Below are positions 1 through 64,000 of a DNA stretch of 64,000 bases, piece by piece. Source of the DNA: Pontibacter sp. E15-1 (GTDB lineage Bacteria > Bacteroidota > Bacteroidia > Cytophagales > Hymenobacteraceae); assembly GCF_022601975.1 (NCBI RefSeq), contig NZ_JAKVIR010000025.1, positions 1 through 64,000 of the forward strand, in the 5' to 3' direction. Each line of letters starts with the position of its first letter. Position 1 is the first letter of the stretch. A program made the translations under genes and the position numbers. Under the pieces are notes generated by a model. The model was not told where the DNA came from and did no database searches. It worked only from the letters and a program-made list of their open reading frames with translations.

Positions 1-20
1 CTTAAGATAGCCTTTTTCTA

Positions 21-341
21 ATGCTTAAAAAAATAAGAAAAGCACCAATCTTCGAATAGCACCGTGCAACGGTCTCGAATGTGTTGGAATTGATCAAGCA
101 GGTTGAAAGGGTACCAGTAAAGTTCCTTGCCCCGATGAGCGGGTACGAAGGACTTTACGAAGTTAAGGTGGAGTATCAGTCGAACATTTATAGAATTTTC
201 TGCTGCTTCGACGAAGGAAGGCTGGTAGTGCTTTTCAACGGCTTCCAAAAGAAGACACAGAAAACGCCCAAGGAACAAGTAGAGAAGGCAATGCGACTAA
301 AGATTGAGTATTTTAGACTTAAAAAGAACAGCCATGACTGA
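21..341 (+). pseudogene. higB: HigB/RelE-like toxin remnant, interrupted near its 5' end
   Basis: The intact part (GTG at 81 to the stop at 339-341, 86 residues) matches the body of HigB/RelE-superfamily (phage Gp49-like) mRNA-interferase toxins: ERVPVKFL, then GLYEVKVE, IYRIFCCFDEG, LVVLFNGFQKKTQKTP and a charged C-terminus. Family members normally have about 20-30 more N-terminal residues. The same frame continues upstream to an ATG at 21, but an in-frame TAG at 57-59 interrupts it, so the full-length protein cannot be made unless the stop is read through. A shortened product from GTG 81 is possible; it would lack the first helices. The 3' end overlaps the antitoxin ATG at 334 by 8 nt, the usual coupling of higBA pairs. 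The frame and the stop are seen directly; inactivity is inferred. Confidence 0.7.
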
Positions 342-633
342 TTATAAAGGAATCAAAACATTTGACGAGCTGATTGAAAGGGAGCATGGTAAAATTGGGA
401 CAGAAACCCGCAATAAATATGAATGAAGTGCCCATATGTTTATCGTGAGCGAGATGTTGAAAGATGCCAGGAAAGAGGCAAAAATGACCCAAGAGCAACT
501 GGCTGAAAAAGCAGGCACCAAGAAGAGCTATATCTCGAGGATCGAAAACGCGAGAGGCGACATCCAACTATCCACGTTGATCAGAATATTTGAAAAGGGG
601 CTGAATAAGAAAATCGGCCTGACCTTCCTTTAA
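334..633 (+). pseudogene. higA: HigA-like XRE antitoxin with an in-frame TGA
   Basis: An antitoxin frame starts at ATG 334, inside the end of the toxin frame. It reads about 30 residues of the typical HigA N-terminus (KTFDELIEREHG) and hits TGA at 424-426. It then continues in the same frame through a canonical XRE/Cro-C1 helix-turn-helix (MTQEQLAEKAGTKKSYISRI, then LSTLIRIFEKG) to the stop at 631-633. Without the TGA the protein would be about 99 residues, the normal HigA size. Restart at ATG 436 would give a 65-residue protein that keeps the DNA-binding domain and could still repress. Because the toxin frame upstream is also broken, the pair looks like a decaying module. One sequencing error could not explain both stops. 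Confidence 0.75.
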
Positions 634-807
634 AATTACATTTACCAACGCGGCAATGAGGACAAAGCCTGAGCAAATGAAAAAACAGGTCCGCCAACAA
701 GGCGCTTAAGTCATACGCAGCCGACGACCTTTTTACTCCATAAAATAGACCACGGCATAGTTTTCCCCCAATTTTTACCCGACGCTATCCCCTAGCTTCG
801 GCCATAG

Positions 808-3282
808 CTACAGCGTTACCGCCAAGTTTATATCGTCTTTATTCGAGCGTTTGGTCTTGATCCAGAGCAGCTTGCTCGGCGCATCGAAATACCAGCCCGC
901 CCCGTTTTCTAAATCTGCCGCGTTGGCCGCCGCTTTCACTTTCTTGCCGTTTTCGGTGATGGTGGCCGGCGCTGCGGCATCGCCCCAATGCACTTTAGCG
1001 AGGTAGTCGTGTGGGGGCACGCGATACTTGCCCTCCGGCTTCCGGATCTTTAGGTCGAAACCTTTCCCGGACAGGCTTGACTGGATTTCGGTGATGGCAA
1101 ATTGCCCCTCCTGGTACTGCAGGCTTTTCCCATCATCCTCATACAGCTTAAACGTGGAGGTGCCCTCCGGAAAAACGTCCAGCGTGATCGTGCTCACCGG
1201 TTTCTCGCCGTAATACTTCATTTCCGGCTGCATCGGTATAATCGCTCCGCCCTTGGCAAAGATGGGGATGGTATCGAGCGGGGTGAGCACGTGCACATAC
1301 TGCTTTCCGTCATACTTCCTGCCCGTCCAGTAATCGAACCAGGTGCCCTCCGGCAGATAGACAGTGCGGGTCTTCGCTCCCTTCGTCGTGACGGGGTTGA
1401 TGAGCAGGTTGTTGCCGAACAGGTACTGATCGGTAATGTCGTACACGTTCGGGTCGTTCTGGTATTCCAGCACCAGCGCGCGCATCAGCGGCACCCCGGT
1501 GGTATGGTTGGTATAGGCGTTGCTGTACATATAAGGGATCAGGCGGTAGCGCAGCAAGTCGTAGTTTTTGAAGTTGCGGAGCGCATCCTCTCCGTAGTTC
1601 CAGGGCTCTTTGTAGCTTGGGTGCTCCATCCCCAGGAAGTGCGCAATGGGGCTGAACATACCGAACTGCACCCACCGGATGTATAGCTCCGGGTCTGCTA
1701 CGTGCTCGAAGCCGCCCATGTTGTGCGACCAGTAGCTGACGCCCGACAGCCCGATGTTCAGCCCGGCCTTGATAACCGGGGCAAAGTACTGCCACTCGCT
1801 CGGCCAGTCGCCAGCCCAGATAAAGGGGTAGCGCTGGATGCCGGCATACCCTTCGCGGGTATGGGCCATACCGCGCATGCCGTTGTGCTCCTGAAACTTC
1901 TCAAAGGAAGCCTTTGTGTAGATGAGCGGGAAAATGTTGTGTTTCCATTTGATGTCCGCGCCAGTGGGGCCCGTTTTCTCACTCTCGTTGGCCAGCGCCC
2001 CGAAGGCGCTACCTTCGTCGGTTTTCAGGAACATGGCTCCCTGGTCGGCGATGCGCTTCACGCCGTGCTCCCACCACCAGTCCACGGCCCGCTGGTCGAA
2101 GAAATTGACGAACTCGCCCGGGTTGTTCTCCTCCGGGTACACAAAGCCTTTTTCCTGGGCCATGGCCAGCAGGTTCAGTTCATTGCCATTGTCGAAGCGC
2201 GGCCGAAGGTGCAGCCCCACCATCTTAAAATTCATCGCATACAGGCTGTCGAACATGCCTTTCGGGTCCTTGAACGTTGGCCGCCACTCAAAAGACGTCG
2301 CGCCCTTTCCGCCCTGTTTGCCAAAAATCCGCCAGGTAGAGTCGAGGTGCAGCAGGTCGGCGGGGATGCCGTAGGTCCTGAACTTTCGCCCCAGCGCAAT
2401 CACGTATTGGTCGGAGGTTTCGGCCTCGTGCCCCCAGGTGCCGCCGCTGTAGGTGCCCACGTGCAAGCCAAGGGCAAAGGCAGGCAACAGCGGCGATTTG
2501 CCGGTGAGGGAGGTATACCTGTCAAGCAGCGCCGGGAAGCCCGGGCCATACATAAAATAGTAGTCCAACTCGCCGCCCTCCGCCTTAAAGCTGTAGCTGT
2601 CGGGGTGGCTCATACCCATGTCCCACTCGGTGGGGTAGGCCGTGTGGAAGAAGATGCCGTAGCCGCGGGTGCTCATAAAGAAAGGCACAGGGGCATAATT
2701 GGCCTCCAGCACGTTGTAGGCCCCCACATGGTGGGGCAGCCCTTTGCCGCGGCCCACGTTCATGCTGAGTTTCTTGTTGCGCTGGTCCAGGAAATCCATG
2801 CGCTCGCCAAAGCCGAAGAAATGCTCATCGGGCTCCATTTTCTTGGTCACCGAGACGCTCTCCCCTGTTTTTACGAGGCCGCCTTCGAGGGCGTCTGTGG
2901 TCAGCAGCATGCCTGCCTTGGTATACACGGCCACCCCGAAAGGGGCCTTGCTCACCACCACATCGAGCTGCTGGGTTTGCAGCAGAAAGCGGTCTCCCTG
3001 CTCCGACACCTGCACCGCCACCTTGGGCCAGTCATACCGCACCACCATGTAGGGCTCGTTTTCCGGAAACTGCCTGTCCCAGCTTGCCCGCACCCGGAAC
3101 ATGTCGGGGGTGCTGAACTCCAGCCGGACATCGGCCTCGGTGTTAGAGAAAAACACGGTGTTGCCCTCCTGCCGGAAGCCCGTCTGGTAGTTGCCTACGG
3201 TTTTTTGCTCCCCGTACGCGGGCAGGCACAGCGCCTGCAGCAAAACCATAACTGCCACTAGCTGCTTGATGTGTTGTATCAT
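808..3282 (-). CDS. Secreted glycoside hydrolase family 31 (alpha-glycosidase)
   Basis: This 824-residue protein has the GH31 architecture (alpha-glucosidase/alpha-xylosidase clan). An N-terminal signal peptide (MIQHIKQLVAVMVLLQALCLPAYG) is followed by the beta-sandwich N-domain with HFFGFGERMDFLDQ, the TIM barrel and a C-terminal beta domain. The likely nucleophile is the Asp in FLKTDEG (about residue 420). The likely acid/base is the Asp in FIWAGDWPSEW (about 493), followed by GLNIGLSGVSYWSHNMGGF. Start: the frame extends 20 codons further up, but ATG at 3280-3282 begins a clean signal peptide and is preceded by an A-rich leader. The gene follows susCD on the same strand but is separated by a terminator and by its own copy of the 18-bp element. 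Substrate specificity (glucose, xylose, sulfoquinovose) cannot be read from the sequence; exo-acting release of an alpha-linked sugar in the periplasm or outside is the family expectation. Confidence 0.9.
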   Translation of the reverse strand: MIQHIKQLVAVMVLLQALCLPAYGEQKTVGNYQTGFRQEGNTVFFSNTEADVRLEFSTPDMFRVRASWDRQFPENEPYMVVRYDWPKVAVQVSEQGDRFLLQTQQLDVVVSKAPFGVAVYTKAGMLLTTDALEGGLVKTGESVSVTKKMEPDEHFFGFGERMDFLDQRNKKLSMNVGRGKGLPHHVGAYNVLEANYAPVPFFMSTRGYGIFFHTAYPTEWDMGMSHPDSYSFKAEGGELDYYFMYGPGFPALLDRYTSLTGKSPLLPAFALGLHVGTYSGGTWGHEAETSDQYVIALGRKFRTYGIPADLLHLDSTWRIFGKQGGKGATSFEWRPTFKDPKGMFDSLYAMNFKMVGLHLRPRFDNGNELNLLAMAQEKGFVYPEENNPGEFVNFFDQRAVDWWWEHGVKRIADQGAMFLKTDEGSAFGALANESEKTGPTGADIKWKHNIFPLIYTKASFEKFQEHNGMRGMAHTREGYAGIQRYPFIWAGDWPSEWQYFAPVIKAGLNIGLSGVSYWSHNMGGFEHVADPELYIRWVQFGMFSPIAHFLGMEHPSYKEPWNYGEDALRNFKNYDLLRYRLIPYMYSNAYTNHTTGVPLMRALVLEYQNDPNVYDITDQYLFGNNLLINPVTTKGAKTRTVYLPEGTWFDYWTGRKYDGKQYVHVLTPLDTIPIFAKGGAIIPMQPEMKYYGEKPVSTITLDVFPEGTSTFKLYEDDGKSLQYQEGQFAITEIQSSLSGKGFDLKIRKPEGKYRVPPHDYLAKVHWGDAAAPATITENGKKVKAAANAADLENGAGWYFDAPSKLLWIKTKRSNKDDINLAVTL

Positions 3283-3415
3283 CTTGTCTCTTTTTAGTGT
3301 TCGGTGGCCATACCCGCTGCCGCCGATGTGCCTGTGCGGCAACGGTATAGGGTATGGCTCATGCCCTTGTTCGGTAACATGATCTGACGAAAAATAGGCA
3401 TTTGCTGCCGGAAGG

Positions 3416-3433
3416 CTATCCTGTACTGTCCGG
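3416..3433 (-). promoter_or_regulatory. 18-bp direct-repeat element upstream of GH31
   Basis: In gene orientation it reads CCGGACAGTACAGGATAG and lies 133 nt before the GH31 start codon. It matches the consensus CAGNACAGTNCAGGACAG shared by seven intergenic regions in this window, two 8-bp half-sites repeated at 10-bp spacing. A role as a regulator binding site is inferred. Confidence 0.5.
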
Positions 3434-3525
3434 TGCGCATACCCCCGTCAACCCGCCTTTTGCTGTGCGGCATGACACGCTGGCTGCGGTATGGCCATAC
3501 CTCTGGGGCTGTGCGCCATGCATAA

Positions 3526-3564
3526 AAAGGAGCAGCACCTGGGGGATGCTGCTCCTTTCGGAAA
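3526..3564 (-). terminator. Rho-independent terminator after susD1
   Basis: A perfect 12-bp inverted repeat (3526-3537 with 3547-3558, 9-nt loop) lies 27 nt after the susD1 stop. On the minus strand it is followed by a T-run. It separates the susCD transcript from GH31, which then needs its own promoter. Confidence 0.75.
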
Positions 3565-3585
3565 TAAGCGTTCCAATGCGTTCGC

Positions 3586-5088
3586 TTAGTACCCTGGGTT
3601 TTGCTGGTACAGCCCGTCTTTCACTGTCAGTTGTGTAAAGGGTATCGGGTAGATCACGTTGAAAGGCTCGATGGATTCTGGCATGCGGTTGAGCTCGTCT
3701 TCCTGTGGCAGCCAGTCATTCATCTTCTGAATAACCGTACCCGTCCGCACCAGGTCATGCCAACGCAGCCCTTCCCCGGCAAACTCCAGTCTCCTTTCCT
3801 GCAGCAGCATGTCCAGCGTCACGTTCGAAACCGGGTCCAGCCCTGCCCGTGCGCGCACCATGTTCACGATGTCATCCACCTCCTGCTGCGTGCCTGGGGC
3901 GCCCTGCAGAATAGCCTCGGCTTTCATCAGCAGCACATCGGTATAGCGAATGAGCGGGAAGTTGATCGGCCAGTCGAAACGGTCGGCCCCAGGGCTGGTC
4001 TCATCCAGAAACTTACGGTAGAAGGACCGAGTCTCGGCAAAACCGTTCGCGTCGGTGAAGCCCTGCTGAATCGTCACTGCCTTCCGCGCGTCATCAGCCT
4101 CGTACGCGTTCAGCAGATCGTCTGAAATCTCCCGCATCTCCACGCTCGACTGTGGCAGCGGTATGCCGGGCGTGGCATTGAAGTACGCCGGTGTGCCCAT
4201 ATATCCCGGCAAGGTGGTGCCCAGCCCGTTTCCGCTCTGGAACTGCACATCGAAGATGATGTCGTTGTTATTCTCGTTCTTGTAAGAGAAAATGCTGGCA
4301 TAATTGCTCACCCAGGCATAGGGGCTGCCGTTGATGATCCCGTTAAGCAAGGTAAGCGCCTGCGCATACTCACTCACCCCTAGCCCGGGGCCATCGGTGT
4401 TGTAGTTGGGGCCGGAGCGGGTAAGGTGCACGCGGGCCAGCAAGGCCTGGGCGGCCCAGGAGTTGGCCCGGCCTATGTTTGTGCCGCCATACCGGGTGTC
4501 GGGCAACAGCCCGATCGCCTTGGTCAGGTCATCCATGATGAGCGCATACACATCCGGCACGGGGCTACGGGGTATGTCCAGGGCCTCGGCCGGCGACACT
4601 ACCTTGTCCATGATCGGCAGTTTCCCGAACCAGCGCACCAGGTCGAAGTAGTAGAGCGCCCGCAGGAACCTGGCCTCTCCCTCAAGGCGGCCCCGCAGCA
4701 CCGGGTCGGGCACCAGGCTGGCGTTCAGTTTGTCCAGCACGGTGTTGGCCCGCATAATGCCGTTGAAGTTGTTGTTCCAAGCCTCGGCCACCAGCGCGTT
4801 GTTCGCCAGCGTGATCGCAAAGTCGTTCACCGGGTCCCAGTCGCGCACCCCTGTGGAGGAGGAGCCGTACACGTTGTCCGACCGGGTTTCAGAAAGGTCG
4901 TAGTAGCGGTCGGGGAAAGGGCGCAACTGGGCGTATACCCCGTTCACTGCCTGTATAAAATCGTCGGTGTTGCGGTAAAAGTTGGCAGCACTGGCATCAG
5001 ACAAGGGGGCCTGGTCCAGTTTATCCTGGCAGGAGCCCAGGCTAAGCGCCAGCAGCGCGCATATATATATGGATTTCTTTTTCATCAC
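3586..5088 (-). CDS. SusD/RagB-family nutrient-binding lipoprotein (SusD1)
   Basis: SusD-like surface lipoprotein of 500 residues that caps its SusC partner and binds glycan. The signal peptide ends in a lipobox (LSLGSCQDK, Cys about residue 20). The typical SusD N-terminal segment follows (SDASAANFYRNTDDFIQAVNGVYAQL). TPR-like helices include FLRALYYFDLVRWFGKLP, and the conserved C-terminus reads LLQERRLEFAGEGLRWHDLVRTG, ending in NPGY. It lies 18 nt downstream of susC1 on the same strand, so the two are co-transcribed. A terminator follows. The neighbouring GH31 suggests import of an alpha-linked oligosaccharide, but the ligand is not predictable from sequence. Confidence 0.95.
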   Translation of the reverse strand: MMKKKSIYICALLALSLGSCQDKLDQAPLSDASAANFYRNTDDFIQAVNGVYAQLRPFPDRYYDLSETRSDNVYGSSSTGVRDWDPVNDFAITLANNALVAEAWNNNFNGIMRANTVLDKLNASLVPDPVLRGRLEGEARFLRALYYFDLVRWFGKLPIMDKVVSPAEALDIPRSPVPDVYALIMDDLTKAIGLLPDTRYGGTNIGRANSWAAQALLARVHLTRSGPNYNTDGPGLGVSEYAQALTLLNGIINGSPYAWVSNYASIFSYKNENNNDIIFDVQFQSGNGLGTTLPGYMGTPAYFNATPGIPLPQSSVEMREISDDLLNAYEADDARKAVTIQQGFTDANGFAETRSFYRKFLDETSPGADRFDWPINFPLIRYTDVLLMKAEAILQGAPGTQQEVDDIVNMVRARAGLDPVSNVTLDMLLQERRLEFAGEGLRWHDLVRTGTVIQKMNDWLPQEDELNRMPESIEPFNVIYPIPFTQLTVKDGLYQQNPGY

Positions 5089-5106
5089 GATAGGTTTAGC
5101 TTGAAA

Positions 5107-8100
5107 TTAAAAGGTGACGTTTAGCCCGGCGGTCATGGATTTGGATAGCGGGAAAGCGCCGTAGTCATCGCCCCCGGTGTTCACTGCCTCCGGGTTAAAG
5201 CCGCCGTCATACTTGTCAGACCCAAACCAGTTCTCTGCGCTTACATAGATGCGGGCGCCTTTCACTAGCTTCGCCTTGCTGATCAGGCTGCCCAGGTCAT
5301 ACCCCAGGGTAATGTTCCGGACGCGCACATAGTCAGAGGGGTATAGCCAGGCGTCGCTCTTGAGGAAGCCAAAGCTGGAGTTGGCTTTTCCGCGCAGCCC
5401 GGCACCAGGGTCCTCCGGCGATCTCCAACGGTCGCGGTGCAGGCCCAGGGTGTTCTCCACCAGCCCCTGCCCCGGTCGGTCCATCGCGCGGCCAAAGAGC
5501 GAGTAAATTTCCCCGCCCCACTGGCCCTGCAGCAGCACGCGCAGGTCGAAGCCTTTGAAGTTGAAGGTGTTGGTAAGCCCCCATACATAATCCGGGTTCG
5601 GCTTGCCCACAATCACCCGGTCGTTCTCGTTGATCACCCCGTCTCCGTTGGCGTCCTTATAGCGTGGGTCGCCGACTTGCTGGTTGCCGTAAAGGGCTGC
5701 CCCGGCGTCGATGTCCTGCTGAGAGAGGATGCCATCCTGCTCTACCACATATATGCTCCACAGCGGCTGCCCGATGCGCAGCAGCCGATGCCCTACGCCA
5801 AACTCGCCGCCTTCTACCGGGGTGTTGTTCGGCCCCAGTTGTCTTACCTCGTTGGTGTTGTGGCTCAAATTTGCCGAAGTAGTCCAGCCGAAGGCACCTG
5901 TGGTGTTGTGTGTCGTCAGCTCCAGTTCCCATCCCTTGTTATATACCTCGCCAATGTTGGTGAGTGCGTTGGAGAAGCCGGTGGCCGTTGGCACCGGGAT
6001 ATTGAGCAACAGGTCGGAGTTAAGCTTGGTGTAGTAGTCCGCCGACACGAAGATCCGGTTTCCCAGAAGGCCCATATCTACCCCTACGTCAACTGTTCTG
6101 GACTCTTCCCAACCCAGGCCCGGGTTCGGTGCGTTAGCAGGCACCTGGCCGGTTGCCAGGCTGCCGCCCAGGGAGTAACCGGCAGAGTTGAGCAGCGCAA
6201 TGTGCTCGTAGTTTCCGATGGCGTTGTTTCCGGAGATGCCCCAGCTGGCGCGCAGCTTCAGGTCAGTCACAAAGCCGACATCGGACATGAAGTTCTCCTC
6301 AGACACTCTCCAACCCACTGACGCCGAGGGGAAGGTACCCCACTTGGTGGCGTCGCCGAACCGTGAAGAGCCGTCGCGGCGCACTGTGGCGCTAAACAGG
6401 TAGCGGTCCAGGAGACTGTACTGCACTCTTCCGAAATATGAGAGAAGGGTGTTTCTGCTTTCGGTGGTGAAGGACCTGTTGGTGCGGTTGTCTATACTTT
6501 GGGCCCCGTTGAGGGTGGTGATGTCGTCGGTCACAAAGCCGCCGGAGCTTGCCAGGCGTGAGTTGTTAAAGCTGCCCATGTTATAGGATGCGCCCAGCAA
6601 GGCCGACACATTGTGTTTCCCGTCAAACACCTTGTCGTAAGACAGGGTGTTCTCGTTCACGAAGGTTTGCCTGCGGTAGGTGCTGAACGTGCCGCCCGCC
6701 TGTCGGTTGCCGCGCTGTCCGCTCACAAAAGATGGCCGGAAGAATTTGTTTGTGGCGTCTGTATGGTCCAGGTTAACCGTTGTCCGGAAGCGGAGATTGC
6801 TCAGGATGCTGTATTCGCCATACATGGTGGCAAGCGTCCTGAAAATCTCATTCTCGCCGATAGAGTTCTCGATTACCCGTACCGGGCTGTTTCGGGATAC
6901 GCCCCACTGGTATGGCAGGAAGTTGCCAGTGTTCACGTCTAACCCCACGGTGTCTTCCACCACCGGGTTAAAGCCCACGGCAATGTGCATCTGCTGGTCT
7001 TTGCCTTCCACACCGGGGTCTTTGGCGATGGAGTAGGAAGGGTTCAGGTTGAGGCCGAACTTCAGCTTTTCGCTGGCATTCACCTCCACGTTGGCGCGGC
7101 CGGAGTATCGCTCGTAGCCGACGCCCAGGGCAATACCCTCCTGGTTCAGGTAATCCGTCGAGACGAAGTACTTCACGTTGTCGGTGCCGCCCGAAGCCGT
7201 CACCTGGTAATTTTGCACCTTGCCTTTCCGGAACATCTCATCCTGCCAGTCCACGATGCGGAGGCCGGGGTAGCCTGGCTGTAGCCAGCGCTCGTCCAGC
7301 ATCAGGCTGCTGCTGAAGCGCCCGAGTATGGCTTGCCGCTCGGCACTAGTCTGGCTAGCGGTCCTGCCCTCGCCGGAGTTCACCCAGTTGTAGTTGATCA
7401 TCTCAACCGCTCGGTCGATCCACTCCTCCCCACTGAGCACGTCCAGCTTTTTGGCCGTCTCGTTCCAGCCGGCGTAGGTGTTAAAGCTGATCTGGGGCTT
7501 GCCCGACTTGCCGGATTTGGTGGTGATGAGCACCACCCCGTTTGCGCCCCTGGAGCCGTAAATGGCCGCCGCCGAGGCGTCTTTCAGCACCTGGATCGAC
7601 TCGATGTCGTTGGGGTTGATATTATCCAGCGGGTTGCCCTGTGAGAAGCCCCCGCCTGAGTTTTGCGAGGACACATCCAGCGGAAAGCCGTCGATCACAT
7701 AGAGCGGCTCAGTGCCCGCACTGATGGAGCCGGAGCCCCGCACCTGTATGCTGAACCCCTGGCCGGGCAAGCCGCTTGTCTGCTGCACCCGCACACCGGC
7801 GATCTGCCCCACCAGGGCCTGATCTACCCGCGCAATGGGCCTTTCCTCGATCGCCTTTGCATCCAGTGTGGCTACAGCCCCTGTTATGTCGGCCTTTTTC
7901 TGCGTGCCATACCCAATCACCACCACCTCTTCCAGGGCTTCAGTGTCTTCAGACAGGGTGACGTTAATCGATTGCTGCCCGGTGAACTGCCGCTCCACGG
8001 ACGTAAAGCCGATAAAGCTAAAAGCAAGGGTGCCCGGTGTTTCCGGCACCGACAGTGTAAACCTGCCGTCGGCTCCTGTGGCGGTGGCGTTGGTTGTGCC

Positions 8101-8298
8101 TTTCAGCAACACCGTGACGCCCGGCAGCGGAGAGCCAGACGCGGAGACCACCCTGCCAGTTACCGTCCATTGAAAGGCAGCGGCAGAGACAACAGAAGCG
8201 CTCGCTACAGCCTCCTGCGGAAGGGCGGTTCCCACAAGAGCCAGGGGTATAAGGGCCATACAGCTTCGAAGCTGCCACAGCGTATTTTTACTTCTCAT
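5107..8298 (-). CDS. SusC/RagA-family TonB-dependent outer-membrane transporter (SusC1)
   Basis: TonB-dependent SusC-type transporter of 1063 residues. It has a signal peptide and an N-terminal carboxypeptidase-regulatory-like domain (WTVTGRVVSASGSPLPGVTVLLKG). The TonB-box region (EEVVVIGYGTQKKADITGAV) precedes the plug domain (VRGSGSISAGTEPLYVIDGFP, SIQVLKDASAAAIYGSRGANGV). A long beta-barrel ends in an aromatic residue (MTAGLNVTF). It pairs with the SusD just downstream. It would move oligosaccharide into the periplasm using proton-motive force delivered by TonB. No ECF sigma/anti-sigma pair lies next to it, unlike many SusC systems. A copy of the 18-bp element sits 279 nt upstream of its start. 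Confidence 0.96.
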   Translation of the reverse strand: MRSKNTLWQLRSCMALIPLALVGTALPQEAVASASVVSAAAFQWTVTGRVVSASGSPLPGVTVLLKGTTNATATGADGRFTLSVPETPGTLAFSFIGFTSVERQFTGQQSINVTLSEDTEALEEVVVIGYGTQKKADITGAVATLDAKAIEERPIARVDQALVGQIAGVRVQQTSGLPGQGFSIQVRGSGSISAGTEPLYVIDGFPLDVSSQNSGGGFSQGNPLDNINPNDIESIQVLKDASAAAIYGSRGANGVVLITTKSGKSGKPQISFNTYAGWNETAKKLDVLSGEEWIDRAVEMINYNWVNSGEGRTASQTSAERQAILGRFSSSLMLDERWLQPGYPGLRIVDWQDEMFRKGKVQNYQVTASGGTDNVKYFVSTDYLNQEGIALGVGYERYSGRANVEVNASEKLKFGLNLNPSYSIAKDPGVEGKDQQMHIAVGFNPVVEDTVGLDVNTGNFLPYQWGVSRNSPVRVIENSIGENEIFRTLATMYGEYSILSNLRFRTTVNLDHTDATNKFFRPSFVSGQRGNRQAGGTFSTYRRQTFVNENTLSYDKVFDGKHNVSALLGASYNMGSFNNSRLASSGGFVTDDITTLNGAQSIDNRTNRSFTTESRNTLLSYFGRVQYSLLDRYLFSATVRRDGSSRFGDATKWGTFPSASVGWRVSEENFMSDVGFVTDLKLRASWGISGNNAIGNYEHIALLNSAGYSLGGSLATGQVPANAPNPGLGWEESRTVDVGVDMGLLGNRIFVSADYYTKLNSDLLLNIPVPTATGFSNALTNIGEVYNKGWELELTTHNTTGAFGWTTSANLSHNTNEVRQLGPNNTPVEGGEFGVGHRLLRIGQPLWSIYVVEQDGILSQQDIDAGAALYGNQQVGDPRYKDANGDGVINENDRVIVGKPNPDYVWGLTNTFNFKGFDLRVLLQGQWGGEIYSLFGRAMDRPGQGLVENTLGLHRDRWRSPEDPGAGLRGKANSSFGFLKSDAWLYPSDYVRVRNITLGYDLGSLISKAKLVKGARIYVSAENWFGSDKYDGGFNPEAVNTGGDDYGAFPLSKSMTAGLNVTF

Positions 8299-9046
8299 AT
8301 GTCGGTGATTTAGTAGTTAAATTCGTCATAAAATTTTGGTATATGGAGTCTCCATTTCACTTGTTAAGGCTGCGCTGGCATGTCTCATCCTAATCGCGTT
8401 TTAAAACATTGCCATCCCTTCCCTCAAATGCGCTTTTACTCGCTTGTGGCGCTGTGTAGGGCATGCTCGGTTGCCAGAGGGGAATAACTTTAGGTAATGG
8501 AGCGGCGTTCTTTCGCCTATATGCAGCGCCACAGCTTTAGTGGTTTTTGATAAAGTTAACTACTGCCTTCCTGAATTCTATCCTGCTCTATCCTGCTTCA
8601 CTCCTATATTTTTTATTAGCCGACATCATATGTTATGCATGCAGACACATTGTTCTCTGATCTGCCGCAGAGCCTGTATAGCCTTAGGTTTCGCAAAGCA
8701 AGAAGGAATAAAGGACTCCGGTAAGCACTGTTCGCACAAGGCATGTTTTAGTTGAGGGCCTGGCTGCGCCTCTATTAAATGCATACTGCCAATTGCTGCT
8801 ACCCCTTGCCTGAGTTGAGGTAGCAGGCAATACACAGGTTTTTTGCCAACGGGCGCAGGTGCAGGACACTACCGGATAGTTGCAAGAAGAGAATTGCCTA
8901 CTTTTAGAAAGTCCATTCCTCCAGTTCCAAAGCCTACAGCCAAGGCTGGCACAGGAGAGGGTCATGCACCACAGCAGTCTATCGTGCAGTTTGCGCTGCC
9001 CGCTGCGGATGCACCAACAGGAATTTTATCAGCTAAAAAACAGAAA
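8299..9046. other. Divergent intergenic region between susC1 and the permease
   Basis: A 748-nt region between divergent genes. It holds one 18-bp element at 8578-8595 and, close to susC1, a small palindrome (6-bp arms, 8344-8356) that could be an operator. The permease frame stays open back to 8843, but ATG 9047 has the better A-rich leader and a normal family N-terminus. I see no gene or RNA here. Confidence 0.5.
8578..8595 (-). promoter_or_regulatory. 18-bp direct-repeat element upstream of susC1
   Basis: In susC1 orientation it reads CAGGATAGAGCAGGATAG, two near-identical half-sites at 10-bp spacing, 279 nt before the susC1 start. It is one of seven matches to the window consensus. It lies in a divergent region and could also affect the permease at 9047, but its orientation agrees with the minus-strand gene. 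Confidence 0.45.
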
Positions 9047-10456
9047 ATGAAGCAGACCCTTGCCAAGCAGTTAGACGCCATCAATGAGTATGAAAGAGAG
9101 CCAGTGCCGCAGAGCAAGCTGAAAGGCTTGAAGAGCTTCATTGGCATGTATGCCGGAGAGCATACCGCCGGAACGGAGTTTGTCATCGGTCCGTTGTTTG
9201 TCGTGCACGGCGTCACCGCGCCCGACCTGTTCCTTGGGCTGCTGGTGGGCAACCTGCTGGCCGTCCTGAGTTGGGCCTTCCTATGTGCCCCTATCGCAGT
9301 GAAAACCCGCCTCACGCTCTATTTCCAACTGGAGAAGATATGCGGCAAATACCTCGTTTCGGGGTATAATATTGTCAATGCGCTGATGTTCTGCTTTCTG
9401 GCAGGCTCCATGATTGCGGTGGCGGCCACAGCTGTGGGCATCCCGTTCGACATTGCCATGCCCGGCCTGGAAGACATGTACCCGAACAGCGTGGGTTGGA
9501 TGGTAACCGTGTTCTTTGTCGGGGCCGTGATTACGGTGGTCGCTATCCTGGGGTATGAGCAGATCTCGCGGTTCGCCAATGTCTGCGCCCCCTGGATGAT
9601 CCTGGTTTTTATAGCTGCGGCCTTTGCCGTGATGCCTCAGTTGGGCATTACCTCCGTTGGCAGTTTCTGGGAGGTTGCCCAATCCCGCATCTGGACCGGG
9701 GTTCCGGTGGAGGGCTTCAGTAAGTTCACCTTCTGGCATGTCGCTTTTTTTGCCTGGTTTGCCAACATGGCCATGCACATCGGCATGGGCGATTTGTCCA
9801 TCCTCAGATACGCCAAGAAATGGCAGTATGGCTTTGCCTCTACCACCGGTATGTTTCTGGGCCACGTCATCGCCTGGATCGCATCAGGCATACTGGTGGC
9901 CGCCGCCAGCGGGGCTATCACGCCGGGCCCTATTGCCTATAACAGCGCCGGCATAGCAGGTGCCATTTGTGTGATGATCGCGGGCTGGACCACGGCCAAC
10001 CCCACCATATACAGGGCGGGCCTGGCGATACAGTCCATCGTACCCACCGTGAAACGGTGGAAGGTTACGCTGGTCGTGGGACTGGTTACCACAGTGGCAG
10101 CCCTTTTCCCGGCCCTGGTGATGCGCCTCCTGGACTTCGTTGCCCTGTACGGTTTGGTGCTGATGCCAATGGGAGCCATCATCTTCATTGACTTCTACAT
10201 CATCCCGAAACTTGGCCTCCGCAGCAACTACGCGAGTGCGGTGAACTCCCGCTTTAACATAGCGGCGGGCGTCACCTGGATCGCCACCCTGCTGATCTGC
10301 CTGTCCCTGAATTATTTCCAGGGGATAGAGATCTTCTTCCTGGGCCTGCCGGGCTGGTTTATCGCCGCCACGCTATACATTATGCTGAGCAAAGTCTATC
10401 AGCAAAAGCAGACGGCCCCGCACATAATTCGGGAGGTCTCCTCAAGTTCATTTTAA
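9047..10456 (+). CDS. NCS1-type (purine/cytosine permease-like) transporter
   Basis: Polytopic inner-membrane protein of 469 residues with about 12 hydrophobic segments. It resembles the NCS1 nucleobase-cation symporter family: a short cytoplasmic N-terminus with SKLKGLKSFIGMYAGEHTAGTEFVIGP, glycine-rich helices, and a conserved middle part (FFAWFANMAMHIGMGDLSILRYAKKW). The chosen start ATG 9047 follows an A-rich leader (GCTAAAAAACAGAAA). The frame is open upstream to 8843 but that part has no transporter features. It is 30 nt ahead of a small membrane protein and upstream of the kinase-like gene, so the three may form one unit. Known NCS1 substrates are nucleobases, hydantoins and similar compounds. 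Here the context is sugar catabolism, so the true substrate is uncertain. Confidence 0.8.
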   Translation: MKQTLAKQLDAINEYEREPVPQSKLKGLKSFIGMYAGEHTAGTEFVIGPLFVVHGVTAPDLFLGLLVGNLLAVLSWAFLCAPIAVKTRLTLYFQLEKICGKYLVSGYNIVNALMFCFLAGSMIAVAATAVGIPFDIAMPGLEDMYPNSVGWMVTVFFVGAVITVVAILGYEQISRFANVCAPWMILVFIAAAFAVMPQLGITSVGSFWEVAQSRIWTGVPVEGFSKFTFWHVAFFAWFANMAMHIGMGDLSILRYAKKWQYGFASTTGMFLGHVIAWIASGILVAAASGAITPGPIAYNSAGIAGAICVMIAGWTTANPTIYRAGLAIQSIVPTVKRWKVTLVVGLVTTVAALFPALVMRLLDFVALYGLVLMPMGAIIFIDFYIIPKLGLRSNYASAVNSRFNIAAGVTWIATLLICLSLNYFQGIEIFFLGLPGWFIAATLYIMLSKVYQQKQTAPHIIREVSSSSF

Positions 10457-10486
10457 CGAATTCTGTCACGTTTTCCCCATCATACG

Positions 10487-10672
10487 ATGCAAACCATACT
10501 TAAAATCCTGTCTTTCCTCGGCCTTGCCCTCACCATCGTGCCATCGCTTTTGGTGTTCTCCGGGGTTATTGAGCTCAGCTTCCACAAAACGCTGATGCTG
10601 GCTGGCACCTTGCTCTGGTTTTTCACCGCCCCTTTCTGGCTGAACAAAACGAAGCATCCTGAAGCAGTGTAG
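10487..10672 (+). CDS. Small two-helix membrane protein, unknown function
   Basis: A 61-residue protein with two predicted membrane spans (about residues 4-24 and 34-52) joined by a short loop (IELSFHKT), ending in a short basic tail (NKTKHPEAV). It starts 30 nt after the permease stop, so it is probably co-transcribed and could be an accessory of the permease. I do not recognise a family. Length, composition and spacing support a real gene; the function is unknown. Confidence 0.65.
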   Translation: MQTILKILSFLGLALTIVPSLLVFSGVIELSFHKTLMLAGTLLWFFTAPFWLNKTKHPEAV

Positions 10673-10833
10673 CAGAGCCGAAACATTGGAGCGCAGGCGT
10701 GCGCACTTCTGACTTTGCGCTACCTGAAGCGGCAAACAGAGCCTGAACAGCCTTGTTCCCACTTCGGTAATGAAGGTAGGGCATCCTTTTCCGGTATGCA
10801 TCCTCTTGTCTAACCATCACCTCAATTCATTCT

Positions 10834-12168
10834 ATGATCCCGTGTATCGCCATTTTTCACATCGGCAAGAAAAGCAAAAGGCTGCTGCTCTTTAACCAAT
10901 ACTACCAGGTTGTGAAGGAAGAGCACGCCTGTCCGGCAGAGACAGTGGATGAGGATGGAGACAAGGGAGAGGACCTTGCCGCACTGACGCACTGGCTGCG
11001 CACTGCGTGGGCTGCATTGGAGGCTGACCAGGGGTATGATGTGCTGGCTGTGAACTTCGTGACGTATGGCGCGAGCATGGTGCACCTCAACGAGGATTTC
11101 GCACCGGTAACCCCGCTCTACAGTTATTTAAAAGCATACCCGCAGGAGTTGGAAAAGCAATTTTACGACACGTATGGGCCGAAGCTGCAGCTGGCGGAGC
11201 AAACGGCATCGCCGCCACTGGGTATGCTCAACGCTGGTTTGCAACTCTACTGGCTAAAGCACCTGAAGCCCGCCACATTCCAACGCATCAGGTACTCCCT
11301 GCACCTGCCGCAGTATGTGGCTTACGTGTTTACAGGTCAACTGACCACAGAGTACACGAGCCTGGGCTGCCATACCATGCTTTGGGACTTTCAGGCCCTG
11401 GACTACCACGCATGGGTATACGCCGAGCAACTGGACAAGCTTTTCCCTGCGTTGCGGCAGCATTACCGGCCCCTGCAAACCAATTTCAGGTGCAAGCCCA
11501 TACCCGCTGGCCTGGGCCTGCACGATAGCTCTTCGGCGCTGATCCCGTATTTAAAGCAGTACCGCACCGGCTTTTTGCTACTCTCTGCCGCTACCTGGGG
11601 AATCACCTTAAACCCCTTCGCCAAGGAGCCCTTGAGCCAGGATGATCTGCAGCAGGATTGCCTGCAGTACCTCACGTTTCGGGGCGACAAAGTGAAGGCC
11701 TCCAGGCAATTTATCCAGAACGCGCATGAAGTGCAGGTGAACCGCCTGGCAGCATACTATAACAAACCGCTGACCTATTACCAGACCGTGAGGTATGATG
11801 CCCACCTGACAGAGGAGGCGGTTTTATACGCAGGTTACGCCGATGCGCGCACGCCGATACCGGTGAAAGAGAAGAGAGCGTTGTCCACCCGCTTCGCCTT
11901 AGACTTAGCGTTGCTCAGCACTTACGAGGAAGCGTATCACCGCTTACTGGAGCTGATCGTGCAGCAACAGCTTAACTCGCTGTTTGTGGCAGCAGAGGGA
12001 GACTTGAGCGGGTTCAGAAGCCTGATTGTGGATGGTGACTTCAGCCGGAATGAGCTTTTTATGGCCATGCTACGCCGAAAGTTGCCAAATCTGAAAGTAA
12101 AGTCCGGGCGCTCGGCGCAGGATTCTGCCTTAGGGGCTGCCCTGGCGCTGAATATATGGCCATATTAA
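10834..12168 (+). CDS. FGGY-family rhamnulokinase-like protein with degenerate active site
   Basis: A 444-residue protein that aligns end to end with the intact rhamnulokinase at 48684-50078; shared blocks include LYSYLK.YP.EL..QFYDTYG, LHLPQY, GCHT.LWDFQ and GLHDSS.ALIPYL. The catalytic-base motif HDSS (about residue 229) is kept. Several key motifs are changed relative to the paralogue. The phosphate-binding FDVGKT is FHIGKK (Asp to His at residue 9). STGTWCISLNPF is SAATWGITLNPF. The substrate-loop FFGGYEHE is QFIQNAHE. The adenine-site DGGFSK is DGDFSR. The frame is otherwise intact, so this is not simple random decay. It may be a pseudokinase or a sugar-sensing protein. It converges on a GntR regulator across a shared terminator hairpin, and the neighbouring DNA carries a lutC remnant, so it may derive from a duplicated rhamnose/lut locus. 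Confidence 0.8.
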   Translation: MIPCIAIFHIGKKSKRLLLFNQYYQVVKEEHACPAETVDEDGDKGEDLAALTHWLRTAWAALEADQGYDVLAVNFVTYGASMVHLNEDFAPVTPLYSYLKAYPQELEKQFYDTYGPKLQLAEQTASPPLGMLNAGLQLYWLKHLKPATFQRIRYSLHLPQYVAYVFTGQLTTEYTSLGCHTMLWDFQALDYHAWVYAEQLDKLFPALRQHYRPLQTNFRCKPIPAGLGLHDSSSALIPYLKQYRTGFLLLSAATWGITLNPFAKEPLSQDDLQQDCLQYLTFRGDKVKASRQFIQNAHEVQVNRLAAYYNKPLTYYQTVRYDAHLTEEAVLYAGYADARTPIPVKEKRALSTRFALDLALLSTYEEAYHRLLELIVQQQLNSLFVAAEGDLSGFRSLIVDGDFSRNELFMAMLRRKLPNLKVKSGRSAQDSALGAALALNIWPY

Positions 12169-12199
12169 CCCCATCTAACTCAGGCTGTAGCCTCAAAAA

Positions 12200-12261
12200 A
12201 TAAAATTCCTGCGGCTTTGGTTGCCGTGCGAAACAGGACAACGGGGCGGCAGGAATTTTAT
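12200..12261. terminator. Bidirectional hairpin between convergent genes
   Basis: A perfect 13-bp inverted repeat (12200-12212 with 12249-12261, 36-nt loop) lies between the kinase-like gene (stop 12168) and the convergent GntR gene (stop 12314). The arms contain A/T runs on their outer sides, as expected for a terminator used from both directions. Confidence 0.6.
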
Positions 12262-12313
12262 ACATGCTACTATGCGGTGGCTCCGAGAAGACCGATGCTA
12301 TTGCCGCCTCCTT

Positions 12314-13330
12314 TTACAGGGAGCATCTCCGGATCAGGGTGAACGGATTGTGGACCTTCTCTTTTAGATTTTGCCGCATCAGATAGGCAGCAGTCTCGCC
12401 CATACACTCATGGTCCGTGGACAGCACGGTGATGCCGTTATCCAATATTTCCTTTATAGGCGTGTCGTTGTAGGAAATAACGCCGATGTCTTTCCCCAAG
12501 CGCAACCCCATTTCCCGGCTTTGCTTCACCAGGTCGGCCAGATCAGATTCCTCCAGCACGATAAACCCGGTTCCGGGAGAAAGTGGCTCCTGATGGATAC
12601 AGTTGACCACGGCATGCTCCATGGAAATATCCCTGCAGAACTGCCGGAATCCCTTTACAATTTCAAAGGGGTAAACAATGTCCTTTGGGTATACCAGAAC
12701 AAACTTTTTGTAATTGCTGATCAAATCTTTCCCCGAATGGAGGGCATTGCGAATGTCGTGCTCAAAATCCTGGTAGACCGCTGCATAGTTGCCCGCAAAG
12801 TTCTCGATGTTCTTGTCTAGCACCACCAGTTTTTCGGCAGGGATGTTCTTGATCGCCTCTCTCCCTGCCTCCACATTGGTGGTAAAGTGTGGCATGATCA
12901 CATAATACTGGTATTTCCCGGCATTTTCCTGCAGCATTTTCTGGCAGATCTTCCCGTCGAAATGATGGATTTGCAGGTCTACGATGGCATCCTCCCCGAG
13001 TGATTTGAGGATCGAGTAGTAAACGGTTTTTTTGTAGGCGCTCAGCTTATTGAACAGCAACAATACCCGGATTTTATCGACAGAGAAGTTTTTGCTGATG
13101 TAGCAGCCTTTCCCCTTCACAGAACTAATAACCCCTTTTTTCCGCAGCACTTTATAGGCTTTTTCTATGGTATCGCGCGAGAGGTAGTACATCTCGCTTG
13201 TCTCGTTGATAGAGGGAACGCGTTCGCCAATCTTCAAAACGCCGGCCTCTATGTCTGCAATCACGGCATTGACAACCTGCAGGTATTTAGGAGTGGCGGA
13301 TGTAGCATCAATTCTGTCTAGAAGTTCCAT
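12314..13330 (-). CDS. GntR-type regulator with sugar-binding C-terminal domain (copy 1)
   Basis: Transcription factor of 338 residues. An N-terminal GntR winged helix (ATPKYLQVVNAVIADIEAG, VPSINETSEMYYLSRDTIEKAYKVL) is joined to a periplasmic-binding-protein-like effector domain (VLLLFNKLSAYKKTVYYSILKSLGE, IHHFDG, YYVIMPHF). It ends in FTLIRRCSL. It is clearly paralogous to the regulator at 43777-44799: the same order of motifs, the same VDLQIHH block, and similar RR(C/G)SL endings. The frame could start at 13375, but ATG 13328-13330 gives the normal length. It converges on the kinase-like gene, and a lutC remnant lies upstream. It is a candidate reader of the 18-bp elements in the window; its effector is probably a sugar or phosphorylated sugar (inference). 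Confidence 0.9.
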   Translation of the reverse strand: MELLDRIDATSATPKYLQVVNAVIADIEAGVLKIGERVPSINETSEMYYLSRDTIEKAYKVLRKKGVISSVKGKGCYISKNFSVDKIRVLLLFNKLSAYKKTVYYSILKSLGEDAIVDLQIHHFDGKICQKMLQENAGKYQYYVIMPHFTTNVEAGREAIKNIPAEKLVVLDKNIENFAGNYAAVYQDFEHDIRNALHSGKDLISNYKKFVLVYPKDIVYPFEIVKGFRQFCRDISMEHAVVNCIHQEPLSPGTGFIVLEESDLADLVKQSREMGLRLGKDIGVISYNDTPIKEILDNGITVLSTDHECMGETAAYLMRQNLKEKVHNPFTLIRRCSL

Positions 13331-13966
13331 AACGATAGAGCTTAATATGTATAAACCATTATTACCAGTTATCAAAGCACTGCCAAAAGACAGTTACCTG
13401 TCAATTATACACTTTTTTTCAGCGCAACTAAGCATTTGTGTCCTCTGGTTTATTCCAGAAGACCAAGGCCTGTGAAAGAGTCGACGCTCAGGGTATGCGC
13501 AAACGATTGCGCATACCCTCAAAAAATAATGCCTGCTGGCATCATTCAATGTATAGTTCACAAAAAGTGACTGGTCAATCATTCTTTCGAATCTCAAGAT
13601 AGTCAATTCTTCCAAGTATCAAAAAAATATTAGGCCTCAGCTTTTACTTGGGAAAGCCTTAAACTGTACAACTACGCGAAGAAAACCGTTTGAGCACGCA
13701 CTCCAAAACGGTCGAACATATAATTTATACGCTATAAATTTCTGATATTACAGTATAAAAAAGTGAGGCACATGAACTCAGGATAGAGCTGGACTACCAG
13801 CACAAGCTATGTATACTCACTTATTGCAAGCGTTAAAGGAGGTTGTTCATTGTTGGAAATGCATCACTGACTATCCATATAGTGCAGAATCCAACTGGTA
13901 TAACAATAATGAGCCACAGGAGAAATGCAGAATAGGTTATTCATACCTGCTAATCATGCTGTAAGC

Positions 13967-14047
13967 ATTAAAGACTGTAAACGTCCGGGCACCGTGCGCG
14001 CCTAGCACCAGCGACTTCCCGATGTCGGCGGTCTTGGAGGGGCCGGT
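13967..14047 (-). pseudogene. lutC fragment (LUD domain, C-terminal end only)
   Basis: On the minus strand about 27 codons read [27 protein letters not shown]. This matches the C-terminal end of the intact LutC at 45985-46578 ([21 protein letters not shown]), with high similarity at DNA level as well. The match stops abruptly on both sides and there is no start. It lies next to GntR copy 1 exactly as the intact lutC lies next to GntR copy 2, so it is a remnant of a duplicated GntR-lutC segment. The rest of 13331-14360 shows no gene; one 18-bp element is at 14163. Confidence 0.8.
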
Positions 14048-14162
14048 TACATTTCAGAATGGGTAATCTTCTCGCTCGCTTTCCCGGTGGCACCTGTTTT
14101 GTAAAGGGGGCAGCGCTTCCCCCCACCATTTATCGATTATTTCCTGAGGATCTATCCAGAAA

Positions 14163-14180
14163 CAGCACAGTACAGGACAG
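14163..14180 (+). promoter_or_regulatory. 18-bp direct-repeat element upstream of the 906-residue cytochrome
   Basis: Reads CAGCACAGTACAGGACAG on the plus strand, 180 nt before the start codon at 14361. It is a perfect match to the window consensus. It is the only copy on the plus strand and serves the only plus-strand target gene, so its orientation relative to the gene is the same as in the other six. Confidence 0.55.
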
Positions 14181-14360
14181 ATACTTTTTTCAGGATTTTT
14201 ACATTGAAATTAATTCATGATATAAATTTTCGGCTTATGCATCAATAAGCAACTTCCTTCCCCTCCGCTAAGCGCAAAGGGGAAGTTCCTGATGGCTTTT
14301 TCGATCAGAAAACTTCAATAAATTATTAAAGGCATTAACATAACCAAAACTTCAAAAAAT

Positions 14361-17081
14361 ATGTATCGCAAATCCCCTACAATCAGAGCGTTGCTGGCTC
14401 TCTCTGTCGCTGTCCTGATCGGTTCTTCCTGCAGTAGGCTAGAAAAAGCGGATACAGTTGACGCCGCACCGGTAGACCCCAGGACCGAGAAACTGAAACT
14501 ACCCACCGGCTTCAAGGCAGACCATATATACAGCCCTTCCGAAAATAAGCACGGCTCCTGGGTATCCATGACTTTTGATCCCAAAGGAAGGTTGATCGCC
14601 TCCGACCAGTATGGGGCCTTGTACCGCCTCGAGTTGCCCCCTATCGGTGCTGACTCCGCACAACCCAAAATTGAGAAACTGATCATCGGCGACGGTGCCG
14701 TAATCGACTCTGCCAAAACACACGGTGGTATGGGCTACGCGCAGGGTTTGCTCTGGGCATTTAACAGCCTCTACGTGATGGTAAACCATAACAGTAACGA
14801 GGAGTTTACGAAGGGCAGCGGGCTTTACCGGCTTCAGGACACAGACGGGGATGATCAGTTTGACAAGGTAACCTTACTGAAGTCTTTGGTAGGTGAGGGA
14901 GAGCACGGGCCGCACAGCGTAGTACTGGCACCCGACAAGAAATCGCTTTATGTAGTGGCCGGAAACCATACCGATTTACCGGAGATGGACGCCTACCGGC
15001 TCCCCCCGGTATGGAAAGACGATAACCTGTTTCCGCAGATAAAAGACCCGCGCGGGCACGCCAACGACCGCGGCGCACCCGGCGGCTGGATCGCACAGGT
15101 TGACTCGTTGGGTGAGCACTGGGAATTGATAAGCGCCGGCTACCGGAACCCTTTCGACATCGCCTTTAATGAGGCAGGCGATTTGTTTACCTATGATTCT
15201 GATATGGAGTGGGATTTCGGCATGCCGTGGTACCGCCCCACCCGGATCTGCCATGTTACCAGCGGCAGCGAGTACGGTTGGCGCACAGGCAACGGGAAGT
15301 GGTCTCCGGCTTATCCGGATAACCTGCCGCCCGTGTTGAATATCGGCCAGGGGTCTCCTACCAACCTGGTGTATGGGGGGAAAGCAAAATTCCCTGACAA
15401 GTACCGCAACGCTTTGTTTGGCTTCGACTGGAGCTTCGGAATCATATATGCGATTCATCTACAGCCGGAGGGTTCTTCTTACAAAGCAACAGCCGAGGAG
15501 TTTGTCTCGGGCTCGCCGCTCCCACTCACAGATGGCGTGATTGGCCCGGATGGCGCGCTGTACTTCCTTACCGGCGGACGCAGGCTTGAGTCTGACCTGT
15601 ACCGGGTATACTACGACGACCATGAAAAGACTGACTCCAAGCTCGCCTCCAATAAGAAAGCGCCTAAGGAAACAGAGGCTCACAAACTCCGAAAGCAGCT
15701 GGAGCAATACCATGGCGATGCCAAGGCCGGGGCCGTTGATGTCGCATGGCCTCACCTGAAGCACAGTGACCGATTCGTTCGCTATGCCGCACGCATAGCC
15801 GTGGAGCACCAGCCGGTGAGCCAGTGGCAGCAACGGGCCCTGAACGAGACGGATCCGCTGATCAAGACACAGGCTATGATCGCGCTGGCCCGGCACGGCA
15901 ACAAGTCCCAGAGCAGCCAGATGCTGGAGTCGCTCATGGCAATTGATTATGCAAAACTCCCCGAGCCAAAGCAGGTAGACCTGCTGCGCGCCTTTGAACT
16001 GGTTCTGTTCAGACATGGCACGCCGAGCTCTGCGCTGAAGCAAAAGGTAATCGCGTACCTGGACCCCCAATACCCCGCTAAAGCGAACGAACTGAACCGT
16101 TCGCTCAGCAAGGTGCTCATCGCGTTGGGCGCACCCCAGGCAGTACCCAAGACACTTGCGCTGCTCGAAACCGCAAAAGACGACCAGTCGCAGACGGCTA
16201 CCGCGTCATCTGACTTGATTCTTCGGAATCCACAATACGGAATGGACATAGCCGGCATGCTGGCGAGTGTGCCTCCTGCCCAGCAAACGTATTACGCCAC
16301 CGCGTTGAGCGCAGCCGAAACCGGATGGACGCCTGAGCTCCGGGAAAAATATTTCAAGTGGATGTACGATGCCTTTAAGTACAAGGGGGGCAGAAGCTAC
16401 GTTGGCTTTGTTGACAAAGCAAGACAAGCAGCCCTGAGCCATGTCCCTAAAAGCCAGTATGAGCATTACAATACCATTTCCGGGGACTCGCTGCTGAGTG
16501 GCGGTGGTCTGGAGTTAGCGACCAGCACATCCTACAGACCGAAAGGCCCCGGAAGAACATGGACAGTTGAGGAGGCTTTGCCTCTGGTAGAAAGCGGGCT
16601 TACGAACCGGGATCTTGAACAGGGGAAAGCCATCTATGCGGCTACGCTGTGTAAGTCGTGCCATACCATGGGAGGCGAAGGAGGAATCGTGGGGCCAGAC
16701 CTGACACAGTTAGGAAGCCGGTTCACGCCCAAGGATATTTTAGAGGCCATCATTCACCCGGATAGCGTAATATCAGACCAGTATGCGGCTTCCATTTTTT
16801 ATCTGAAAGACGGCAGTTCTGTTGTGGGAAGGCTTACAAACGAGGATGAAAACACGTACTACGTTTCGCAGAACCCCTTTGCACCTCAAACCCTTCGGGA
16901 AATCCCTAAGAGCAACGTTACGAGAACCAAAACGTCTGACGTCTCGCCGATGGTACCACACCTGATCGACCGCCTGAACCCGGAGGAGCTGAAAGACTTG
17001 ATGGCATACCTCATATCTGCTGGCAGAAAGGGCCACAAGGTATACACCGCATCAGCCACGGCGGAAGGCAATCCACAGTAA
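14361..17081 (+). CDS. PVC-type lipoprotein dehydrogenase/cytochrome (beta-propeller, HEAT-like, CxxCH)
   Basis: Exported lipoprotein of 906 residues (signal ending in LIGSSC). The N-terminal half is a beta-propeller of the PVC membrane-bound dehydrogenase / soluble glucose dehydrogenase type (SGLYRLQDTDGDDQFDKV, GEHGPHSVV, ISAGYRNPFDIAFN, VIGPDGALYFLTGG). A helical HEAT-like region follows. A C-terminal c-type cytochrome has one heme site (LCKSCHTMGGEGGIVGPDLTQLG, about residues 763-767), then the conserved 'putative heme-binding' block (DILEAIIHPDSVISDQY). Proteins like this are common in Planctomycetes and occur in Bacteroidota beside sugar-oxidation clusters. It probably oxidises a sugar or sugar alcohol in the periplasm and passes electrons to the heme; the substrate is unknown. 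It stands alone, with an upstream 18-bp element and a strong terminator. Confidence 0.85.
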   Translation: MYRKSPTIRALLALSVAVLIGSSCSRLEKADTVDAAPVDPRTEKLKLPTGFKADHIYSPSENKHGSWVSMTFDPKGRLIASDQYGALYRLELPPIGADSAQPKIEKLIIGDGAVIDSAKTHGGMGYAQGLLWAFNSLYVMVNHNSNEEFTKGSGLYRLQDTDGDDQFDKVTLLKSLVGEGEHGPHSVVLAPDKKSLYVVAGNHTDLPEMDAYRLPPVWKDDNLFPQIKDPRGHANDRGAPGGWIAQVDSLGEHWELISAGYRNPFDIAFNEAGDLFTYDSDMEWDFGMPWYRPTRICHVTSGSEYGWRTGNGKWSPAYPDNLPPVLNIGQGSPTNLVYGGKAKFPDKYRNALFGFDWSFGIIYAIHLQPEGSSYKATAEEFVSGSPLPLTDGVIGPDGALYFLTGGRRLESDLYRVYYDDHEKTDSKLASNKKAPKETEAHKLRKQLEQYHGDAKAGAVDVAWPHLKHSDRFVRYAARIAVEHQPVSQWQQRALNETDPLIKTQAMIALARHGNKSQSSQMLESLMAIDYAKLPEPKQVDLLRAFELVLFRHGTPSSALKQKVIAYLDPQYPAKANELNRSLSKVLIALGAPQAVPKTLALLETAKDDQSQTATASSDLILRNPQYGMDIAGMLASVPPAQQTYYATALSAAETGWTPELREKYFKWMYDAFKYKGGRSYVGFVDKARQAALSHVPKSQYEHYNTISGDSLLSGGGLELATSTSYRPKGPGRTWTVEEALPLVESGLTNRDLEQGKAIYAATLCKSCHTMGGEGGIVGPDLTQLGSRFTPKDILEAIIHPDSVISDQYAASIFYLKDGSSVVGRLTNEDENTYYVSQNPFAPQTLREIPKSNVTRTKTSDVSPMVPHLIDRLNPEELKDLMAYLISAGRKGHKVYTASATAEGNPQ

Positions 17082-17149
17082 GCAGGCAGTGTTGCTGAAG
17101 CACGACAAATCAGATTAAAGTAAACTTTTTTATACAATGTTGTTTATTT

Positions 17150-17184
17150 GACCTCCACTGCATCTGCAGTGGAGGTCTTTTTTT
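17150..17184 (+). terminator. Rho-independent terminator after the cytochrome gene
   Basis: A near-perfect hairpin (13-bp arms 17150-17162 and 17165-17177) is followed directly by seven T. It lies 69 nt after the stop at 17081. Confidence 0.9.
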
Positions 17185-17535
17185 CGCCGCACAAACAGTA
17201 CCCATATAGCAGGCCAGGCAAAGAAGGAAAAGGTGGCCTGTGTTCCCTTATGATCGAAAGCAATTACATATGCCGCCGGTAGACTCCTCCTCTTGGTTAA
17301 TCAGGCGGCGCGGATACAGGCCAGGCAGCAAAACTTTCGCAGTAGATGATCAGCAGCTATCTCATATATACAAACCACAACAACACTGAAAGGTAGTTAG
17401 CCCGCCATGATGGCTTCATTCATAACATCAACACCTTCTAATAAAACTTGCACAATGCCTGATTTATACCACTATCAATTATATTTTGCACAGTCAAATT
17501 TGACGTTATGCAAGAGAGCCGCGCAGTTCGTAAAA

Positions 17536-17677
17536 GTCCCCCTTTGAAGGGGGCAGGGGGATGAGAGGCGGCCGAAACAGCCTTTCCTGCTCTTGCTTGA
17601 TAAGAAACAGCTTCTAAATATCTCACAGGTGATTGCCCGCAGGGAGTGTCATCCCCCAACCCCCTTCAAAGGGGGAC
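17536..17677 (+). repeat. MITE-like palindromic repeat, family A, copy 1
   Basis: A 142-bp element with 29-bp terminal inverted repeats (17536-17564 and 17649-17677, two mismatches) that begin GTCCCC and end GGGGAC. It is flanked on both sides by AAAA, consistent with a 4-bp target-site duplication. The interior (from GATGAGAGGCGGCCG) is shared with copy 3 at 61791 in the same orientation; copy 2 at 51437 is inverted. It has no coding capacity. The region 17082-18441 contains no gene, only this repeat, the one at 17978 and terminators. Confidence 0.8.
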
Positions 17678-17977
17678 AAAAGTAGGTATTGCGTAACAGC
17701 AGGTACAAACAATTCACGAAAATACTTCAATACGCAAAATCCATTCGATAATGGTATTATTTATAAAACGGTCTTCAGGCAACGCGACACAATCTTTTGC
17801 CGGAAGGGGTGCCGACCCTCTGCTGCCTAACTCAAAGCTATACATACCCGGTAGCCAGCTATGGCTGCGATCGGTAATACTATGCAGGCATCACCTATTG
17901 GACTTTCCGAAACTGCCATGAAACCGGAGATCATACCTATATCAATTGGTGAGTGCACACAGCCTTGCCTTTCAAGT

Positions 17978-18222
17978 AGTGCAATTCCCCTCCCAAGAGG
18001 TAGGGCCGTTAAGTTCTAACGAAAATTGTCCCCTTGAGGGGACCGCAGGGGTGTAAAGCCAGCGAAAATAACCTTCCGCAAAGAGCAAACACCCCTCTAA
18101 CTCCCCTCAAGGGGAGAATCGTTTTTCTGCTATATTAAATCTTTACGTGAAGACATGGTGCAAATTCTTAGAACTTAACGGCCCTACCTCTTGGGAGGAG
18201 TTGGGGTGGGTTATTTTGCACT
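17978..18222. repeat. Nested inverted repeat, element within an element
   Basis: The outer element has a perfect 31-bp inverted repeat (17989-18019 with 18168-18198), with matching tips AGTGCAA at 17978 and TTGCACT at 18216. Inside it sits a second palindrome (18027-18054 with 18089-18116) that starts GTCCCC and has an AGGGGTGT motif, resembling family A at its ends. This looks like one small non-autonomous element inserted into another. No coding sequence is present. Confidence 0.7.
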
Positions 18223-18290
18223 TCCACATGCGCAGAATCTATTTGATATCGGTATCAGATTCAGCAATCGAGCGTTTAAATGAGGGAAAA

Positions 18291-18327
18291 AAATAAGCCA
18301 CCCTGATAGAGGCGGCTTATTTTTTTT
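18291..18327. terminator. Bidirectional hairpin
   Basis: The stem AAATAAGCC (18291-18299) pairs with GGCTTATTT (18314-18322). It is followed by a T-run on the plus strand and has T-rich sequence on the minus strand too. It is a second stop point beyond the MFS gene. Confidence 0.55.
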
Positions 18328-18405
18328 GAATGAATGCTTATCAGTTTTAATTTCTGCCTTTATAAGGCCCGATGGCATCTGCAAAGGCATACGTAGCGTT
18401 TCTTC

Positions 18406-18436
18406 AAAACGGGCTGTATTGAATCCCGCCCGTTTT
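18406..18436 (-). terminator. Terminator of the MFS gene
   Basis: The stem AAAACGGGC (18406-18414) pairs with GCCCGTTTT (18428-18436), starting 5 nt past the MFS stop on the minus strand and ending in a short T-run. Confidence 0.65.
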
Positions 18437-18441
18437 GGCTA

Positions 18442-19704
18442 TTAATAGTCTCCGGCTAACTCTGCCGTTCCCGCTTTTTCTGCTTCCGACGTACGCGCTG
18501 TCTTCGCATTCTTCTGCCAGAAAAACAAGATGGTAAACAGCACAATCAAGATAACAGGGAACGCTACCATTTTCTGTAACGTGTCCTGGCCAGCGGCCAA
18601 TTGCAGGGCACTGCCTGTTAGTCCCTGTGCCGTGTACTCTGTCATGGAGCTATCAATCCAGCTTCCTATGAAAGGCTGAAAGATGGAGGAAGAAAACATG
18701 CCTACCGCGCCAATAATGGACATACCCAGGGCGCTGCTCAACGGAACCCGCTGTGCCACTGACCCAACCATGACCGGCCAGAAATAGCCATACCCCAGGG
18801 CAAAAACAATAGCAGCTACATAGGCCATAGACCCGGTTACGGTACTGAACATATAAATGCCTATGGCTGCAAAGACGGCCCCTCCGAGCAATACACCCGT
18901 CTGGCCCAATGTTGCGACCACTGGGCCGGCAAAAAACCTTAACACAGCCACTAACCCAGCGGTCAGGGCAAGGATCAGCATCGGATCTGCTCCGCTGCTA
19001 CCCAGGATAATCTCTACCCACTGGCCAGGCCCAAACTCGGTGATCGCCGTTAGGGCCATGCAAACAATCAGGAAGATATATAAAGGGCTTATCATTGCTT
19101 TCAGGTTTGCTCCAAGCGAGGTAGCTCCTTCCACTTGTGGTCTTGGAAAGGTTTTCCCGAAAAACAAAAAGGCATAGGCAATGGCCGGCACCAGGATGAG
19201 CCACATCTGTGCTTGCCACGAAAAACCTAAATCAGTCATGAATTTGGAGATAAGGGCACCCAAAAGAATCCCGCCAGGAAACCACATATGGAATCTGTTC
19301 AGCATTTTGTTCATTTTGGTGCCTGAATACATATCTGCAATCATAGGGTTACAGGCAGCTTCGGTACATCCGTTCGCTATACCTATCAAGAGCGTGGAGA
19401 TAAGCAACGTGGTGTATCCCCCCGCATATATAGTTAGCAGTATTCCCAAAGCGTGGCATATGAAGGCCACTGTCATGATAATCTTAGGGCCAACCGTATG
19501 GTAAACCAATCCCCCAATGACCATAGAAATGGGGAAACCCAAAAACCACATGGAGTTAATAAACCCTAGTTGCTCGGCGGACAGACCAAATTGTGCACCA
19601 AGCTGGGGGAGAATTCCTGCTCTGATAGAAAAGGTAAAGCCTGTGGTGATGAGTGCAAGGCAACTCCCGTAAAACAAGGCGCTTTTATTAACATTTTCGT
19701 TCAT
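18442..19704 (-). CDS. Major facilitator superfamily sugar transporter
   Basis: A 420-residue inner-membrane protein with 12 predicted spans. The N-terminus reads NKSALFYGSCLALITTGFTFSIRAGILPQL. The loop between spans 2 and 3 carries an MFS-like pattern (GGLVYHTVGPKIIM), and ANGCTEAACNPMIADMY and WFPGGILLGALIS are typical of Bacteroidota sugar/proton symporters of the FucP/NanT-like group. The last 20 residues are polar. It is the last gene of the minus-strand run from susC2, but 478 nt separate it from the hydrolase gene, so it may have its own promoter. It would bring the monosaccharide products of this cluster into the cytoplasm; the substrate is unknown. Confidence 0.88.
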   Translation of the reverse strand: MNENVNKSALFYGSCLALITTGFTFSIRAGILPQLGAQFGLSAEQLGFINSMWFLGFPISMVIGGLVYHTVGPKIIMTVAFICHALGILLTIYAGGYTTLLISTLLIGIANGCTEAACNPMIADMYSGTKMNKMLNRFHMWFPGGILLGALISKFMTDLGFSWQAQMWLILVPAIAYAFLFFGKTFPRPQVEGATSLGANLKAMISPLYIFLIVCMALTAITEFGPGQWVEIILGSSGADPMLILALTAGLVAVLRFFAGPVVATLGQTGVLLGGAVFAAIGIYMFSTVTGSMAYVAAIVFALGYGYFWPVMVGSVAQRVPLSSALGMSIIGAVGMFSSSIFQPFIGSWIDSSMTEYTAQGLTGSALQLAAGQDTLQKMVAFPVILIVLFTILFFWQKNAKTARTSEAEKAGTAELAGDY

Positions 19705-20182
19705 TGAATTTAGGTTTAGAGGTTTTAAATGTAGAAGTATGGGTCCAATTCTGTTGAAAGATGCATATAAATTCTTAATGCATCGCTCTCCTGGTTTATG
19801 GTTTCATGCTGTTTTTGAGGAGGTCGCGTCAGTCGGTCAATAAAAACCTGCGGAAAGTTGCCGGTGCTGGCAAACCCATCGCCCCGGAAAACCCTTTGCT
19901 TCAAAGCTTTATCAGCTTAGCTGCATTCACTGTTTCCTTCTTGTCACTAAGGCCTCACTCATCGCAGTTTAATTTAGGTAAACAGCATGTTAGAAGCAAA
20001 TAATATGATTCTATTTATCAAACTGAATATATGCTTTTAAAACCAATAGGGCCAAACTTTGCAAAACTTAAAGGCATAACCACCGGCATATATCCGGTAT
20101 TCCCTTATAGATATCGGCGGGGTTTTCATCCTGAAAAGGCTACTACAGCAGCAACCTCTATCAACTGTCACCGCGCCCTGCC
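19705..20182. other. Intergenic, nothing recognised
   Basis: 478 nt between the hydrolase stop and the MFS start, both on the minus strand. It is AT-rich near 20000-20050. I see no gene, no clear terminator and no match to the 18-bp element. Confidence 0.5.
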
Positions 20183-20986
20183 CTAGTGCGCTAAGAGCCA
20201 GTCCCTGACACGGGGATTGAAATCCGTCATATTCTCCCAGTGAAAGGCATGCCCGGACCGCTCATACAGATGGAGTTCGGCGTTAGGCATTGCTCCGGCC
20301 ACTTCCTCGGCCATCCATACCGGTGTAAAAGTGTCGTCCCTGCCGCCTATCACCAAAGCAGGCGCGGCAACCTCCCGAAGCTTCTCCAGCGCATCATGTG
20401 TGACACAGGCAGCCGCCTGCCCCTCTAAGCCATGTAGCGGCTGCGGGTGCGACTCCATGGCTGCCTGCCTTCGGCCCTCCTCCAACTCTGAAAACATTTG
20501 CTGATCGTCCCAGGAGGATTTGGCGTAGATGAGCAACTGGATATATAAACTGAACTCCTCGGGCCTGAGCCTGGCTTTGCAGTGCATCATGTGCTGAAAA
20601 ACTCCCCTTGCGGTGTTATCGCACCGGGCCCAGGTGCACATCAGCACCAGTGACGTTACTTTTTCAGGATGACGAATCGCTAGCTGCTGTGCAATGATGC
20701 TTCCCATCGAACAACCGACCACCCTTGCCTGCGGTATCTGTAACGCATCCAGTAACCCCGCGTAATCATCAGCCATCTGCGCGGTGGTATAGGGCGCAGC
20801 GGGCTTGTCTGAGCGCCCCACCCCACGGTTATCTGCCAGGATGCACCTGAAGTCCTTTTCCCAGTACGCCGCATGCTGCTCCCAGACTGACCCGGGGGCG
20901 GTGATGCCCATGATCAGCAACAGCGGGGCTCCAGAGCCGTGCTCTTCGTAGTACAGGTTTATTCCGTTGCTATGTATATGCGGCAT
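20183..20986 (-). CDS. Alpha/beta-hydrolase fold protein
   Basis: A cytoplasmic alpha/beta hydrolase of 267 residues. It has an oxyanion/HG-like region (LLLIMGITAPGSVW), the nucleophile elbow GCSMGS (Ser about residue 95), the acid in GGRDDTFTP and the catalytic His in ERSGHAFHWEN. There is no signal peptide. It starts 9 nt after the upstream sugar isomerase gene, so it is in the operon. It is closest to the 3-oxoadipate enol-lactonase / esterase type of hydrolases. In this setting it may open a sugar lactone or remove an ester from a sugar, but this is inference. Confidence 0.88.
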   Translation of the reverse strand: MPHIHSNGINLYYEEHGSGAPLLLIMGITAPGSVWEQHAAYWEKDFRCILADNRGVGRSDKPAAPYTTAQMADDYAGLLDALQIPQARVVGCSMGSIIAQQLAIRHPEKVTSLVLMCTWARCDNTARGVFQHMMHCKARLRPEEFSLYIQLLIYAKSSWDDQQMFSELEEGRRQAAMESHPQPLHGLEGQAAACVTHDALEKLREVAAPALVIGGRDDTFTPVWMAEEVAGAMPNAELHLYERSGHAFHWENMTDFNPRVRDWLLAH

Positions 20987-20995
20987 GCCCTTGGG

Positions 20996-21823
20996 TTATT
21001 TTACTTGTGGTAACAGCACTTCCCTTATCCACTGCCCGTCATGCAGCGTGACGGCGTCCGGGTCTTCCAGCGCCTCCTTTCCCTCGTCTTCACAAACGAT
21101 CCAGCCTTTGTAGTCCCTGTCTTTCAGCCACTGGGTGATCGTCGGCAGGTCAACCTTCCCCTTCCCCATCAGGGCAAACTCCGGCGCTCCGTCCCAGTCT
21201 TTGTAATGCACATGGTTGATCAGATGGGCATATTGTTTCATCTTTTCCAGCGGGTCCATGCCTCCGTTGATGATATGGCCCACATCGGGTGTCCAGCCGG
21301 TAGCCTCGCTGTCCAATGTTTCTAATATGATGCTATAGTCTTCCTCTGTTCGCGTGATAGACGTGTGGGGCGAGTTGGGATGGAAGCTGCACGGCACGCC
21401 CCGTTCCATCGCCCTTCTCGATACGCTGTTGACAATGCGCACCAGGCTTTGGCGGCGGGAGGCCAGTTCATGCCTCCCGCTCGGCTTTTGCACGGTGCAG
21501 AGGATAGCGCCCGGGAAACGCTGCAACAGACTGATGGCCTGGTCTGCTTCCTCGCGTTCCTTTTCCGACTCCTCCGTTCCGTTCCAGTCCATTGCCAGAG
21601 AGAGCGCAGCCAGTTCTATACCCTCTTCCTGCAACTTATTCTCTAAACGGCCAGCGTCCTTCATATCCCCCATCCAGGAATAAATCGGTTGAATGCCGGT
21701 AAATCCGGCTTTGGCAATCACTTCAATCATATGCCCTAACTGGCCTTCATACGTTTGCCCATTGTTGTTCATAAACCAGGTATATACCTCAGACCCAAAG
21801 CGAAAGGAAAGATGTTGTGTCAT
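20996..21823 (-). CDS. Sugar phosphate isomerase/epimerase-like TIM barrel (275 aa)
   Basis: Xylose-isomerase-like TIM barrel (AP-endonuclease family 2). The N-terminus SFRFGSEVYTWFMNNNGQTYEGQLGHMIEVIAKAGFTGIQPI is typical of IolE/Hyi-like enzymes. Candidate metal ligands are the Asp in DVGHIINGG, the His in HVHYKDW and the Glu in VCEDEGKEALEDP. It follows the second isomerase by 36 nt and precedes the hydrolase by 9 nt. The family includes epimerases, isomerases and lyases acting on keto-sugars. With ThuA and a cytochrome in the same operon, an oxidised sugar is a plausible substrate. Confidence 0.88.
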   Translation of the reverse strand: MTQHLSFRFGSEVYTWFMNNNGQTYEGQLGHMIEVIAKAGFTGIQPIYSWMGDMKDAGRLENKLQEEGIELAALSLAMDWNGTEESEKEREEADQAISLLQRFPGAILCTVQKPSGRHELASRRQSLVRIVNSVSRRAMERGVPCSFHPNSPHTSITRTEEDYSIILETLDSEATGWTPDVGHIINGGMDPLEKMKQYAHLINHVHYKDWDGAPEFALMGKGKVDLPTITQWLKDRDYKGWIVCEDEGKEALEDPDAVTLHDGQWIREVLLPQVK

Positions 21824-21859
21824 GTCAGGAATCTTCTTTAAACTATGTATGAAAAAATA

Positions 21860-22741
21860 TCAAAGCGCGTGCTTGAGGGTTTTCTGCTTATCAAGCCCAT
21901 GCTTTTGGCACATTTGCCTGATAAGTTTCAAACCGCCTACCGCTATATCCCAGGGATCCGAATATTCTCGCCATACCCCTATGGAATTGGCAAAGTCTGG
22001 GTCATTCCTCGAAAAAGCCTCGATCGTGAGCCAGCCAGGGTAGTTTATTTGGGCTAATGCGGAGAAGACCTCGTCGAAATCCACATGTCCGTCTCCGGGT
22101 GTGCCGCGGTCGTTCTCGCTGATGTGGACGTGCGCCAGCAGGGGTGCGATGGTTTGAATGGCCGTCGTGAATTTCTTCTCTTCGATGTTGGCGTGATGGG
22201 TGTCGAACATCGCCTTTACGTGGGGATGACCGACCGTTTTCACCAACCGGGTAAGTTGCTCCATGGTGTTGCATAAATAGCACTCAAAGCGGTTAAGCGC
22301 CTCCAACCCCAGCGTGATATCGGCTTGTGCCGCATACTCCCCGGCGGCATGCAGCACCTCGGCGCTCCAGCCATACTCCCGGTCTTCAGGGGCATGCTGC
22401 GCGAAGATGGCGTGCGCCGAATGAAAGGGCCCGCAAATTACCCTGGCCTGCATATCGTGCGCACGGTCTATCGCCCACTTCATGCGGTCCAAGGCCTTTG
22501 CCCTTACTGCGGCTATTTCACTGATCGGGTTTTCATCCTTCCCTACCACAAAAACACAGGTTGTTTCCATGCCAATGCTCCGGACATGCTCGCCCACGCG
22601 TTTATAGGCAGCTTCATCCGGTGACCCTATCAAGCATTCGATGCCATCGTAACCGATGGCCTTTAATCTGTCGGTGATAGGCATTAGTTCATCCGACACT
22701 ACTGCCGACCAAGCCAGCACATTGAATCCAATCTTATTCAT
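21860..22741 (-). CDS. Sugar phosphate isomerase/epimerase-like TIM barrel (293 aa)
   Basis: A second xylose-isomerase-like TIM barrel, 293 residues, close to D-tagatose/D-psicose 3-epimerase-like proteins. It begins MNKIGFNVLAWSAVVSDELMPITDRLKAIGYDGIECLIG. Metal-site candidates are the Glu in LGLEALNRFE, the Asp in KAMFDTHHANIEE, the His in AHVHISENDRGTPGDGHVDF and the Glu in LTIEAF. The motif GTPGDGHVDF is characteristic of ketose 3-epimerases. It is between thuA and the other isomerase. C3 epimerisation or isomerisation of a free ketose is the best guess. Confidence 0.9.
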   Translation of the reverse strand: MNKIGFNVLAWSAVVSDELMPITDRLKAIGYDGIECLIGSPDEAAYKRVGEHVRSIGMETTCVFVVGKDENPISEIAAVRAKALDRMKWAIDRAHDMQARVICGPFHSAHAIFAQHAPEDREYGWSAEVLHAAGEYAAQADITLGLEALNRFECYLCNTMEQLTRLVKTVGHPHVKAMFDTHHANIEEKKFTTAIQTIAPLLAHVHISENDRGTPGDGHVDFDEVFSALAQINYPGWLTIEAFSRNDPDFANSIGVWREYSDPWDIAVGGLKLIRQMCQKHGLDKQKTLKHAL

Positions 22742-22865
22742 TGCTTTTCTTTTTCTATAGAATGGAGTTAAAGAAAATTAAAGTACTGCAGCTCCGTTGA
22801 TGGCATGAAAATACGCGAGCCTTTTTCTCCCCAAGAAGCTGATCCCTATATGCTCACCCTATATT

Positions 22866-23753
22866 TCAATTATTAGGGGTTCTGTAAGGCACGTTCATTT
22901 CTATTGCCCCGTTCCACTTCTTCGGAACAGGCATACCGGCTGCCCAATGAATTGCGTTGATTACCAGGCGCTGAAAAGGCTCCTCATTAAAGTCCTCCGG
23001 GTGCCCCAGCGTGGTCATGAACACTTTTCCGCCATAGGAATTCTCGCCCGTCCAGGCTACCGGATGATCGATGGCATCAGCCTTATTCGGATTGACCGAG
23101 TGCCCCATCAGCAACAAGTCGGAGCCTCTGGAAGGATAGTCCGGCAGGGTGGTGTATAGCCATGATGTTGCATGAAACTTCTGATCGACCCCGATCAGGA
23201 TGGGGTTGTTGCTCGCCTCCGGGATCACGGACACATCTGTGCTGGACTCATGGCCATAGTGGGTATGGTTCGCTTTGCCGCCCCAGCCCGGAGGAGAATT
23301 GAAGGCCATTTCTCCAAACGCGTTCCACTTTTCCAGTGCATGGCCTTTCGGATAATTGAAGGCATGGGTCGTGGTCCGGAAGCCCACCACGGGTTTGCCG
23401 GTCTTCAGATAGTCCTCAATATGCTTCACCTGGTCTGCGGGCAGTCGGCGCCAACGCAGAAAGAACACGGCCAGGTCAGCATCTTTCAATGCCTCCAACC
23501 CCGGAATATTCTCTTCTGCGTTATGATCAGGGGAAGATTTCAGTACGATTGTGCGGAACCCGTAATTCTTCTCTAACTCCGCTGCAATGAGCGGCATGGT
23601 TGCCTCGCTGCTATACTCATGGTCGCCGGTCACAAAGACCACCAAAGGCTTTTCGGCACTTAACTTTGCTTCGGATTGGGCGCAGGAAGAAAGCGTGCAC
23701 GTGAGTATAAGGCACACTAAAACCAGGTAGCTCATGCTTTTCAAATATTTCAT
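22866..23753 (-). CDS. ThuA-domain lipoprotein
   Basis: Exported ThuA-like protein of 295 residues. The signal peptide ends in a lipobox-like TLSSCAQSE. The fold is glutamine-amidotransferase-like: LVVFVTGDHEYSSEATMPLIAAEL at the start, then LADFFLRW-type segment (DLAVFFLRWRRLPADQVKHI) and VAWTGENSYGGKVFMTTLGHPEDF near the end. ThuA proteins were named from trehalose utilisation in rhizobia and often sit with Gfo/Idh oxidoreductases, PVC-type cytochromes and TIM-barrel isomerases. The biochemical role is not settled. Here it lies 44 nt after the large cytochrome gene and 124 nt before the isomerases. Confidence 0.9.
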   Translation of the reverse strand: MKYLKSMSYLVLVCLILTCTLSSCAQSEAKLSAEKPLVVFVTGDHEYSSEATMPLIAAELEKNYGFRTIVLKSSPDHNAEENIPGLEALKDADLAVFFLRWRRLPADQVKHIEDYLKTGKPVVGFRTTTHAFNYPKGHALEKWNAFGEMAFNSPPGWGGKANHTHYGHESSTDVSVIPEASNNPILIGVDQKFHATSWLYTTLPDYPSRGSDLLLMGHSVNPNKADAIDHPVAWTGENSYGGKVFMTTLGHPEDFNEEPFQRLVINAIHWAAGMPVPKKWNGAIEMNVPYRTPNN

Positions 23754-23797
23754 AGACAGCTCTGTATGTTTATGGTTGATCGATACGATTGTACAAG

Positions 23798-26700
23798 CTA
23801 AGGAAGAAGGGCCTCAGCCGGGTGTTGTTCGAGGAGCTCCTGAGGCGAATAGAACCCGGTTTTGCCTTTTGTGGCCTCCCGTACTTCCTTAACCTTCTGC
23901 GGCGTGACAGCGGAAGCTTTATTCCCGAAGGAGTTCCGCACGTAGGTCAACACGGCGGCTACTTCCTCGTCTTTCAGCATCCCTCCGAATGGGGTCATCG
24001 GCACTTGCCCGGGGTACTCCTTGCCAAGCACTTCAATCGGGCCATGAAGCCCTTTCAGCACAAGCTTGATGAAGCGTTCATCGCTGCCTACTACCCATTT
24101 GGTCCCGGTAAGGGGCGGAAAGCCAGAGTTAGTCAGGCCTTTCCCGTCTGGCTGATGGCAGGTGCCACAAAATCCTTCCCGGGCATATATGGCTTTCCCT
24201 TTCACAAACAGGTCTTGTTCCGCCCCCTTCAGATCGGTTTTGGCGATTGCCTGCTCCTGCTTTTCCACTGCTCTGCCATTGAGATGTGCCAGCGCTGTTT
24301 CATGGGCATGCACCATCCATTCATCAAGTGGCTTCTTACCGGCCTCATTCACAATGGCCAAGCCCTCTTCCTTGTCCAGCCAGGAGGCAGCGACAATCGC
24401 TTCCAGGCGCACACGCCCGTGCTCATCCCTTGCCGCCTGCAGCAGTAGGTCTGCCTGATCGGCCACCTGATGCCCTGTATAGCGCAGCACGCGCACGGCC
24501 GCAGCCCGGGTCCGGTAATCTTTCGCCTGCAGTAGCCGACGCAGCAGGCCTTCGTCTACCTGGTTTAAACCCCAACTCACCCACAGGCCTTCCAGCAAGT
24601 GGTGCTCATACCGGACATCGTTCTTATCCAGGTTTGCAACCCAGGTCGTAAGCGCTGGCAGCACCTCAGCCTTGTCGCGGCCCCGCAGCTCGCGGCGGGT
24701 ACGGTAGCGGGTCCTGAACTCCGGCAGCTTCAGGTTATCGAGGAGTTGGGGGACAGTCGCCCCGGCCACTTTGGCTGGTTTAACCAATGGGCGGGAAGGG
24801 TAAGTGATGCGGTAAATGCGTCCGTGCACGTGGTCGCGGAGCGGGTCGCGGGCGTTGTGCTGCATGTGGCCGATCAGCACGTTGTGCCAGTCAACGAGGT
24901 AAAGCGAGCCATCGGGTGCAAACTCCATGTCCACCGGGCGGAAGTTACGGTCTTCTGCCTGCACAAGGTCCTGGCGGTGCCGGCTCTTATAGCCCGTGCC
25001 GTCGTCTACCAGCGTGTGTTGCTTCGTACCCAAAAAGCCGATGGTGTTGTTGATCAGGAAGTCGCCCTGCACCTCGTCCGGAAAGTGCCGGCTCGAAACG
25101 AACTCCAGGCCGGAAGTAGGGCGCACCCGGTGCTTCTCTTCAACAAGCTGATTTGATTTGTGGGTGGCAACGCCATATCTTGGCTTCACCGTTCCAGGCA
25201 TCATCCAGCGCACATCCGGGCTGGAGGTCTCCGCGAAAAAGTTCTGGCCCCATTCATCGAAGGCTATGCCCCACGGGTTCGGGATGGAGAGTTGGGCTGT
25301 TCTTTCCAGGTGATGCCGTTGCGGGCTATACCGGTAAAAGCCGCCATTGGTAGCCCGGACCGGACCGTAAGGGGTTTCCACGTTGGTATGCAGAAAAACG
25401 CCCTCGCCCATATAGATGGCCCCGGATGGGTCGGCGGTATAGGCGCTGTGTGCGTGGTGCGTGTCGTGGTCATCAAACCCGCTCAAGAGGATTTGCTTCG
25501 TATCGGCCTTGTCGTCGCCGTTTGTGTCGGTGTAGAGCATCAGGTTCGTGCCCTGCGATATATATACCCCTTCCGGTGCGAGCTCAAACCCTACCGGCAG
25601 GTGCAGGCCATCCGCAAAGGTCGTCTGCTTGTCAGCTTTACCGTCACTGTTGGTGTCTTCCAGTATGATGATCTTATCGTTCGGCTTTTGATCCCCCGGT
25701 TTGTAATGCGGGTAGCTTGGCATGGTGGCCACCCAAAGGCGCCCTTTGTTATCGAAGGACAACTGCACGGGGTTGGCTAAATCGGCGAATTCTTTCTCCG
25801 AGGCAAAAAGCTCGATCTTATATCCCGGGGCCACTTTAATTTTATCAAGCGCCTCCTGCCCGTACAGGTATTCCGTGCTCCCGTTTTCCTCAGGGTCGTA
25901 GTTGGTTTTTACCTCCGGCAGCGGCGTGGTGTTTTTATCGGCGGCAGCCACATCCATTTTCTCGCCTTTCACCGCACGCCAGATCGCCTCGTCCCGGATG
26001 GCGGTCATCTCACGGATCTTGGCAATTTCAGCAGGATAGTTGTCGGGCCCAAAGGGATTGTAACGCCGGCCGTAGGCATGCACGCCGTTCGGGATTTTGA
26101 AGTCATTGTGCCACATCCAGTTCTTCTCGCGTACGGCGGCGCGGACCAGTTCGCGGTGTGCCTCGGCTTTCGCGTCAGCCTTCCCGAACACCTTATCAGC
26201 GAGCAGTGTCGAGAATCTCTTATAGCCATCCTCATTCAGCTGGAAACCATCGATTGTGAGAGGCTCGAGATCCATATCAAACCACGCTTTTGTAGGTGCG
26301 TATGCATCTACAAAGTGGACGTTGTTTCTGGCAGCGACCTCTTCCATGGCTTTGGCATACAAGATTAAGTTGGCATTCTCCTGCTTGCCATCCGGCAGGT
26401 CATATTTCCCGGAAAGATCTTCGAAGGCGATGGGCGATACAATTGCCAGCTGAGGAGGCGACTCCCCGTTGTACTGCTGGCTTAAGGTGTGCTTGATGAA
26501 GGCCTCAAGCTCTGCTTTGTAATTCTCCAGGCCTTCTTCTCCCTGAAAAGACTCGTTGTACCCGAAGAACGCGATGATTATATCTGCCTTCAGTTGCGTG
26601 AGCCATTCGTCCGGTGTCGGGAAATGGCCTTCGCTCCCCGAGTTGGTGGCAAGCTCGGTCTGGAACTTTTCAGCCCCCGGAAAGGCCCACGGCGACACAC

Positions 26701-26965
26701 GGCTGGCATGCGGCCTGAACCCGGGTGTGTTACCACCGTCACTCATGTTCCGGATGTACAACAGGCTGTCCGGGTAGCGAAGGTGCATTTCGGTCTCAAA
26801 ATGACCAAAGTTCATCATCCTGGAGCCCAAGTTATTCCCTATCAGGACGATGTGAGAACCTTTTTCAAGCTCTAAAGCAGCTTCTTCCGATTCGAAGCTT
26901 GTCCCCGGCACGTTACAGCCTGTCAGGGACAAGATGCACAAAGAGAGATAAATTATATAACGCAT
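23798..26965 (-). CDS. SGNH-like/PVC-type cytochrome c lipoprotein (1055 aa)
   Basis: A large exported lipoprotein (lipobox LSLTGC, Cys 17) with four parts. Residues about 35-260 form an SGNH-hydrolase-like domain (IVLIGNNLGSRM, FFGYNESFQGEEGL, DGFQLNEDGY). A beta-propeller follows (LANPVQLSFDNKGRLWVA, ILEDTNSDGKADKQTTFADGL, DFLINNTIGFLG, PVDMEFAPDGSLYLVDWHN). Then comes a HEAT-like region (RTRAAAVRVLRYTGH), and last a c-type cytochrome with heme site CGTCHQPDGKGL (about residue 930). In the SGNH block the usual nucleophile Ser is replaced (GNN instead of GDS) and the usual catalytic His position is Gln. It probably oxidises a sugar in the periplasm. It is downstream of susCD2 by 290 nt and 44 nt ahead of thuA. 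Confidence 0.9.
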   Translation of the reverse strand: MRYIIYLSLCILSLTGCNVPGTSFESEEAALELEKGSHIVLIGNNLGSRMMNFGHFETEMHLRYPDSLLYIRNMSDGGNTPGFRPHASRVSPWAFPGAEKFQTELATNSGSEGHFPTPDEWLTQLKADIIIAFFGYNESFQGEEGLENYKAELEAFIKHTLSQQYNGESPPQLAIVSPIAFEDLSGKYDLPDGKQENANLILYAKAMEEVAARNNVHFVDAYAPTKAWFDMDLEPLTIDGFQLNEDGYKRFSTLLADKVFGKADAKAEAHRELVRAAVREKNWMWHNDFKIPNGVHAYGRRYNPFGPDNYPAEIAKIREMTAIRDEAIWRAVKGEKMDVAAADKNTTPLPEVKTNYDPEENGSTEYLYGQEALDKIKVAPGYKIELFASEKEFADLANPVQLSFDNKGRLWVATMPSYPHYKPGDQKPNDKIIILEDTNSDGKADKQTTFADGLHLPVGFELAPEGVYISQGTNLMLYTDTNGDDKADTKQILLSGFDDHDTHHAHSAYTADPSGAIYMGEGVFLHTNVETPYGPVRATNGGFYRYSPQRHHLERTAQLSIPNPWGIAFDEWGQNFFAETSSPDVRWMMPGTVKPRYGVATHKSNQLVEEKHRVRPTSGLEFVSSRHFPDEVQGDFLINNTIGFLGTKQHTLVDDGTGYKSRHRQDLVQAEDRNFRPVDMEFAPDGSLYLVDWHNVLIGHMQHNARDPLRDHVHGRIYRITYPSRPLVKPAKVAGATVPQLLDNLKLPEFRTRYRTRRELRGRDKAEVLPALTTWVANLDKNDVRYEHHLLEGLWVSWGLNQVDEGLLRRLLQAKDYRTRAAAVRVLRYTGHQVADQADLLLQAARDEHGRVRLEAIVAASWLDKEEGLAIVNEAGKKPLDEWMVHAHETALAHLNGRAVEKQEQAIAKTDLKGAEQDLFVKGKAIYAREGFCGTCHQPDGKGLTNSGFPPLTGTKWVVGSDERFIKLVLKGLHGPIEVLGKEYPGQVPMTPFGGMLKDEEVAAVLTYVRNSFGNKASAVTPQKVKEVREATKGKTGFYSPQELLEQHPAEALLP

Positions 26966-27255
26966 ATGATTGACAATTAAGAAGGCAAATGGATATACCC
27001 TATCATGGATTTTCTGTTTGAGACAAAGTTAGCTGCCCGGCACATATTCGGCCCTTGCAGCCAGTGCTTTGCGCGGCTAATCATTTTCATGGTTAATCTC
27101 ATCCCTGAACGGTCAAGCAAAAGCAAACCATAATGTACATAATTAAACCCTATTAATTTAATACATTTCTGCTATTCTTAGCACCTGGAATGAATAAGCG
27201 ACTCCAGCCTTATTTAGTATCAGCAACACCAATGCAGCTTTATCTTGATACCAGC

Positions 27256-28764
27256 TTAATAGCCTGGATTTTGAGTGAGCTTCTCGTTATTCCTGATCTC
27301 TGCCGTCGGAATTGGGAAGAGTAATTCTCTCTCTTGCAATGTCGGGCCATACGAAAATTGATGGCCTACGAAATCCTCAAAGTTTCCGCTAGTTACATTG
27401 AATGCTTTCCGAAGCCGGGCCATGTCGAACCAGGTTTTGTTCTCATAGCTCAGTTCATGCCATTTTTCTCTCCAAACGGCTTCTCTGAATTGTTGCTGGC
27501 TTAGGCCTGCTAACTCAGGGAGTTCGGCCCTTCTCCTGATCTTATTGACAGCTTCATATGCTTCCGGAGTTGGACCAGACACTTCATTTATAGCCTCCGC
27601 GTAAATCAACAGAACCTCTGCATAACGCATCAGAGTCCAGTTAAGTCCGCTACTTGTAGTCTGGAGGTGAGCCAAAGGATCAAAGTGCTTGTATATAAAA
27701 TGGCCTCCCAGTTTCACAGTCTTAGTGCGGTCGCTACTCAAAGAATATTCCGTATAGTAAAACTCCTTTTCCTTTGTCCGCTTGTCCCCAGGCTCATAAG
27801 ATTCTACAAAGTCCGTGTTGGCATATATGGCCCCCGTCTCGTCAGAATATTCAGAGATGCCCTTGTTATAAGGTATGATCGACGTTTGCCAATTAGAGGG
27901 CATGATAAATGGCTCGAATTGCACCATCAGAATATTTTCCCCTATGTTCTCTTTGGCCTCGCTGTGCAGGTCATCATAAGAAGTAAACAACTCATATTCG
28001 CCTGACTCAATCACCTCTTCCGCCTTGTCTGCCGCCTTCTGATAATAGGCAGTACCTTTTTGCAAAGGATACCCCGCCATGGTGAGGTAAACGCTGGACA
28101 ACAAAGATTTTACCGCACCCAAAGAAACCCGTCCCGTCTCGTCTGTAAAAGGAAGTCCTGATGCCTCCGCCATAGTCAGATCTTCTACAATCACGCTATA
28201 AATATCTTCCTCGGAAGCTTCTGACGGATAAAGTTCAGGAGAATTCAGATCTACAGGTTCGGTGAGCAAGGGAATCTCTCCGAAGATTCTGACCAGGTTA
28301 TAATAGTAATAAGCCCGTAGGAATCTTGCCTCACCCAGCAACCTCATTTTCCGGCTTTCATTCATTGTAATACCCGGTATTTTAGCAATCGCGAGGTTCG
28401 CATTTGCTATCCCGCGGTAGCTGCTCGTCCAGTAGGCACTGCCATAGTCATTGTCTGAGTTGTTTACAAGATTGCGGATGTTAATGCTGTTTTGGGCTTG
28501 GCCCAAATCAGTGTTCGCAAGCCCGGTAGCGAACTCAAGCATCATCCAGGGAGCACCACCAAAACCACCTCCCGTGGTCGACCTTAAATTCTCATAAATA
28601 GCATTCACGACGCTTTCAGCGTGCTCTGGCTTTGTGAAATAATTTTCTAAGGTGAAGTTAGATCGATCCGGCTCCACCAGGAAATCATCACATCCTGATC
28701 CTACAAGCACAAGTGCAACCCAAACCAGTGCGTGGCGGACGGCTTTTTTTATATTTATTTTCAT
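27256..28764 (-). CDS. SusD/RagB-family lipoprotein (SusD2)
   Basis: SusD-like surface lipoprotein of 502 residues. The signal ends in VGSGCDDF. SusD landmarks are TLENYFTKPEHAESVVNAIYENLRS, FLRAYYYYNLVRIFGEIPL and, near the C-terminus, WREKWHELSYENKTWFDMARLRKAFN, ending NPGY. The frame is open to 28803 inside the susC2 stop region, but ATG 28762-28764 begins a normal lipoprotein signal and leaves a 25-nt gap after susC2. It works with SusC2 to capture the ligand at the cell surface; the downstream operon suggests a glycoside that is oxidised after uptake. Confidence 0.95.
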   Translation of the reverse strand: MKINIKKAVRHALVWVALVLVGSGCDDFLVEPDRSNFTLENYFTKPEHAESVVNAIYENLRSTTGGGFGGAPWMMLEFATGLANTDLGQAQNSINIRNLVNNSDNDYGSAYWTSSYRGIANANLAIAKIPGITMNESRKMRLLGEARFLRAYYYYNLVRIFGEIPLLTEPVDLNSPELYPSEASEEDIYSVIVEDLTMAEASGLPFTDETGRVSLGAVKSLLSSVYLTMAGYPLQKGTAYYQKAADKAEEVIESGEYELFTSYDDLHSEAKENIGENILMVQFEPFIMPSNWQTSIIPYNKGISEYSDETGAIYANTDFVESYEPGDKRTKEKEFYYTEYSLSSDRTKTVKLGGHFIYKHFDPLAHLQTTSSGLNWTLMRYAEVLLIYAEAINEVSGPTPEAYEAVNKIRRRAELPELAGLSQQQFREAVWREKWHELSYENKTWFDMARLRKAFNVTSGNFEDFVGHQFSYGPTLQERELLFPIPTAEIRNNEKLTQNPGY

Positions 28765-28789
28765 AATAGCTGTTTTTAGACTTGAGAAA

Positions 28790-31700
28790 TTAAAAACCAA
28801 CATTCAGGCCTACCATAAACACCCTTGGCTTTGGATAGTCGTATAACGCCACTCCCTGGTCGAACGGAGAACCGGAGGTAGACACTTCAGGGTCATAGCC
28901 TTCGTATGCTGTAAGCAGGAAGAAATTCTGCATGGAGGCATAAAGCCTTAATCTGTTTAAGTGCAGCGATTCTGTGATTCCTGAAGAAAAGGTATATCCC
29001 AGCAGCAGGTTTCTTCCCCTGATGAAATCTGCATCCTTCACCCGATGGCTATCATTGAAGGTGTCATACCCCGCTGGTATCGGCCTCCATTGCGCGATGG
29101 AGGTGTTCTGGTTTTCCGGGGTCCAGGCATTCAGGACGGTCGCAAAACTATTGGCGATTCCCTGGCGGTCTTCAGCAGAGTGCATACTCCTGAACAACAC
29201 GTCATTGCCGTACATGAATTGCATATCGAAGGTCAGGTCAAAGTTTTTGTAGTTGAAGGTGTTGATCAGGGATCCAAATCCATCTGGTATACCTTTCCCG
29301 ATAATAACCCGGTCCCGATCGTTGATCTGCCCGTCATTGTTTACATCCTTATACTTGATGTCGCCCGGGAGCCTTAAGTACTTTACTGCTTCATCTGCTT
29401 CATCAGTGTTCCAGGTTCCGAGATGAACATATCCAAAAAAGGAACCCACAGGCTCTCCCTCCCGAATCACAGTTGACCCAGAAAATATGTCAGCCCCTCC
29501 TGTTAATGACTTGACTTTGTTTTTATTGACTGAGATATTAAAGTTAGTGCTCCATTTAAAATCACCTGAGCCGATGTTCACCGTGTTCAGCGCAAACTCA
29601 ACACCGCGGTTCTCCATGCTGCCAACGTTTCTGGTAACAGTTGTGTAACCGCTGCTGGAGGGCACAGGAGCGCTCAGCAGCATGTCGGTCGTTAATTTTC
29701 GATAAACGTCCACCTCCATGGAAACCCTGTTATTATACAGCCCTACTTCAAGGCCAGCATCTATCTGGTGCGTCTTTTCCCATCGCAAATCCGGGTTGGC
29801 CAGCCTGCTGATACCCACACCAATCGTTCTTGCCCCGTCAAAAATAACCGAGTAGTTCCCTAGCCCGGCCAGGGCCTGGTAGGCAGTAATTTCAGAGTTG
29901 CCGGTTGCACCATAGCTGGTGCGCACTTTCAGATTAGAAATAACGGGGATGTTTTTAATAAAGTCTTCTTCTGACATCCTCCATGCCAAGGCAGCAGAAG
30001 GGAAAAACGCGTATCTGTTCTCCGATCCGAATTTGGATGAGCCATCGGCCCGACCCGTGAGCGTTAATAAATACTTCTCTTGTAAGTTGTAGTTTATTCT
30101 GCCGAAGTAAGAGTTAAGCCCATAAGCACTGGTGCCGGAAGACGGTGCCACCGGGTTAGCCCCGGCACCCAGGTTGTTGAACTGGAAATAATCATCCTGG
30201 AACCGCTGAGCCCTCGCCAGGGCACTAAAACGGTCTACATGCTGCCATGACAGACCTAACAAGCCTGTAAAAGAATGATCATCAGATATCTTTTTATTAT
30301 AGGTAAGGTAATTCTCAAACTGCCAGGAGTTATGCCGCTGGTTCTCAACTGACGCGTCCCCACCCTGGTTTCGGGATATATAGTTTAGCGTACGGCCACC
30401 ATAGTAGTCGATCCGCTGGTTGATGATATTCGTTCCAAGGGTTGTTCTTAATTCTAACCCCTCGGCAAACCTGATGCTGGAATACAGATTGCCGAGCATT
30501 GTCTGGGTCCTTAACAGGTAAAGGCGATCCGTTGCAACATTCACAGGGTTGCCGCCCCCTTCCATACCTGGGTAATCCTCATTACCGGCCCAACTTCCAT
30601 CCTCATATTTTACTGGTATAATCGGCAGCGCTTCCAGAACCTGCCGCATGGTAGTTATTCCGCCGGCACCTAATGGATCTATCTGCTTCTCGTTCTGGTC
30701 GTTATAACTAAGCGTGCCGCCTACCTTCAACCAACTTTTGATCTCACTGTCGAATACAAAACGGCCAGAATAACGCTTCAGCCATGATTCTTTGATCAAG
30801 CCTTCTTCGTTCCGATACCCTAGATAAGCCCCGTAGCTATCCTTTGCATTTCCACCGGTAAAAGATAGTTGATGGCTTTGGGTGATCGCATTTTGAGTCG
30901 CTTCCTCCTGCCAGTCGGTATCATATAAAGGATTGCCGTTCGCATCGAAAAGCAAGGGGTTCGTTCTTTTCGTTCTGGGGTCCACGTATTTTCCTGCAGC
31001 CCAACCCTCCGGGTCATATTTCTCAGCATTCTGATAGGCAACTTCCTCCACGTGCAAAAACTCCTCGGAATTTAACAGATCAATCTTCCTGGCAAGGGTC
31101 CCTACGCTAACATATGTGTCATAATTAACGCGCCCTCCATCCTGGCTGCCGCGCTTGGTCGTCACCAGGATCACACCGTTTGCCCCCCTTGCTCCATATA
31201 TGGCAGTGGCAGAAGCGTCTTTCAGGACTTCGATCGAAGCGATATCATTCGGGTTGAGATAATCTATTGGGGTGCTGCCATTGGCCAAATCCGTGACATT
31301 CAGGATAACCCCATCAATTACGTAAAGCGGGTTATTCGTCACGCTTACAGACGTATTGCCCCGTATTCTGATGTTAGCCCTTCCTCCCGGCCTGCCAGAG
31401 TTCACGGACACGTTAGCTCCGGGTACTCTTCCTGCCAAAGCCTGCGTCAGAGAAGCTGCAGGGCGCTCCTGTAGTTCTTCGGATTTTACAGATGTAACAG
31501 CGCCAGTCAGGTCAGACTTCTTCTGTGTACCATACCCTACCACAACCACTTCATCTAAAGCCTTCGTGTCTGTAGCTAATGTTATATTGATAGAACTCCT
31601 GTTTTCGATAGGTACATCCTGTGTTTTGAAGCCTATGTAAGACAAGGTTAATGTCCCGTTTCCATCCGGTACATTCAAAGAATAATTACCGGATACGTCA

Positions 31701-31879
31701 GTAGCAGTACCATTAGTTGTGCCTTTCAACAGTACAGTTACGCCGGGCAAACCTACCCCATTCTCATCCGTAACTTTTCCCGTAACTGAAGTACCCTGGC
31801 CCCGTGCTCCCACAGCGGAGATTAAAATGAGATGCAGTATAAGGATATACCTCATCTTCTGAATTAAATAGTTCTTCAT
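28790..31879 (-). CDS. SusC/RagA-family TonB-dependent transporter (SusC2)
   Basis: Outer-membrane SusC-type transporter of 1029 residues. The signal peptide ends near VGARGQ. Then come the carboxypeptidase-like domain (SVTGKVTDENGVGLPGVTVLLKG), the TonB-box region (LDEVVVVGYGTQKKSDLTGAVTSV), the plug (IRIRGNTSVSVTNNPLYVIDGV, IEVLKDASATAIYGARGANGV) and a barrel ending VFMVGLNVGF. It is the same length as SusC3 (38959-42048) and similar at the N-terminus (MKNYL.., GQGT.VTGKVTD), so they are paralogues. It is first in a long minus-strand operon and has an 18-bp element 108 nt upstream. Confidence 0.96.
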   Translation of the reverse strand: MKNYLIQKMRYILILHLILISAVGARGQGTSVTGKVTDENGVGLPGVTVLLKGTTNGTATDVSGNYSLNVPDGNGTLTLSYIGFKTQDVPIENRSSINITLATDTKALDEVVVVGYGTQKKSDLTGAVTSVKSEELQERPAASLTQALAGRVPGANVSVNSGRPGGRANIRIRGNTSVSVTNNPLYVIDGVILNVTDLANGSTPIDYLNPNDIASIEVLKDASATAIYGARGANGVILVTTKRGSQDGGRVNYDTYVSVGTLARKIDLLNSEEFLHVEEVAYQNAEKYDPEGWAAGKYVDPRTKRTNPLLFDANGNPLYDTDWQEEATQNAITQSHQLSFTGGNAKDSYGAYLGYRNEEGLIKESWLKRYSGRFVFDSEIKSWLKVGGTLSYNDQNEKQIDPLGAGGITTMRQVLEALPIIPVKYEDGSWAGNEDYPGMEGGGNPVNVATDRLYLLRTQTMLGNLYSSIRFAEGLELRTTLGTNIINQRIDYYGGRTLNYISRNQGGDASVENQRHNSWQFENYLTYNKKISDDHSFTGLLGLSWQHVDRFSALARAQRFQDDYFQFNNLGAGANPVAPSSGTSAYGLNSYFGRINYNLQEKYLLTLTGRADGSSKFGSENRYAFFPSAALAWRMSEEDFIKNIPVISNLKVRTSYGATGNSEITAYQALAGLGNYSVIFDGARTIGVGISRLANPDLRWEKTHQIDAGLEVGLYNNRVSMEVDVYRKLTTDMLLSAPVPSSSGYTTVTRNVGSMENRGVEFALNTVNIGSGDFKWSTNFNISVNKNKVKSLTGGADIFSGSTVIREGEPVGSFFGYVHLGTWNTDEADEAVKYLRLPGDIKYKDVNNDGQINDRDRVIIGKGIPDGFGSLINTFNYKNFDLTFDMQFMYGNDVLFRSMHSAEDRQGIANSFATVLNAWTPENQNTSIAQWRPIPAGYDTFNDSHRVKDADFIRGRNLLLGYTFSSGITESLHLNRLRLYASMQNFFLLTAYEGYDPEVSTSGSPFDQGVALYDYPKPRVFMVGLNVGF

Positions 31880-31987
31880 GTTTTTTTAATTTGAGTGGAA
31901 AACTGAATGAAATCAAGCTGCGCGACTTGCTGTAATAGTGATTAACTGACCACCATTAATCCAATCTACTACATCTAAACCAGTTCA

Positions 31988-32005
31988 CTCTCCTGCACTG
32001 TACTG
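31988..32005 (-). promoter_or_regulatory. 18-bp direct-repeat element upstream of susC2
   Basis: In gene orientation it reads CAGTACAGTGCAGGAGAG, 108 nt before the susC2 start. It is one of seven matches to CAGNACAGTNCAGGACAG, in the same orientation relative to its gene as the others. Confidence 0.5.
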
Positions 32006-32067
32006 AATTATAGTGAGATAATTCAATAAAAAACGGGTAGTGGATTTGCTTAACTTAGCAAATTAAG

Positions 32068-32211
32068 ATGGAAGAGAAACCAGTAACTGTTGGTCGTCGC
32101 AAGTACGATGCGGCTTGCAAGGAGGAGGTGCTGCAGATGGTGCTCAACGGCCGCCCGGAAAGCGAGGTGATCCGCCCCCATCAACATCCCAGTTGCGCAA
32201 GGTCCCTATAA
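32068..32211 (+). pseudogene. IS3-type transposase OrfA fragment
   Basis: ATG 32068 opens a short frame whose first 34 residues (VGRRKYDAACKEEVLQMVLN and onward) resemble the N-terminal helix-turn-helix of IS3-family OrfA transposases. After about 32170 the resemblance is lost and the frame ends at TAA 32209-32211. Normal OrfA is about 90-100 residues, and no OrfB follows. It is the truncated end of an insertion sequence. Confidence 0.6.
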
Positions 32212-32472
32212 TTGCCGGCTTTGGATATGGATTGCGCCATCCAAGGCTCATCTGATCCCGGGTGTTCGTGACAGCGACTCGCCTTAGTGAACCAGCCGAC
32301 TGACGCAAAGCTTTCGGCAGCGACAAACTGCTTTCTTTATTCAACAGATCCCGTTTTCACTGGCTGAATGATAGACTCTGGGAAAAGGGAAAACAGCAGA
32401 AGCTAAAAAGCGGAGTGAAAAAATATTATAGCCAAACAAGGGGTATAAACTGGAAGCGACGGCTAAAAATAA

Positions 32473-32525
32473 AAGCTGTTGAGATATGGATTATCCTGAG
32501 AGGATAATCCATATCTCAACAGCTT
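32473..32525 (-). terminator. Strong 25-bp hairpin ending the 43.4-32.5 kb transcript
   Basis: A perfect 25-bp inverted repeat (32473-32497 with 32501-32525, 3-nt loop) starts 23 nt after the Gfo/Idh stop. On the minus strand it is followed by TTTATTTTTAG. It is the end of the susC3 operon. Confidence 0.9.
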
Positions 32526-32548
32526 CATGACACTGGGCATATGTTTAC

Positions 32549-33748
32549 CTACGCTTCCCCTAACACGGGCACTTTTCCATTCTCTTGCTTTTCAACCCAC
32601 TGCACCTCTGTATTCTTCCAGCTCCTTGAAGCAGCGGAGTCAAGCACTGCCTCGCAAACCTTCTGCGTTTCCAGCGCTTCCCTGAACGTAGGGAAGCACG
32701 GTTCCCCTGTCTCCAGGCTCTTCAGGAAGTCAGCGACATGGTGCAGGAAAGTGTGTTCGTAGCCAATGCTTGTGCCGGGTATCCACCACCTGTTCATATA
32801 GGGCTGATCGCTGTCGGAGACATGGATGGAGCGCCAGCCGCGCACAATGGACTCATCCGAATGGTCAAAATACTCAAGGCGGTTCATGTCATGCAGGTCC
32901 CAGCGAATGGAAGCGTGCTCGCCGTTGATCTCAAAGGTATATAACGCCTTGTGGCCGCGGGCGTAGCGCGTAGCCTCAAAGAGGCCCAAAGCCCCGTTAT
33001 CAAAATGGCAGTGGAAAATGCAGGCGTCGTCGATGCCCACTTTCTGTACCTTGCCTGTTTCCTGATGCATACGCTCTTTGATGAAGGTCTCTGTTACCGC
33101 CGACACATCCTTTATACCCCCGTTCATCCACATGGCCGTGTCGATACAATGGGCAAGCAGGTCGCCGGTCACACCGGAGCCTGCTGCGGCTGCGTCCAAA
33201 CGCCAGGTTGCGGTACCGCCTTGCGGCACATTGGCGTTGATTGTCCAGTCCTGTAAGAAATTTGCCCGGTAGTGGAAGATACGCCCGAGTTTGCCCGAGT
33301 CAATTATCTGTTTCGCCAACGTTACAGCCGGCACGCGTCGGTAGTTATACCATACCGTGTTGTGAACCCCTGCCTTTTCAATGGCAGCCACCATCTGCTG
33401 CGCCTCGCCCAGTGTTCGGGCTAGCGGCTTCTCGCAGAGAATCATTTTGCCGGCGGCGGCAGCTGCGATGGCAATCTCCGCATGCATGTTGTTCGGGGTG
33501 CAAATGTCCACTGCGTCAATATCCTCACGGGCGATGATCGCTTTCCAATCCGTCTCTATTGACTCATACCCCCACTGCTCGGCAAACGCCTTTACCGTTT
33601 CCTCGCTGCGGGCGCAAACCGCTTTCAGCACCGGGCGGTACTCCAACTCAGGAAAGAAGTCATTCGCGCGCTTGTAGCCATTGGTATGGATGCGGCCCAT
33701 CAGGCCACATCCGATTAACCCAATTCTCAGTTCTTTGCTTTTTCTCAT
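32549..33748 (-). CDS. Gfo/Idh/MocA-family oxidoreductase
   Basis: NAD(P)-dependent sugar oxidoreductase of 399 residues. The Rossmann fold is at the N-terminus ([19 protein letters not shown]). The conserved lysine motif is CEKPLA (about residue 105), and the catalytic region is [20 protein letters not shown] with Asp and His. There is no signal peptide, so it is cytoplasmic. It is the last gene of the susC3 operon, 20 nt after the TIM-barrel gene. Family members oxidise or reduce sugar hydroxyls, often at C3, or open anhydro- and keto-sugars. Together with the DUF1080 protein of the cluster it fits a 3-keto-glycoside route; this is inferred from context. Confidence 0.92.
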
Positions 33749-33768
33749 TTTTTCTGCTGGTTAAGAGA

Positions 33769-34833
33769 TTATTGAACAGTATCGCCTACAAGCTTTTTCT
33801 CAGGCTCGTACCAACCGTGCTGCTGGCGCACTTTTACCATGGTGGCCAGGATGTCGTTCCAGGTCTGCTGCTTCATCATCACCTCGTTGGAGAACATGCA
33901 TCCGTCCCAGCATATATGCTTGAAAGCCTTCGTAAGCTCCCCGTCTTCGTCGCGCAGCCAGTAACCGGCATCGTGGGCCACATCCAGTTTACCGTTAGGG
34001 TCCGTAGCCAGGCAGTGGCGCCCTGTTTTATCATGTGAGCCTGTTCCGTGCACGGTGCCGTCGTTCTGCGCCACATGGAAATCTATTGTCCAGGGGCGGA
34101 GGGCGTTGGTTAAGGTTATAAGCCCCTGATGCAGCGTTTCGCGGTCATTCCAGTCGAAGTCTTTGGGCAGGATGCGGTCTTCCGGACTGTTATAGCCCAG
34201 CAGGTACAGCAAGGTGTGCGACATATCGGCCTGGAAACCGATGTTAGGTCGGTCTACAGCCTCTAATGTCTCGAGCATGGTGCGCCAGCTATGCATGCCG
34301 CCCCAGCAGATCTCGCCTTCTGCGGCCAGCTTCTCGCCGTAGTCGGCAGCTACATCGCAGGCCTCCCGGAAAGTCTGGGCGATCAGTTTTGTGTTATTCG
34401 CCGGGTCCTTTGCCCAGCTTTCAGGCGTACTGGCAGAGTCGATGCGAATGACGCCGTGGGGACGCACGCCAAGCTCGCGCAGCTTGCTGCCATATATGCA
34501 GGATTTGCGCACCTGCTCTATAAACTGGGCGCGCTCCTCTTTACTGCCCATGGCGGGGCCGCCCCAGATCGGCGCGACCAGCGATCCAATCTCAAGGTTA
34601 AGGGAAGACACTTTATCCACCAGCCTTTTGATTCCATCTCCCGTGTCATCGATGGTAATGTGCGGCTCTAAAAGACCGATGTCGACCCCGTCGAATCTCA
34701 CCCCGTCCACTTCTGCGGCAGCGGTCATCTCCAGCATCGTGTCAAACGGGATCGTTGGTTCCGAGTCAGGGCCTTTTCCCACGATACCGGGCCATGTTGC
34801 ATTATGTAGTTTTGGAAAGTTGTTCTCGTTCAT
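33769..34833 (-). CDS. Sugar phosphate isomerase/epimerase-like TIM barrel (354 aa)
   Basis: Xylose-isomerase-like TIM barrel of 354 residues, longer than usual for this family (about 270-300). Features are GVRFDGVDIGLLEPH near the N-terminus, GEICWGGMHSWRTMLETLEAVDRPNIGFQADMSHTLLYLLGYN with candidate metal ligands, and WTIDFHVAQNDGTVHGTGSHDKTGRH. The extended histidine-rich loop may be substrate specific. It lies 20 nt ahead of the Gfo/Idh gene. The cupin upstream is 114 nt away, across a stem-loop. The role is probably isomerisation of an oxidised or rare sugar made by its neighbours. Confidence 0.88.
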   Translation of the reverse strand: MNENNFPKLHNATWPGIVGKGPDSEPTIPFDTMLEMTAAAEVDGVRFDGVDIGLLEPHITIDDTGDGIKRLVDKVSSLNLEIGSLVAPIWGGPAMGSKEERAQFIEQVRKSCIYGSKLRELGVRPHGVIRIDSASTPESWAKDPANNTKLIAQTFREACDVAADYGEKLAAEGEICWGGMHSWRTMLETLEAVDRPNIGFQADMSHTLLYLLGYNSPEDRILPKDFDWNDRETLHQGLITLTNALRPWTIDFHVAQNDGTVHGTGSHDKTGRHCLATDPNGKLDVAHDAGYWLRDEDGELTKAFKHICWDGCMFSNEVMMKQQTWNDILATMVKVRQQHGWYEPEKKLVGDTVQ

Positions 34834-34887
34834 AAGCCAATAGTTTTATCAGGATTAAAAACAGGTTATATATCGGGTTCTATACTA

Positions 34888-34928
34888 TCAGCTGACCATA
34901 TGCCGGTGAACGCCATATGGTCAGCTGA
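34888..34928 (-). promoter_or_regulatory. Intercistronic stem-loop without a T-run
   Basis: A perfect 15-bp inverted repeat (34888-34902 with 34914-34928, 11-nt loop) between the cupin and TIM-barrel genes. No T-run follows on the minus strand, so it is more likely an mRNA processing or stability element that sets different expression of the genes on either side than a full terminator. Confidence 0.45.
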
Positions 34929-34947
34929 CTTGTGTATGGATTATCTG

Positions 34948-36174
34948 TCACGACAGCACCAGGTCAGGATTGCCGGGGCCAAAGTGCTTCAGCATCACGA
35001 TGGGGTCGGTGGTTGAATGATTGACGATCGTAACCCCTTCCATGGCGGCTTTCTCACTCACGAAGAATTCGTCGTTGGTTAACTGGCCGTAACGGATCAA
35101 AGCAGGCGTTTCTATGGCCCACTCACCCATTTTGCCATGTCCCTGCATCATGATCAAGCCATAGGCAGCACTGTCTTTGATGGTTACTGTTGCGCCCGGG
35201 AATACCGTGAGCTCTTTTGCGCTGAACGCGTCTGATTTATAGCACACCCAATTCTCTACATATCCTTCGGCCTCCATTTCGGTTACAGCTTTTACAGGCT
35301 TGGGTGCCATAAACCTGTTTTCCATCATGTTAGGGTCAACGTTCAGTTCCCAGTCCAGCACCTCCAGCAACTGGTCATAGTCTCCCATTCTGTCCTCCGG
35401 CGTGCCGTTCCAGAGCAGTTCCTCCGGTATGATGGCTTCGTTCACCAGCGACTGGTACATCGCAAAAACATCAGAGGCTTTCTGAGGCTCGTAGGTGCAC
35501 ATGCTTCCCGGGGCATGGAGCAGCCCCGGCGGAACATCCCAGCCGGTGCCCGGCTCCAGGTGGAAGGCCTGCGAGTAGTTCGTGATTTTGTTGTCGCCTT
35601 TGGTGAAGTTTTCGAGGCATTCGCGGATCTTCTCTTTTGGCGTTCCCGGCGAAATGCCGAAGAAGGTATAGGGGAAATCGCCCCCGTGGTTATTTAGCTG
35701 CGGCGGGAAATAATATGCTTCCGGCTTACCCATCTGCCCAATCAACCTGGCGTGCTCGTCGTTGTGATGCACGTGGTGAGGCAAAGGGCCCATGTTATCG
35801 AAAAACTTAGAGTACATGGGCCAGCTGCCGTGCTCGTCCCACAGACGGTCGCCGATCAACGCGCCCTTCAGTTCTTCAACGGCATCCTTCAGCAAGACTT
35901 TCTCCTCCTTATCGCCATCCTTAAAAACGATAGCGCTCAGGCCCTCGTTTTCTCCGGTTAGCGGACCATTTTGGGCTGGTGTGGTGGAAGAAAGCCAGCG
36001 TTCGTCGATGCCGCCGCGCTGCCCCCCCAGTACATAGTAGTCATCAGGATGTAACTTTATTCTTCTGCCCGGCACACAAAACGAGCGTGGCACCCAGGTT
36101 GGAGCCAAACGCAGAATGCCTTTCCCTTGCGCTAAAGCCTTTGCAGCTAAACTTACTTTTTCAACTGTTTCCAT
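34948..36174 (-). CDS. Cupin-type protein (mannose-6-phosphate isomerase-like)
   Basis: A 408-residue cytoplasmic protein. The middle contains PLPHHVHHNDEHARLIG, a metal-binding His/Glu pattern like that of type I phosphomannose isomerases and other cupins, and a second block at HLEPGTGWDVPPGLLHAPGS. The C-terminal part has another cupin-like beta stretch (LTVFPGATVTIKD). It is longer than single cupins and is annotated in related genomes as mannose-6-phosphate isomerase-like, although the cluster does not point to mannose-6-phosphate. It lies 23 nt after the DUF4432 gene. An aldose-ketose isomerisation of a non-standard sugar is plausible. Confidence 0.8.
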   Translation of the reverse strand: METVEKVSLAAKALAQGKGILRLAPTWVPRSFCVPGRRIKLHPDDYYVLGGQRGGIDERWLSSTTPAQNGPLTGENEGLSAIVFKDGDKEEKVLLKDAVEELKGALIGDRLWDEHGSWPMYSKFFDNMGPLPHHVHHNDEHARLIGQMGKPEAYYFPPQLNNHGGDFPYTFFGISPGTPKEKIRECLENFTKGDNKITNYSQAFHLEPGTGWDVPPGLLHAPGSMCTYEPQKASDVFAMYQSLVNEAIIPEELLWNGTPEDRMGDYDQLLEVLDWELNVDPNMMENRFMAPKPVKAVTEMEAEGYVENWVCYKSDAFSAKELTVFPGATVTIKDSAAYGLIMMQGHGKMGEWAIETPALIRYGQLTNDEFFVSEKAAMEGVTIVNHSTTDPIVMLKHFGPGNPDLVLS

Positions 36175-36197
36175 TCTTCTTTTCTGTTACTGTTAGC

Positions 36198-37256
36198 TTA
36201 ATTTACTTTTAATAATGTTCTGATCCTTGCTTCATCGCTTAAAACTTCAAGCTCCAGGCGGTATGCTCTGCTTTCTGCCGGCTGCAGGAATATGAGCTCA
36301 TCCTGCGCCCGCGCCTTCCCCTGCCCGATGGGTAGGTTCGTGCCCGGCTCCAGCCCCATTACATACTCGCCTTTCCCCCAATGCTGCCAGTTGGTGAGCC
36401 AGGGCAGCTGTTCTTTTTGGAAACGTACTGCTACGGCCACACCGATATTCGGATTATATACCCCACAGGTACATTGCCCCGAGCGATCTGGTGTCGGGTT
36501 GATGAAAGCAGCCTCCTCCCCTCCTCCGCTGTGCTCGTATAAAGGGGCGAGGCACTTGCGGAAGTTGTTGCCTTCCCGGAAAATCTTGTTGTCAGGCGCT
36601 CCATCGCGCGGTTGCCACGAACCGTCCCATAGAATATCGGCACCTTCATCTACCAGCGGCCAGCCAAAATTCAGATGATACAGCAGCATGTGCGGCGCGG
36701 CAGTGTTGCCCCGGTTGATTACCTCATCCTGAATCCTGATGGCAGCCTGTCCGATCGTTCCGGATATAGTGCGCCTCAGCTCCAGGTTAGGCCCGAAAAC
36801 CTGTGTCTGCCTGATTCTCCCCGTGATGCTCATCTCCATTTTACCGGCCATGGGGTCTGGCTGAATAATGGATTCGATTTCAGCGGGCGTGTTGCTGATC
36901 TGCCCGTGCAGGCCGCGCTCACCATATGTGTCTGCCTCGGGTCCACCCACATGGGTTAAGCCACACGTGGTCAGCAAGCCGCCGCCAAATGTCCGGAGCC
37001 ACGCGATGCCTCTGTCTGAAAACGGTTCGGGAGAGGTAATGCCGGAGTGGCTCAGCCAGGCAAGGCTGTGCTGGTTGTAAAACGCATCCGCAATGTCCAT
37101 GGCCCGGTCAATGACGACCTTATAGCGCAGGCCCGTGCCGGTATTGATCCAGGCAATACGGGTTCCGCGACCAAGGCCATTGTCTAGTACAGCGGTTTCT
37201 ATACCACCTAACTGTGCGGGGTTGCAGATTTTATTTTCCCAGGTTGAGTGCGCCAA
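36198..37256 (-). CDS. DUF4432 family, aldose 1-epimerase-like protein
   Basis: A 352-residue beta-rich protein of the DUF4432 / galactose mutarotase-like superfamily. It starts with TWENKICNPAQLGGIETAVLDNGLGRGTRIAWINTGTGLRYKVVIDRAMDIADAFYN. It has the conserved segments GLTHVGGPEADTYGERGLHGQIS and MLLYHLNFGWPLVDEGA, and ends with GLEPGTNLPIGQGKARAQ. There is no signal peptide. It would change anomers or open hemiacetals of the imported sugar before isomerisation. It is 150 nt after susD3 and 23 nt ahead of the cupin. Confidence 0.88.
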   Translation of the reverse strand: MAHSTWENKICNPAQLGGIETAVLDNGLGRGTRIAWINTGTGLRYKVVIDRAMDIADAFYNQHSLAWLSHSGITSPEPFSDRGIAWLRTFGGGLLTTCGLTHVGGPEADTYGERGLHGQISNTPAEIESIIQPDPMAGKMEMSITGRIRQTQVFGPNLELRRTISGTIGQAAIRIQDEVINRGNTAAPHMLLYHLNFGWPLVDEGADILWDGSWQPRDGAPDNKIFREGNNFRKCLAPLYEHSGGGEEAAFINPTPDRSGQCTCGVYNPNIGVAVAVRFQKEQLPWLTNWQHWGKGEYVMGLEPGTNLPIGQGKARAQDELIFLQPAESRAYRLELEVLSDEARIRTLLKVN

Positions 37257-37406
37257 TGTGTTTGTGTATGATGATTATACAATGCTTTCAGAAATATGCT
37301 CTTTTAAACTACCCAAACACCAACGGATAGAGTCTTTGCCCTTTTCTGTTGGTGCGTATACAATCAGTCGCCTTTATGACGACCCGGCAGTTCTTTTCCT
37401 GAAGTA

Positions 37407-38909
37407 TTAAAAATAAGGGCTCAAAGCAGCCTCGTCAGCCGGAAGTGCATAGTATAAGCTTATGTTGCTGAACACATGGCTACGCGGGGCTGAGCCCTCA
37501 GGATAATAATACGCCTGTGGATTTGCTTTTACTCTTTCCCCGTATGCAGTAATTACATCTATGGCCCTGCCTGTTCTTACCAAATCGAACCAGCGCTTAT
37601 TCTCGAAGGCTAATTCTACTCTTCTTTCGTGATATATAGCTTCCAGTAAATCTCCTCCTGAATAATCGTCCAGGCTGGCACGGTTGCGCACCATGTCCAG
37701 GTAGTCTGCTGCTTCGCCTTCTTTGCCTTGCTCGGCCAATGCTTCTGCCAGAAACAACAGGACTTCCGAGTAGCGGTATATAGGCCAGTTCATTCCGTGG
37801 TTGTTGTGCAAGGCATGGGGCTTGGCATATTTCTTTATATATGGATACACTTTATCTTCCCGGGCACTTCCGCTCAAAGTGATATACCCTATGGAAGCCG
37901 CTTCTCTTTCGTCCCCTTCTTCGTAGGCGGCAATGATATCGGGCGTAGGAATATTATTTCCCTCCCCATCAATCGGCTGCGGATTGGAGGTGCCGGTGAT
38001 GGTCACAAGTTCCCCAGGGCTAATAGGGCGGGGCATAAACTGGTATAGAAAGTTTCCGTTAAGCCCTGCGGAGCCTTCCAGGAACTGCACCTCAAACACC
38101 GACTCGATGTTGTTCTTGTTTCCGGTGGAATTCGAGAAGGCTTCGGCATATTCAGGTATCAGGGCATATTCGCCGCTGTTCACAACTTCCCTCAGCAGCG
38201 TTTCGGCCTCTGCCCACTTTTTCTGCACGATATACACGTTGGCCAGTAAGGTTCTTGCCGCACCCGATGTGGCCCTTCCTTCTTCCTGTTTCGATTTCGG
38301 TGGCAACAAAGAGGCGGCCTCTCTGGCGTCTGCAATAATCTGGGTATAAAGCCCTTCTTCCGACGTCAGGGGCAAAGCGGCTTCCTCCCGGTTGGGCACA
38401 GGAGTTAAGTGCAAGGGCACACTCCCAAAGTAACGCACCAGCTCGAAATAGGCGTAGGCCCTGAGGAACTTGGCTTGTCCGATTATATTGTCTTTCATCG
38501 CCTTATCACTAAATTCCACCTGATCGATGGACGCCAGTATCTGGTTAGTGCGGGCGATGATCTGATAATCCAGCCGGTACTGGTTAAGCACATGCGTATT
38601 GGACGTGACGCCATTGGCAGTCGGGATAGCGAAATCGGCTATGTCCTCCTGTTGTTCCGTAGCCCCAAAAAGCGGGTTTCTGGCATAGTAGGTATTATCG
38701 GAGTGCATTTCCCCTAAAAGCCAGGCCCGGTCGTTTACAATGCTCCGGAGCGGCACATACGCCGCATTGACGGCCTGTTGGAAATCGGCCGGCTTTTTAA
38801 AAAAGGTCGCCGAACTCAACGATGTTTCCGGCACAACCTCCAGAAAGTTATCCTTACAGCCTGTCAGCGTGGCGCCCACAAGCAAGATTAGTATGATTCC
38901 TTTTTTCAT
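37407..38909 (-). CDS. SusD/RagB-family lipoprotein (SusD3)
   Basis: SusD-like lipoprotein of 500 residues with a lipobox (ATLTGCKDN) and the typical N-terminus (TSLSSATFFKKPADFQQAVNAAYVPLRS). Helical repeats include FLRAYAYFELVRYFGSVPL, and the C-terminal landmark is AIYHERRVELAFENKRWFDLVRTGRAID. It follows susC3 by 49 nt. It is the surface ligand-binding partner of SusC3. The cytoplasmic genes downstream indicate that the ligand enters an oxidoreductase/isomerase route. Confidence 0.95.
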   Translation of the reverse strand: MKKGIILILLVGATLTGCKDNFLEVVPETSLSSATFFKKPADFQQAVNAAYVPLRSIVNDRAWLLGEMHSDNTYYARNPLFGATEQQEDIADFAIPTANGVTSNTHVLNQYRLDYQIIARTNQILASIDQVEFSDKAMKDNIIGQAKFLRAYAYFELVRYFGSVPLHLTPVPNREEAALPLTSEEGLYTQIIADAREAASLLPPKSKQEEGRATSGAARTLLANVYIVQKKWAEAETLLREVVNSGEYALIPEYAEAFSNSTGNKNNIESVFEVQFLEGSAGLNGNFLYQFMPRPISPGELVTITGTSNPQPIDGEGNNIPTPDIIAAYEEGDEREAASIGYITLSGSAREDKVYPYIKKYAKPHALHNNHGMNWPIYRYSEVLLFLAEALAEQGKEGEAADYLDMVRNRASLDDYSGGDLLEAIYHERRVELAFENKRWFDLVRTGRAIDVITAYGERVKANPQAYYYPEGSAPRSHVFSNISLYYALPADEAALSPYF

Positions 38910-38958
38910 TATATATAGAAATAACGATGTCAGAATAAATTTTAAATACAGGTATCTG

Positions 38959-41900
38959 CTAGAAGTTCAGATTTACACCGAGGGTATAGGTGCGCGGTAC
39001 CGGGTAGTTGGAAAGGTCAATTCCCTGGCTCAGGTTACCGCCGTCGCCATTACCTGCCCTATTACCGCTTGTCTCCGGGTTAGGGCCGCCCGTATAGTTG
39101 GTGAACACATAGGCCTGCTGAACAGACGCGTAGAGTCTGGCTGACTTGATAAACTTGGTGATCGCGCCGACATCGTACCCGAGTGTGATGTTTTTGATCG
39201 TAAAATAAGACGCATCCTGAATAAAGTGGCTGCTCATCCAGTCTCTTTCAATACCTGTCACGTTACCCCCGCCCACTGTTGTACCAAAAACGCCGTCGCC
39301 CGGGTTGTCCACTGACCTGAAGCGGTTTTTAACACCTTCCACCATATTGAAAACACCGTCCAGGTTGGCTGTGCTATACAGGTGGCGAACCAGGAGCTGG
39401 TTGCCATACGAGCCGGAGCCTACGATGCTGAGATCAAACTTGCCGTATTGGAAGTTGTTGGTGATGCCGTAAATAAAATCGGGGAAAGGGTTGCCGATAA
39501 TGGTTCGGTCGTCGTTGTCTCCTCCGTTGGTGATTATCCCGTCACCGTTTAAATCCCTCAGCTTAATACTACCCACCGTTGAGCGGCCCGGGACCTGCGG
39601 GGAACTGTTGAGGTCTTCTTCATTCATATACAGACCTTCCTTTACCAGACCATAAAACTGGCCAAAGGGCTGCCCCACCTGGGTTATATGGAAGGTACCG
39701 TAAACCCTGTCTATCCCTTCGGCCAGGGCAACCACCTTGTTCCGGTTGAATGAAATGTTGGCATTGGTTGTCCAGTTAAACTTGCCTTCGGTATTCCGGG
39801 TAATGAGCGCAAACTCATGCCCCCAGAAGTCGATCTCGCCAATGTTGTCGTTGAAGTTAGTGAAGCCAGACTCCTGCGGTACCTGCACGCTATAAAGCAG
39901 GTTGGTGGTTGTCTTTTTATAGAAATCATATATAAACTGTACCCTGTCGTTGAACAGGCCCAGGTCCAAACCAACATCGAATTGCTTGGTGGTCTCCCAT
40001 CCCAGGTTGTTGTTGGCCAGAGAGGTCACTACCGCCCCAGGGGCAACCGTATTACCAAAAGCCGCATTCACCGTATTGTTCACCAGGGCGTACTGGGTAT
40101 AGTTACCAATGTTGTTGTTGCCTGTAACGCCGTAGCTGGCCCGCACTTTTGCAAACGATACCTGGCTGACATCCTGCAGGAAGGGCTCATCAGACATGAT
40201 CCAGCCGACGGAAGCAGAGGGGAAAACGCCCCACCGGTTCTCCTCTCCGAAGCGGGAAGAACCGTCGCTGCGAACAGCGGCGCTAAACAGGTATTTGCCC
40301 TTGTAATTGTAAGTGAGCCTTGACAGGAAAGAGGTCAGACTCCACTCTTCCACACCGCTGTAGGTACCGCTCCTGTTTATGTTAAGTCCTGCCTGCACAG
40401 TAGGCAGCCGGTCGTCGGCATACGTGTCGGCCTGAATGCGGGCTCTGTCATACCGGAACCGCTGGTTTGTAAAACCACCCAACAGCTCAAAATTATGATC
40501 GTTGAATCTCTTGCTATAGGTAGCCAGGTTCTCGTTCAGCCAGGTAAGGGACTTGGAGTTATCTCTGATGGAAACTGCTGTGGTTGGAATAGGTGTGTTG
40601 ATGCTACTCGTAGCTGTGGAAGGGTTGAAAAAGAAGAACTCCGAGTTCGCCGTCTCCACATTGAATGTAGACTTCAGCACCAGTCCTTCAATCGGCTCAT
40701 ACTGCACATATGCGTTCGAAATCAGGCTTATCGTCTCGGTTTCGTTTACCAGTTCTTCCGCTGCCCGCACCCAGTTGGGATAGGCGAAAATATTACCGGT
40801 TTCTGCAGGGAACCTGTTGAACAAGGTCAATTCCCCGTTTTCGTCATATATAGGCATGACCGGCCAGGTGTGCAGCGCGTTGAAAAGAATACCTGTTCCC
40901 CTGTCTCCGTCTGTTCTTGGCGTGTTGTCAAAGATATAGGAAGGGGCCAGGTTCAAACCTATTGTCACCTTATCAGACACCTCGTAATTGGAGTTGAGAC
41001 GTGCCGAGTATCTTTTGTACTCGTTATTCAGAACAACCCCTTCCTGATCAAAGACGCCGAGTACTAAGGCCGTGTTTAACTTGTCTTTGTTGGAGGTGAT
41101 GGATAAATCGTAACTCTGGATAGGGGCCGTTCGCAGCAAAGCACCATACCAGTCGTTGTTTTTGCCTTCATACCGCGAAGGATCCTGAAAAACCTCCGGC
41201 ACAGGCTTCCCTGCATCCTCATAGTATTCTTTTTTGAACTGGGCAAATTCAACGGCATCCAGCATTTTTATTCTACCCCGCTCGGGCACTTTCTGTATAC
41301 CGCGGTAGGCGCTGAAACTAACGTTTGTCTGGCCTGCCGTTCCCTTTTTAGTCGTAATCAGCACGACTCCGTTCGCTGCCCTAGAGCCATATAAAGAGGT
41401 GGAAGCCGCATCCTTCAGTATCGTGATGTCCTGAATCTCGTTCGGGTTGATCGCACCTATACCGCCTGTGATAGGGAAACCATCCACCACGTACAACGGG
41501 TCGCTCCCGCCTGTTACAGACAACTGCCCCCGAATCCTGACTGACATACCCTGCCCGGGCTTGCCGGTGGCCTGGTTTATCTGGACGCCGGCTAACTTGC
41601 CCTGCAGCTTTTGCGTTACCTGCGAAACCGGGATGTCTTTTATCTCCTTGGTACTGATGGTCTGTACAGACCCTGTCACCTCCTCCTTCAGCTGGCTGCC
41701 GTACCCTACCACCACTACTTCCTGCAATGCTTTTGTGTCGTCTCCCAGTTGCACGTTTACAGTGGAGCGGTTATTTATCGCCACTTCCTTATTCTCGAAT
41801 CCTATGTAAGAAAAGACCAGGGTGCCCCTTCCATCGGACACATTAATAGAGTAAGTACCGTCTGCACCAGTGGGGGCAGCGGTAGAGGTTCCCTTCAGAA

Positions 41901-42048
41901 CAACCGTCACGCCAGGCAAGGCAACACCGCTTTTGTCCGTGACTTTACCCGTCACTGCGGTGCCCTGCCCAAGCACGTTCGTCATAGAAAAAATCAGAAG
42001 ATAAAGCACCAACACGTACCGCCTCTCTTTTAGTAAATAATTCTTCAT
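38959..42048 (-). CDS. SusC/RagA-family TonB-dependent transporter (SusC3)
   Basis: SusC-type transporter of 1029 residues. It has a signal peptide (ending near NVLGQ), the carboxypeptidase-like domain (AVTGKVTDKSGVALPGVTVVLKG), the TonB-box region (LQEVVVVGYGSQLKEEVTGSVQTI), the plug (VRIRGQLSVTGGSDPLYVVDGFP, ITILKDAASTSLYGSRAANGV) and a barrel ending YTLGVNLNF. It is paralogous to SusC2. Its upstream region of 527 nt carries a MITE-like element with target-site duplication (42090-42205) and an 18-bp element at 42513, so the insertion separates the candidate operator from the gene. Confidence 0.96.
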   Translation of the reverse strand: MKNYLLKERRYVLVLYLLIFSMTNVLGQGTAVTGKVTDKSGVALPGVTVVLKGTSTAAPTGADGTYSINVSDGRGTLVFSYIGFENKEVAINNRSTVNVQLGDDTKALQEVVVVGYGSQLKEEVTGSVQTISTKEIKDIPVSQVTQKLQGKLAGVQINQATGKPGQGMSVRIRGQLSVTGGSDPLYVVDGFPITGGIGAINPNEIQDITILKDAASTSLYGSRAANGVVLITTKKGTAGQTNVSFSAYRGIQKVPERGRIKMLDAVEFAQFKKEYYEDAGKPVPEVFQDPSRYEGKNNDWYGALLRTAPIQSYDLSITSNKDKLNTALVLGVFDQEGVVLNNEYKRYSARLNSNYEVSDKVTIGLNLAPSYIFDNTPRTDGDRGTGILFNALHTWPVMPIYDENGELTLFNRFPAETGNIFAYPNWVRAAEELVNETETISLISNAYVQYEPIEGLVLKSTFNVETANSEFFFFNPSTATSSINTPIPTTAVSIRDNSKSLTWLNENLATYSKRFNDHNFELLGGFTNQRFRYDRARIQADTYADDRLPTVQAGLNINRSGTYSGVEEWSLTSFLSRLTYNYKGKYLFSAAVRSDGSSRFGEENRWGVFPSASVGWIMSDEPFLQDVSQVSFAKVRASYGVTGNNNIGNYTQYALVNNTVNAAFGNTVAPGAVVTSLANNNLGWETTKQFDVGLDLGLFNDRVQFIYDFYKKTTTNLLYSVQVPQESGFTNFNDNIGEIDFWGHEFALITRNTEGKFNWTTNANISFNRNKVVALAEGIDRVYGTFHITQVGQPFGQFYGLVKEGLYMNEEDLNSSPQVPGRSTVGSIKLRDLNGDGIITNGGDNDDRTIIGNPFPDFIYGITNNFQYGKFDLSIVGSGSYGNQLLVRHLYSTANLDGVFNMVEGVKNRFRSVDNPGDGVFGTTVGGGNVTGIERDWMSSHFIQDASYFTIKNITLGYDVGAITKFIKSARLYASVQQAYVFTNYTGGPNPETSGNRAGNGDGGNLSQGIDLSNYPVPRTYTLGVNLNF

Positions 42049-42089
42049 CGCTTCTTAATTATGGTTAAACCTTCATTTTTAGAGATTAT

Positions 42090-42205
42090 CAGGACTTTCG
42101 CATCTAATCGCAACACGGAGCGAATGCAGCCTGCCGTTATTATGTGTTCTCACCAACAACTTGTTGGGCAAAAGACGCAACAAGGGCAGCTTTGCGAAAG
42201 TCCTG
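42090..42205. repeat. MITE-like element, family C, copy 1 (complete)
   Basis: A 116-bp element with 13-bp perfect terminal inverted repeats (CAGGACTTTCGCA at 42090-42102 and its complement at 42193-42205). It is flanked on both sides by ATTAT (42085-42089 and 42206-42210), a clear 5-bp target-site duplication. The interior has a palindrome around CCAACAACTTGTTGG. It has no coding capacity. It inserted in the susC3 leader between the 18-bp element and the start codon. A truncated second copy is at 45597. Confidence 0.85.
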
Positions 42206-42512
42206 ATTATAAGACCATCGCATGGTATCGGAATAGCAACTATTTTTAACTATAATATTATATTTTATTAAAATATAAAGCAGCCTTCGGCCTGACTTGT
42301 GTAACAGAAATATCTGTAACAGAAGCATATAGGTACTATATATAAATTAATATATTATATATAAATAATGATTGCCAGATTGCATTTTCCCCATAAACAG
42401 AAAAGGAAAGGTATTGCTGCAGTAGTGTATAAACGCTCATTTTTACAGCTGATAGATGAGCGTGCTATACTGACTTTATCTAATGTTAATTTAGCGATTA
42501 TTACTTGTCCAG

Positions 42513-42530
42513 CTGTCCTGAACTGTGCTG
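42513..42530 (-). promoter_or_regulatory. 18-bp direct-repeat element upstream of susC3
   Basis: In gene orientation it reads CAGCACAGTTCAGGACAG, with a further CAGTA repeat just before it, so there are nearly three half-sites. It lies 464 nt from the susC3 start (343 nt without the inserted element and its duplication) and 45 nt past the DUF1080 stop. Confidence 0.5.
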
Positions 42531-42575
42531 TACTGGGGTTGATTTTGTATGTAGCACAGTTGGGCCTTTATTCAG

Positions 42576-43391
42576 CTACAGTTGCTTTAACCGCAGGTTC
42601 CGGTACTCTACCTTCATGGGCGGGCCAACATGCACCTGCACCCCCAGGGCCCCTTTTAGTTGCCGGTTTAAAGTATCGTTATCTGTCACATCGCTCATCA
42701 ACACCCCATTAACGTAGTGCTGCAACCTGTTGCCCTTCACTACCAAATGAAAATCATTCCAGTCCTCGCTCTTGATCAAAGCCAGTAATGAATCCGGCTC
42801 CCCTAACGAACCGGTGATGTTTCTCCCGAGCCAGGCATTATTCTTAATGTTATCCCTCAGCGTGCCCGTTGGGTTCTCCTGCGGGTTTATCAAAACTTCC
42901 TCGCCGCGGTAGGCCAAAGTAGTTCTCCCACGCTCTTCGTAATTTTGCCCGGTATAGCGTTTTTTCCCATCTATATCGGCCTGGTAGCCCTTCAGGGCGA
43001 AAGGAATACTGTCTAACTCAATGCTTCGGTAGTTAACCCCCGTGTTCCCGTCTGCAGTAATCCGGAATTCTCCTTTCAGCTCAAAATCAGCGGGTTGGCC
43101 GCCTTGCCAGATCAGAAAAGTATTGCGCTTCAGCAGCTTGTCGGGCGTAACCTCCCCTACCAGGTTCCCGTTTTCTATCCTCCAATAGGCCGTGTCTCCC
43201 TTCCATCCCTCCAAAGTCTCCCCGTTGAGTAACTGCACGTAGCCAGCCTCTTCCCCTGCTGTGTTCTCTTCGAGTGCGGTCCCTCCTTCTTCCGGATTAT
43301 CCATACCAGGCGAATTGCAACCGCTTATCATAACTGCGGCGAGCATTATTCCCACCTGAACTGGTTTGAAACGGAGTAGCATCTTTCTCAT
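42576..43391 (-). CDS. DUF1080 lipoprotein (3-keto-glycoside hydrolase-like)
   Basis: Exported lipoprotein of 271 residues (lipobox MISGCNSPG). It is a single DUF1080 concanavalin-like domain: YVQLLNGETLEGWKGD at the start, DFELKGEFRITADGNTGVNYRS in the middle and the family-typical ending GALGVQVHVGPPMKVEYRNLRLKQL. Members of this family, renamed 3-keto-disaccharide hydrolases, cleave glycosides oxidised at C3 and are commonly found with Gfo/Idh/MocA oxidoreductases and TIM-barrel isomerases, as here. It has its own 18-bp element 116 nt upstream, and the next gene on the strand is susC3. Whether it is co-transcribed with susC3 is uncertain because another copy of the element lies between. 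Confidence 0.9.
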   Translation of the reverse strand: MRKMLLRFKPVQVGIMLAAVMISGCNSPGMDNPEEGGTALEENTAGEEAGYVQLLNGETLEGWKGDTAYWRIENGNLVGEVTPDKLLKRNTFLIWQGGQPADFELKGEFRITADGNTGVNYRSIELDSIPFALKGYQADIDGKKRYTGQNYEERGRTTLAYRGEEVLINPQENPTGTLRDNIKNNAWLGRNITGSLGEPDSLLALIKSEDWNDFHLVVKGNRLQHYVNGVLMSDVTDNDTLNRQLKGALGVQVHVGPPMKVEYRNLRLKQL

Positions 43392-43507
43392 GCGTTATAT
43401 AGTATATGACAGACCTTAGTTAGCAAGGAGCTAGGGCAGCTCTAGTACTTTTTAGCCTAGCTCATATCCCCTTGTTTAGTTAAATCTAATGTGTTTCCCT
43501 TAGACAA

Positions 43508-43525
43508 CTGTCATGTACTGTGCTG
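43508..43525 (-). promoter_or_regulatory. 18-bp direct-repeat element upstream of the DUF1080 gene
   Basis: In gene orientation it reads CAGCACAGTACATGACAG, 116 nt before the DUF1080 start. It is one mismatch from the window consensus and in the same relative orientation. Confidence 0.5.
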
Positions 43526-43620
43526 AGGACAGGCATTCTCTATTGGTTTTGGAGAGAAGCCGGATAGAAATTTTCCGAAAAGAAATCTCCTTTTATGTAG
43601 CCGGGGTGGCTACAATTATG

Positions 43621-43665
43621 AGCAAGTTTACATTTCGTTTTTTGGAAGCGAAATGTAAACTTGCT
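43621..43665. terminator. 17-bp hairpin between GntR copy 2 and the DUF1080 promoter
   Basis: A perfect 17-bp inverted repeat (43621-43637 with 43649-43665) with an 11-nt loop containing a T-run. It lies 111 nt after the GntR stop on the minus strand and upstream of the DUF1080 element. It is probably a transcription stop for the GntR transcript; no clean T-run follows outside the stem. Confidence 0.5.
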
Positions 43666-43776
43666 TTAACTTACGCACAGACCTGCGCTACAACAAGCCG
43701 CACTTTTTATATACCTACTGGCAAAATAGGTATGGGCAAGACAAGGCACAAAGTAAGATACCGGTGAGGTAAAGTG

Positions 43777-44799
43777 CTACAGGGAGCCGCGCCGGATCAC
43801 CTGAAAGGGATTCTTCACTTTCAGGTGCTTGCGCTCCAGCAGTAAAGTGGCTGCCATAAACCCCATCATCTCAAAATCAGTAGTGACAACAGTAATGTCC
43901 AGAAGCTCTTTGGAGGTGGTTTCGTTGAAAGATATAATCCCGATGTCCTGCCCTAAGGTCAGGTCCAGCCCCCGGCTCTTTTTGATGATATCCGCCAGGC
44001 CCGTTTCTTCCACAATCAGATACGCTGTACCCGGGGCCGGAACTTCATCGAAGGTGTTTTCCAGGATACCGAAATCCTTGTTATAGCAGTTGCAGAACAG
44101 CCGGAATCCCTGCATGATCTCCATAGGGTAATGCTCGCCAAAGGGAAATATCAAAACGAGCTTCTGGTATTTAGCCAATAAGTCTACGACTGACTCAAGT
44201 GCTTTGAATATATCCTTGCTGAAATCCTGGTATACGGACAGGTATTTGCCTTCCAGCCCGGGCAGGTCTTTATCCAGGATAACCAGTTCTTCCTTTGGGA
44301 TGCGCTTTATGGTGGGCATGTATTCCCCTTTATCAGCACTATGGAAGAAATGCGGCATGATCACATAATGGTTGTATTTGCCTAAGTTCTTGTTGATGAT
44401 CTCTTCGAACAGGTGCGCATCGTAGTGGTGAATTTGTAAATCAACTGTCGCTTTTTCGCCCAAGCCCTTCAGGAAGGCATAGTAAATAATCTTCTTATAA
44501 GAGCTCAGCTTGTTGAAGACTAAAAGAACTTTGATCTTTTTTATATCATTAGAAGCAACAAAATACCCTTTCCCGTGCACAGAGATAATGTATCCCTGCT
44601 CCTTGAGCTCCCGGTAAGCTCTTTCCACGGTGTCACGCGCAAGCAGGTGCTCCTCACTTAGCTCATTGATCGAAGGCAGCTGCTCATCTACTTTTAGTAT
44701 TCCTCTTTCTATATCATTTATAATCGACTGTATAATCTGCTTGTATTTGGGGGTCTTACAGGAGGGGCTAAGCTTGGTCTGGTACATTATCTTTTGCAT
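43777..44799 (-). CDS. GntR-type regulator with sugar-binding C-terminal domain (copy 2)
   Basis: A 340-residue transcription factor with a GntR winged helix (KTPKYKQIIQSIINDIERG, LPSINELSEEHLLARDTVERAYREL) and a periplasmic-binding-protein-like effector domain (VLLVFNKLSSYKKIIYYAFLKGLGE, VDLQIHHYD, HYVIMPHFFHS), ending FQVIRRGSL. It is a paralogue of the regulator at 12314-13330. It could begin at ATG 44787 instead, four codons later. It lies between the susC3/DUF1080 cluster and the lut-rha operon, so it is placed to control either. It is the best candidate, with copy 1, for the protein that binds the 18-bp elements. Confidence 0.9.
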   Translation of the reverse strand: MQKIMYQTKLSPSCKTPKYKQIIQSIINDIERGILKVDEQLPSINELSEEHLLARDTVERAYRELKEQGYIISVHGKGYFVASNDIKKIKVLLVFNKLSSYKKIIYYAFLKGLGEKATVDLQIHHYDAHLFEEIINKNLGKYNHYVIMPHFFHSADKGEYMPTIKRIPKEELVILDKDLPGLEGKYLSVYQDFSKDIFKALESVVDLLAKYQKLVLIFPFGEHYPMEIMQGFRLFCNCYNKDFGILENTFDEVPAPGTAYLIVEETGLADIIKKSRGLDLTLGQDIGIISFNETTSKELLDITVVTTDFEMMGFMAATLLLERKHLKVKNPFQVIRRGSL

Positions 44800-45189
44800 T
44801 TAGTTTGTAAGAAAAAATAAAAGTGGCACCCCCAGCAATAAGAGGTTTTGAGCTATGAAGATCCCGGGTGTTCTTTCTACAGCTTATGAAGAAAACCATA
44901 GCGTATGGTTGGCCAAACAGGCGATTCCTTTCTGTAGCTATAAAAGAAGTATCGGTTCTATGAAAGCTGGAACACGCCCCTCAGGCTGCACGCTTGTTAG
45001 TGCAGTTTATAGGAGTGTGTTAACGAACACAAAGATTCCACGATAAGAAATGAGCATTGTCTGTAGCCTCTACAATTGTAAAGATAATTTCATGAGTGAC
45101 CAAACACTTTTACTTAAATTTTAGTAGCAGATGCTATAAAACACGCTGAAGAACAGAGAGATGAGATATGGCGGAAACAACACCTTAGG

Positions 45190-45306
45190 TTAAACATCAA
45201 GATACTTCGCCGTACCAGCAGAAATCGGCACTGCATGAACGAGCAGCATGTAGATATTCATGGCAGAATCCCCCCTTGCCTGCGAAAGCACACCGATCCA
45301 ATATAA
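45190..45306 (-). pseudogene. Possible acyltransferase-3-like fragment
   Basis: On the minus strand about 38 codons end at a TAA (45190-45192). They include MNIYMLLVHAVPISAGTAKY, which resembles a membrane helix of acyltransferase-3 family proteins (SMxIYLxH pattern). There is no full gene. The assignment is weak and rests on one motif. Confidence 0.2.
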
Positions 45307-45387
45307 CCTATTCTATATAGTTTATACCAATATCAATTGATAAGCACGCATCACACGCACGCTTAAGCAAGTGTAATTCCTCTTCTA

Positions 45388-45456
45388 TGGCGCAAGCGTC
45401 CGCTTGTGCCTTACAATGAATCCTAACAATAGCGGCACAAGCGGACGCTTGCGCCA
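45388..45456. repeat. 23-bp palindromic repeat
   Basis: A perfect 23-bp inverted repeat (45388-45410 with 45434-45456, 23-nt spacer) containing GCGCAAGCGTCCGCTTG. It is not close enough to the end of a gene to be an ordinary terminator and looks like a dispersed palindromic repeat. I see no second copy in the window. Confidence 0.6.
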
Positions 45457-45596
45457 GAGTTTGTAGATCCAAATTCACGAACTTCCTGAACACTGCGGTA
45501 TACCCTTGCTTTTCTGGCAGAGCAGTCAGGAGAAAGGAAGCTGTTGGTGGAGTAGATTGGGGAGAACCTGATGGGGCGGGCAGGCTTTGAGGTATA

Positions 45597-45710
45597 CAGG
45601 ACTTTCGCATCTAATCGAAACACGGAGCGAAAGCAGTCTGCAGCCTGCCGTTGTTGTGTTCTCACCAACAACTTGTTGGTCAAAAGACGCAACAACGGCA
45701 ATTTTTATTG
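45597..45710. repeat. Family C element, copy 2, right end lost
   Basis: It starts with the same terminal repeat CAGGACTTTCGCA and shares most of the interior with the element at 42090 (ACACGGAGCGAA, CCTGCCGTT, TTCTCACCAACAACTTGTTGG, CAAAAGACGCAACAA). The right terminal repeat is missing and the sequence diverges near 45700, so this copy can no longer be moved. Confidence 0.75.
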
Positions 45711-45737
45711 TAATATTGTTTAATGCACAAGGTTTTA

Positions 45738-45911
45738 TTATCTGGAATCAATGATCACCACAGGGTATAATTCTTTTGCTCCACTCAACATGGCCGCATG
45801 TATTTCCTGTGCCAGCGCTACAGCGCGCGTTGGAGAAACTAAACCCCGCATGCCAACCTGTTTGCTACCCTCGCCGCCTGATAAAAAGATACCCGCGCAG
45901 GGGCTAAAACA
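45738..45911 (-). pseudogene. Orphan C-terminal coding fragment, family not recognised
   Basis: A minus-strand frame without a start codon runs about 57 codons to TAA (45738-45740) and reads GIFLSGGEGSKQVGMRGLVS, then SPTRAVALAQEIHAAM and ELYPVVIIDSR. Composition and helix pattern look like real protein, and it ends cleanly. Upstream the frame meets a stop. I do not recognise the family; it may be a remnant left by rearrangement upstream of GntR copy 2. Confidence 0.3.
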
Positions 45912-45984
45912 CTTTACTGAAACATGCTAAAACCGGCCTCTGACATTAAAATCAATACTCTTGCTGGCTGAAGTAGGCCTCAGG

Positions 45985-46578
45985 CTATTCCTCCTCTAAA
46001 ATAAACACAGACAGCGTTCTCGCCCCGTGCGCGCCCAGCACCAGCGACTGCTCGATGTCGGCGGTTTTGGAGGGGCCGGCGATGAAGGTGCCGAAGCCGT
46101 ACGCCTGCCCTCCTATGGCCGCGTAGGCCTGGTGCATGAGCGGCACAATGTTTTGCTGCGGAATCACCAGCGCCAGGTGCTGGCAGATAAAGGGCAGCAC
46201 ACGCACCGGCAGTTGCGCATCCGTTACCCACAGGGCACTGTTCTCCGCCACGCCGAACTGGGCGGGCAGAATGGCCAGGTCCACGTCCGCCAGGGTATGC
46301 GGGTCTGCATCCGCCGCCACGGAAACCTCGCCCAGGTCCTTTAACTCCGGAAAGGCAGTGATGACTCTTTTCGCGATGCTGTGCTCCTGCAACAGGATCC
46401 GCTTCACCTCGTCCATACCCTTTACCGGAAAAACCCTGCTTCCGATGCTCACGGCCACGTTTGTGAACTTCTCTACCAGGTCTGCATCCGCTGAAACAAA
46501 GGCAGGAACCTCCGGCATAGGCAAACGGTCCGGTTGGTTTCTGGCCACGGCCGCCAGTATAGTGTCTCTGCTAGGCAT
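45985..46578 (-). CDS. lutC: LutC, LUD-domain lactate utilisation protein
   Basis: A 197-residue LUD-domain protein: MPSRDTILAAVARNQPDRLPMPEVP at the start, DVDLAILPAQFGVAENSALWV in the middle, and [37 protein letters not shown] at the end. LutC is part of the LutABC complex that oxidises L-lactate to pyruvate. ATG 46578 is chosen because it overlaps the lutB stop by 8 nt, giving translational coupling, and matches family length; the frame is open 11 codons further. It is the last gene of the rha-lut operon. A fragment of a second copy is at 13967-14047. Confidence 0.92.
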   Translation of the reverse strand: MPSRDTILAAVARNQPDRLPMPEVPAFVSADADLVEKFTNVAVSIGSRVFPVKGMDEVKRILLQEHSIAKRVITAFPELKDLGEVSVAADADPHTLADVDLAILPAQFGVAENSALWVTDAQLPVRVLPFICQHLALVIPQQNIVPLMHQAYAAIGGQAYGFGTFIAGPSKTADIEQSLVLGAHGARTLSVFILEEE

Positions 46579-47950
46579 GTTTTTCTCTGTTTTTGTGGTA
46601 CCACTCCCCAAAAGACTCTTTCGGGGGTATGGGCATTTCGCGCTGCTTGTACCAGGGGTTCATCTGATTGCTCACCACAAACGGTACATGCCGCATAAAC
46701 CAGCGTCCCGCCTTGCCCGCCAGCCGGAAAGCGGTCGGTGAGGCAAATGCCTGCGTCATGGCCTTCATGCCGAGGGTTTTCTTTCTGTCCGCGTAGCCTT
46801 CCTTCACAATCACCTGCCGCCATTTGTAGAGCTGCTCGTGGATGTCGATCTTCACGGGGCACACGTTGGAGCAGGAGCCGCACAGGGTAGAGGCAAAGGG
46901 CAGGTCGGCGTGCTTCTTCATGTCAAGGTTCGGGGCCAGGATGGAGCCGATCGGGCCGGCCACGGCCGTGTGGTAGCTGTGGCCGCCACTACGCCGGTAT
47001 ACCGGGCAGGTGTTCATGCAGGCGCCGCAGCGAATGCACTTCAGCGAGTTGCGGAAATCCTCGCGGCCCAGCTGCACGCTCCGCCCGTTGTCCACCAGCA
47101 CCAGGTGCAGCTCGTGGCCCGGCCTCGGCTCTCTGAAGTGGCTGGAGTACGTGGTGATCGGCTGCCCCGTGGCGCTCCGGGCAAGCAGCCGCAGGAACAC
47201 GCCCAGGTGCTCCCTTTTCGGGATCAGCTTCTCGATGCCCATGCTGGCGATGTGCACATCGGCCAGGTGCGCACCCATGTCGGCGTTGCCCTCGTTGGTG
47301 CAGATCACGAACTCACCTGTCTCGGCCACCGCGAAGTTCACGCCCGTTAGGGCGGCGCGGCGCGTCAGGAAGGTTTCCCGCAGGTGCTGCCGTGCTGCCT
47401 CTGTCAGCACCTGCGGGTCGGCCATACCGGCGGGTGTGCCGAGGTGCTCATGGAAAAGCTCCCCGATCTCCTCTTTCTTCTTGTGAATGCAGGGTAGCAC
47501 GATGTGGCTTGGCGGCTCCTTGGCCAGCTGCACAATGCGCTCGCCCAGATCCGAGTCAATCACCTCGATGCCCTGCTCGGCCAGGTACTCGTTCAGGTGG
47601 CACTCCTCCGTCAGCATCGACTTGCTTTTCACCATGCGGTCTATCTGGTGCTGCAGCAGGATGCCGTGCACGATGCGGTTGTGCTCGGCGGCATCCGCGG
47701 CCCAATGAACGATGATGCCGTTGGCTTTGGCGTTGGCCTCAAACTGCTGCAGGTAATCGCTCAGGTTCGACAGCACGTGCTGTTTTATCTGGGAGGCTGT
47801 CTCGCGGAGCAGTTCCCAATCGGGTATGGTATGGGCTGCCTTGTCCCGCTTCTGCCGGATGAACCACAGCGTTTCGTCGTGCCAGTCTACCCGTGGCTCA
47901 TCGGCGTTGAACACCTCGGCAAGTGCGGCGTGGTCTTTTGTCTGGCTCAT
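46571..47950 (-). CDS. lutB: LutB, iron-sulfur lactate utilisation protein
   Basis: A 459-residue LutB-type protein with a LUD domain in the first 300 residues (VDWHDETLWFIRQKRDKAAHTIPDWELLR, LTGVNFAVAETGEFVICTNEGNADM). Two 4Fe-4S motifs follow: CIRCGACMNTCPVYRR (about residue 305) and CGSCSNVCPVKIDIHE (about 355). It carries electrons from L-lactate within LutABC. Its ATG overlaps the lutA stop by 4 nt, and its own end overlaps lutC. Confidence 0.95.
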   Translation of the reverse strand: MSQTKDHAALAEVFNADEPRVDWHDETLWFIRQKRDKAAHTIPDWELLRETASQIKQHVLSNLSDYLQQFEANAKANGIIVHWAADAAEHNRIVHGILLQHQIDRMVKSKSMLTEECHLNEYLAEQGIEVIDSDLGERIVQLAKEPPSHIVLPCIHKKKEEIGELFHEHLGTPAGMADPQVLTEAARQHLRETFLTRRAALTGVNFAVAETGEFVICTNEGNADMGAHLADVHIASMGIEKLIPKREHLGVFLRLLARSATGQPITTYSSHFREPRPGHELHLVLVDNGRSVQLGREDFRNSLKCIRCGACMNTCPVYRRSGGHSYHTAVAGPIGSILAPNLDMKKHADLPFASTLCGSCSNVCPVKIDIHEQLYKWRQVIVKEGYADRKKTLGMKAMTQAFASPTAFRLAGKAGRWFMRHVPFVVSNQMNPWYKQREMPIPPKESFGEWYHKNREKHA

Positions 47951-48687
47951 AGCGCTTGGGAGTTAAGGATTTCGGCGATGTGCAGCACCTTTACGTTGCT
48001 TTTCTGCCTTCGGAGAATGCCCTCCATGTGCATCAGGCAGCTCATGTCAGCCGCCGTGATATACTCGGCCCCGTGCTGCAGGTGGTCTGCCACGCGGTCC
48101 TTGCCCATCTTCACCGACACAGCCTCCTCCGCCACGCAGAAAGTACCCCCGAAACCGCAGCATTCGTCTTTCCGGGCAAGCTCGACCAGCTCCAGCCCCT
48201 CCACCATATTCAGCAACTGTTCCGGTTTGGAGAAAGGCGGCGCGACGAGCTCAGACATCTGGGCCAGCTTCAGGCCCCGCTGCCCGTGGCAGCTCTGGTG
48301 CAGGCCCACCCGGTATGGGAAGCGCGCCTGCAGATTGTCCACTTGCAGCACATCCGTCAGGAACTCGATCAGTTCATATATCCTTCCCCGGATGGCCGCA
48401 GCCTCGGCCGGGTGCTTGTCGGAGTGCAGGTGGTCTTTCAGGTGCAGCACGCAACTGCCGGATGGGGCCACGATGTAGTCAAAACCGCTGAAGTTTTGGA
48501 TAAACAGGTCGTTGCTGCCTTTGGTCAGGTGCTCGAAGCCGGAGTTGGCCATGGGCTGTCCGCAGCATGTTTGCCTGGGTGGGTATACCACCTGCACGCC
48601 CTGCTTTTCGAGCAGTTCGAGGGTGGCGACGGCGGCATTGGGGTAAAACTGGTCAACGTAACAAGGGATGAAAAGGCCTACTGTCAT
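47947..48687 (-). CDS. lutA: LutA, CCG-domain lactate utilisation protein
   Basis: A 246-residue protein with two cysteine-rich CCG domains typical of LutA/GlcF/HdrB: TCCGQPMANSGF near residue 42 and DECCGFGGTFCVAEE near residue 170. It works with LutB and LutC in L-lactate oxidation at the membrane. The start ATG overlaps the stop of the rhamnulokinase gene by 4 nt (48684-48687), and its stop overlaps lutB by 4 nt. The coupling with rhaB ties lactate oxidation to rhamnose use. Confidence 0.95.
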   Translation of the reverse strand: MTVGLFIPCYVDQFYPNAAVATLELLEKQGVQVVYPPRQTCCGQPMANSGFEHLTKGSNDLFIQNFSGFDYIVAPSGSCVLHLKDHLHSDKHPAEAAAIRGRIYELIEFLTDVLQVDNLQARFPYRVGLHQSCHGQRGLKLAQMSELVAPPFSKPEQLLNMVEGLELVELARKDECCGFGGTFCVAEEAVSVKMGKDRVADHLQHGAEYITAADMSCLMHMEGILRRQKSNVKVLHIAEILNSQAL

Positions 48688-50078
48688 AATTTGGCGTCGT
48701 GCGTTACCGCATAGTATTTTAACTCGATGATGTCGTTGGGGAGCGGTTTGGTGTTCCAGTGCCGGTGGATGGCCAGGGCAGTGCCGATGGCCGTGGCCTG
48801 TGCCATGGAGGCCGCGAAGACCTCTTTGTCCGGATAGGCGGCGGCCAGTAGGTTCATATAGATAGCATTTTTGCTAAAGCCCCCATCCACAAAAATCCGC
48901 TTCACATCCGAGCCCTCCAAAACAAGTTGCGTGGAGGCAACCTGCTGTGTCACCAGGTCCAGGATAAACTGGTGGTAAGCCTCCGTGTCGGAAGCGAAAG
49001 AGGCCAGATCCCGCTGCGCAAAAACAGACTCCTGTAGCCGGCTTTTAGGGGCCGTAGTGCCCGACACCAGCGCTTGCTCCCGCTGTAGCCTGTTGATGAT
49101 CTCGGGGTCGAACGCGACTGTTTTATAGTGGGCGGCATTTTGGTTAAAATGCGCCGCGATACGCTTTACCTGCTGTTCGTGCTCATACCCCCCAAAGAAC
49201 CTGGATGCCTTTACCGGCTTGCCTTTATACTGCATAAACCTCAGGCAATCCTTCTGCAGGTCCTCCTTTGTGAGCGGTGTTGCATTGAAGGGGTTCAGGC
49301 TGATGCACCAGGTTCCGGTGGAGAGCAGCACAAAGGGCTCCTGAAAGTTCACCAGGTATGGAATCAGGGCCGCTGAGCTGTCGTGCAGGCCAACCCCGAC
49401 CACATAGCTGCTACCCGGAAACGTCGCGGGCACCACGCTATCTGACGGCACCAAAGGCGCCAGCTTCTCCAGCAGCCCCTCCTGCTTTACCCACGCATGG
49501 TAGTTTCCTTTCTGGAAATCCCACAGATTGGTATGGCAGCCGATACTCGTGATATCGGAATACGCTTCCCCCGAGATAAGATAGCTCAAATACTGGGGCA
49601 GGTGGAGGGCATACTTGACCTGTTTGAAAAGGTCTGGCTTCTCGTGTTTCATGCGGTAAAGCTGCATGCCGGAGTTCAGGCTCCCGAGCACCGGCGAGGC
49701 TGTCACTTTCGTGAACTCTTCCTCGCCCCCGTAGGTGTCGTAAAACTGCCTTTGCAGTTCCTCGGGGTATGGCTTCAGGTAACTGTACAAAGGGCAAACC
49801 GGCTTGCCCTCCTCATCGATGCAAACAAAGCTTGCCCCGTATGCGGAGAAGTTGATGGCCTTCACCTCGAACTCCTGCCGTCGGAACACGTCCCGCAGCG
49901 AGTTGTAAACCGACAGCTGCAGGCTCTCCAGGTTTTCGCACGGGAAGCCATCCTCATCCACGATCTCAGTAAAGCGCGCCGACTTCTCGTACACGATTTT
50001 ATAGTGCTCGTCGAAGAGAAACAGTTTCTTGTTTGTCTTCCCTACATCAAAAATGGCGACTACAGGTATCTTTTGCAT
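48684..50078 (-). CDS. rhaB: L-rhamnulokinase (FGGY family)
   Basis: An FGGY-family sugar kinase of 464 residues with all key motifs. The phosphate-binding IFDVGKTNKKL is at the start (Asp11). The catalytic base is in GVGLHDSSAAL (about residue 233). STGTWCISLNPF (about 258), the substrate loop ASRFFGGYEHEQQV (about 300) and the adenine-site IFVDGGFSKNAIYMNLLA (about 398) follow. It phosphorylates L-rhamnulose to L-rhamnulose-1-phosphate with ATP. It starts 2 nt after the rhaI stop and overlaps lutA. A degenerate paralogue is at 10834-12168. L-fuculose cannot be fully excluded, but the neighbours point to rhamnose. Confidence 0.93.
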   Translation of the reverse strand: MQKIPVVAIFDVGKTNKKLFLFDEHYKIVYEKSARFTEIVDEDGFPCENLESLQLSVYNSLRDVFRRQEFEVKAINFSAYGASFVCIDEEGKPVCPLYSYLKPYPEELQRQFYDTYGGEEEFTKVTASPVLGSLNSGMQLYRMKHEKPDLFKQVKYALHLPQYLSYLISGEAYSDITSIGCHTNLWDFQKGNYHAWVKQEGLLEKLAPLVPSDSVVPATFPGSSYVVGVGLHDSSAALIPYLVNFQEPFVLLSTGTWCISLNPFNATPLTKEDLQKDCLRFMQYKGKPVKASRFFGGYEHEQQVKRIAAHFNQNAAHYKTVAFDPEIINRLQREQALVSGTTAPKSRLQESVFAQRDLASFASDTEAYHQFILDLVTQQVASTQLVLEGSDVKRIFVDGGFSKNAIYMNLLAAAYPDKEVFAASMAQATAIGTALAIHRHWNTKPLPNDIIELKYYAVTHDAKL

Positions 50079-50080
50079 GC

Positions 50081-51355
50081 TTACAGGCCAGTTGCGACAG
50101 TCTTCCGTCCACGTTCTTTCACAAGGTTCTCCCGCACTTTCACCTCGCGGAACAGCTGCAGCGGGCGCAGCGCAGCGCCAGCGCGAAGCCGCGCCTCCGC
50201 CACCACTGGGCGCACGTCGGTGCGGTAAGCCTCCTGCAGGATCTCCTGGCAGCGCGCCACGTCGTTTTCCTGCTGGGCCTCCCGCAGCGCCTGCTGGTCT
50301 ACCAGCAGCGCCTGGGTATACGCGATCATGATGGCCTCCACCGACTGCAGCAAATCCTCCAGCGGGTCTTTCACGTTGTGCGAGGCGTCGATCATCCAGG
50401 CCAGGCTCGTGGCGTGGTCCATGCTGCGGGCATCCATCCCGTCAATCAGGCTGCTGAAGATCAGGAACAGCTGGTAAGGCTTGATGCTGCCCGTGGTCAG
50501 GTCGTCGTCGCCGTACTTGGAGTCGTTGAAGTGGAAGCCGCCCAGCTTGCCCTCCATCAGCAGCAGCGACACGATCTGTTCGATGTTGGCGTTGGGCAGG
50601 TGATGCCCCAGGTCCACGAGGGTATAGGCTTTCGGGCCGAGCTTGTTGGCCAGCAGCAGCGACTGCCCCCAGTCGCCCACCGTCATGGAGTAAAAGTTCG
50701 GTTCGAAGGCCTTGTACTCCACAAACACTTTCCAGTCGTCGGGCAGGGCCGCGTATACCTCCTGCAGGCTCTCCAGCGTGTTTTCGAAGGCCTTGCGGAA
50801 GCTGAGCTGCCCCGGAAAGCTGGACCCGTCCGAGAGCCATACCGTCAGTGCGTCAGAGCCCAGTTCCATCCCGTGCCGGATCACCTCGATGTTGTGCTCC
50901 ACCGCCTGCCGGCGCACCGCCTTGTCTACGTGCTGCATGGAGCCAAACTTGTAGCTCAGCGACTGGTCCGCCTGGTCCTGAAAGGTGTTGGAGTTCACGG
51001 CATCGAACCTGAGCCCGTGCTGGGCCGCCAGGGCTTTGATGGCTTTGTAGTCGCTGGGGATGTCCCAGGGGATGTGGAGCGAGATGGACCCGCTGGACTG
51101 GTTCAGGGCGTGCAGCAGGCCCACGTCCTCGATCTTCTCTTCCAGGCTGCGCGGCTCGCCGCCGCCCGGGAAGCGGCCGAAGCGGGTCCCGCCCGTGCCC
51201 AGCGCCCAGCTCGGGATTCCGATCTGGAAATCAACCAGCCGCTGCAGCACGTCGTCCACATTGGCAAGGGAGGAAGCCGCAAACTCATACCTGCGGGTGT
51301 GCTCCTGCGCATGCCGCTGGTTGAACTCGTCTATCTTATATTGTTCTATTTGCAT
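50081..51355 (-). CDS. rhaI: L-rhamnose isomerase, TIM-barrel type
   Basis: A 424-residue xylose-isomerase-like TIM barrel of the RhaI type found in Pseudomonas stutzeri and many Bacteroidota. Landmarks are IGIPSWALGTGGTRFGRFPG near the N-terminus, VWLSDGSSFPGQ, FVEYKAFEPNFYS and LVDLGHHLPNANIEQIV, then KLGGFHFNDSKYGDDDL, which carries metal and substrate contacts. It converts L-rhamnose to L-rhamnulose. It is followed after 2 nt by rhaB and is separated from rhaDE by a family A mobile element (51437-51599), so its transcript may be read through that palindrome or start after it. Confidence 0.94.
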   Translation of the reverse strand: MQIEQYKIDEFNQRHAQEHTRRYEFAASSLANVDDVLQRLVDFQIGIPSWALGTGGTRFGRFPGGGEPRSLEEKIEDVGLLHALNQSSGSISLHIPWDIPSDYKAIKALAAQHGLRFDAVNSNTFQDQADQSLSYKFGSMQHVDKAVRRQAVEHNIEVIRHGMELGSDALTVWLSDGSSFPGQLSFRKAFENTLESLQEVYAALPDDWKVFVEYKAFEPNFYSMTVGDWGQSLLLANKLGPKAYTLVDLGHHLPNANIEQIVSLLLMEGKLGGFHFNDSKYGDDDLTTGSIKPYQLFLIFSSLIDGMDARSMDHATSLAWMIDASHNVKDPLEDLLQSVEAIMIAYTQALLVDQQALREAQQENDVARCQEILQEAYRTDVRPVVAEARLRAGAALRPLQLFREVKVRENLVKERGRKTVATGL

Positions 51356-51436
51356 ACGTTCGTGTTCTTTAATGAAAAGCGTCCAGTGAATTGAAACAAC
51401 CCATATGGTTTCATCTATACTGTCGTTTTATGTTGT

Positions 51437-51599
51437 GTCCCCCTTCGATGGGGGTTGGGGGATGATTACACCTGCGGACAATTTTGTTCAGAATATAGTC
51501 TGCAGCTACTTACAATTAAGTCAAAGCTTTTAAATGCTCCTATCGTTTCTCATCCCCCTACCCCCTTCTTTGTCGAGGGCCCCTACCCCCAAGGGGGAC
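51437..51599 (-). repeat. MITE-like palindromic repeat, family A, copy 2 (inverted)
   Basis: A 163-bp element starting GTCCCC and ending GGGGAC, flanked on both sides by TTGT (51433-51436 and 51600-51603), a 4-bp target-site duplication. Its right arm is the reverse complement of the left arm of the copy at 61791, so it is in the opposite orientation. The centre is diverged. It sits between rhaDE and rhaI in the rhamnose operon, where its strong folding could affect read-through. Confidence 0.8.
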
Positions 51600-51640
51600 T
51601 TGTCCATATGGTGTACTTTTTGAAAGCTTTACTTTTATAG

Positions 51641-53767
51641 TTACCGCACAAAGGCCATGGCCACGCCGCCGTCCACGTTCAGCACGTTGCCGGTGGACTT
51701 GCTGAGCAGCCCGCCCACGAAGGCGAAGCAGGCGTTGGCAATATCCTCGGGCAGGATAATCTCGTTGAGCAGCGTGCGCTTGGCATAGTATGCAGGCAGC
51801 TCCTCCACTTTCACACCATATGCTTTGGCGCGGCCCTCGGCCCAGCCACCGGCCCAGATGTTGCTGTCGCTGATCACGGCGTCGGGGTTCACCACGTTCA
51901 CGCGGATGCTGTCCCCGCCGAGCTCTGCTGCATTCAAGCGGCTCAGGTGCAACTGCGCGGCTTTGGCTGAGCCATAGCCCGCGTTGTTCGGGCCCGACAC
52001 CAGCGCGTTCTTGCTCACGATGTTGAGCACGTCGCCGCCGATGTCCTGCTTGCGCATTACCTCCACGCCCGCTTGCGTCACCAGAAACTGCCCCTTCACC
52101 AGCACGTCGTAGAGCAGGTCCCAGTCTTTTTCGGAGTGGTCCTCAATGGACTTGGAGATGGAAAGGCCGGCGTTGTTCACCACGATGTCCACTCCCCCGA
52201 AGGCGAGGGCGGCCGCTTCAAATGCCTCTTGTATCTGGCCACCCCTGGTCACGTCCAGTTCGGCAGTGGCATAGCTGTCTTTGCCGTATTGCGCTCTAAA
52301 CTCCTCGCTGGCATGCTGGAGGCGCTCCTGGTTCATGTCGTTGAGCACCACCACGGCGCCTTCCTCCACAAACCTTTTGGCGATGGCCTTTCCGATGCCA
52401 CCGGCACTGCCCGTGATGAGCGCGATTCTGCCGGATAGGGCTTTGGGCTTGGGCATGCGCTGCAGCTTTGCTTCCTCCAGCAGCCAATACTCAATGTCAA
52501 AGGCCTCCTGGCGCGGCAGCGAGGTATACTCCGAAATCGCCTCGGCCCCTTTCATCACGTTGATGGCGTTGGTATAAAACTCGGAGGCCACCCGTGTCGT
52601 CTGCTTGTCTTTGGAGAAGGAGAACATGCCCACACCCGGATACAGTATAATCACGGGGTTTTTGTCTCGAACAGCCGGGCTGTTGGGGTGCTTGTGGTTC
52701 TCGTAGTAGTCGGCGTATAGCTGGCGGTATGCCGCGAAGGCAGGGGCCAGTCGCTCTTTCAGCGCCTGCACATCCGACAGGTCCTCGTCCGGCTTCAGGT
52801 CGAGCACCAGCGGGCTGATCTTCGTGCGCAGGAAGTGGTCGGGGCAGCTGGTGCCCATCGGGGCCAGCCTGTCCAGGTCGTTGGAGTTGATGAACTCGAG
52901 CACGCGGTCATCGTCGGTGAAGTGGCCGACCATGTGGCGCTCGCTGGAGCAGAAGCCGCGCAGCACCGGGGCCAGCGCGGCAGCCTGCTTTTTGCGAGCC
53001 GCCTCGTCCAGGCTCTGTATCCGGGCACCGCCGAAAACAGGGCCTTTCTTGCCGTAGTGTTGCTCCAGGTACTCGGCGCAGCGCTCGATCACCTCCAGGG
53101 TATTGATATAGCTTTCGTAGGCCGTGTCGCCCCAGGTGAACAGGCCGTGCGAGCCCAGCATGATGCCCCGGATGCCCGGGTTCTCGTCGAGGCACTGGCG
53201 CAGCTGCAGCCCCAGGTCGAAGCCCGGGCGCTGCCAGTCTACCCACCCGATGGTTCCGTCAAAGAGCTCCTCGGTTATCTTCTTGCCGTCTTTGGCGGCG
53301 GCAATGGCGATGGCCGCGTCCGGGTGCAGGTGGTCGATGTGCCTGAAGGGCAGGAAACCGTGCAGCGGCGTGTCGATGGAGGGTGCCTTGGAGCTCAGGT
53401 CAAAGATGCTGTGGTTGAAGAGTTCCACCATCTCATCCTCGTGCGCTATGCCCCGGTACACGTTCTTCAGGCTCCGCAGCCGGTCCACGTACAAAGCGGC
53501 CAGACCGCTGCGCTTGAGCGTTCCTAAGTCGCCGCCCGAGCCCTTCACCCACATCACCTCCGTCTCCTGGCCGGTGAGCGGGTCTTTGGCCATGGCCTTG
53601 CAGGAGGTGTTGCCCCCGCCGTAGTTAGTCAGCCGCAGGTCGGCCCCCAGCAGGTTCGATCGGTAGATCAGCAGCCCCACCTCATCGCCGGCAAACTTTG
53701 CGGCTTCTTCTTCCTCCCACAAATAGCTTACATGCTTGAATTCTGTTTTCGTCGTCGATTCTAACAT
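51641..53767 (-). CDS. Bifunctional rhamnulose-1-phosphate aldolase / short-chain dehydrogenase
   Basis: A 708-residue fusion. The N-terminal part (to about residue 430) is a class II aldolase/adducin-type domain (LTNYGGGNTSCKAM, DTPLHGFLPFRHIDHLHPDA with zinc histidines, GIMLGSHGLFTWGD). The C-terminal part is an SDR domain (ITGSAGGIGKAIAKRF near 454, NNAGLS, IVSKNAL and the catalytic GYGSAKAAQ near 597, ending VLNVDGGVAMAFVR). It splits L-rhamnulose-1-phosphate into DHAP and L-lactaldehyde and then oxidises the aldehyde, probably to L-lactate for LutABC. ATG 53765-53767 is chosen; an in-frame ATG at 53827 would add 20 residues unlike the family. It is the first gene of the rhamnose operon and has an 18-bp element upstream. 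Confidence 0.93.
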   Translation of the reverse strand: MLESTTKTEFKHVSYLWEEEEAAKFAGDEVGLLIYRSNLLGADLRLTNYGGGNTSCKAMAKDPLTGQETEVMWVKGSGGDLGTLKRSGLAALYVDRLRSLKNVYRGIAHEDEMVELFNHSIFDLSSKAPSIDTPLHGFLPFRHIDHLHPDAAIAIAAAKDGKKITEELFDGTIGWVDWQRPGFDLGLQLRQCLDENPGIRGIMLGSHGLFTWGDTAYESYINTLEVIERCAEYLEQHYGKKGPVFGGARIQSLDEAARKKQAAALAPVLRGFCSSERHMVGHFTDDDRVLEFINSNDLDRLAPMGTSCPDHFLRTKISPLVLDLKPDEDLSDVQALKERLAPAFAAYRQLYADYYENHKHPNSPAVRDKNPVIILYPGVGMFSFSKDKQTTRVASEFYTNAINVMKGAEAISEYTSLPRQEAFDIEYWLLEEAKLQRMPKPKALSGRIALITGSAGGIGKAIAKRFVEEGAVVVLNDMNQERLQHASEEFRAQYGKDSYATAELDVTRGGQIQEAFEAAALAFGGVDIVVNNAGLSISKSIEDHSEKDWDLLYDVLVKGQFLVTQAGVEVMRKQDIGGDVLNIVSKNALVSGPNNAGYGSAKAAQLHLSRLNAAELGGDSIRVNVVNPDAVISDSNIWAGGWAEGRAKAYGVKVEELPAYYAKRTLLNEIILPEDIANACFAFVGGLLSKSTGNVLNVDGGVAMAFVR

Positions 53768-54312
53768 ATGTTCAGAAATTATAATTGCTTTTTTTAATGG
53801 ATGAAATTTACAACGCGCTATAGCCAAGCGCTAAAGACTGTATGTTGGGGCTTGCCATACCCCTCAGCAGCACCGGGCATATACTATCGGCCTGTCTTTC
53901 TGTGAGCACTTCTAATTATTTTCTTTGACTCCACGAAAGCCTGCAAAAACGCAGGCCACGTACTCCATTGCAGCCACACCGCCTATCCGGAGAAAATGCC
54001 AGCGCGTATGCTCAGCTTTATCCGGTGGTGTGATTGATAGCCCTAAATTAAGAAGGAGAAAGCCAAATACTGTCCTGCACTGTCATGCTCAGCCAGGCAT
54101 CGCTTCGCCGCTTAAAGCATGCTTGCATTTGATGTGTTGGGCTGCAAATTGTCCGTAATGGGACCTGACTCCGCATATTCCGCTTCTAAAAACGAAATTA
54201 ACCATACGCCTCGGTGGGCAGGGGTATGGATGGCCCAACAAAAGTATTTTGTCGCCGCCCTGCCCTAAAAGCTTGCATATATTCTGCGCGGGGCTTAATT
54301 TGCCGTCAGTTT
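53768..54312. other. rhaDE leader region
   Basis: 545 nt between rhaDE (minus strand) and tRNA-Pro (plus strand). It contains the 18-bp element at 54070-54087. I see no gene; short open frames here have no recognisable features. Confidence 0.5.
54070..54087 (-). promoter_or_regulatory. 18-bp direct-repeat element upstream of rhaDE
   Basis: In gene orientation it reads CATGACAGTGCAGGACAG, 302 nt before the rhaDE start. It is one mismatch from the window consensus and links the rhamnose operon to the same putative regulon as the three SusC operons. Confidence 0.5.
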
Positions 54313-54386
54313 CGGGGTGTAGCGTAGCCTGGTATCGCGCCAGCATGGGGTGCTGGAGGTCGCAGGTTCGAATCCTGCCACTCCGA
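54313..54386 (+). tRNA. tRNA-Pro (anticodon GGG)
   Basis: A 74-nt cloverleaf. The acceptor arm CGGGGTG pairs with CACTCCG (one G-T pair). The anticodon stem CCAGC/GCTGG encloses the loop ATGGGGT with anticodon GGG. The T arm is GCAGG-TTCGAAT-CCTGC and the discriminator base is A. The CCA end is not encoded. A terminator follows. Confidence 0.95.
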
Positions 54387-54393
54387 CAACAGC

Positions 54394-54427
54394 AAAGGCC
54401 TTTCGCAGTTAGCGGAAGGCCTTTTTG
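54394..54427 (+). terminator. Terminator of tRNA-Pro
   Basis: The hairpin AAAGGCCTTTCGC...GCGGAAGGCCTTT starts 8 nt after the tRNA and runs into a T-run. Confidence 0.85.
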
Positions 54428-54993
54428 TTTGAATTGGCTGGACGTGTTGCCATACCCTGGTGTATCTGTTGTTATATTCATCCTGGAGAATTTCTTCAAG
54501 AAGATTTTCTGGTTTTTTTATACAGCACCCGCTATAGCCTCTTTTACGACCTTGCCATTTCTTAACGCAGCGCATCTGAATTTTTAAAAGGAAACAGGCG
54601 AATCACCGCTGACGCAGCTTTAAGATCAAACTGCCACTTCAGGAACTCCCCTACGTTCTGACTTGGATGATGAAAGGGGTATGGACAGGAAGAAGTCCTC
54701 GGAGCTTACTGCCCTCTTCCTGTGCTTATACATGCTCCATAGCACCTGTTTACTACTTAACAAGCTTAAAGCCCGCCACATCGCTGTATTAGGCTTTTTT
54801 TATAGGCATCATAACCTTTTAGAGGATTTAGCATACAAGTAATATACGCTAACAAAATGCAGCAACACGCAATAAAATCCTCTGCTACAACCAAATAAAA
54901 AACGCACCAAACGGTATAACAAAGGATTGAAAGCTGCTGCTTTGGTATGGCTGAAAACGATAATACAGACAGCTAACTATAAACGCTAAAGCA
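54428..54993. other. Intergenic, nothing recognised
   Basis: 566 nt between the tRNA terminator and the gene at 54994. AT-rich sequence at 54770-54960 probably holds the promoter of that gene, but I cannot point to a clear promoter motif. Confidence 0.4.
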
Positions 54994-55533
54994 ATGATAA
55001 ACCCCGTATTGACTTACCTGCACCAGTACTACGGCGACGATAAGTTTCATGCCCTGACTCCTCTGATGAAACAGAACCCGTCAGTGATCACGGAAACCTA
55101 TATACAGAACCTCCACCTTGAGGGATTCATAGAACTGAAGGAGAAAACGGCTTTCGACAAGCCCAAGAACCAGGAGGGCATTCAGCCGATTTCGGGCAGA
55201 ATGACCAAAAAGGGCATGTATTATATGGAGGGCAACCGAAAGATCGCCACCATCATCGAAGCCATCGAGAACCAGACGATCCTGAACCTGCTGCTCAACG
55301 ATGGAAAAGGCCATGAGGAGCAGGTGGCGCTAGCGCCCTACGTGTATGGCAAAGACTCTGATGAGCAGTCCTGGGTGTGGGGCACCGTGCGCGACGGAGA
55401 GCACAAGCACCGCCGCTTCCTGCTGGATGATATCACGATCACAGAAACCGCAGGCGGCACGTTTGAGGTGGACCACGAAATGAAACTAAGTCAGCCGCGC
55501 GACATTGAGGTGGTGGCCCAGGTAAACTACTAA
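54994..55533 (+). CDS. Unknown protein with winged-helix-like N-terminus and WYL-like C-terminus
   Basis: A 179-residue cytoplasmic protein. Residues 1-75 look like a winged helix (VLTYLHQYYGDDKFHALTPLMKQ, then ITETYIQNLHLEGFIELKE and a wing-like ISGRMTKKGMYYMEGNRK). Residues 90-179 resemble the beta-rich core of WYL domains (VALAPYVYGKDSDEQSWVWGTVRDGEHKHRRFLLDDITITE), which bind ligands or nucleotides in many regulators. I do not recognise an exact family. It stands alone, with a strong terminator after it and no neighbours in the same transcript, so the target is unknown. The coding quality of the frame is good and the gene is probably real. Confidence 0.75.
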   Translation: MINPVLTYLHQYYGDDKFHALTPLMKQNPSVITETYIQNLHLEGFIELKEKTAFDKPKNQEGIQPISGRMTKKGMYYMEGNRKIATIIEAIENQTILNLLLNDGKGHEEQVALAPYVYGKDSDEQSWVWGTVRDGEHKHRRFLLDDITITETAGGTFEVDHEMKLSQPRDIEVVAQVNY

Positions 55534-55600
55534 ACCCTGCTGCGGCAACCAGAAAGCATGGCGCTGGCCGATTCCTGTTGCTTTGGCATACGCCAGCAAA

Positions 55601-55640
55601 ACCTCCCTGCCGGTATACCTATCGGCAGGGAGGTTTTTTT
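55601..55640 (+). terminator. Rho-independent terminator after the 179-residue gene
   Basis: A perfect 12-bp stem (55601-55612 with 55623-55634, 10-nt loop) is followed by a run of T. The rest of 55534-55919 shows no gene. Confidence 0.9.
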
Positions 55641-55919
55641 GTGCCGGTTTATACCTCCTGCTGGCCTGAGGCACCCTGGCAGTCCCCTGCCAGCGCCTCT
55701 CTCCCCTATTCCCCGCTTTGAGATTAACGATTCGCTGCTTACCTTCGGGAAAAGAAACTTTAACAATTAGGCAACGCTTCGGCCCTTTTGCCTGCAATGC
55801 TGCTAAAAAACAGCCAAAACCATTGCTAAAGCTTTTATGCAACGTTCTACATTCGTCTTGTTACCCGCAGGAACTGCTTTATACCCCCTGTTCTCCGCAG
55901 GTACAGCGCTCTTTTATAT

Positions 55920-58865
55920 ATGAATCCAGAAAAACTAAAGCATCTTTCCGGGCAGCTGGAGGGGGAGTTTTATTTCGATAGCACCATGCGTACCCTGTAC
56001 GCCACCGATGCCTCGGCCTACCGCGAGATGCCCCAGGCGGTCGCGTTTCCAAAATCCGTGGCCGACATCAAAAAGCTGATTGCCTTTGCAAGGCAGGAAG
56101 GCACCTCACTGATTCCGCGCACGGCCGGCACCTCGCTTGCCGGGCAGGTAGTGGGCCATGGCATTGTGGTGGATGTGTCGCGCACCTTTACAGAAATACT
56201 GGAAGTGAACCCGGCCGAAAGCTGGGTGCGGGTGCAGCCGGGCGTGATCCGCGACGAGCTCAACCTGTTCCTGAAGCCCTACGGACTTTACTTCGGCCCC
56301 GAAACCTCCACCGCCAACCGCGCTATGATCGGGGGTATGGTGGGCAACAACTCCTGCGGCTCCAACTCGGTGGTATACGGCAGCACCCGCGAGCATACCA
56401 TCTCGGTAAAAGCCATTCTGAGCGATGGCACGGAGGCCGAGTTCGGTGAGTTGAGCCAGGAGGAATTTAATGCCAGGTGCCAGGGTATAAACACTTCCAG
56501 CGAGCTGGAAACGCGCATTTACCAGGCCACCCGGGCCATGCTCTCGCATACCCAAACGCAGGAGAATATCCGAAGGGAGTTTCCGAAGCCCAGCATCCAG
56601 CGCCGCAACACCGGCTACGCCATCGACTTGCTGCTGGAGTCGGAGCCTTTTACGGAGGGGAAAGAACCGTTTAACTTTTGCAAGCTGATGGCCGGATCGG
56701 AGGGCACGCTGGCGTTCCTGACCGAGATCAAGCTGCACCTAAACCCGCTTCCGCCTAAGGAAACGGGCTTGCTGTGCATCCATTGCCACAGCATCGACGA
56801 GTCGTTGCGCGCAAACTTGGTGGCCCTGCATTACAAACCAAGCGCCAGCGAGTTGATGGACCACTACATCCTGGAGTGCACCAAAACCAACATCGAGCAG
56901 AGCCAGAACCGCTTCTTCGTGAAAGGCGACCCCGGCGCGATCCTGGTGGTAGAGCTTAGTGACGATACGCCGGAGAAAGTCAGCGAACGGGCCGCGGCGC
57001 TCGTGCGTGACCTGGAGAAGAACAAACTGGGCTACCACTACCCGCTCGTAACCGGCCCTGACACCAAGAAGGTATGGACGTTGCGCAAGGCGGGCCTCGG
57101 GCTGCTCTCCAACATACCGGGCGATGCCAAGCCGGTGGCCGTGATCGAGGACACCGCCGTGGACGTGGCCGACCTGCCGGAGTTTATCCGCGAGTTTAAC
57201 CTCACGCTGGAGCAGTACAACCTGTTTTGCGTGCACTATGCCCACGCGGGCAGCGGCGAGCTGCACCTGCGCCCCATCATCGACCTGAAAACCGAGGAAG
57301 GCAACAAGCTTTTCCGCGACATCGCCACCGAGATCGCGCACCTCGTGAAAAAGTACCGCGGCTCCCTCAGCGGCGAGCACGGCGACGGCCGCCTGCGGGG
57401 CGAGTTTATACCCTTTATGATCGGGGAGGAGAACTACAAGCTGGTGGAGGAAGTGAAGCGGGTATGGGATCCGGGCAACATCTTCAACCCGGGAAAGATC
57501 GTGAACACGCCCTCCATGAATACCTTTCTGCGCTACGAGCCTGGTCAGGAAACGCCGGTGTTCGACACCGTTTTCCGCTTTAGCCAGGTAGGTGGCGTGC
57601 TGCGGGCGGCAGAGCTTTGCAACGGCTCCGGCGACTGCCGCAAAACGCACCTGACGGGTGGCACCATGTGCCCCAGCTATATGGTAACCCGCAACGAGCG
57701 CGACACTACGCGTGGCCGTGCCAACATGCTCCGCGAGTTCCTGACCCGCTCGCCGAAAGCCAATCGCTTCGATCACGAGGAGATAAAGGAGACTATGGAC
57801 CTGTGCCTTTCGTGCAAAGGCTGTAAGTCAGAATGCCCCTCCAACGTGGACGTGGCCAAGCTGAAGGCGGAGTTTTTGCAGCATTACTACGATGCCAACG
57901 GCGTGCCGTTCCGGACGCGCATGGTGGGTAACTTTACCAAGGCCAACAAGCTGGCGGCCTTGGCCCCGGGCATCTACAATTTCCTGTTTAAAAACGATGC
58001 CACCGCTGCCGTAGCCAAGAAAATGATGGGCTTCGCCCCGAAGCGCACTATTCCGCTGCTGCAGGAAACCACCCTGCAAAGCTGGTTCAAGCAGCATAAG
58101 CGCAAATCGGGGTATGGCAACGGACAGCAGGCCAAAAAGAAGGTATACCTGTTCTGCGACGAGTTCACCAATTACAACGACACCCACATCGGCAAAACCA
58201 CCGTGCTGCTGCTCGAGAAATTAGGGTATGAAGTGGAGATTCCGAAGCACGAGGAAAGCGGCCGCACCTATATGTCGAAGGGCCTGCTGCGCGAGGCCAA
58301 GAAACTGGCACAAAAGAACGTGGCCATGCTCAAAGACATCGTCACGAGCGATACGCCACTGGTAGGTATAGAGCCGTCCTGCATCCTCTCTTTCCGGGAT
58401 GAGTACATTGATTTGGTGGACGCCGATCAGGAAGAGGACGCCAAAAGCCTGTCGATCCACTGCCTGCAGTTCGACGAGTTTATCGCCCGCGAAATCCTGA
58501 ACGGGAACATCGACAAAGGCCTGTTTAAAGAGGAGCCGCGCCTGATCAAACTGCACGGGCACTGCCACCAAAAGGCGCTATCGTCGGTGCTGTATACCCA
58601 GCAGATGCTCACGCTACCGCCCAATTATAAAGTAGAGGTGATTCCGTCGGGGTGCTGCGGTATGGCCGGTTCTTTTGGGTATGAGGCGGAGCATTATGAT
58701 GTGTCGATGCAGGTGGGTGAGTTGGTGCTGTTCCCGACGGTGCGGCAGCAGCCGGAAGAGGTGATCATCGCGGCCCCCGGCACGAGCTGCCGCCATCAGA
58801 TCCACGACGGCACCGGCCGCAAAGCCCTCCACCCGATTGAGGTGCTGTATGAAGCGCTGCGATAA
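55920..58865 (+). CDS. FAD- and FeS-containing 2-hydroxyacid dehydrogenase (GlcD/D-lactate dehydrogenase type)
   Basis: A 981-residue fusion. An N-terminal FAD-binding PCMH domain (LIPRTAGTSLAGQVVGHGIVVDVSR, GGMVGNNSCGSNSVVYG) is followed by the GlcD-like C domain (GDGRLRGEFIPFM, RVWDPGNIFNPGKIV). Next comes a ferredoxin region (CNGSGDCRKTHLTGGTMCPSY near 566, CLSCKGCKSECPSNVDVAKL near 628). A GlcF-like CCG domain closes the protein (HGHCHQKALS and GCCGMAGSFGYE). Fused proteins like this oxidise D-lactate, glycolate or D-2-hydroxyglutarate and pass electrons to the quinone pool. It is on the opposite strand from the lut operon and complements L-lactate oxidation if D-lactate is its substrate; the precise substrate is uncertain. 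Confidence 0.93.
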   Translation: MNPEKLKHLSGQLEGEFYFDSTMRTLYATDASAYREMPQAVAFPKSVADIKKLIAFARQEGTSLIPRTAGTSLAGQVVGHGIVVDVSRTFTEILEVNPAESWVRVQPGVIRDELNLFLKPYGLYFGPETSTANRAMIGGMVGNNSCGSNSVVYGSTREHTISVKAILSDGTEAEFGELSQEEFNARCQGINTSSELETRIYQATRAMLSHTQTQENIRREFPKPSIQRRNTGYAIDLLLESEPFTEGKEPFNFCKLMAGSEGTLAFLTEIKLHLNPLPPKETGLLCIHCHSIDESLRANLVALHYKPSASELMDHYILECTKTNIEQSQNRFFVKGDPGAILVVELSDDTPEKVSERAAALVRDLEKNKLGYHYPLVTGPDTKKVWTLRKAGLGLLSNIPGDAKPVAVIEDTAVDVADLPEFIREFNLTLEQYNLFCVHYAHAGSGELHLRPIIDLKTEEGNKLFRDIATEIAHLVKKYRGSLSGEHGDGRLRGEFIPFMIGEENYKLVEEVKRVWDPGNIFNPGKIVNTPSMNTFLRYEPGQETPVFDTVFRFSQVGGVLRAAELCNGSGDCRKTHLTGGTMCPSYMVTRNERDTTRGRANMLREFLTRSPKANRFDHEEIKETMDLCLSCKGCKSECPSNVDVAKLKAEFLQHYYDANGVPFRTRMVGNFTKANKLAALAPGIYNFLFKNDATAAVAKKMMGFAPKRTIPLLQETTLQSWFKQHKRKSGYGNGQQAKKKVYLFCDEFTNYNDTHIGKTTVLLLEKLGYEVEIPKHEESGRTYMSKGLLREAKKLAQKNVAMLKDIVTSDTPLVGIEPSCILSFRDEYIDLVDADQEEDAKSLSIHCLQFDEFIAREILNGNIDKGLFKEEPRLIKLHGHCHQKALSSVLYTQQMLTLPPNYKVEVIPSGCCGMAGSFGYEAEHYDVSMQVGELVLFPTVRQQPEEVIIAAPGTSCRHQIHDGTGRKALHPIEVLYEALR

Positions 58866-59047
58866 GGTATAACCTGATACAGGCATTATCTGCCCCGCCA
58901 AGGAGCAGGGCCTAAGCTTGCTTTCGCTCGCGTCCCGCGAGTGTAAGGTATAGTTGGGCCTCTGGCCCAGCCGGGTTACAAACCCGACATCATTTAAAGA
59001 CACCCCGAAAGCATTCGGGGCGCCAGTGTAAAAGAGAATAAACGCTC

Positions 59048-59887
59048 ATGCAAACAAACATCCTCCTCATCAACTGCCCCGACCAGAGCGGGCTTGTCTT
59101 CAAGGTCACGAATATCCTGTACAACAAGTATGACCTGAACATCATCAGCAACGGGGAGTTTGTGGAGCGCAACTTTAACCACTTCTTTATGCGGACGGAG
59201 TTTTCGGGCGCGTTTGACCGGGAGCAGCTGTTGAAGGAACTGTATGCCGTGTTGCCAGCCAACGTGGAGATCAGCCTGACGGACCAGAAGAAGAAAGACA
59301 TTGTGCTGCTGGCCACCAAAGAGCACCACTGCCTCAGCGATTTGCTGATCCGGCACGCCTTTAACGAGCTGAACGCAAACGTGCGCTGCGTGATCAGTAA
59401 CTACAACGTGCTGGAAGACCTGACGCAGAAGTTCGGGATCCCCTTCCATCACATCAGCCACGAGGGCATGAACAGGGAGGCGCACGAGGCTGCAGTGCTG
59501 GAAACCGTGCAACGGTATACCCCCGACTTTGTGGTGCTGGCCAAGTACATGCGCATCCTGTCCGGTGAGTTTGTCTCGCACTTCTCAAACCGCATCGTCA
59601 ACATTCACCACTCGTTCCTGCCTGCCTTTGTGGGGGCCAACCCCTATGCGCAGGCCTATGAGCGGGGCGTGAAAATCATCGGGGCCACGGCCCACTTCGT
59701 CAACAACGACCTCGACCAGGGCCCGATCATCGCGCAGAACGTGATTCCGGTCGACCATACGCACAGCGCGCGCGAAATGGCGCAGGCTGGGCGGGACGTG
59801 GAAAAGAACGTGCTGGCAAAATCGCTGCGGCTCGTGCTCAACGAGCGGGTGTTCGTGTACCGCAACAAGACGATTATTTTCGAATAG
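59048..59887 (+). CDS. purU: Formyltetrahydrofolate deformylase
   Basis: A 279-residue PurU. An N-terminal ACT domain (ILLINCPDQSGLVFKVTNILYNKYDLNIISNGEFVE) is followed by a formyltransferase domain with NIHHSFLPAFVGANPYAQAYERGVKIIGATAHFVNNDLDQGPII. It holds the catalytic Asn, His and Asp residues of the family. It hydrolyses 10-formyl-THF to formate and THF and balances the one-carbon pool. It is a housekeeping gene, 182 nt after the dehydrogenase gene, with no clear link to the sugar clusters. Confidence 0.95.
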   Translation: MQTNILLINCPDQSGLVFKVTNILYNKYDLNIISNGEFVERNFNHFFMRTEFSGAFDREQLLKELYAVLPANVEISLTDQKKKDIVLLATKEHHCLSDLLIRHAFNELNANVRCVISNYNVLEDLTQKFGIPFHHISHEGMNREAHEAAVLETVQRYTPDFVVLAKYMRILSGEFVSHFSNRIVNIHHSFLPAFVGANPYAQAYERGVKIIGATAHFVNNDLDQGPIIAQNVIPVDHTHSAREMAQAGRDVEKNVLAKSLRLVLNERVFVYRNKTIIFE

Positions 59888-59902
59888 AATCGGCCTTAAA
59901 AT

Positions 59903-59941
59903 AAAAGACCCTGACAGGGCTCATCACCTGCAGGGGCTTTT
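59903..59941 (+). terminator. Imperfect hairpin after purU
   Basis: AAAAGACCCTG pairs imperfectly with CAGGGGCTTTT and runs into a short T-run, 15 nt after the purU stop. The remainder of 59942-60228 shows nothing I can name. Confidence 0.5.
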
Positions 59942-60228
59942 ACCCATGGAAGCACCGCTATGTCAACTCCCACGGAAATCTTTGAACTTGCAGCCTTATC
60001 CTGCTTTTAAAAGCACAAGCCTACAAAACTGTGAATGTCCGCGCTCCAAACTCATCCCATTGGAAGCAGTCAGCACGGGGATTAGGAAATCCCCGGCAGG
60101 TGGCTTTCGGACAAAGAAGTCCGAAAGAGCAGTGAGCATTAGTCAGGCAGCGAACAGTGAGCAGTAGTAGCACTGATGTTTAATCTTAGCAGTGCAGTTT
60201 TGCGCGTAGCCGTTTATACCTCGGTGCG

Positions 60229-61722
60229 TCATGCATTCTCCACTGGGGCCATCTCCACGCGCGCGAAATCCGCTTTCGGGGCTTCGCAGGTGGGGCAGCT
60301 GTAGACGGGGATACTGTCGAACGGGGTGCCCGGCGCTACCTCGTTCAGCGCGTCGCCATACACTTCGTCATATAGGGTATAGCAGTGGCTGCACTGGTAT
60401 ACTATATGCGCCGCCTGCTCCTCCGCCCCGGTTCCATGCTCTTCCTCCTGGTATACCATGCCAGCCATCCGCTCCGGCGTACTCTGCAGTTCATAATAAT
60501 AGTTACACAGCTCCACCAGGGCCGGGCTCAGCTCCGCTCTGCTCACATTGTTCCGAAAGCTGATGAAATCCTTGGAGTTGGGGTTAAACTCGCGGGTATA
60601 CAGTATCTCGAAACATTCGCTGCTGAGGTCGGGGCACGGCACCTCTTTTTGCTGCGCCCGAATAATAATGGAGCCGAACAGGCCCGTCTTGGGCTGTGTT
60701 TTGATGGCGAAGCACAGCCGGTAGGTCCGCACATCCTCCTCGTTAAACTTGCGGACGAGGTGCTTTTTCAGTTCCAGCCCGTAATCGCAGAGGTCCTCTA
60801 CCTGCCAGTTGAGCTCGTTGGAAGCATGCCGTACATTTACCCGGTGCTTGCACAGCGCCACCTCCCAAAAGTCACGGTCGGTGAGTTCGATGCCTTTGAT
60901 GATGATCGATTTCCAGGGAGTGGTATACAGCTGGCCCACCCGTGTCTTCAGGCAAATCTTGCAGACGTCCTTCAGAAAAGTCACCGGGAACAGCTCGTCG
61001 CGGCGGTAGATGCCCAGCCACAGCTTACTGTCATACCGGTTGAACCCCTCGTAGTAGGGCAGCTTGAAATCGGGCAGCTTGAGCGCCTTCGTAACGGGTT
61101 GCACCACAAAGTTACCGGACGCGGTCACCATGCCGTGAAGCACGTTTCCCTCAATGGCTGGCTGGTCGTAAAACTGCTCTCTGTTCCCGAACACGATGCT
61201 CTCGATGGTGCTGCTCAGGCGGGGTATATCCTCGGAGTACACCAGCGAGGGCCAGGCGTACAAGATATTGGTTTTTGGGAAGCGTATGTATAAATACCAG
61301 TAGTTGCTGGTGTCGGAGGCGATGAAGTTGAGGTTACCGGTAAAAAACGGAAAGAAGGTCTGGTTGTTGTCCACGAGGCTTATCTTCAGCTGGGGCCTGT
61401 AGTCGAACAGGTCCAGGATATCCTTGTATACCCCCTCGCGCAGCCAGTCGGCATGGTATAAAATGTCCTCGGTGGCGTAAGAACTGATGATGTTGGGATG
61501 TATGTCGGCGTCCAGCTCAAACATGATGTCGGCCGCCAGCAGGTCCTGCTGCAGCACCTCCAGCCGCGTTTGCTCCACATAAAACATAACCTGCTGCCGG
61601 TTGCCGAAGCGCACGTGCGCTACTCCCGCTTTCTCGGCCGCCTCCAGTATGGCATACATATCGCCGGCAGACACCATCCCGCCCGGCAGGTTAATCTTCA
61701 CTAAGTTCTGTTTCAGCGTCAT
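60229..61722 (-). CDS. Rubredoxin-domain protein with nitrite/sulfite reductase ferredoxin-like N-terminus
   Basis: A 497-residue cytoplasmic protein. The N-terminus (KINLPGGMVSAGDMYAILEAAEKAGVAHVRFGNRQQVMFYV) is a nitrite/sulfite reductase ferredoxin-like half-domain. The middle part carries a CxxC (VCKICLKT) and TGLFGSIIIR. The last 60 residues are a rubredoxin with two CxxC pairs (YQCSHCYTLYDEVYGD... SCPTCEAPKADF). The siroheme-cluster cysteines of a true nitrite reductase are not obvious, so it is likely an electron-transfer partner. It lies 3' of the nitrate reductase gene on the same strand, with a mobile repeat in the 282-nt gap, and probably supplies electrons to that enzyme. Confidence 0.82.
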   Translation of the reverse strand: MTLKQNLVKINLPGGMVSAGDMYAILEAAEKAGVAHVRFGNRQQVMFYVEQTRLEVLQQDLLAADIMFELDADIHPNIISSYATEDILYHADWLREGVYKDILDLFDYRPQLKISLVDNNQTFFPFFTGNLNFIASDTSNYWYLYIRFPKTNILYAWPSLVYSEDIPRLSSTIESIVFGNREQFYDQPAIEGNVLHGMVTASGNFVVQPVTKALKLPDFKLPYYEGFNRYDSKLWLGIYRRDELFPVTFLKDVCKICLKTRVGQLYTTPWKSIIIKGIELTDRDFWEVALCKHRVNVRHASNELNWQVEDLCDYGLELKKHLVRKFNEEDVRTYRLCFAIKTQPKTGLFGSIIIRAQQKEVPCPDLSSECFEILYTREFNPNSKDFISFRNNVSRAELSPALVELCNYYYELQSTPERMAGMVYQEEEHGTGAEEQAAHIVYQCSHCYTLYDEVYGDALNEVAPGTPFDSIPVYSCPTCEAPKADFARVEMAPVENA

Positions 61723-61790
61723 GTCTTCTTTCGTTTTAGCGCAGGTATAATTTTCGTTTTCAATACCTGCTGTTACGCCATGTCGTTTTT

Positions 61791-61954
61791 GTCCCCCTTG
61801 GGGGTAGGGGCCCTCTACGAAGAAGGGGGGTTGGGGATGAGAGGCGGCCGGAAGTAGCTTTCCTGCTTCTGCTTGATGAGAAACAGCCTCTAAAATATCT
61901 CACATATGATTGTCCGCACGGAGTGTCATCCCCCTACCCCCTTCAAAGGGGGAC
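61791..61954 (+). repeat. MITE-like palindromic repeat, family A, copy 3
   Basis: A 164-bp element starting GTCCCC and ending GGGGAC, flanked by TTTT on both sides (61787-61790 and 61955-61958). The interior is nearly the same as in the copy at 17536 (GATGAGAGGCGGCCG, then TTTCCTGCT, AGAAACAGC, GGAGTGTCATCCCCC). It sits between the nitrate reductase and rubredoxin genes. Confidence 0.8.
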
Positions 61955-62004
61955 TTTTACGAACTGCGCCGCTCTTTTGCGGAACGTCAGTCAATCAGAT
62001 AAAA

Positions 62005-64000
62005 TCAACCATGTGTTTCGCTTACCGCCTCCTGCATGCTGGCACGGAGCGCCGCTTCCAGCAGTTGTTTCACCTCCGGCCTGCAGGAGCCGCAGCCCGT
62101 TCCGGCCCCGGTGCTGCTGCACAGCGCCTTCAGGTCCGTGCAGCCTGCTGCCACCTTCTGGCTAATGTTGCCGCTTCCCACGTTGTTGCAACTGCACACC
62201 AGCCTGCCCAGTACCGGCTCCGCTTTTTTGCCGCTCCGCAGCAGCTGCAGACGCTTCTCACTCAGCTCTATTTTATTTGCTATCAGCTCTTTATACTCCT
62301 GAAACTCGGTCTTGTCCCCGATCAGGATCGTGCCCACCAATCTGTCCTGATGAATGATGCACTTTTTGTAGTAGCGCTTCGACTTGTCGATAAACACCAC
62401 CTCCTCATACTGCTCCTCGTCCGGGCTCTCGGCCAACCCGATGCTGCACAGGTCGAAGCCGTGTATCTTGATGATGTTCATGAAGGTGCTGCCCTCGTAG
62501 TAGCTCGCGATGTTGCCGTTCAGGTGCTGCGCCACCACCTCGGCCTGCTGCTCTGCCGCCGCCGTGATGCCATACAGCACGCCCTCAAACTCCGCGATCT
62601 CACCGATGGCGTAAATGCTTGGGTCGTTGGTCTGCAGCTTCTCGTTTACCAGCACCCCGCGCTTGCAGTCGAGGCCGCAGGCACGGGCCAGTTCCAGGTT
62701 GGGCACGGTGCCGATGGCGATGATCATGGCGTCGCAGTCTATCCGGTGGCCACTCTTGAGCCCGATTCCGGTCAGCTTCGACCGCCCATAATAGAGCTGC
62801 ACCTCATCGTTGTAATAGATGTCGCAGCCCTGGTCCACCATTTCCTCGTGCAGCAGCTGACTGCCCAGCGGGTCGAGCTGCCGGTTGAGGAAGCGCGACA
62901 CCCGTTGAATGATGGTAATTTTTATACCGATCTCGCGCAGCGATGCGGCCATTTCCAGCCCCAGTAAGCCCCCGCCCACAATCACCACATGCCCGTTTTC
63001 CGGCACATGGCTCTTAAAACCGTCGGCATCCAGGCGGTTGCGCATCGTAAAGATGCCCGGCAAGGACGGCATGTGCTTGGGCACGGCGGCACGGCTGCCC
63101 GTGGCCATCACCAGCACATCATAAGGCGTTTCGATGCCCCTGGAGTCCGTCACGATTTTGTTTTCCCGGTCAATCTTCTCCACGCTCACGCCCCGGAGCA
63201 GCTCAATGTTATAAGCCGGTTCCTCCGAGTCGGGCATCTTCACGAGCTGCTGCCAGCTTTGCTGCCCGCTGATATAGTCCGGGAGCATCACGCGGTTGTA
63301 GAACGGGAAGTCCTCCTTGCTGAAAATCGTGATCGCATCATCAGGGTTCACTTCCCGGTAAGACTTGACGAACCCGTAGGCACCCGCCCCGGCGCCTATC
63401 ACAACAATGCGCTCAAACGGCTTGCTGTATTTCTGCACCTGCACGGCGCAGAACTTGAAGTCCGGCTCCTTCGAGATCGGGTCCAGCTGGTCGTTGGTCA
63501 CATTGTTGGCGCGGTGCAGGTCGCTGCCCAGAATCTTGCCCCAGTGCATCGGCAGGAATACCACGCCCTGCTTTATATTGGCCGACAGCTTCGCCTTTAC
63601 GCGCACCTCTCCCCGCCGCGAGGTCACTTCCACAATATCGCCCCCGGCAATGTGCAGGCACTCCGCGTCGGCAGGGTGAATCTCCAGAAAAGCCTGGCCG
63701 ATGTGCTTCTTCAGCTTGTTCACTTTGCCGGTCTTGGTCATAGTGTGCCACTGGTCGCGGATACGGCCCGTGGTCAGGATGAGCGGGAAATCCGCGTCGG
63801 GCTGCTCGCTGGTCTGCGCATCAGACGGGGCATGGATGATGGCCTTGCGGGAGGGGGTATAAAACACCTTGTCCGTGAAGAGCCGTGCGGTGCCGTTGCC
63901 TGTATCGCCGGTCTTAAAAGGCCACTGCAGGCTCCGGTTTGTCTGCAGCATCTCGTAGCTCAGGCCGGTCGCGTCGATGTTGGTGCCGGCGGTGAGCTGC
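62005..64000 (-). CDS. Assimilatory nitrate reductase fused to a FAD/NAD reductase and BFD domain (partial, 5' end beyond the window)
   Basis: The frame is open to the edge of the window; the first 16 codons present continue the nitrate reductase (DATGLSYEMLQTNRSLQWPF), so the start lies outside. The visible 664 residues cover three units. First is the molybdopterin-dinucleotide-binding C-terminal domain of a NasA/NarB-type enzyme (LILTTGRIRDQWHTMTKTGKV, FLEIHPADAECL, GVVFLPMHWGK). Second is a NirB/NasB-like FAD-NAD oxidoreductase (IVVIGAGAGAYGFVKSYR, HVVIVGGGLLGLEMAASL, YAIGEIAEFEG). Third is a C-terminal BFD-like [2Fe-2S] domain (LVCSCNNVGSGNISQKV, CGSCRPEVKQLLE). Such a fusion would let NAD(P)H reduce nitrate through one chain. 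The rubredoxin protein downstream may be its partner. Confidence 0.85.
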   Translation of the reverse strand, partial: QLTAGTNIDATGLSYEMLQTNRSLQWPFKTGDTGNGTARLFTDKVFYTPSRKAIIHAPSDAQTSEQPDADFPLILTTGRIRDQWHTMTKTGKVNKLKKHIGQAFLEIHPADAECLHIAGGDIVEVTSRRGEVRVKAKLSANIKQGVVFLPMHWGKILGSDLHRANNVTNDQLDPISKEPDFKFCAVQVQKYSKPFERIVVIGAGAGAYGFVKSYREVNPDDAITIFSKEDFPFYNRVMLPDYISGQQSWQQLVKMPDSEEPAYNIELLRGVSVEKIDRENKIVTDSRGIETPYDVLVMATGSRAAVPKHMPSLPGIFTMRNRLDADGFKSHVPENGHVVIVGGGLLGLEMAASLREIGIKITIIQRVSRFLNRQLDPLGSQLLHEEMVDQGCDIYYNDEVQLYYGRSKLTGIGLKSGHRIDCDAMIIAIGTVPNLELARACGLDCKRGVLVNEKLQTNDPSIYAIGEIAEFEGVLYGITAAAEQQAEVVAQHLNGNIASYYEGSTFMNIIKIHGFDLCSIGLAESPDEEQYEEVVFIDKSKRYYKKCIIHQDRLVGTILIGDKTEFQEYKELIANKIELSEKRLQLLRSGKKAEPVLGRLVCSCNNVGSGNISQKVAAGCTDLKALCSSTGAGTGCGSCRPEVKQLLEAALRASMQEAVSETHG

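Follow-up and report, generated by a model that had tools for sequence, protein, structure and literature searches.

A gene of the rhamnulokinase family, at positions 10834-12168 of the forward strand in the 64,000-nucleotide stretch of Pontibacter DNA analysed here (the window), has undergone a lineage-specific loss of conserved residues that is concentrated in its ATP motifs, with its reading frame kept and the rest of the protein under constraint. We propose that its product is a former rhamnulokinase that lost its ATP site and was kept for a non-catalytic role involving the binding of a sugar, a reading to which we give a probability of about 0.5. The parts of this proposal are of unequal strength: the protein is very probably dead as a kinase, the gene is likely to be kept rather than decaying, and a regulatory role based on sugar binding is put forward tentatively, at somewhat less than even odds.

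The gene and its family

The frame starts with ATG and runs uninterrupted for 444 codons, as stated in an earlier note on this DNA. Its product belongs among the FGGY carbohydrate kinases, in the rhamnulokinase group of Bacteroidota; it matches the Pfam family FGGY_N at 33.9 bits, over the cut-off of 28.8, and FGGY_C_2 at 26.5 bits, marginally below the cut-off of 27, and the nearest solved structures by sequence are FGGY kinases. There is one clear paralogue in the same genome, an intact RhaB (48684-50078, reverse strand) which is 44% identical to the window protein, a third match being weak and short. The NCBIfam rhamnulokinase equivalog model, with its cut-off of 527.95, cannot tell live from dead proteins in this clade, because this intact RhaB (72.9 bits) fails it as well as the window protein (34.6 bits).

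An AlphaFold model based on an alignment of 51 sequences has a mean pLDDT of 89.9, to be read with the caution that a model built with homologues would probably display the fold of the family even if the changes were harmful, and leaves the stability of the protein unproven. Its top structural match, from end to end, is 3h6e (Z 35.7, rmsd 2.5, 401 aligned residues), followed by E. coli rhamnulokinase 2cgk over its full length (VIA-align Z 32.6, rmsd 3.6, 414 aligned). The former, an FGGY carbohydrate kinase of Novosphingobium aromaticivorans and the nearest solved structure by both sequence and fold, keeps DLGKT and STGTW, unlike the window protein. The adenosine motif of 3h6e is irregular as well (LVEGRF). 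With E. coli RhaB (EC 2.7.1.5, 2cgj/2cgk) the window protein has in common the two-domain FGGY fold and the HD motif, and its orthologues lie in rha gene clusters; it differs in being without the nucleotide-site residues, at 16% identity.

Losses in the ATP motifs

Where most relatives read FDIGKTNKK at the phosphate-1 motif, the window protein reads FHIGKKSKR (D9H, T13K, N14S and K16R; 10858-10881, forward strand, as are all the positions that follow in this paragraph). The phosphate-2 motif STGTW has become SAATW through T252A and G253A (11587-11592), T254 and W255 being retained; FIGNxHE of the genus orthologues is altered to FIQNAHE by G295Q (11716-11718); the adenosine motif VDGGFS reads VDGDFS through G402D (12037-12039); and AQGTALG reads AQDSALG through G430D and T431S (12121-12126). 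The motif H230-D231-S232 is retained (11521-11529), and its first two residues correspond in an alignment to the HD of E. coli RhaB (2cgj), the Asp of which we take to be the catalytic base. Presumably, going by the FGGY motifs, D9, T13, N14, K16, T252, G253, G295 and G402 make up the ATP and magnesium site, and the mapping of each residue to a contact with ATP is likewise our assumption. A working rhamnulokinase would need intact phosphate-1, phosphate-2 and adenosine motifs; eight of the 18 conserved ATP-motif columns are changed here, a loss of catalytic or nucleotide-site residues that is one of the marks of a pseudokinase. The letters that had first drawn attention to the gene (FHIGKK, AATW within SAATW, IQNAHE, DGDFS and the kept HDSS) all read as reported, and N14S, K16R, T252A and the pair G430D/T431S come in addition. 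The replacement of GGYEHE by IQNAHE, listed then as a loss, has the right letters and is mostly a difference between subfamilies: the genus orthologues have IGNxHE, and the true loss is that of Gly295 to Gln only. Pairs of local frameshifts were considered as a source of the odd motifs, and none was found in the six motif stretches aligned codon by codon, where the changes are plain substitutions.

The distribution of these changes can be set against what the family conserves. Among 127 family relatives, conservation reaches 97% or more in 67 columns, and the window protein departs from them at eight, all within the 18 columns of the ATP motifs and none within the other 49 (hypergeometric P 6.7e-6), the motif windows (residues 8-19, 250-255, 293-299, 399-407 and 429-434) having been set from FGGY/ASKHA motifs after the earlier note was known, hence not blind. 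With windows 293-299 and 429-434 removed, seven of the eight departures fall in 15 of the 67 columns (P 5.2e-5), and a larger set of 184 distinct proteins, with 17 of 64 columns in ATP motifs, gives P 5.5e-6. From the 127-protein set eight 4-kb loci that duplicate longer ones were removed, so that other identical proteins may remain in it; the larger set collapses identical ones. The incomplete protein L101 was left out, as was L099, which gave no frame (one of the 80 named loci).

The 127 base proteins have 54 departures between them, eight of which are in ATP motifs, and 172 of 177 distinct base proteins have none in these motifs, the remaining five having one each. Seven proteins were set apart before these base counts were made, with the following number of ATP-motif departures: eight in the window protein, five each in G247 and G298, two each in G273, the second copy of G040 and the locus-A copy of G069, and zero in the copy of G255. 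A search of the whole order returned matches in 166 of 390 genomes; beyond the loci already in the set, 60 more among the matches listed were examined, all 60 having a full frame, and the number of ATP-damaged relatives is to be understood as at least that given here. When the columns are taken instead as those identical in all eight other genus orthologues, the concentration is weak: seven of 32 changed in ATP motifs against 16 of 166 elsewhere (P 0.054).

The view that the losses are focused on catalytic motifs thus holds, since all eight deep departures lie in ATP motifs. The accompanying statement that residues of the substrate loop had gone is not supported: all 49 conserved columns outside the ATP motifs, His230-Asp231-Ser232 included, are retained, whichever of them touch the sugar. 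One might still see in the protein a slow or specialized kinase, with an altered geometry of the nucleotide pocket or another phosphoryl donor, given that it retains K15, T254, N406 and Asp231, the residue aligned with the Asp of the HD in RhaB. The change of Asp9 to His and of Thr13 to Lys, together with the side chains introduced at Gly253, Gly295 and Gly402, in columns that are otherwise almost invariant, makes this improbable, and residual kinase activity is less likely than the decay of the gene, to which we come below.

Orthologues and ancestral role

The gene is present in nine of 50 genomes of the genus, its own included (E <= 1e-120), and in 16 of 204 genomes of the family, of which seven belong to a sister genus. 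The eight other genus orthologues are 58-66% identical to the window protein, and six of them adjoin RhaI, the L-rhamnose isomerase gene, which makes the window gene an orthologue of operon-borne rhamnulokinases. They read FDIGKTNKK, STGTW, FIGNxHE, VDGGFS and AQGTALG with few exceptions, namely N14T, D400E and G402S (VEGSF) in G069, and T252S (SSGTW) in G064 and G025. Because these eight are intact or nearly so, the main losses are derived and specific to the window lineage among the genomes examined. It had been suggested that one should see whether the same substitutions are fixed in orthologues; they are absent from the eight of the genus, and neither the 50 genus genomes nor the 204 family genomes yielded a second carrier of these losses.

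The gene order around these orthologues is informative. It is NCS1 transporter, aldolase-dehydrogenase, RhaI and kinase in G022, G019 and G026; aldolase-dehydrogenase, RhaI and kinase in G028 and G068; NCS1, RhaI and kinase in G069; and NCS1, kinase and GntR regulator with a SusC/SusD pair in the window, G064 and G025. By family matches the aldolase-dehydrogenase combines Aldolase_II with adh_short, and a fusion of this kind is described as RhaEW in PMC3870299. In G022, G028, G019, G068 and G026, a search at E <= 1e-5 finds no RhaB-like match besides this gene, which is accompanied by one RhaEW-type aldolase and RhaI, and we conclude from this that its ancestral role was that of a kinase: the gene was, in all likelihood, formerly a working rhamnulokinase.

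The window genome, G064, G025 and G069 contain in addition a second rhamnose operon, which we call operon B, the locus of the window gene being locus A. In the window it spans 45985-53827 on the reverse strand, with the intact RhaB (77-79% identical to its counterparts in the latter three genomes), a RhaI (50081-51355, reverse strand, for which the top model is L_rham_iso_rhiz at 491 bits, under a cut-off of 647) and, by family matches, a RhaEW-like aldolase fused to a short-chain dehydrogenase (51641-53827, reverse strand). The locus-A kinase is redundant in the lineages with operon B. In G069 (L106 and L164), RhaI lies in locus A and none was seen in a 20-kb stretch around operon B, and the locus-A kinase has N14T, D400E and G402S; the whole looks like an intermediate state. 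Horizontal replacement as the reason for the long branch of the window gene is unlikely, because its neighbours are common to G064 and G025 (NCS1 86%, GntR 81% and SusC 73-80% identical). A search of plasmids (E <= 1e-30) returned just two Persicobacter records, at 37% identity.

We may picture the history of the gene as follows. The ancestor would have had a working rhamnulokinase in a complete operon (NCS1, RhaEW-type aldolase, RhaI and kinase). The window lineage also has a second complete operon, B, with its own RhaB, and a locus A reduced to NCS1, kinase and GntR; the kinase, freed of its metabolic duty, would have lost its ATP and magnesium site and retained its frame and the other deeply conserved positions, HDSS among them.

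Decay or constraint

The obvious alternative is that redundancy with operon B led to simple decay, and that we witness an early pseudogene yet to meet its stop codon. We consider this unlikely, and the matter deserves a detailed discussion because the gene is the single carrier of these losses among the genomes examined, which leaves decay its place. Codon models, run with our own likelihood script on a fixed topology taken from the gene tree (relevant nodes at 37-71% support), gave in a two-ratio setting an estimate of 0.068 for omega on the branch of the window gene and rejected omega = 1 (2dlnL 87.0); the estimate is poorly fixed, since dS on this branch is saturated, and it averages the periods before and after the loss. 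With dS fixed at six settings between 0.8 and 4.0, the best omega went from 0.25 to 0.05. The two-ratio models were dropped as proof of relaxation: because of the saturation of dS, the branch could not be told from the background (2dlnL 0.6), and a four-taxon fit gave an absurd branch length of 13.08. Codon models being uninformative on relaxation, we relied on conserved columns, relative-rate tests and simulation.

The gene does evolve faster. Measured against the adjacent NCS1 gene, its dN is 4.26 on the window branch and 1.32-3.19 on the others. With G019 as the outgroup, the window protein and that of G064 differ by 10 to 0 replacements in the ATP motifs and by 55 to 21 elsewhere (Tajima chi2 15.2), and the comparison with G069 gives 8 to 1 and 58 to 33 (chi2 6.9). 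Replacements outside the ATP motifs have thus accumulated at 1.8 to 2.7 times the rate of the sisters, as expected of partial relaxation, and this counts in favour of decay. To the same side belong the redundant copy of G069, altered at conserved sites (N14T, H157L, D400E, G402S and Q379L), and a second copy in G040 (L115, 7816-10577), which has S232T, G253D, G402S and N406H, and the locus of which is likely to be in decay, as the neighbouring NCS1 frame is shortened to 351 amino acids.

Neutral evolution nevertheless fails to give what is seen here, eight of 18 ATP columns changed against none of the 49 others. The joint outcome of at least eight ATP hits, no other hit and no stop was met in 0 of 4000 simulations at every one of nine mutation levels. 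When 2000 neutral runs were continued until eight ATP hits had occurred, an average of 20.0 other conserved columns were hit, never fewer than two, and stop mutations numbered 16.3 on average, some runs having none. If we consider only the 34 non-ATP replacements in excess over G064, equivalent to some 60 neutral mutations, the probability that all 49 columns survive is 0.011, and that of meeting no stop is 0.065. The claim that the frame is kept under constraint is borne out by these simulations, together with the rejection of omega = 1. Intact orthologues combined with relaxed selection had been named as the mark of simple decay: the orthologues are indeed intact or nearly so, and evolution outside the ATP motifs is faster, but omega = 1 is rejected and decay does not reproduce the pattern. 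On selection after the loss, which a pseudokinase should display, the absence of hits in the 49 other columns and the rejection of omega = 1, which applies to the whole branch, bear only indirectly, for a single carrier of the losses.

The neighbourhood and the putative regulon

If the former rhamnulokinase is indeed kept, its neighbours may tell us what for. Upstream of it is an NCS1-type, cytosine-permease-like transporter gene (9047-10456, forward strand; start set by homology, the longest open reading frame beginning too early, at 8843), which also adjoins the kinase gene in G064 and G025 and belongs to the rha gene cluster in G022, G019, G026 and G069. Its product may be a transporter of L-rhamnose so far undescribed, and in the open literature no paper was found that links a cytosine permease to rhamnose in Bacteroidetes. 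Such an NCS1 transporter, without a Pfam match, also accompanies the rhamnulokinase gene in 12 of the 80 named loci. The convergent neighbour on the other side encodes a GntR regulator with a LacI-like sensor domain (12314-13375, reverse strand; 81% identical in G064 and G025, 67% in G019), which adjoins the kinase gene in these three genomes too, an association only. A second GntR regulator of the same build lies at 43777-44799, each rhamnose locus having one beside it, and the G064 and G025 counterparts of the regulator at 12314-13375 share 49% identity with this second one.

Between SusC and NCS1 (8578-8595, forward strand), a motif search identified a putative operator, CTRTCCTGNACTGTNCTG, a tandem motif with a 10-bp period. 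Seven sites match the pattern used, CTATCCTGNNCTATCCTG, with at most three mismatches, against 0.43 expected, and none of 100 shuffles reached seven; a matrix derived from the seven adds an eighth, at 43508, after which the next best score drops from 23.1 to 12.9. The other putative sites, from the motif search or the matrix, are at 3416, 8862, 14163, 31988, 42513 and 54070. Judging by position, the sites are upstream of SusC-like genes, NCS1, the RhaEW operon, a GH31 enzyme, a cytochrome-type protein and a 3-keto-disaccharide-hydrolase-like protein; none is directly upstream of the kinase gene in a scan of the window. In each of the eight other genus loci that were scanned, sites scoring at least 19.3 lie close to NCS1 or RhaEW, and among three loci scanned outside the genus, L114 and L028 had none above the threshold and L037 had one at 19.6. 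The eight-site motif is apparently an operator of the rhamnose regulon. As it is found at both NCS1 and the RhaEW operon, locus A still looks part of this regulon.

In our proposal the protein would fold and would still bind L-rhamnulose or a related ketose in its cleft, with no productive binding of ATP-Mg. It might then perform non-catalytic work in the rhamnose regulon, reporting the sugar to GntR or NCS1, or pairing with RhaB. The last possibility, taken as a full alternative in which the dead copy would bind and tune the active RhaB of operon B instead of sensing for GntR or NCS1, is suggested by analogy: live and dead paralogues are together in one genome, and PMC5201418 and PMC3663545 describe catalytically dead enzyme paralogues that can activate live ones. 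We regard it as the most improbable of the readings considered, the gene having remained by NCS1 and GntR and not by RhaB.

Relation to known systems

Relatives of sugar kinases with non-catalytic jobs are already known. Yeast Gal3, of the GHMP family, has a role outside sugar phosphorylation. So have the plant FRUCTOKINASE-LIKE 1 and 2 proteins (PMC3409070), of the pfkB family. Both cases put the scaffold of a sugar kinase to non-catalytic use, as proposed for the window protein, and both belong to kinase families other than FGGY. The open literature searched yielded no paper on a rhamnose regulon that retains an FGGY rhamnulokinase in dead form. The comparison within one genus, where the gene is the sole rhamnulokinase found in five species, redundant with most motifs kept in three, and deprived of its ATP side only in one, allows a direct test of the passage from a metabolic kinase to a non-catalytic protein. 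Were the dead form a sugar sensor, the rhamnose regulon would have a second layer of sensing, and the automatic naming of such genes as rhamnulokinase would be wrong.

Other relatives with an altered ATP site

Two further proteins, from G247 and G298 (one genus, in another family of the order; L161 and L165), have T13I, N14Q, S251G, G253D, G402E and N406D, plus three departures elsewhere. A RhaI homologue lies close to their gene, and neither genome has a RhaEW match at E <= 1e-100. Since they split, nine nonsynonymous and 53 synonymous codon differences have arisen between them (omega 0.051; omega = 1 rejected, 2dlnL 99.6), and as both have the same changed motifs, purifying constraint acted on the damaged form; this lineage therefore displays strong purifying selection after the loss. 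It is conceivable, if rather doubtful, that rhamnulokinases of Bacteroidota turned more than once into ATP-less, sugar-binding proteins acting non-catalytically in sugar regulons, by NCS1 and GntR in the window lineage and by a RhaI homologue in that of G247 and G298; such a repeated conversion, if true, would be a bacterial counterpart of the split between Gal1 and Gal3 in yeast. A relative at 59% identity to the pair, in G273, has T13I and F403Y and keeps G253, G402 and N406.
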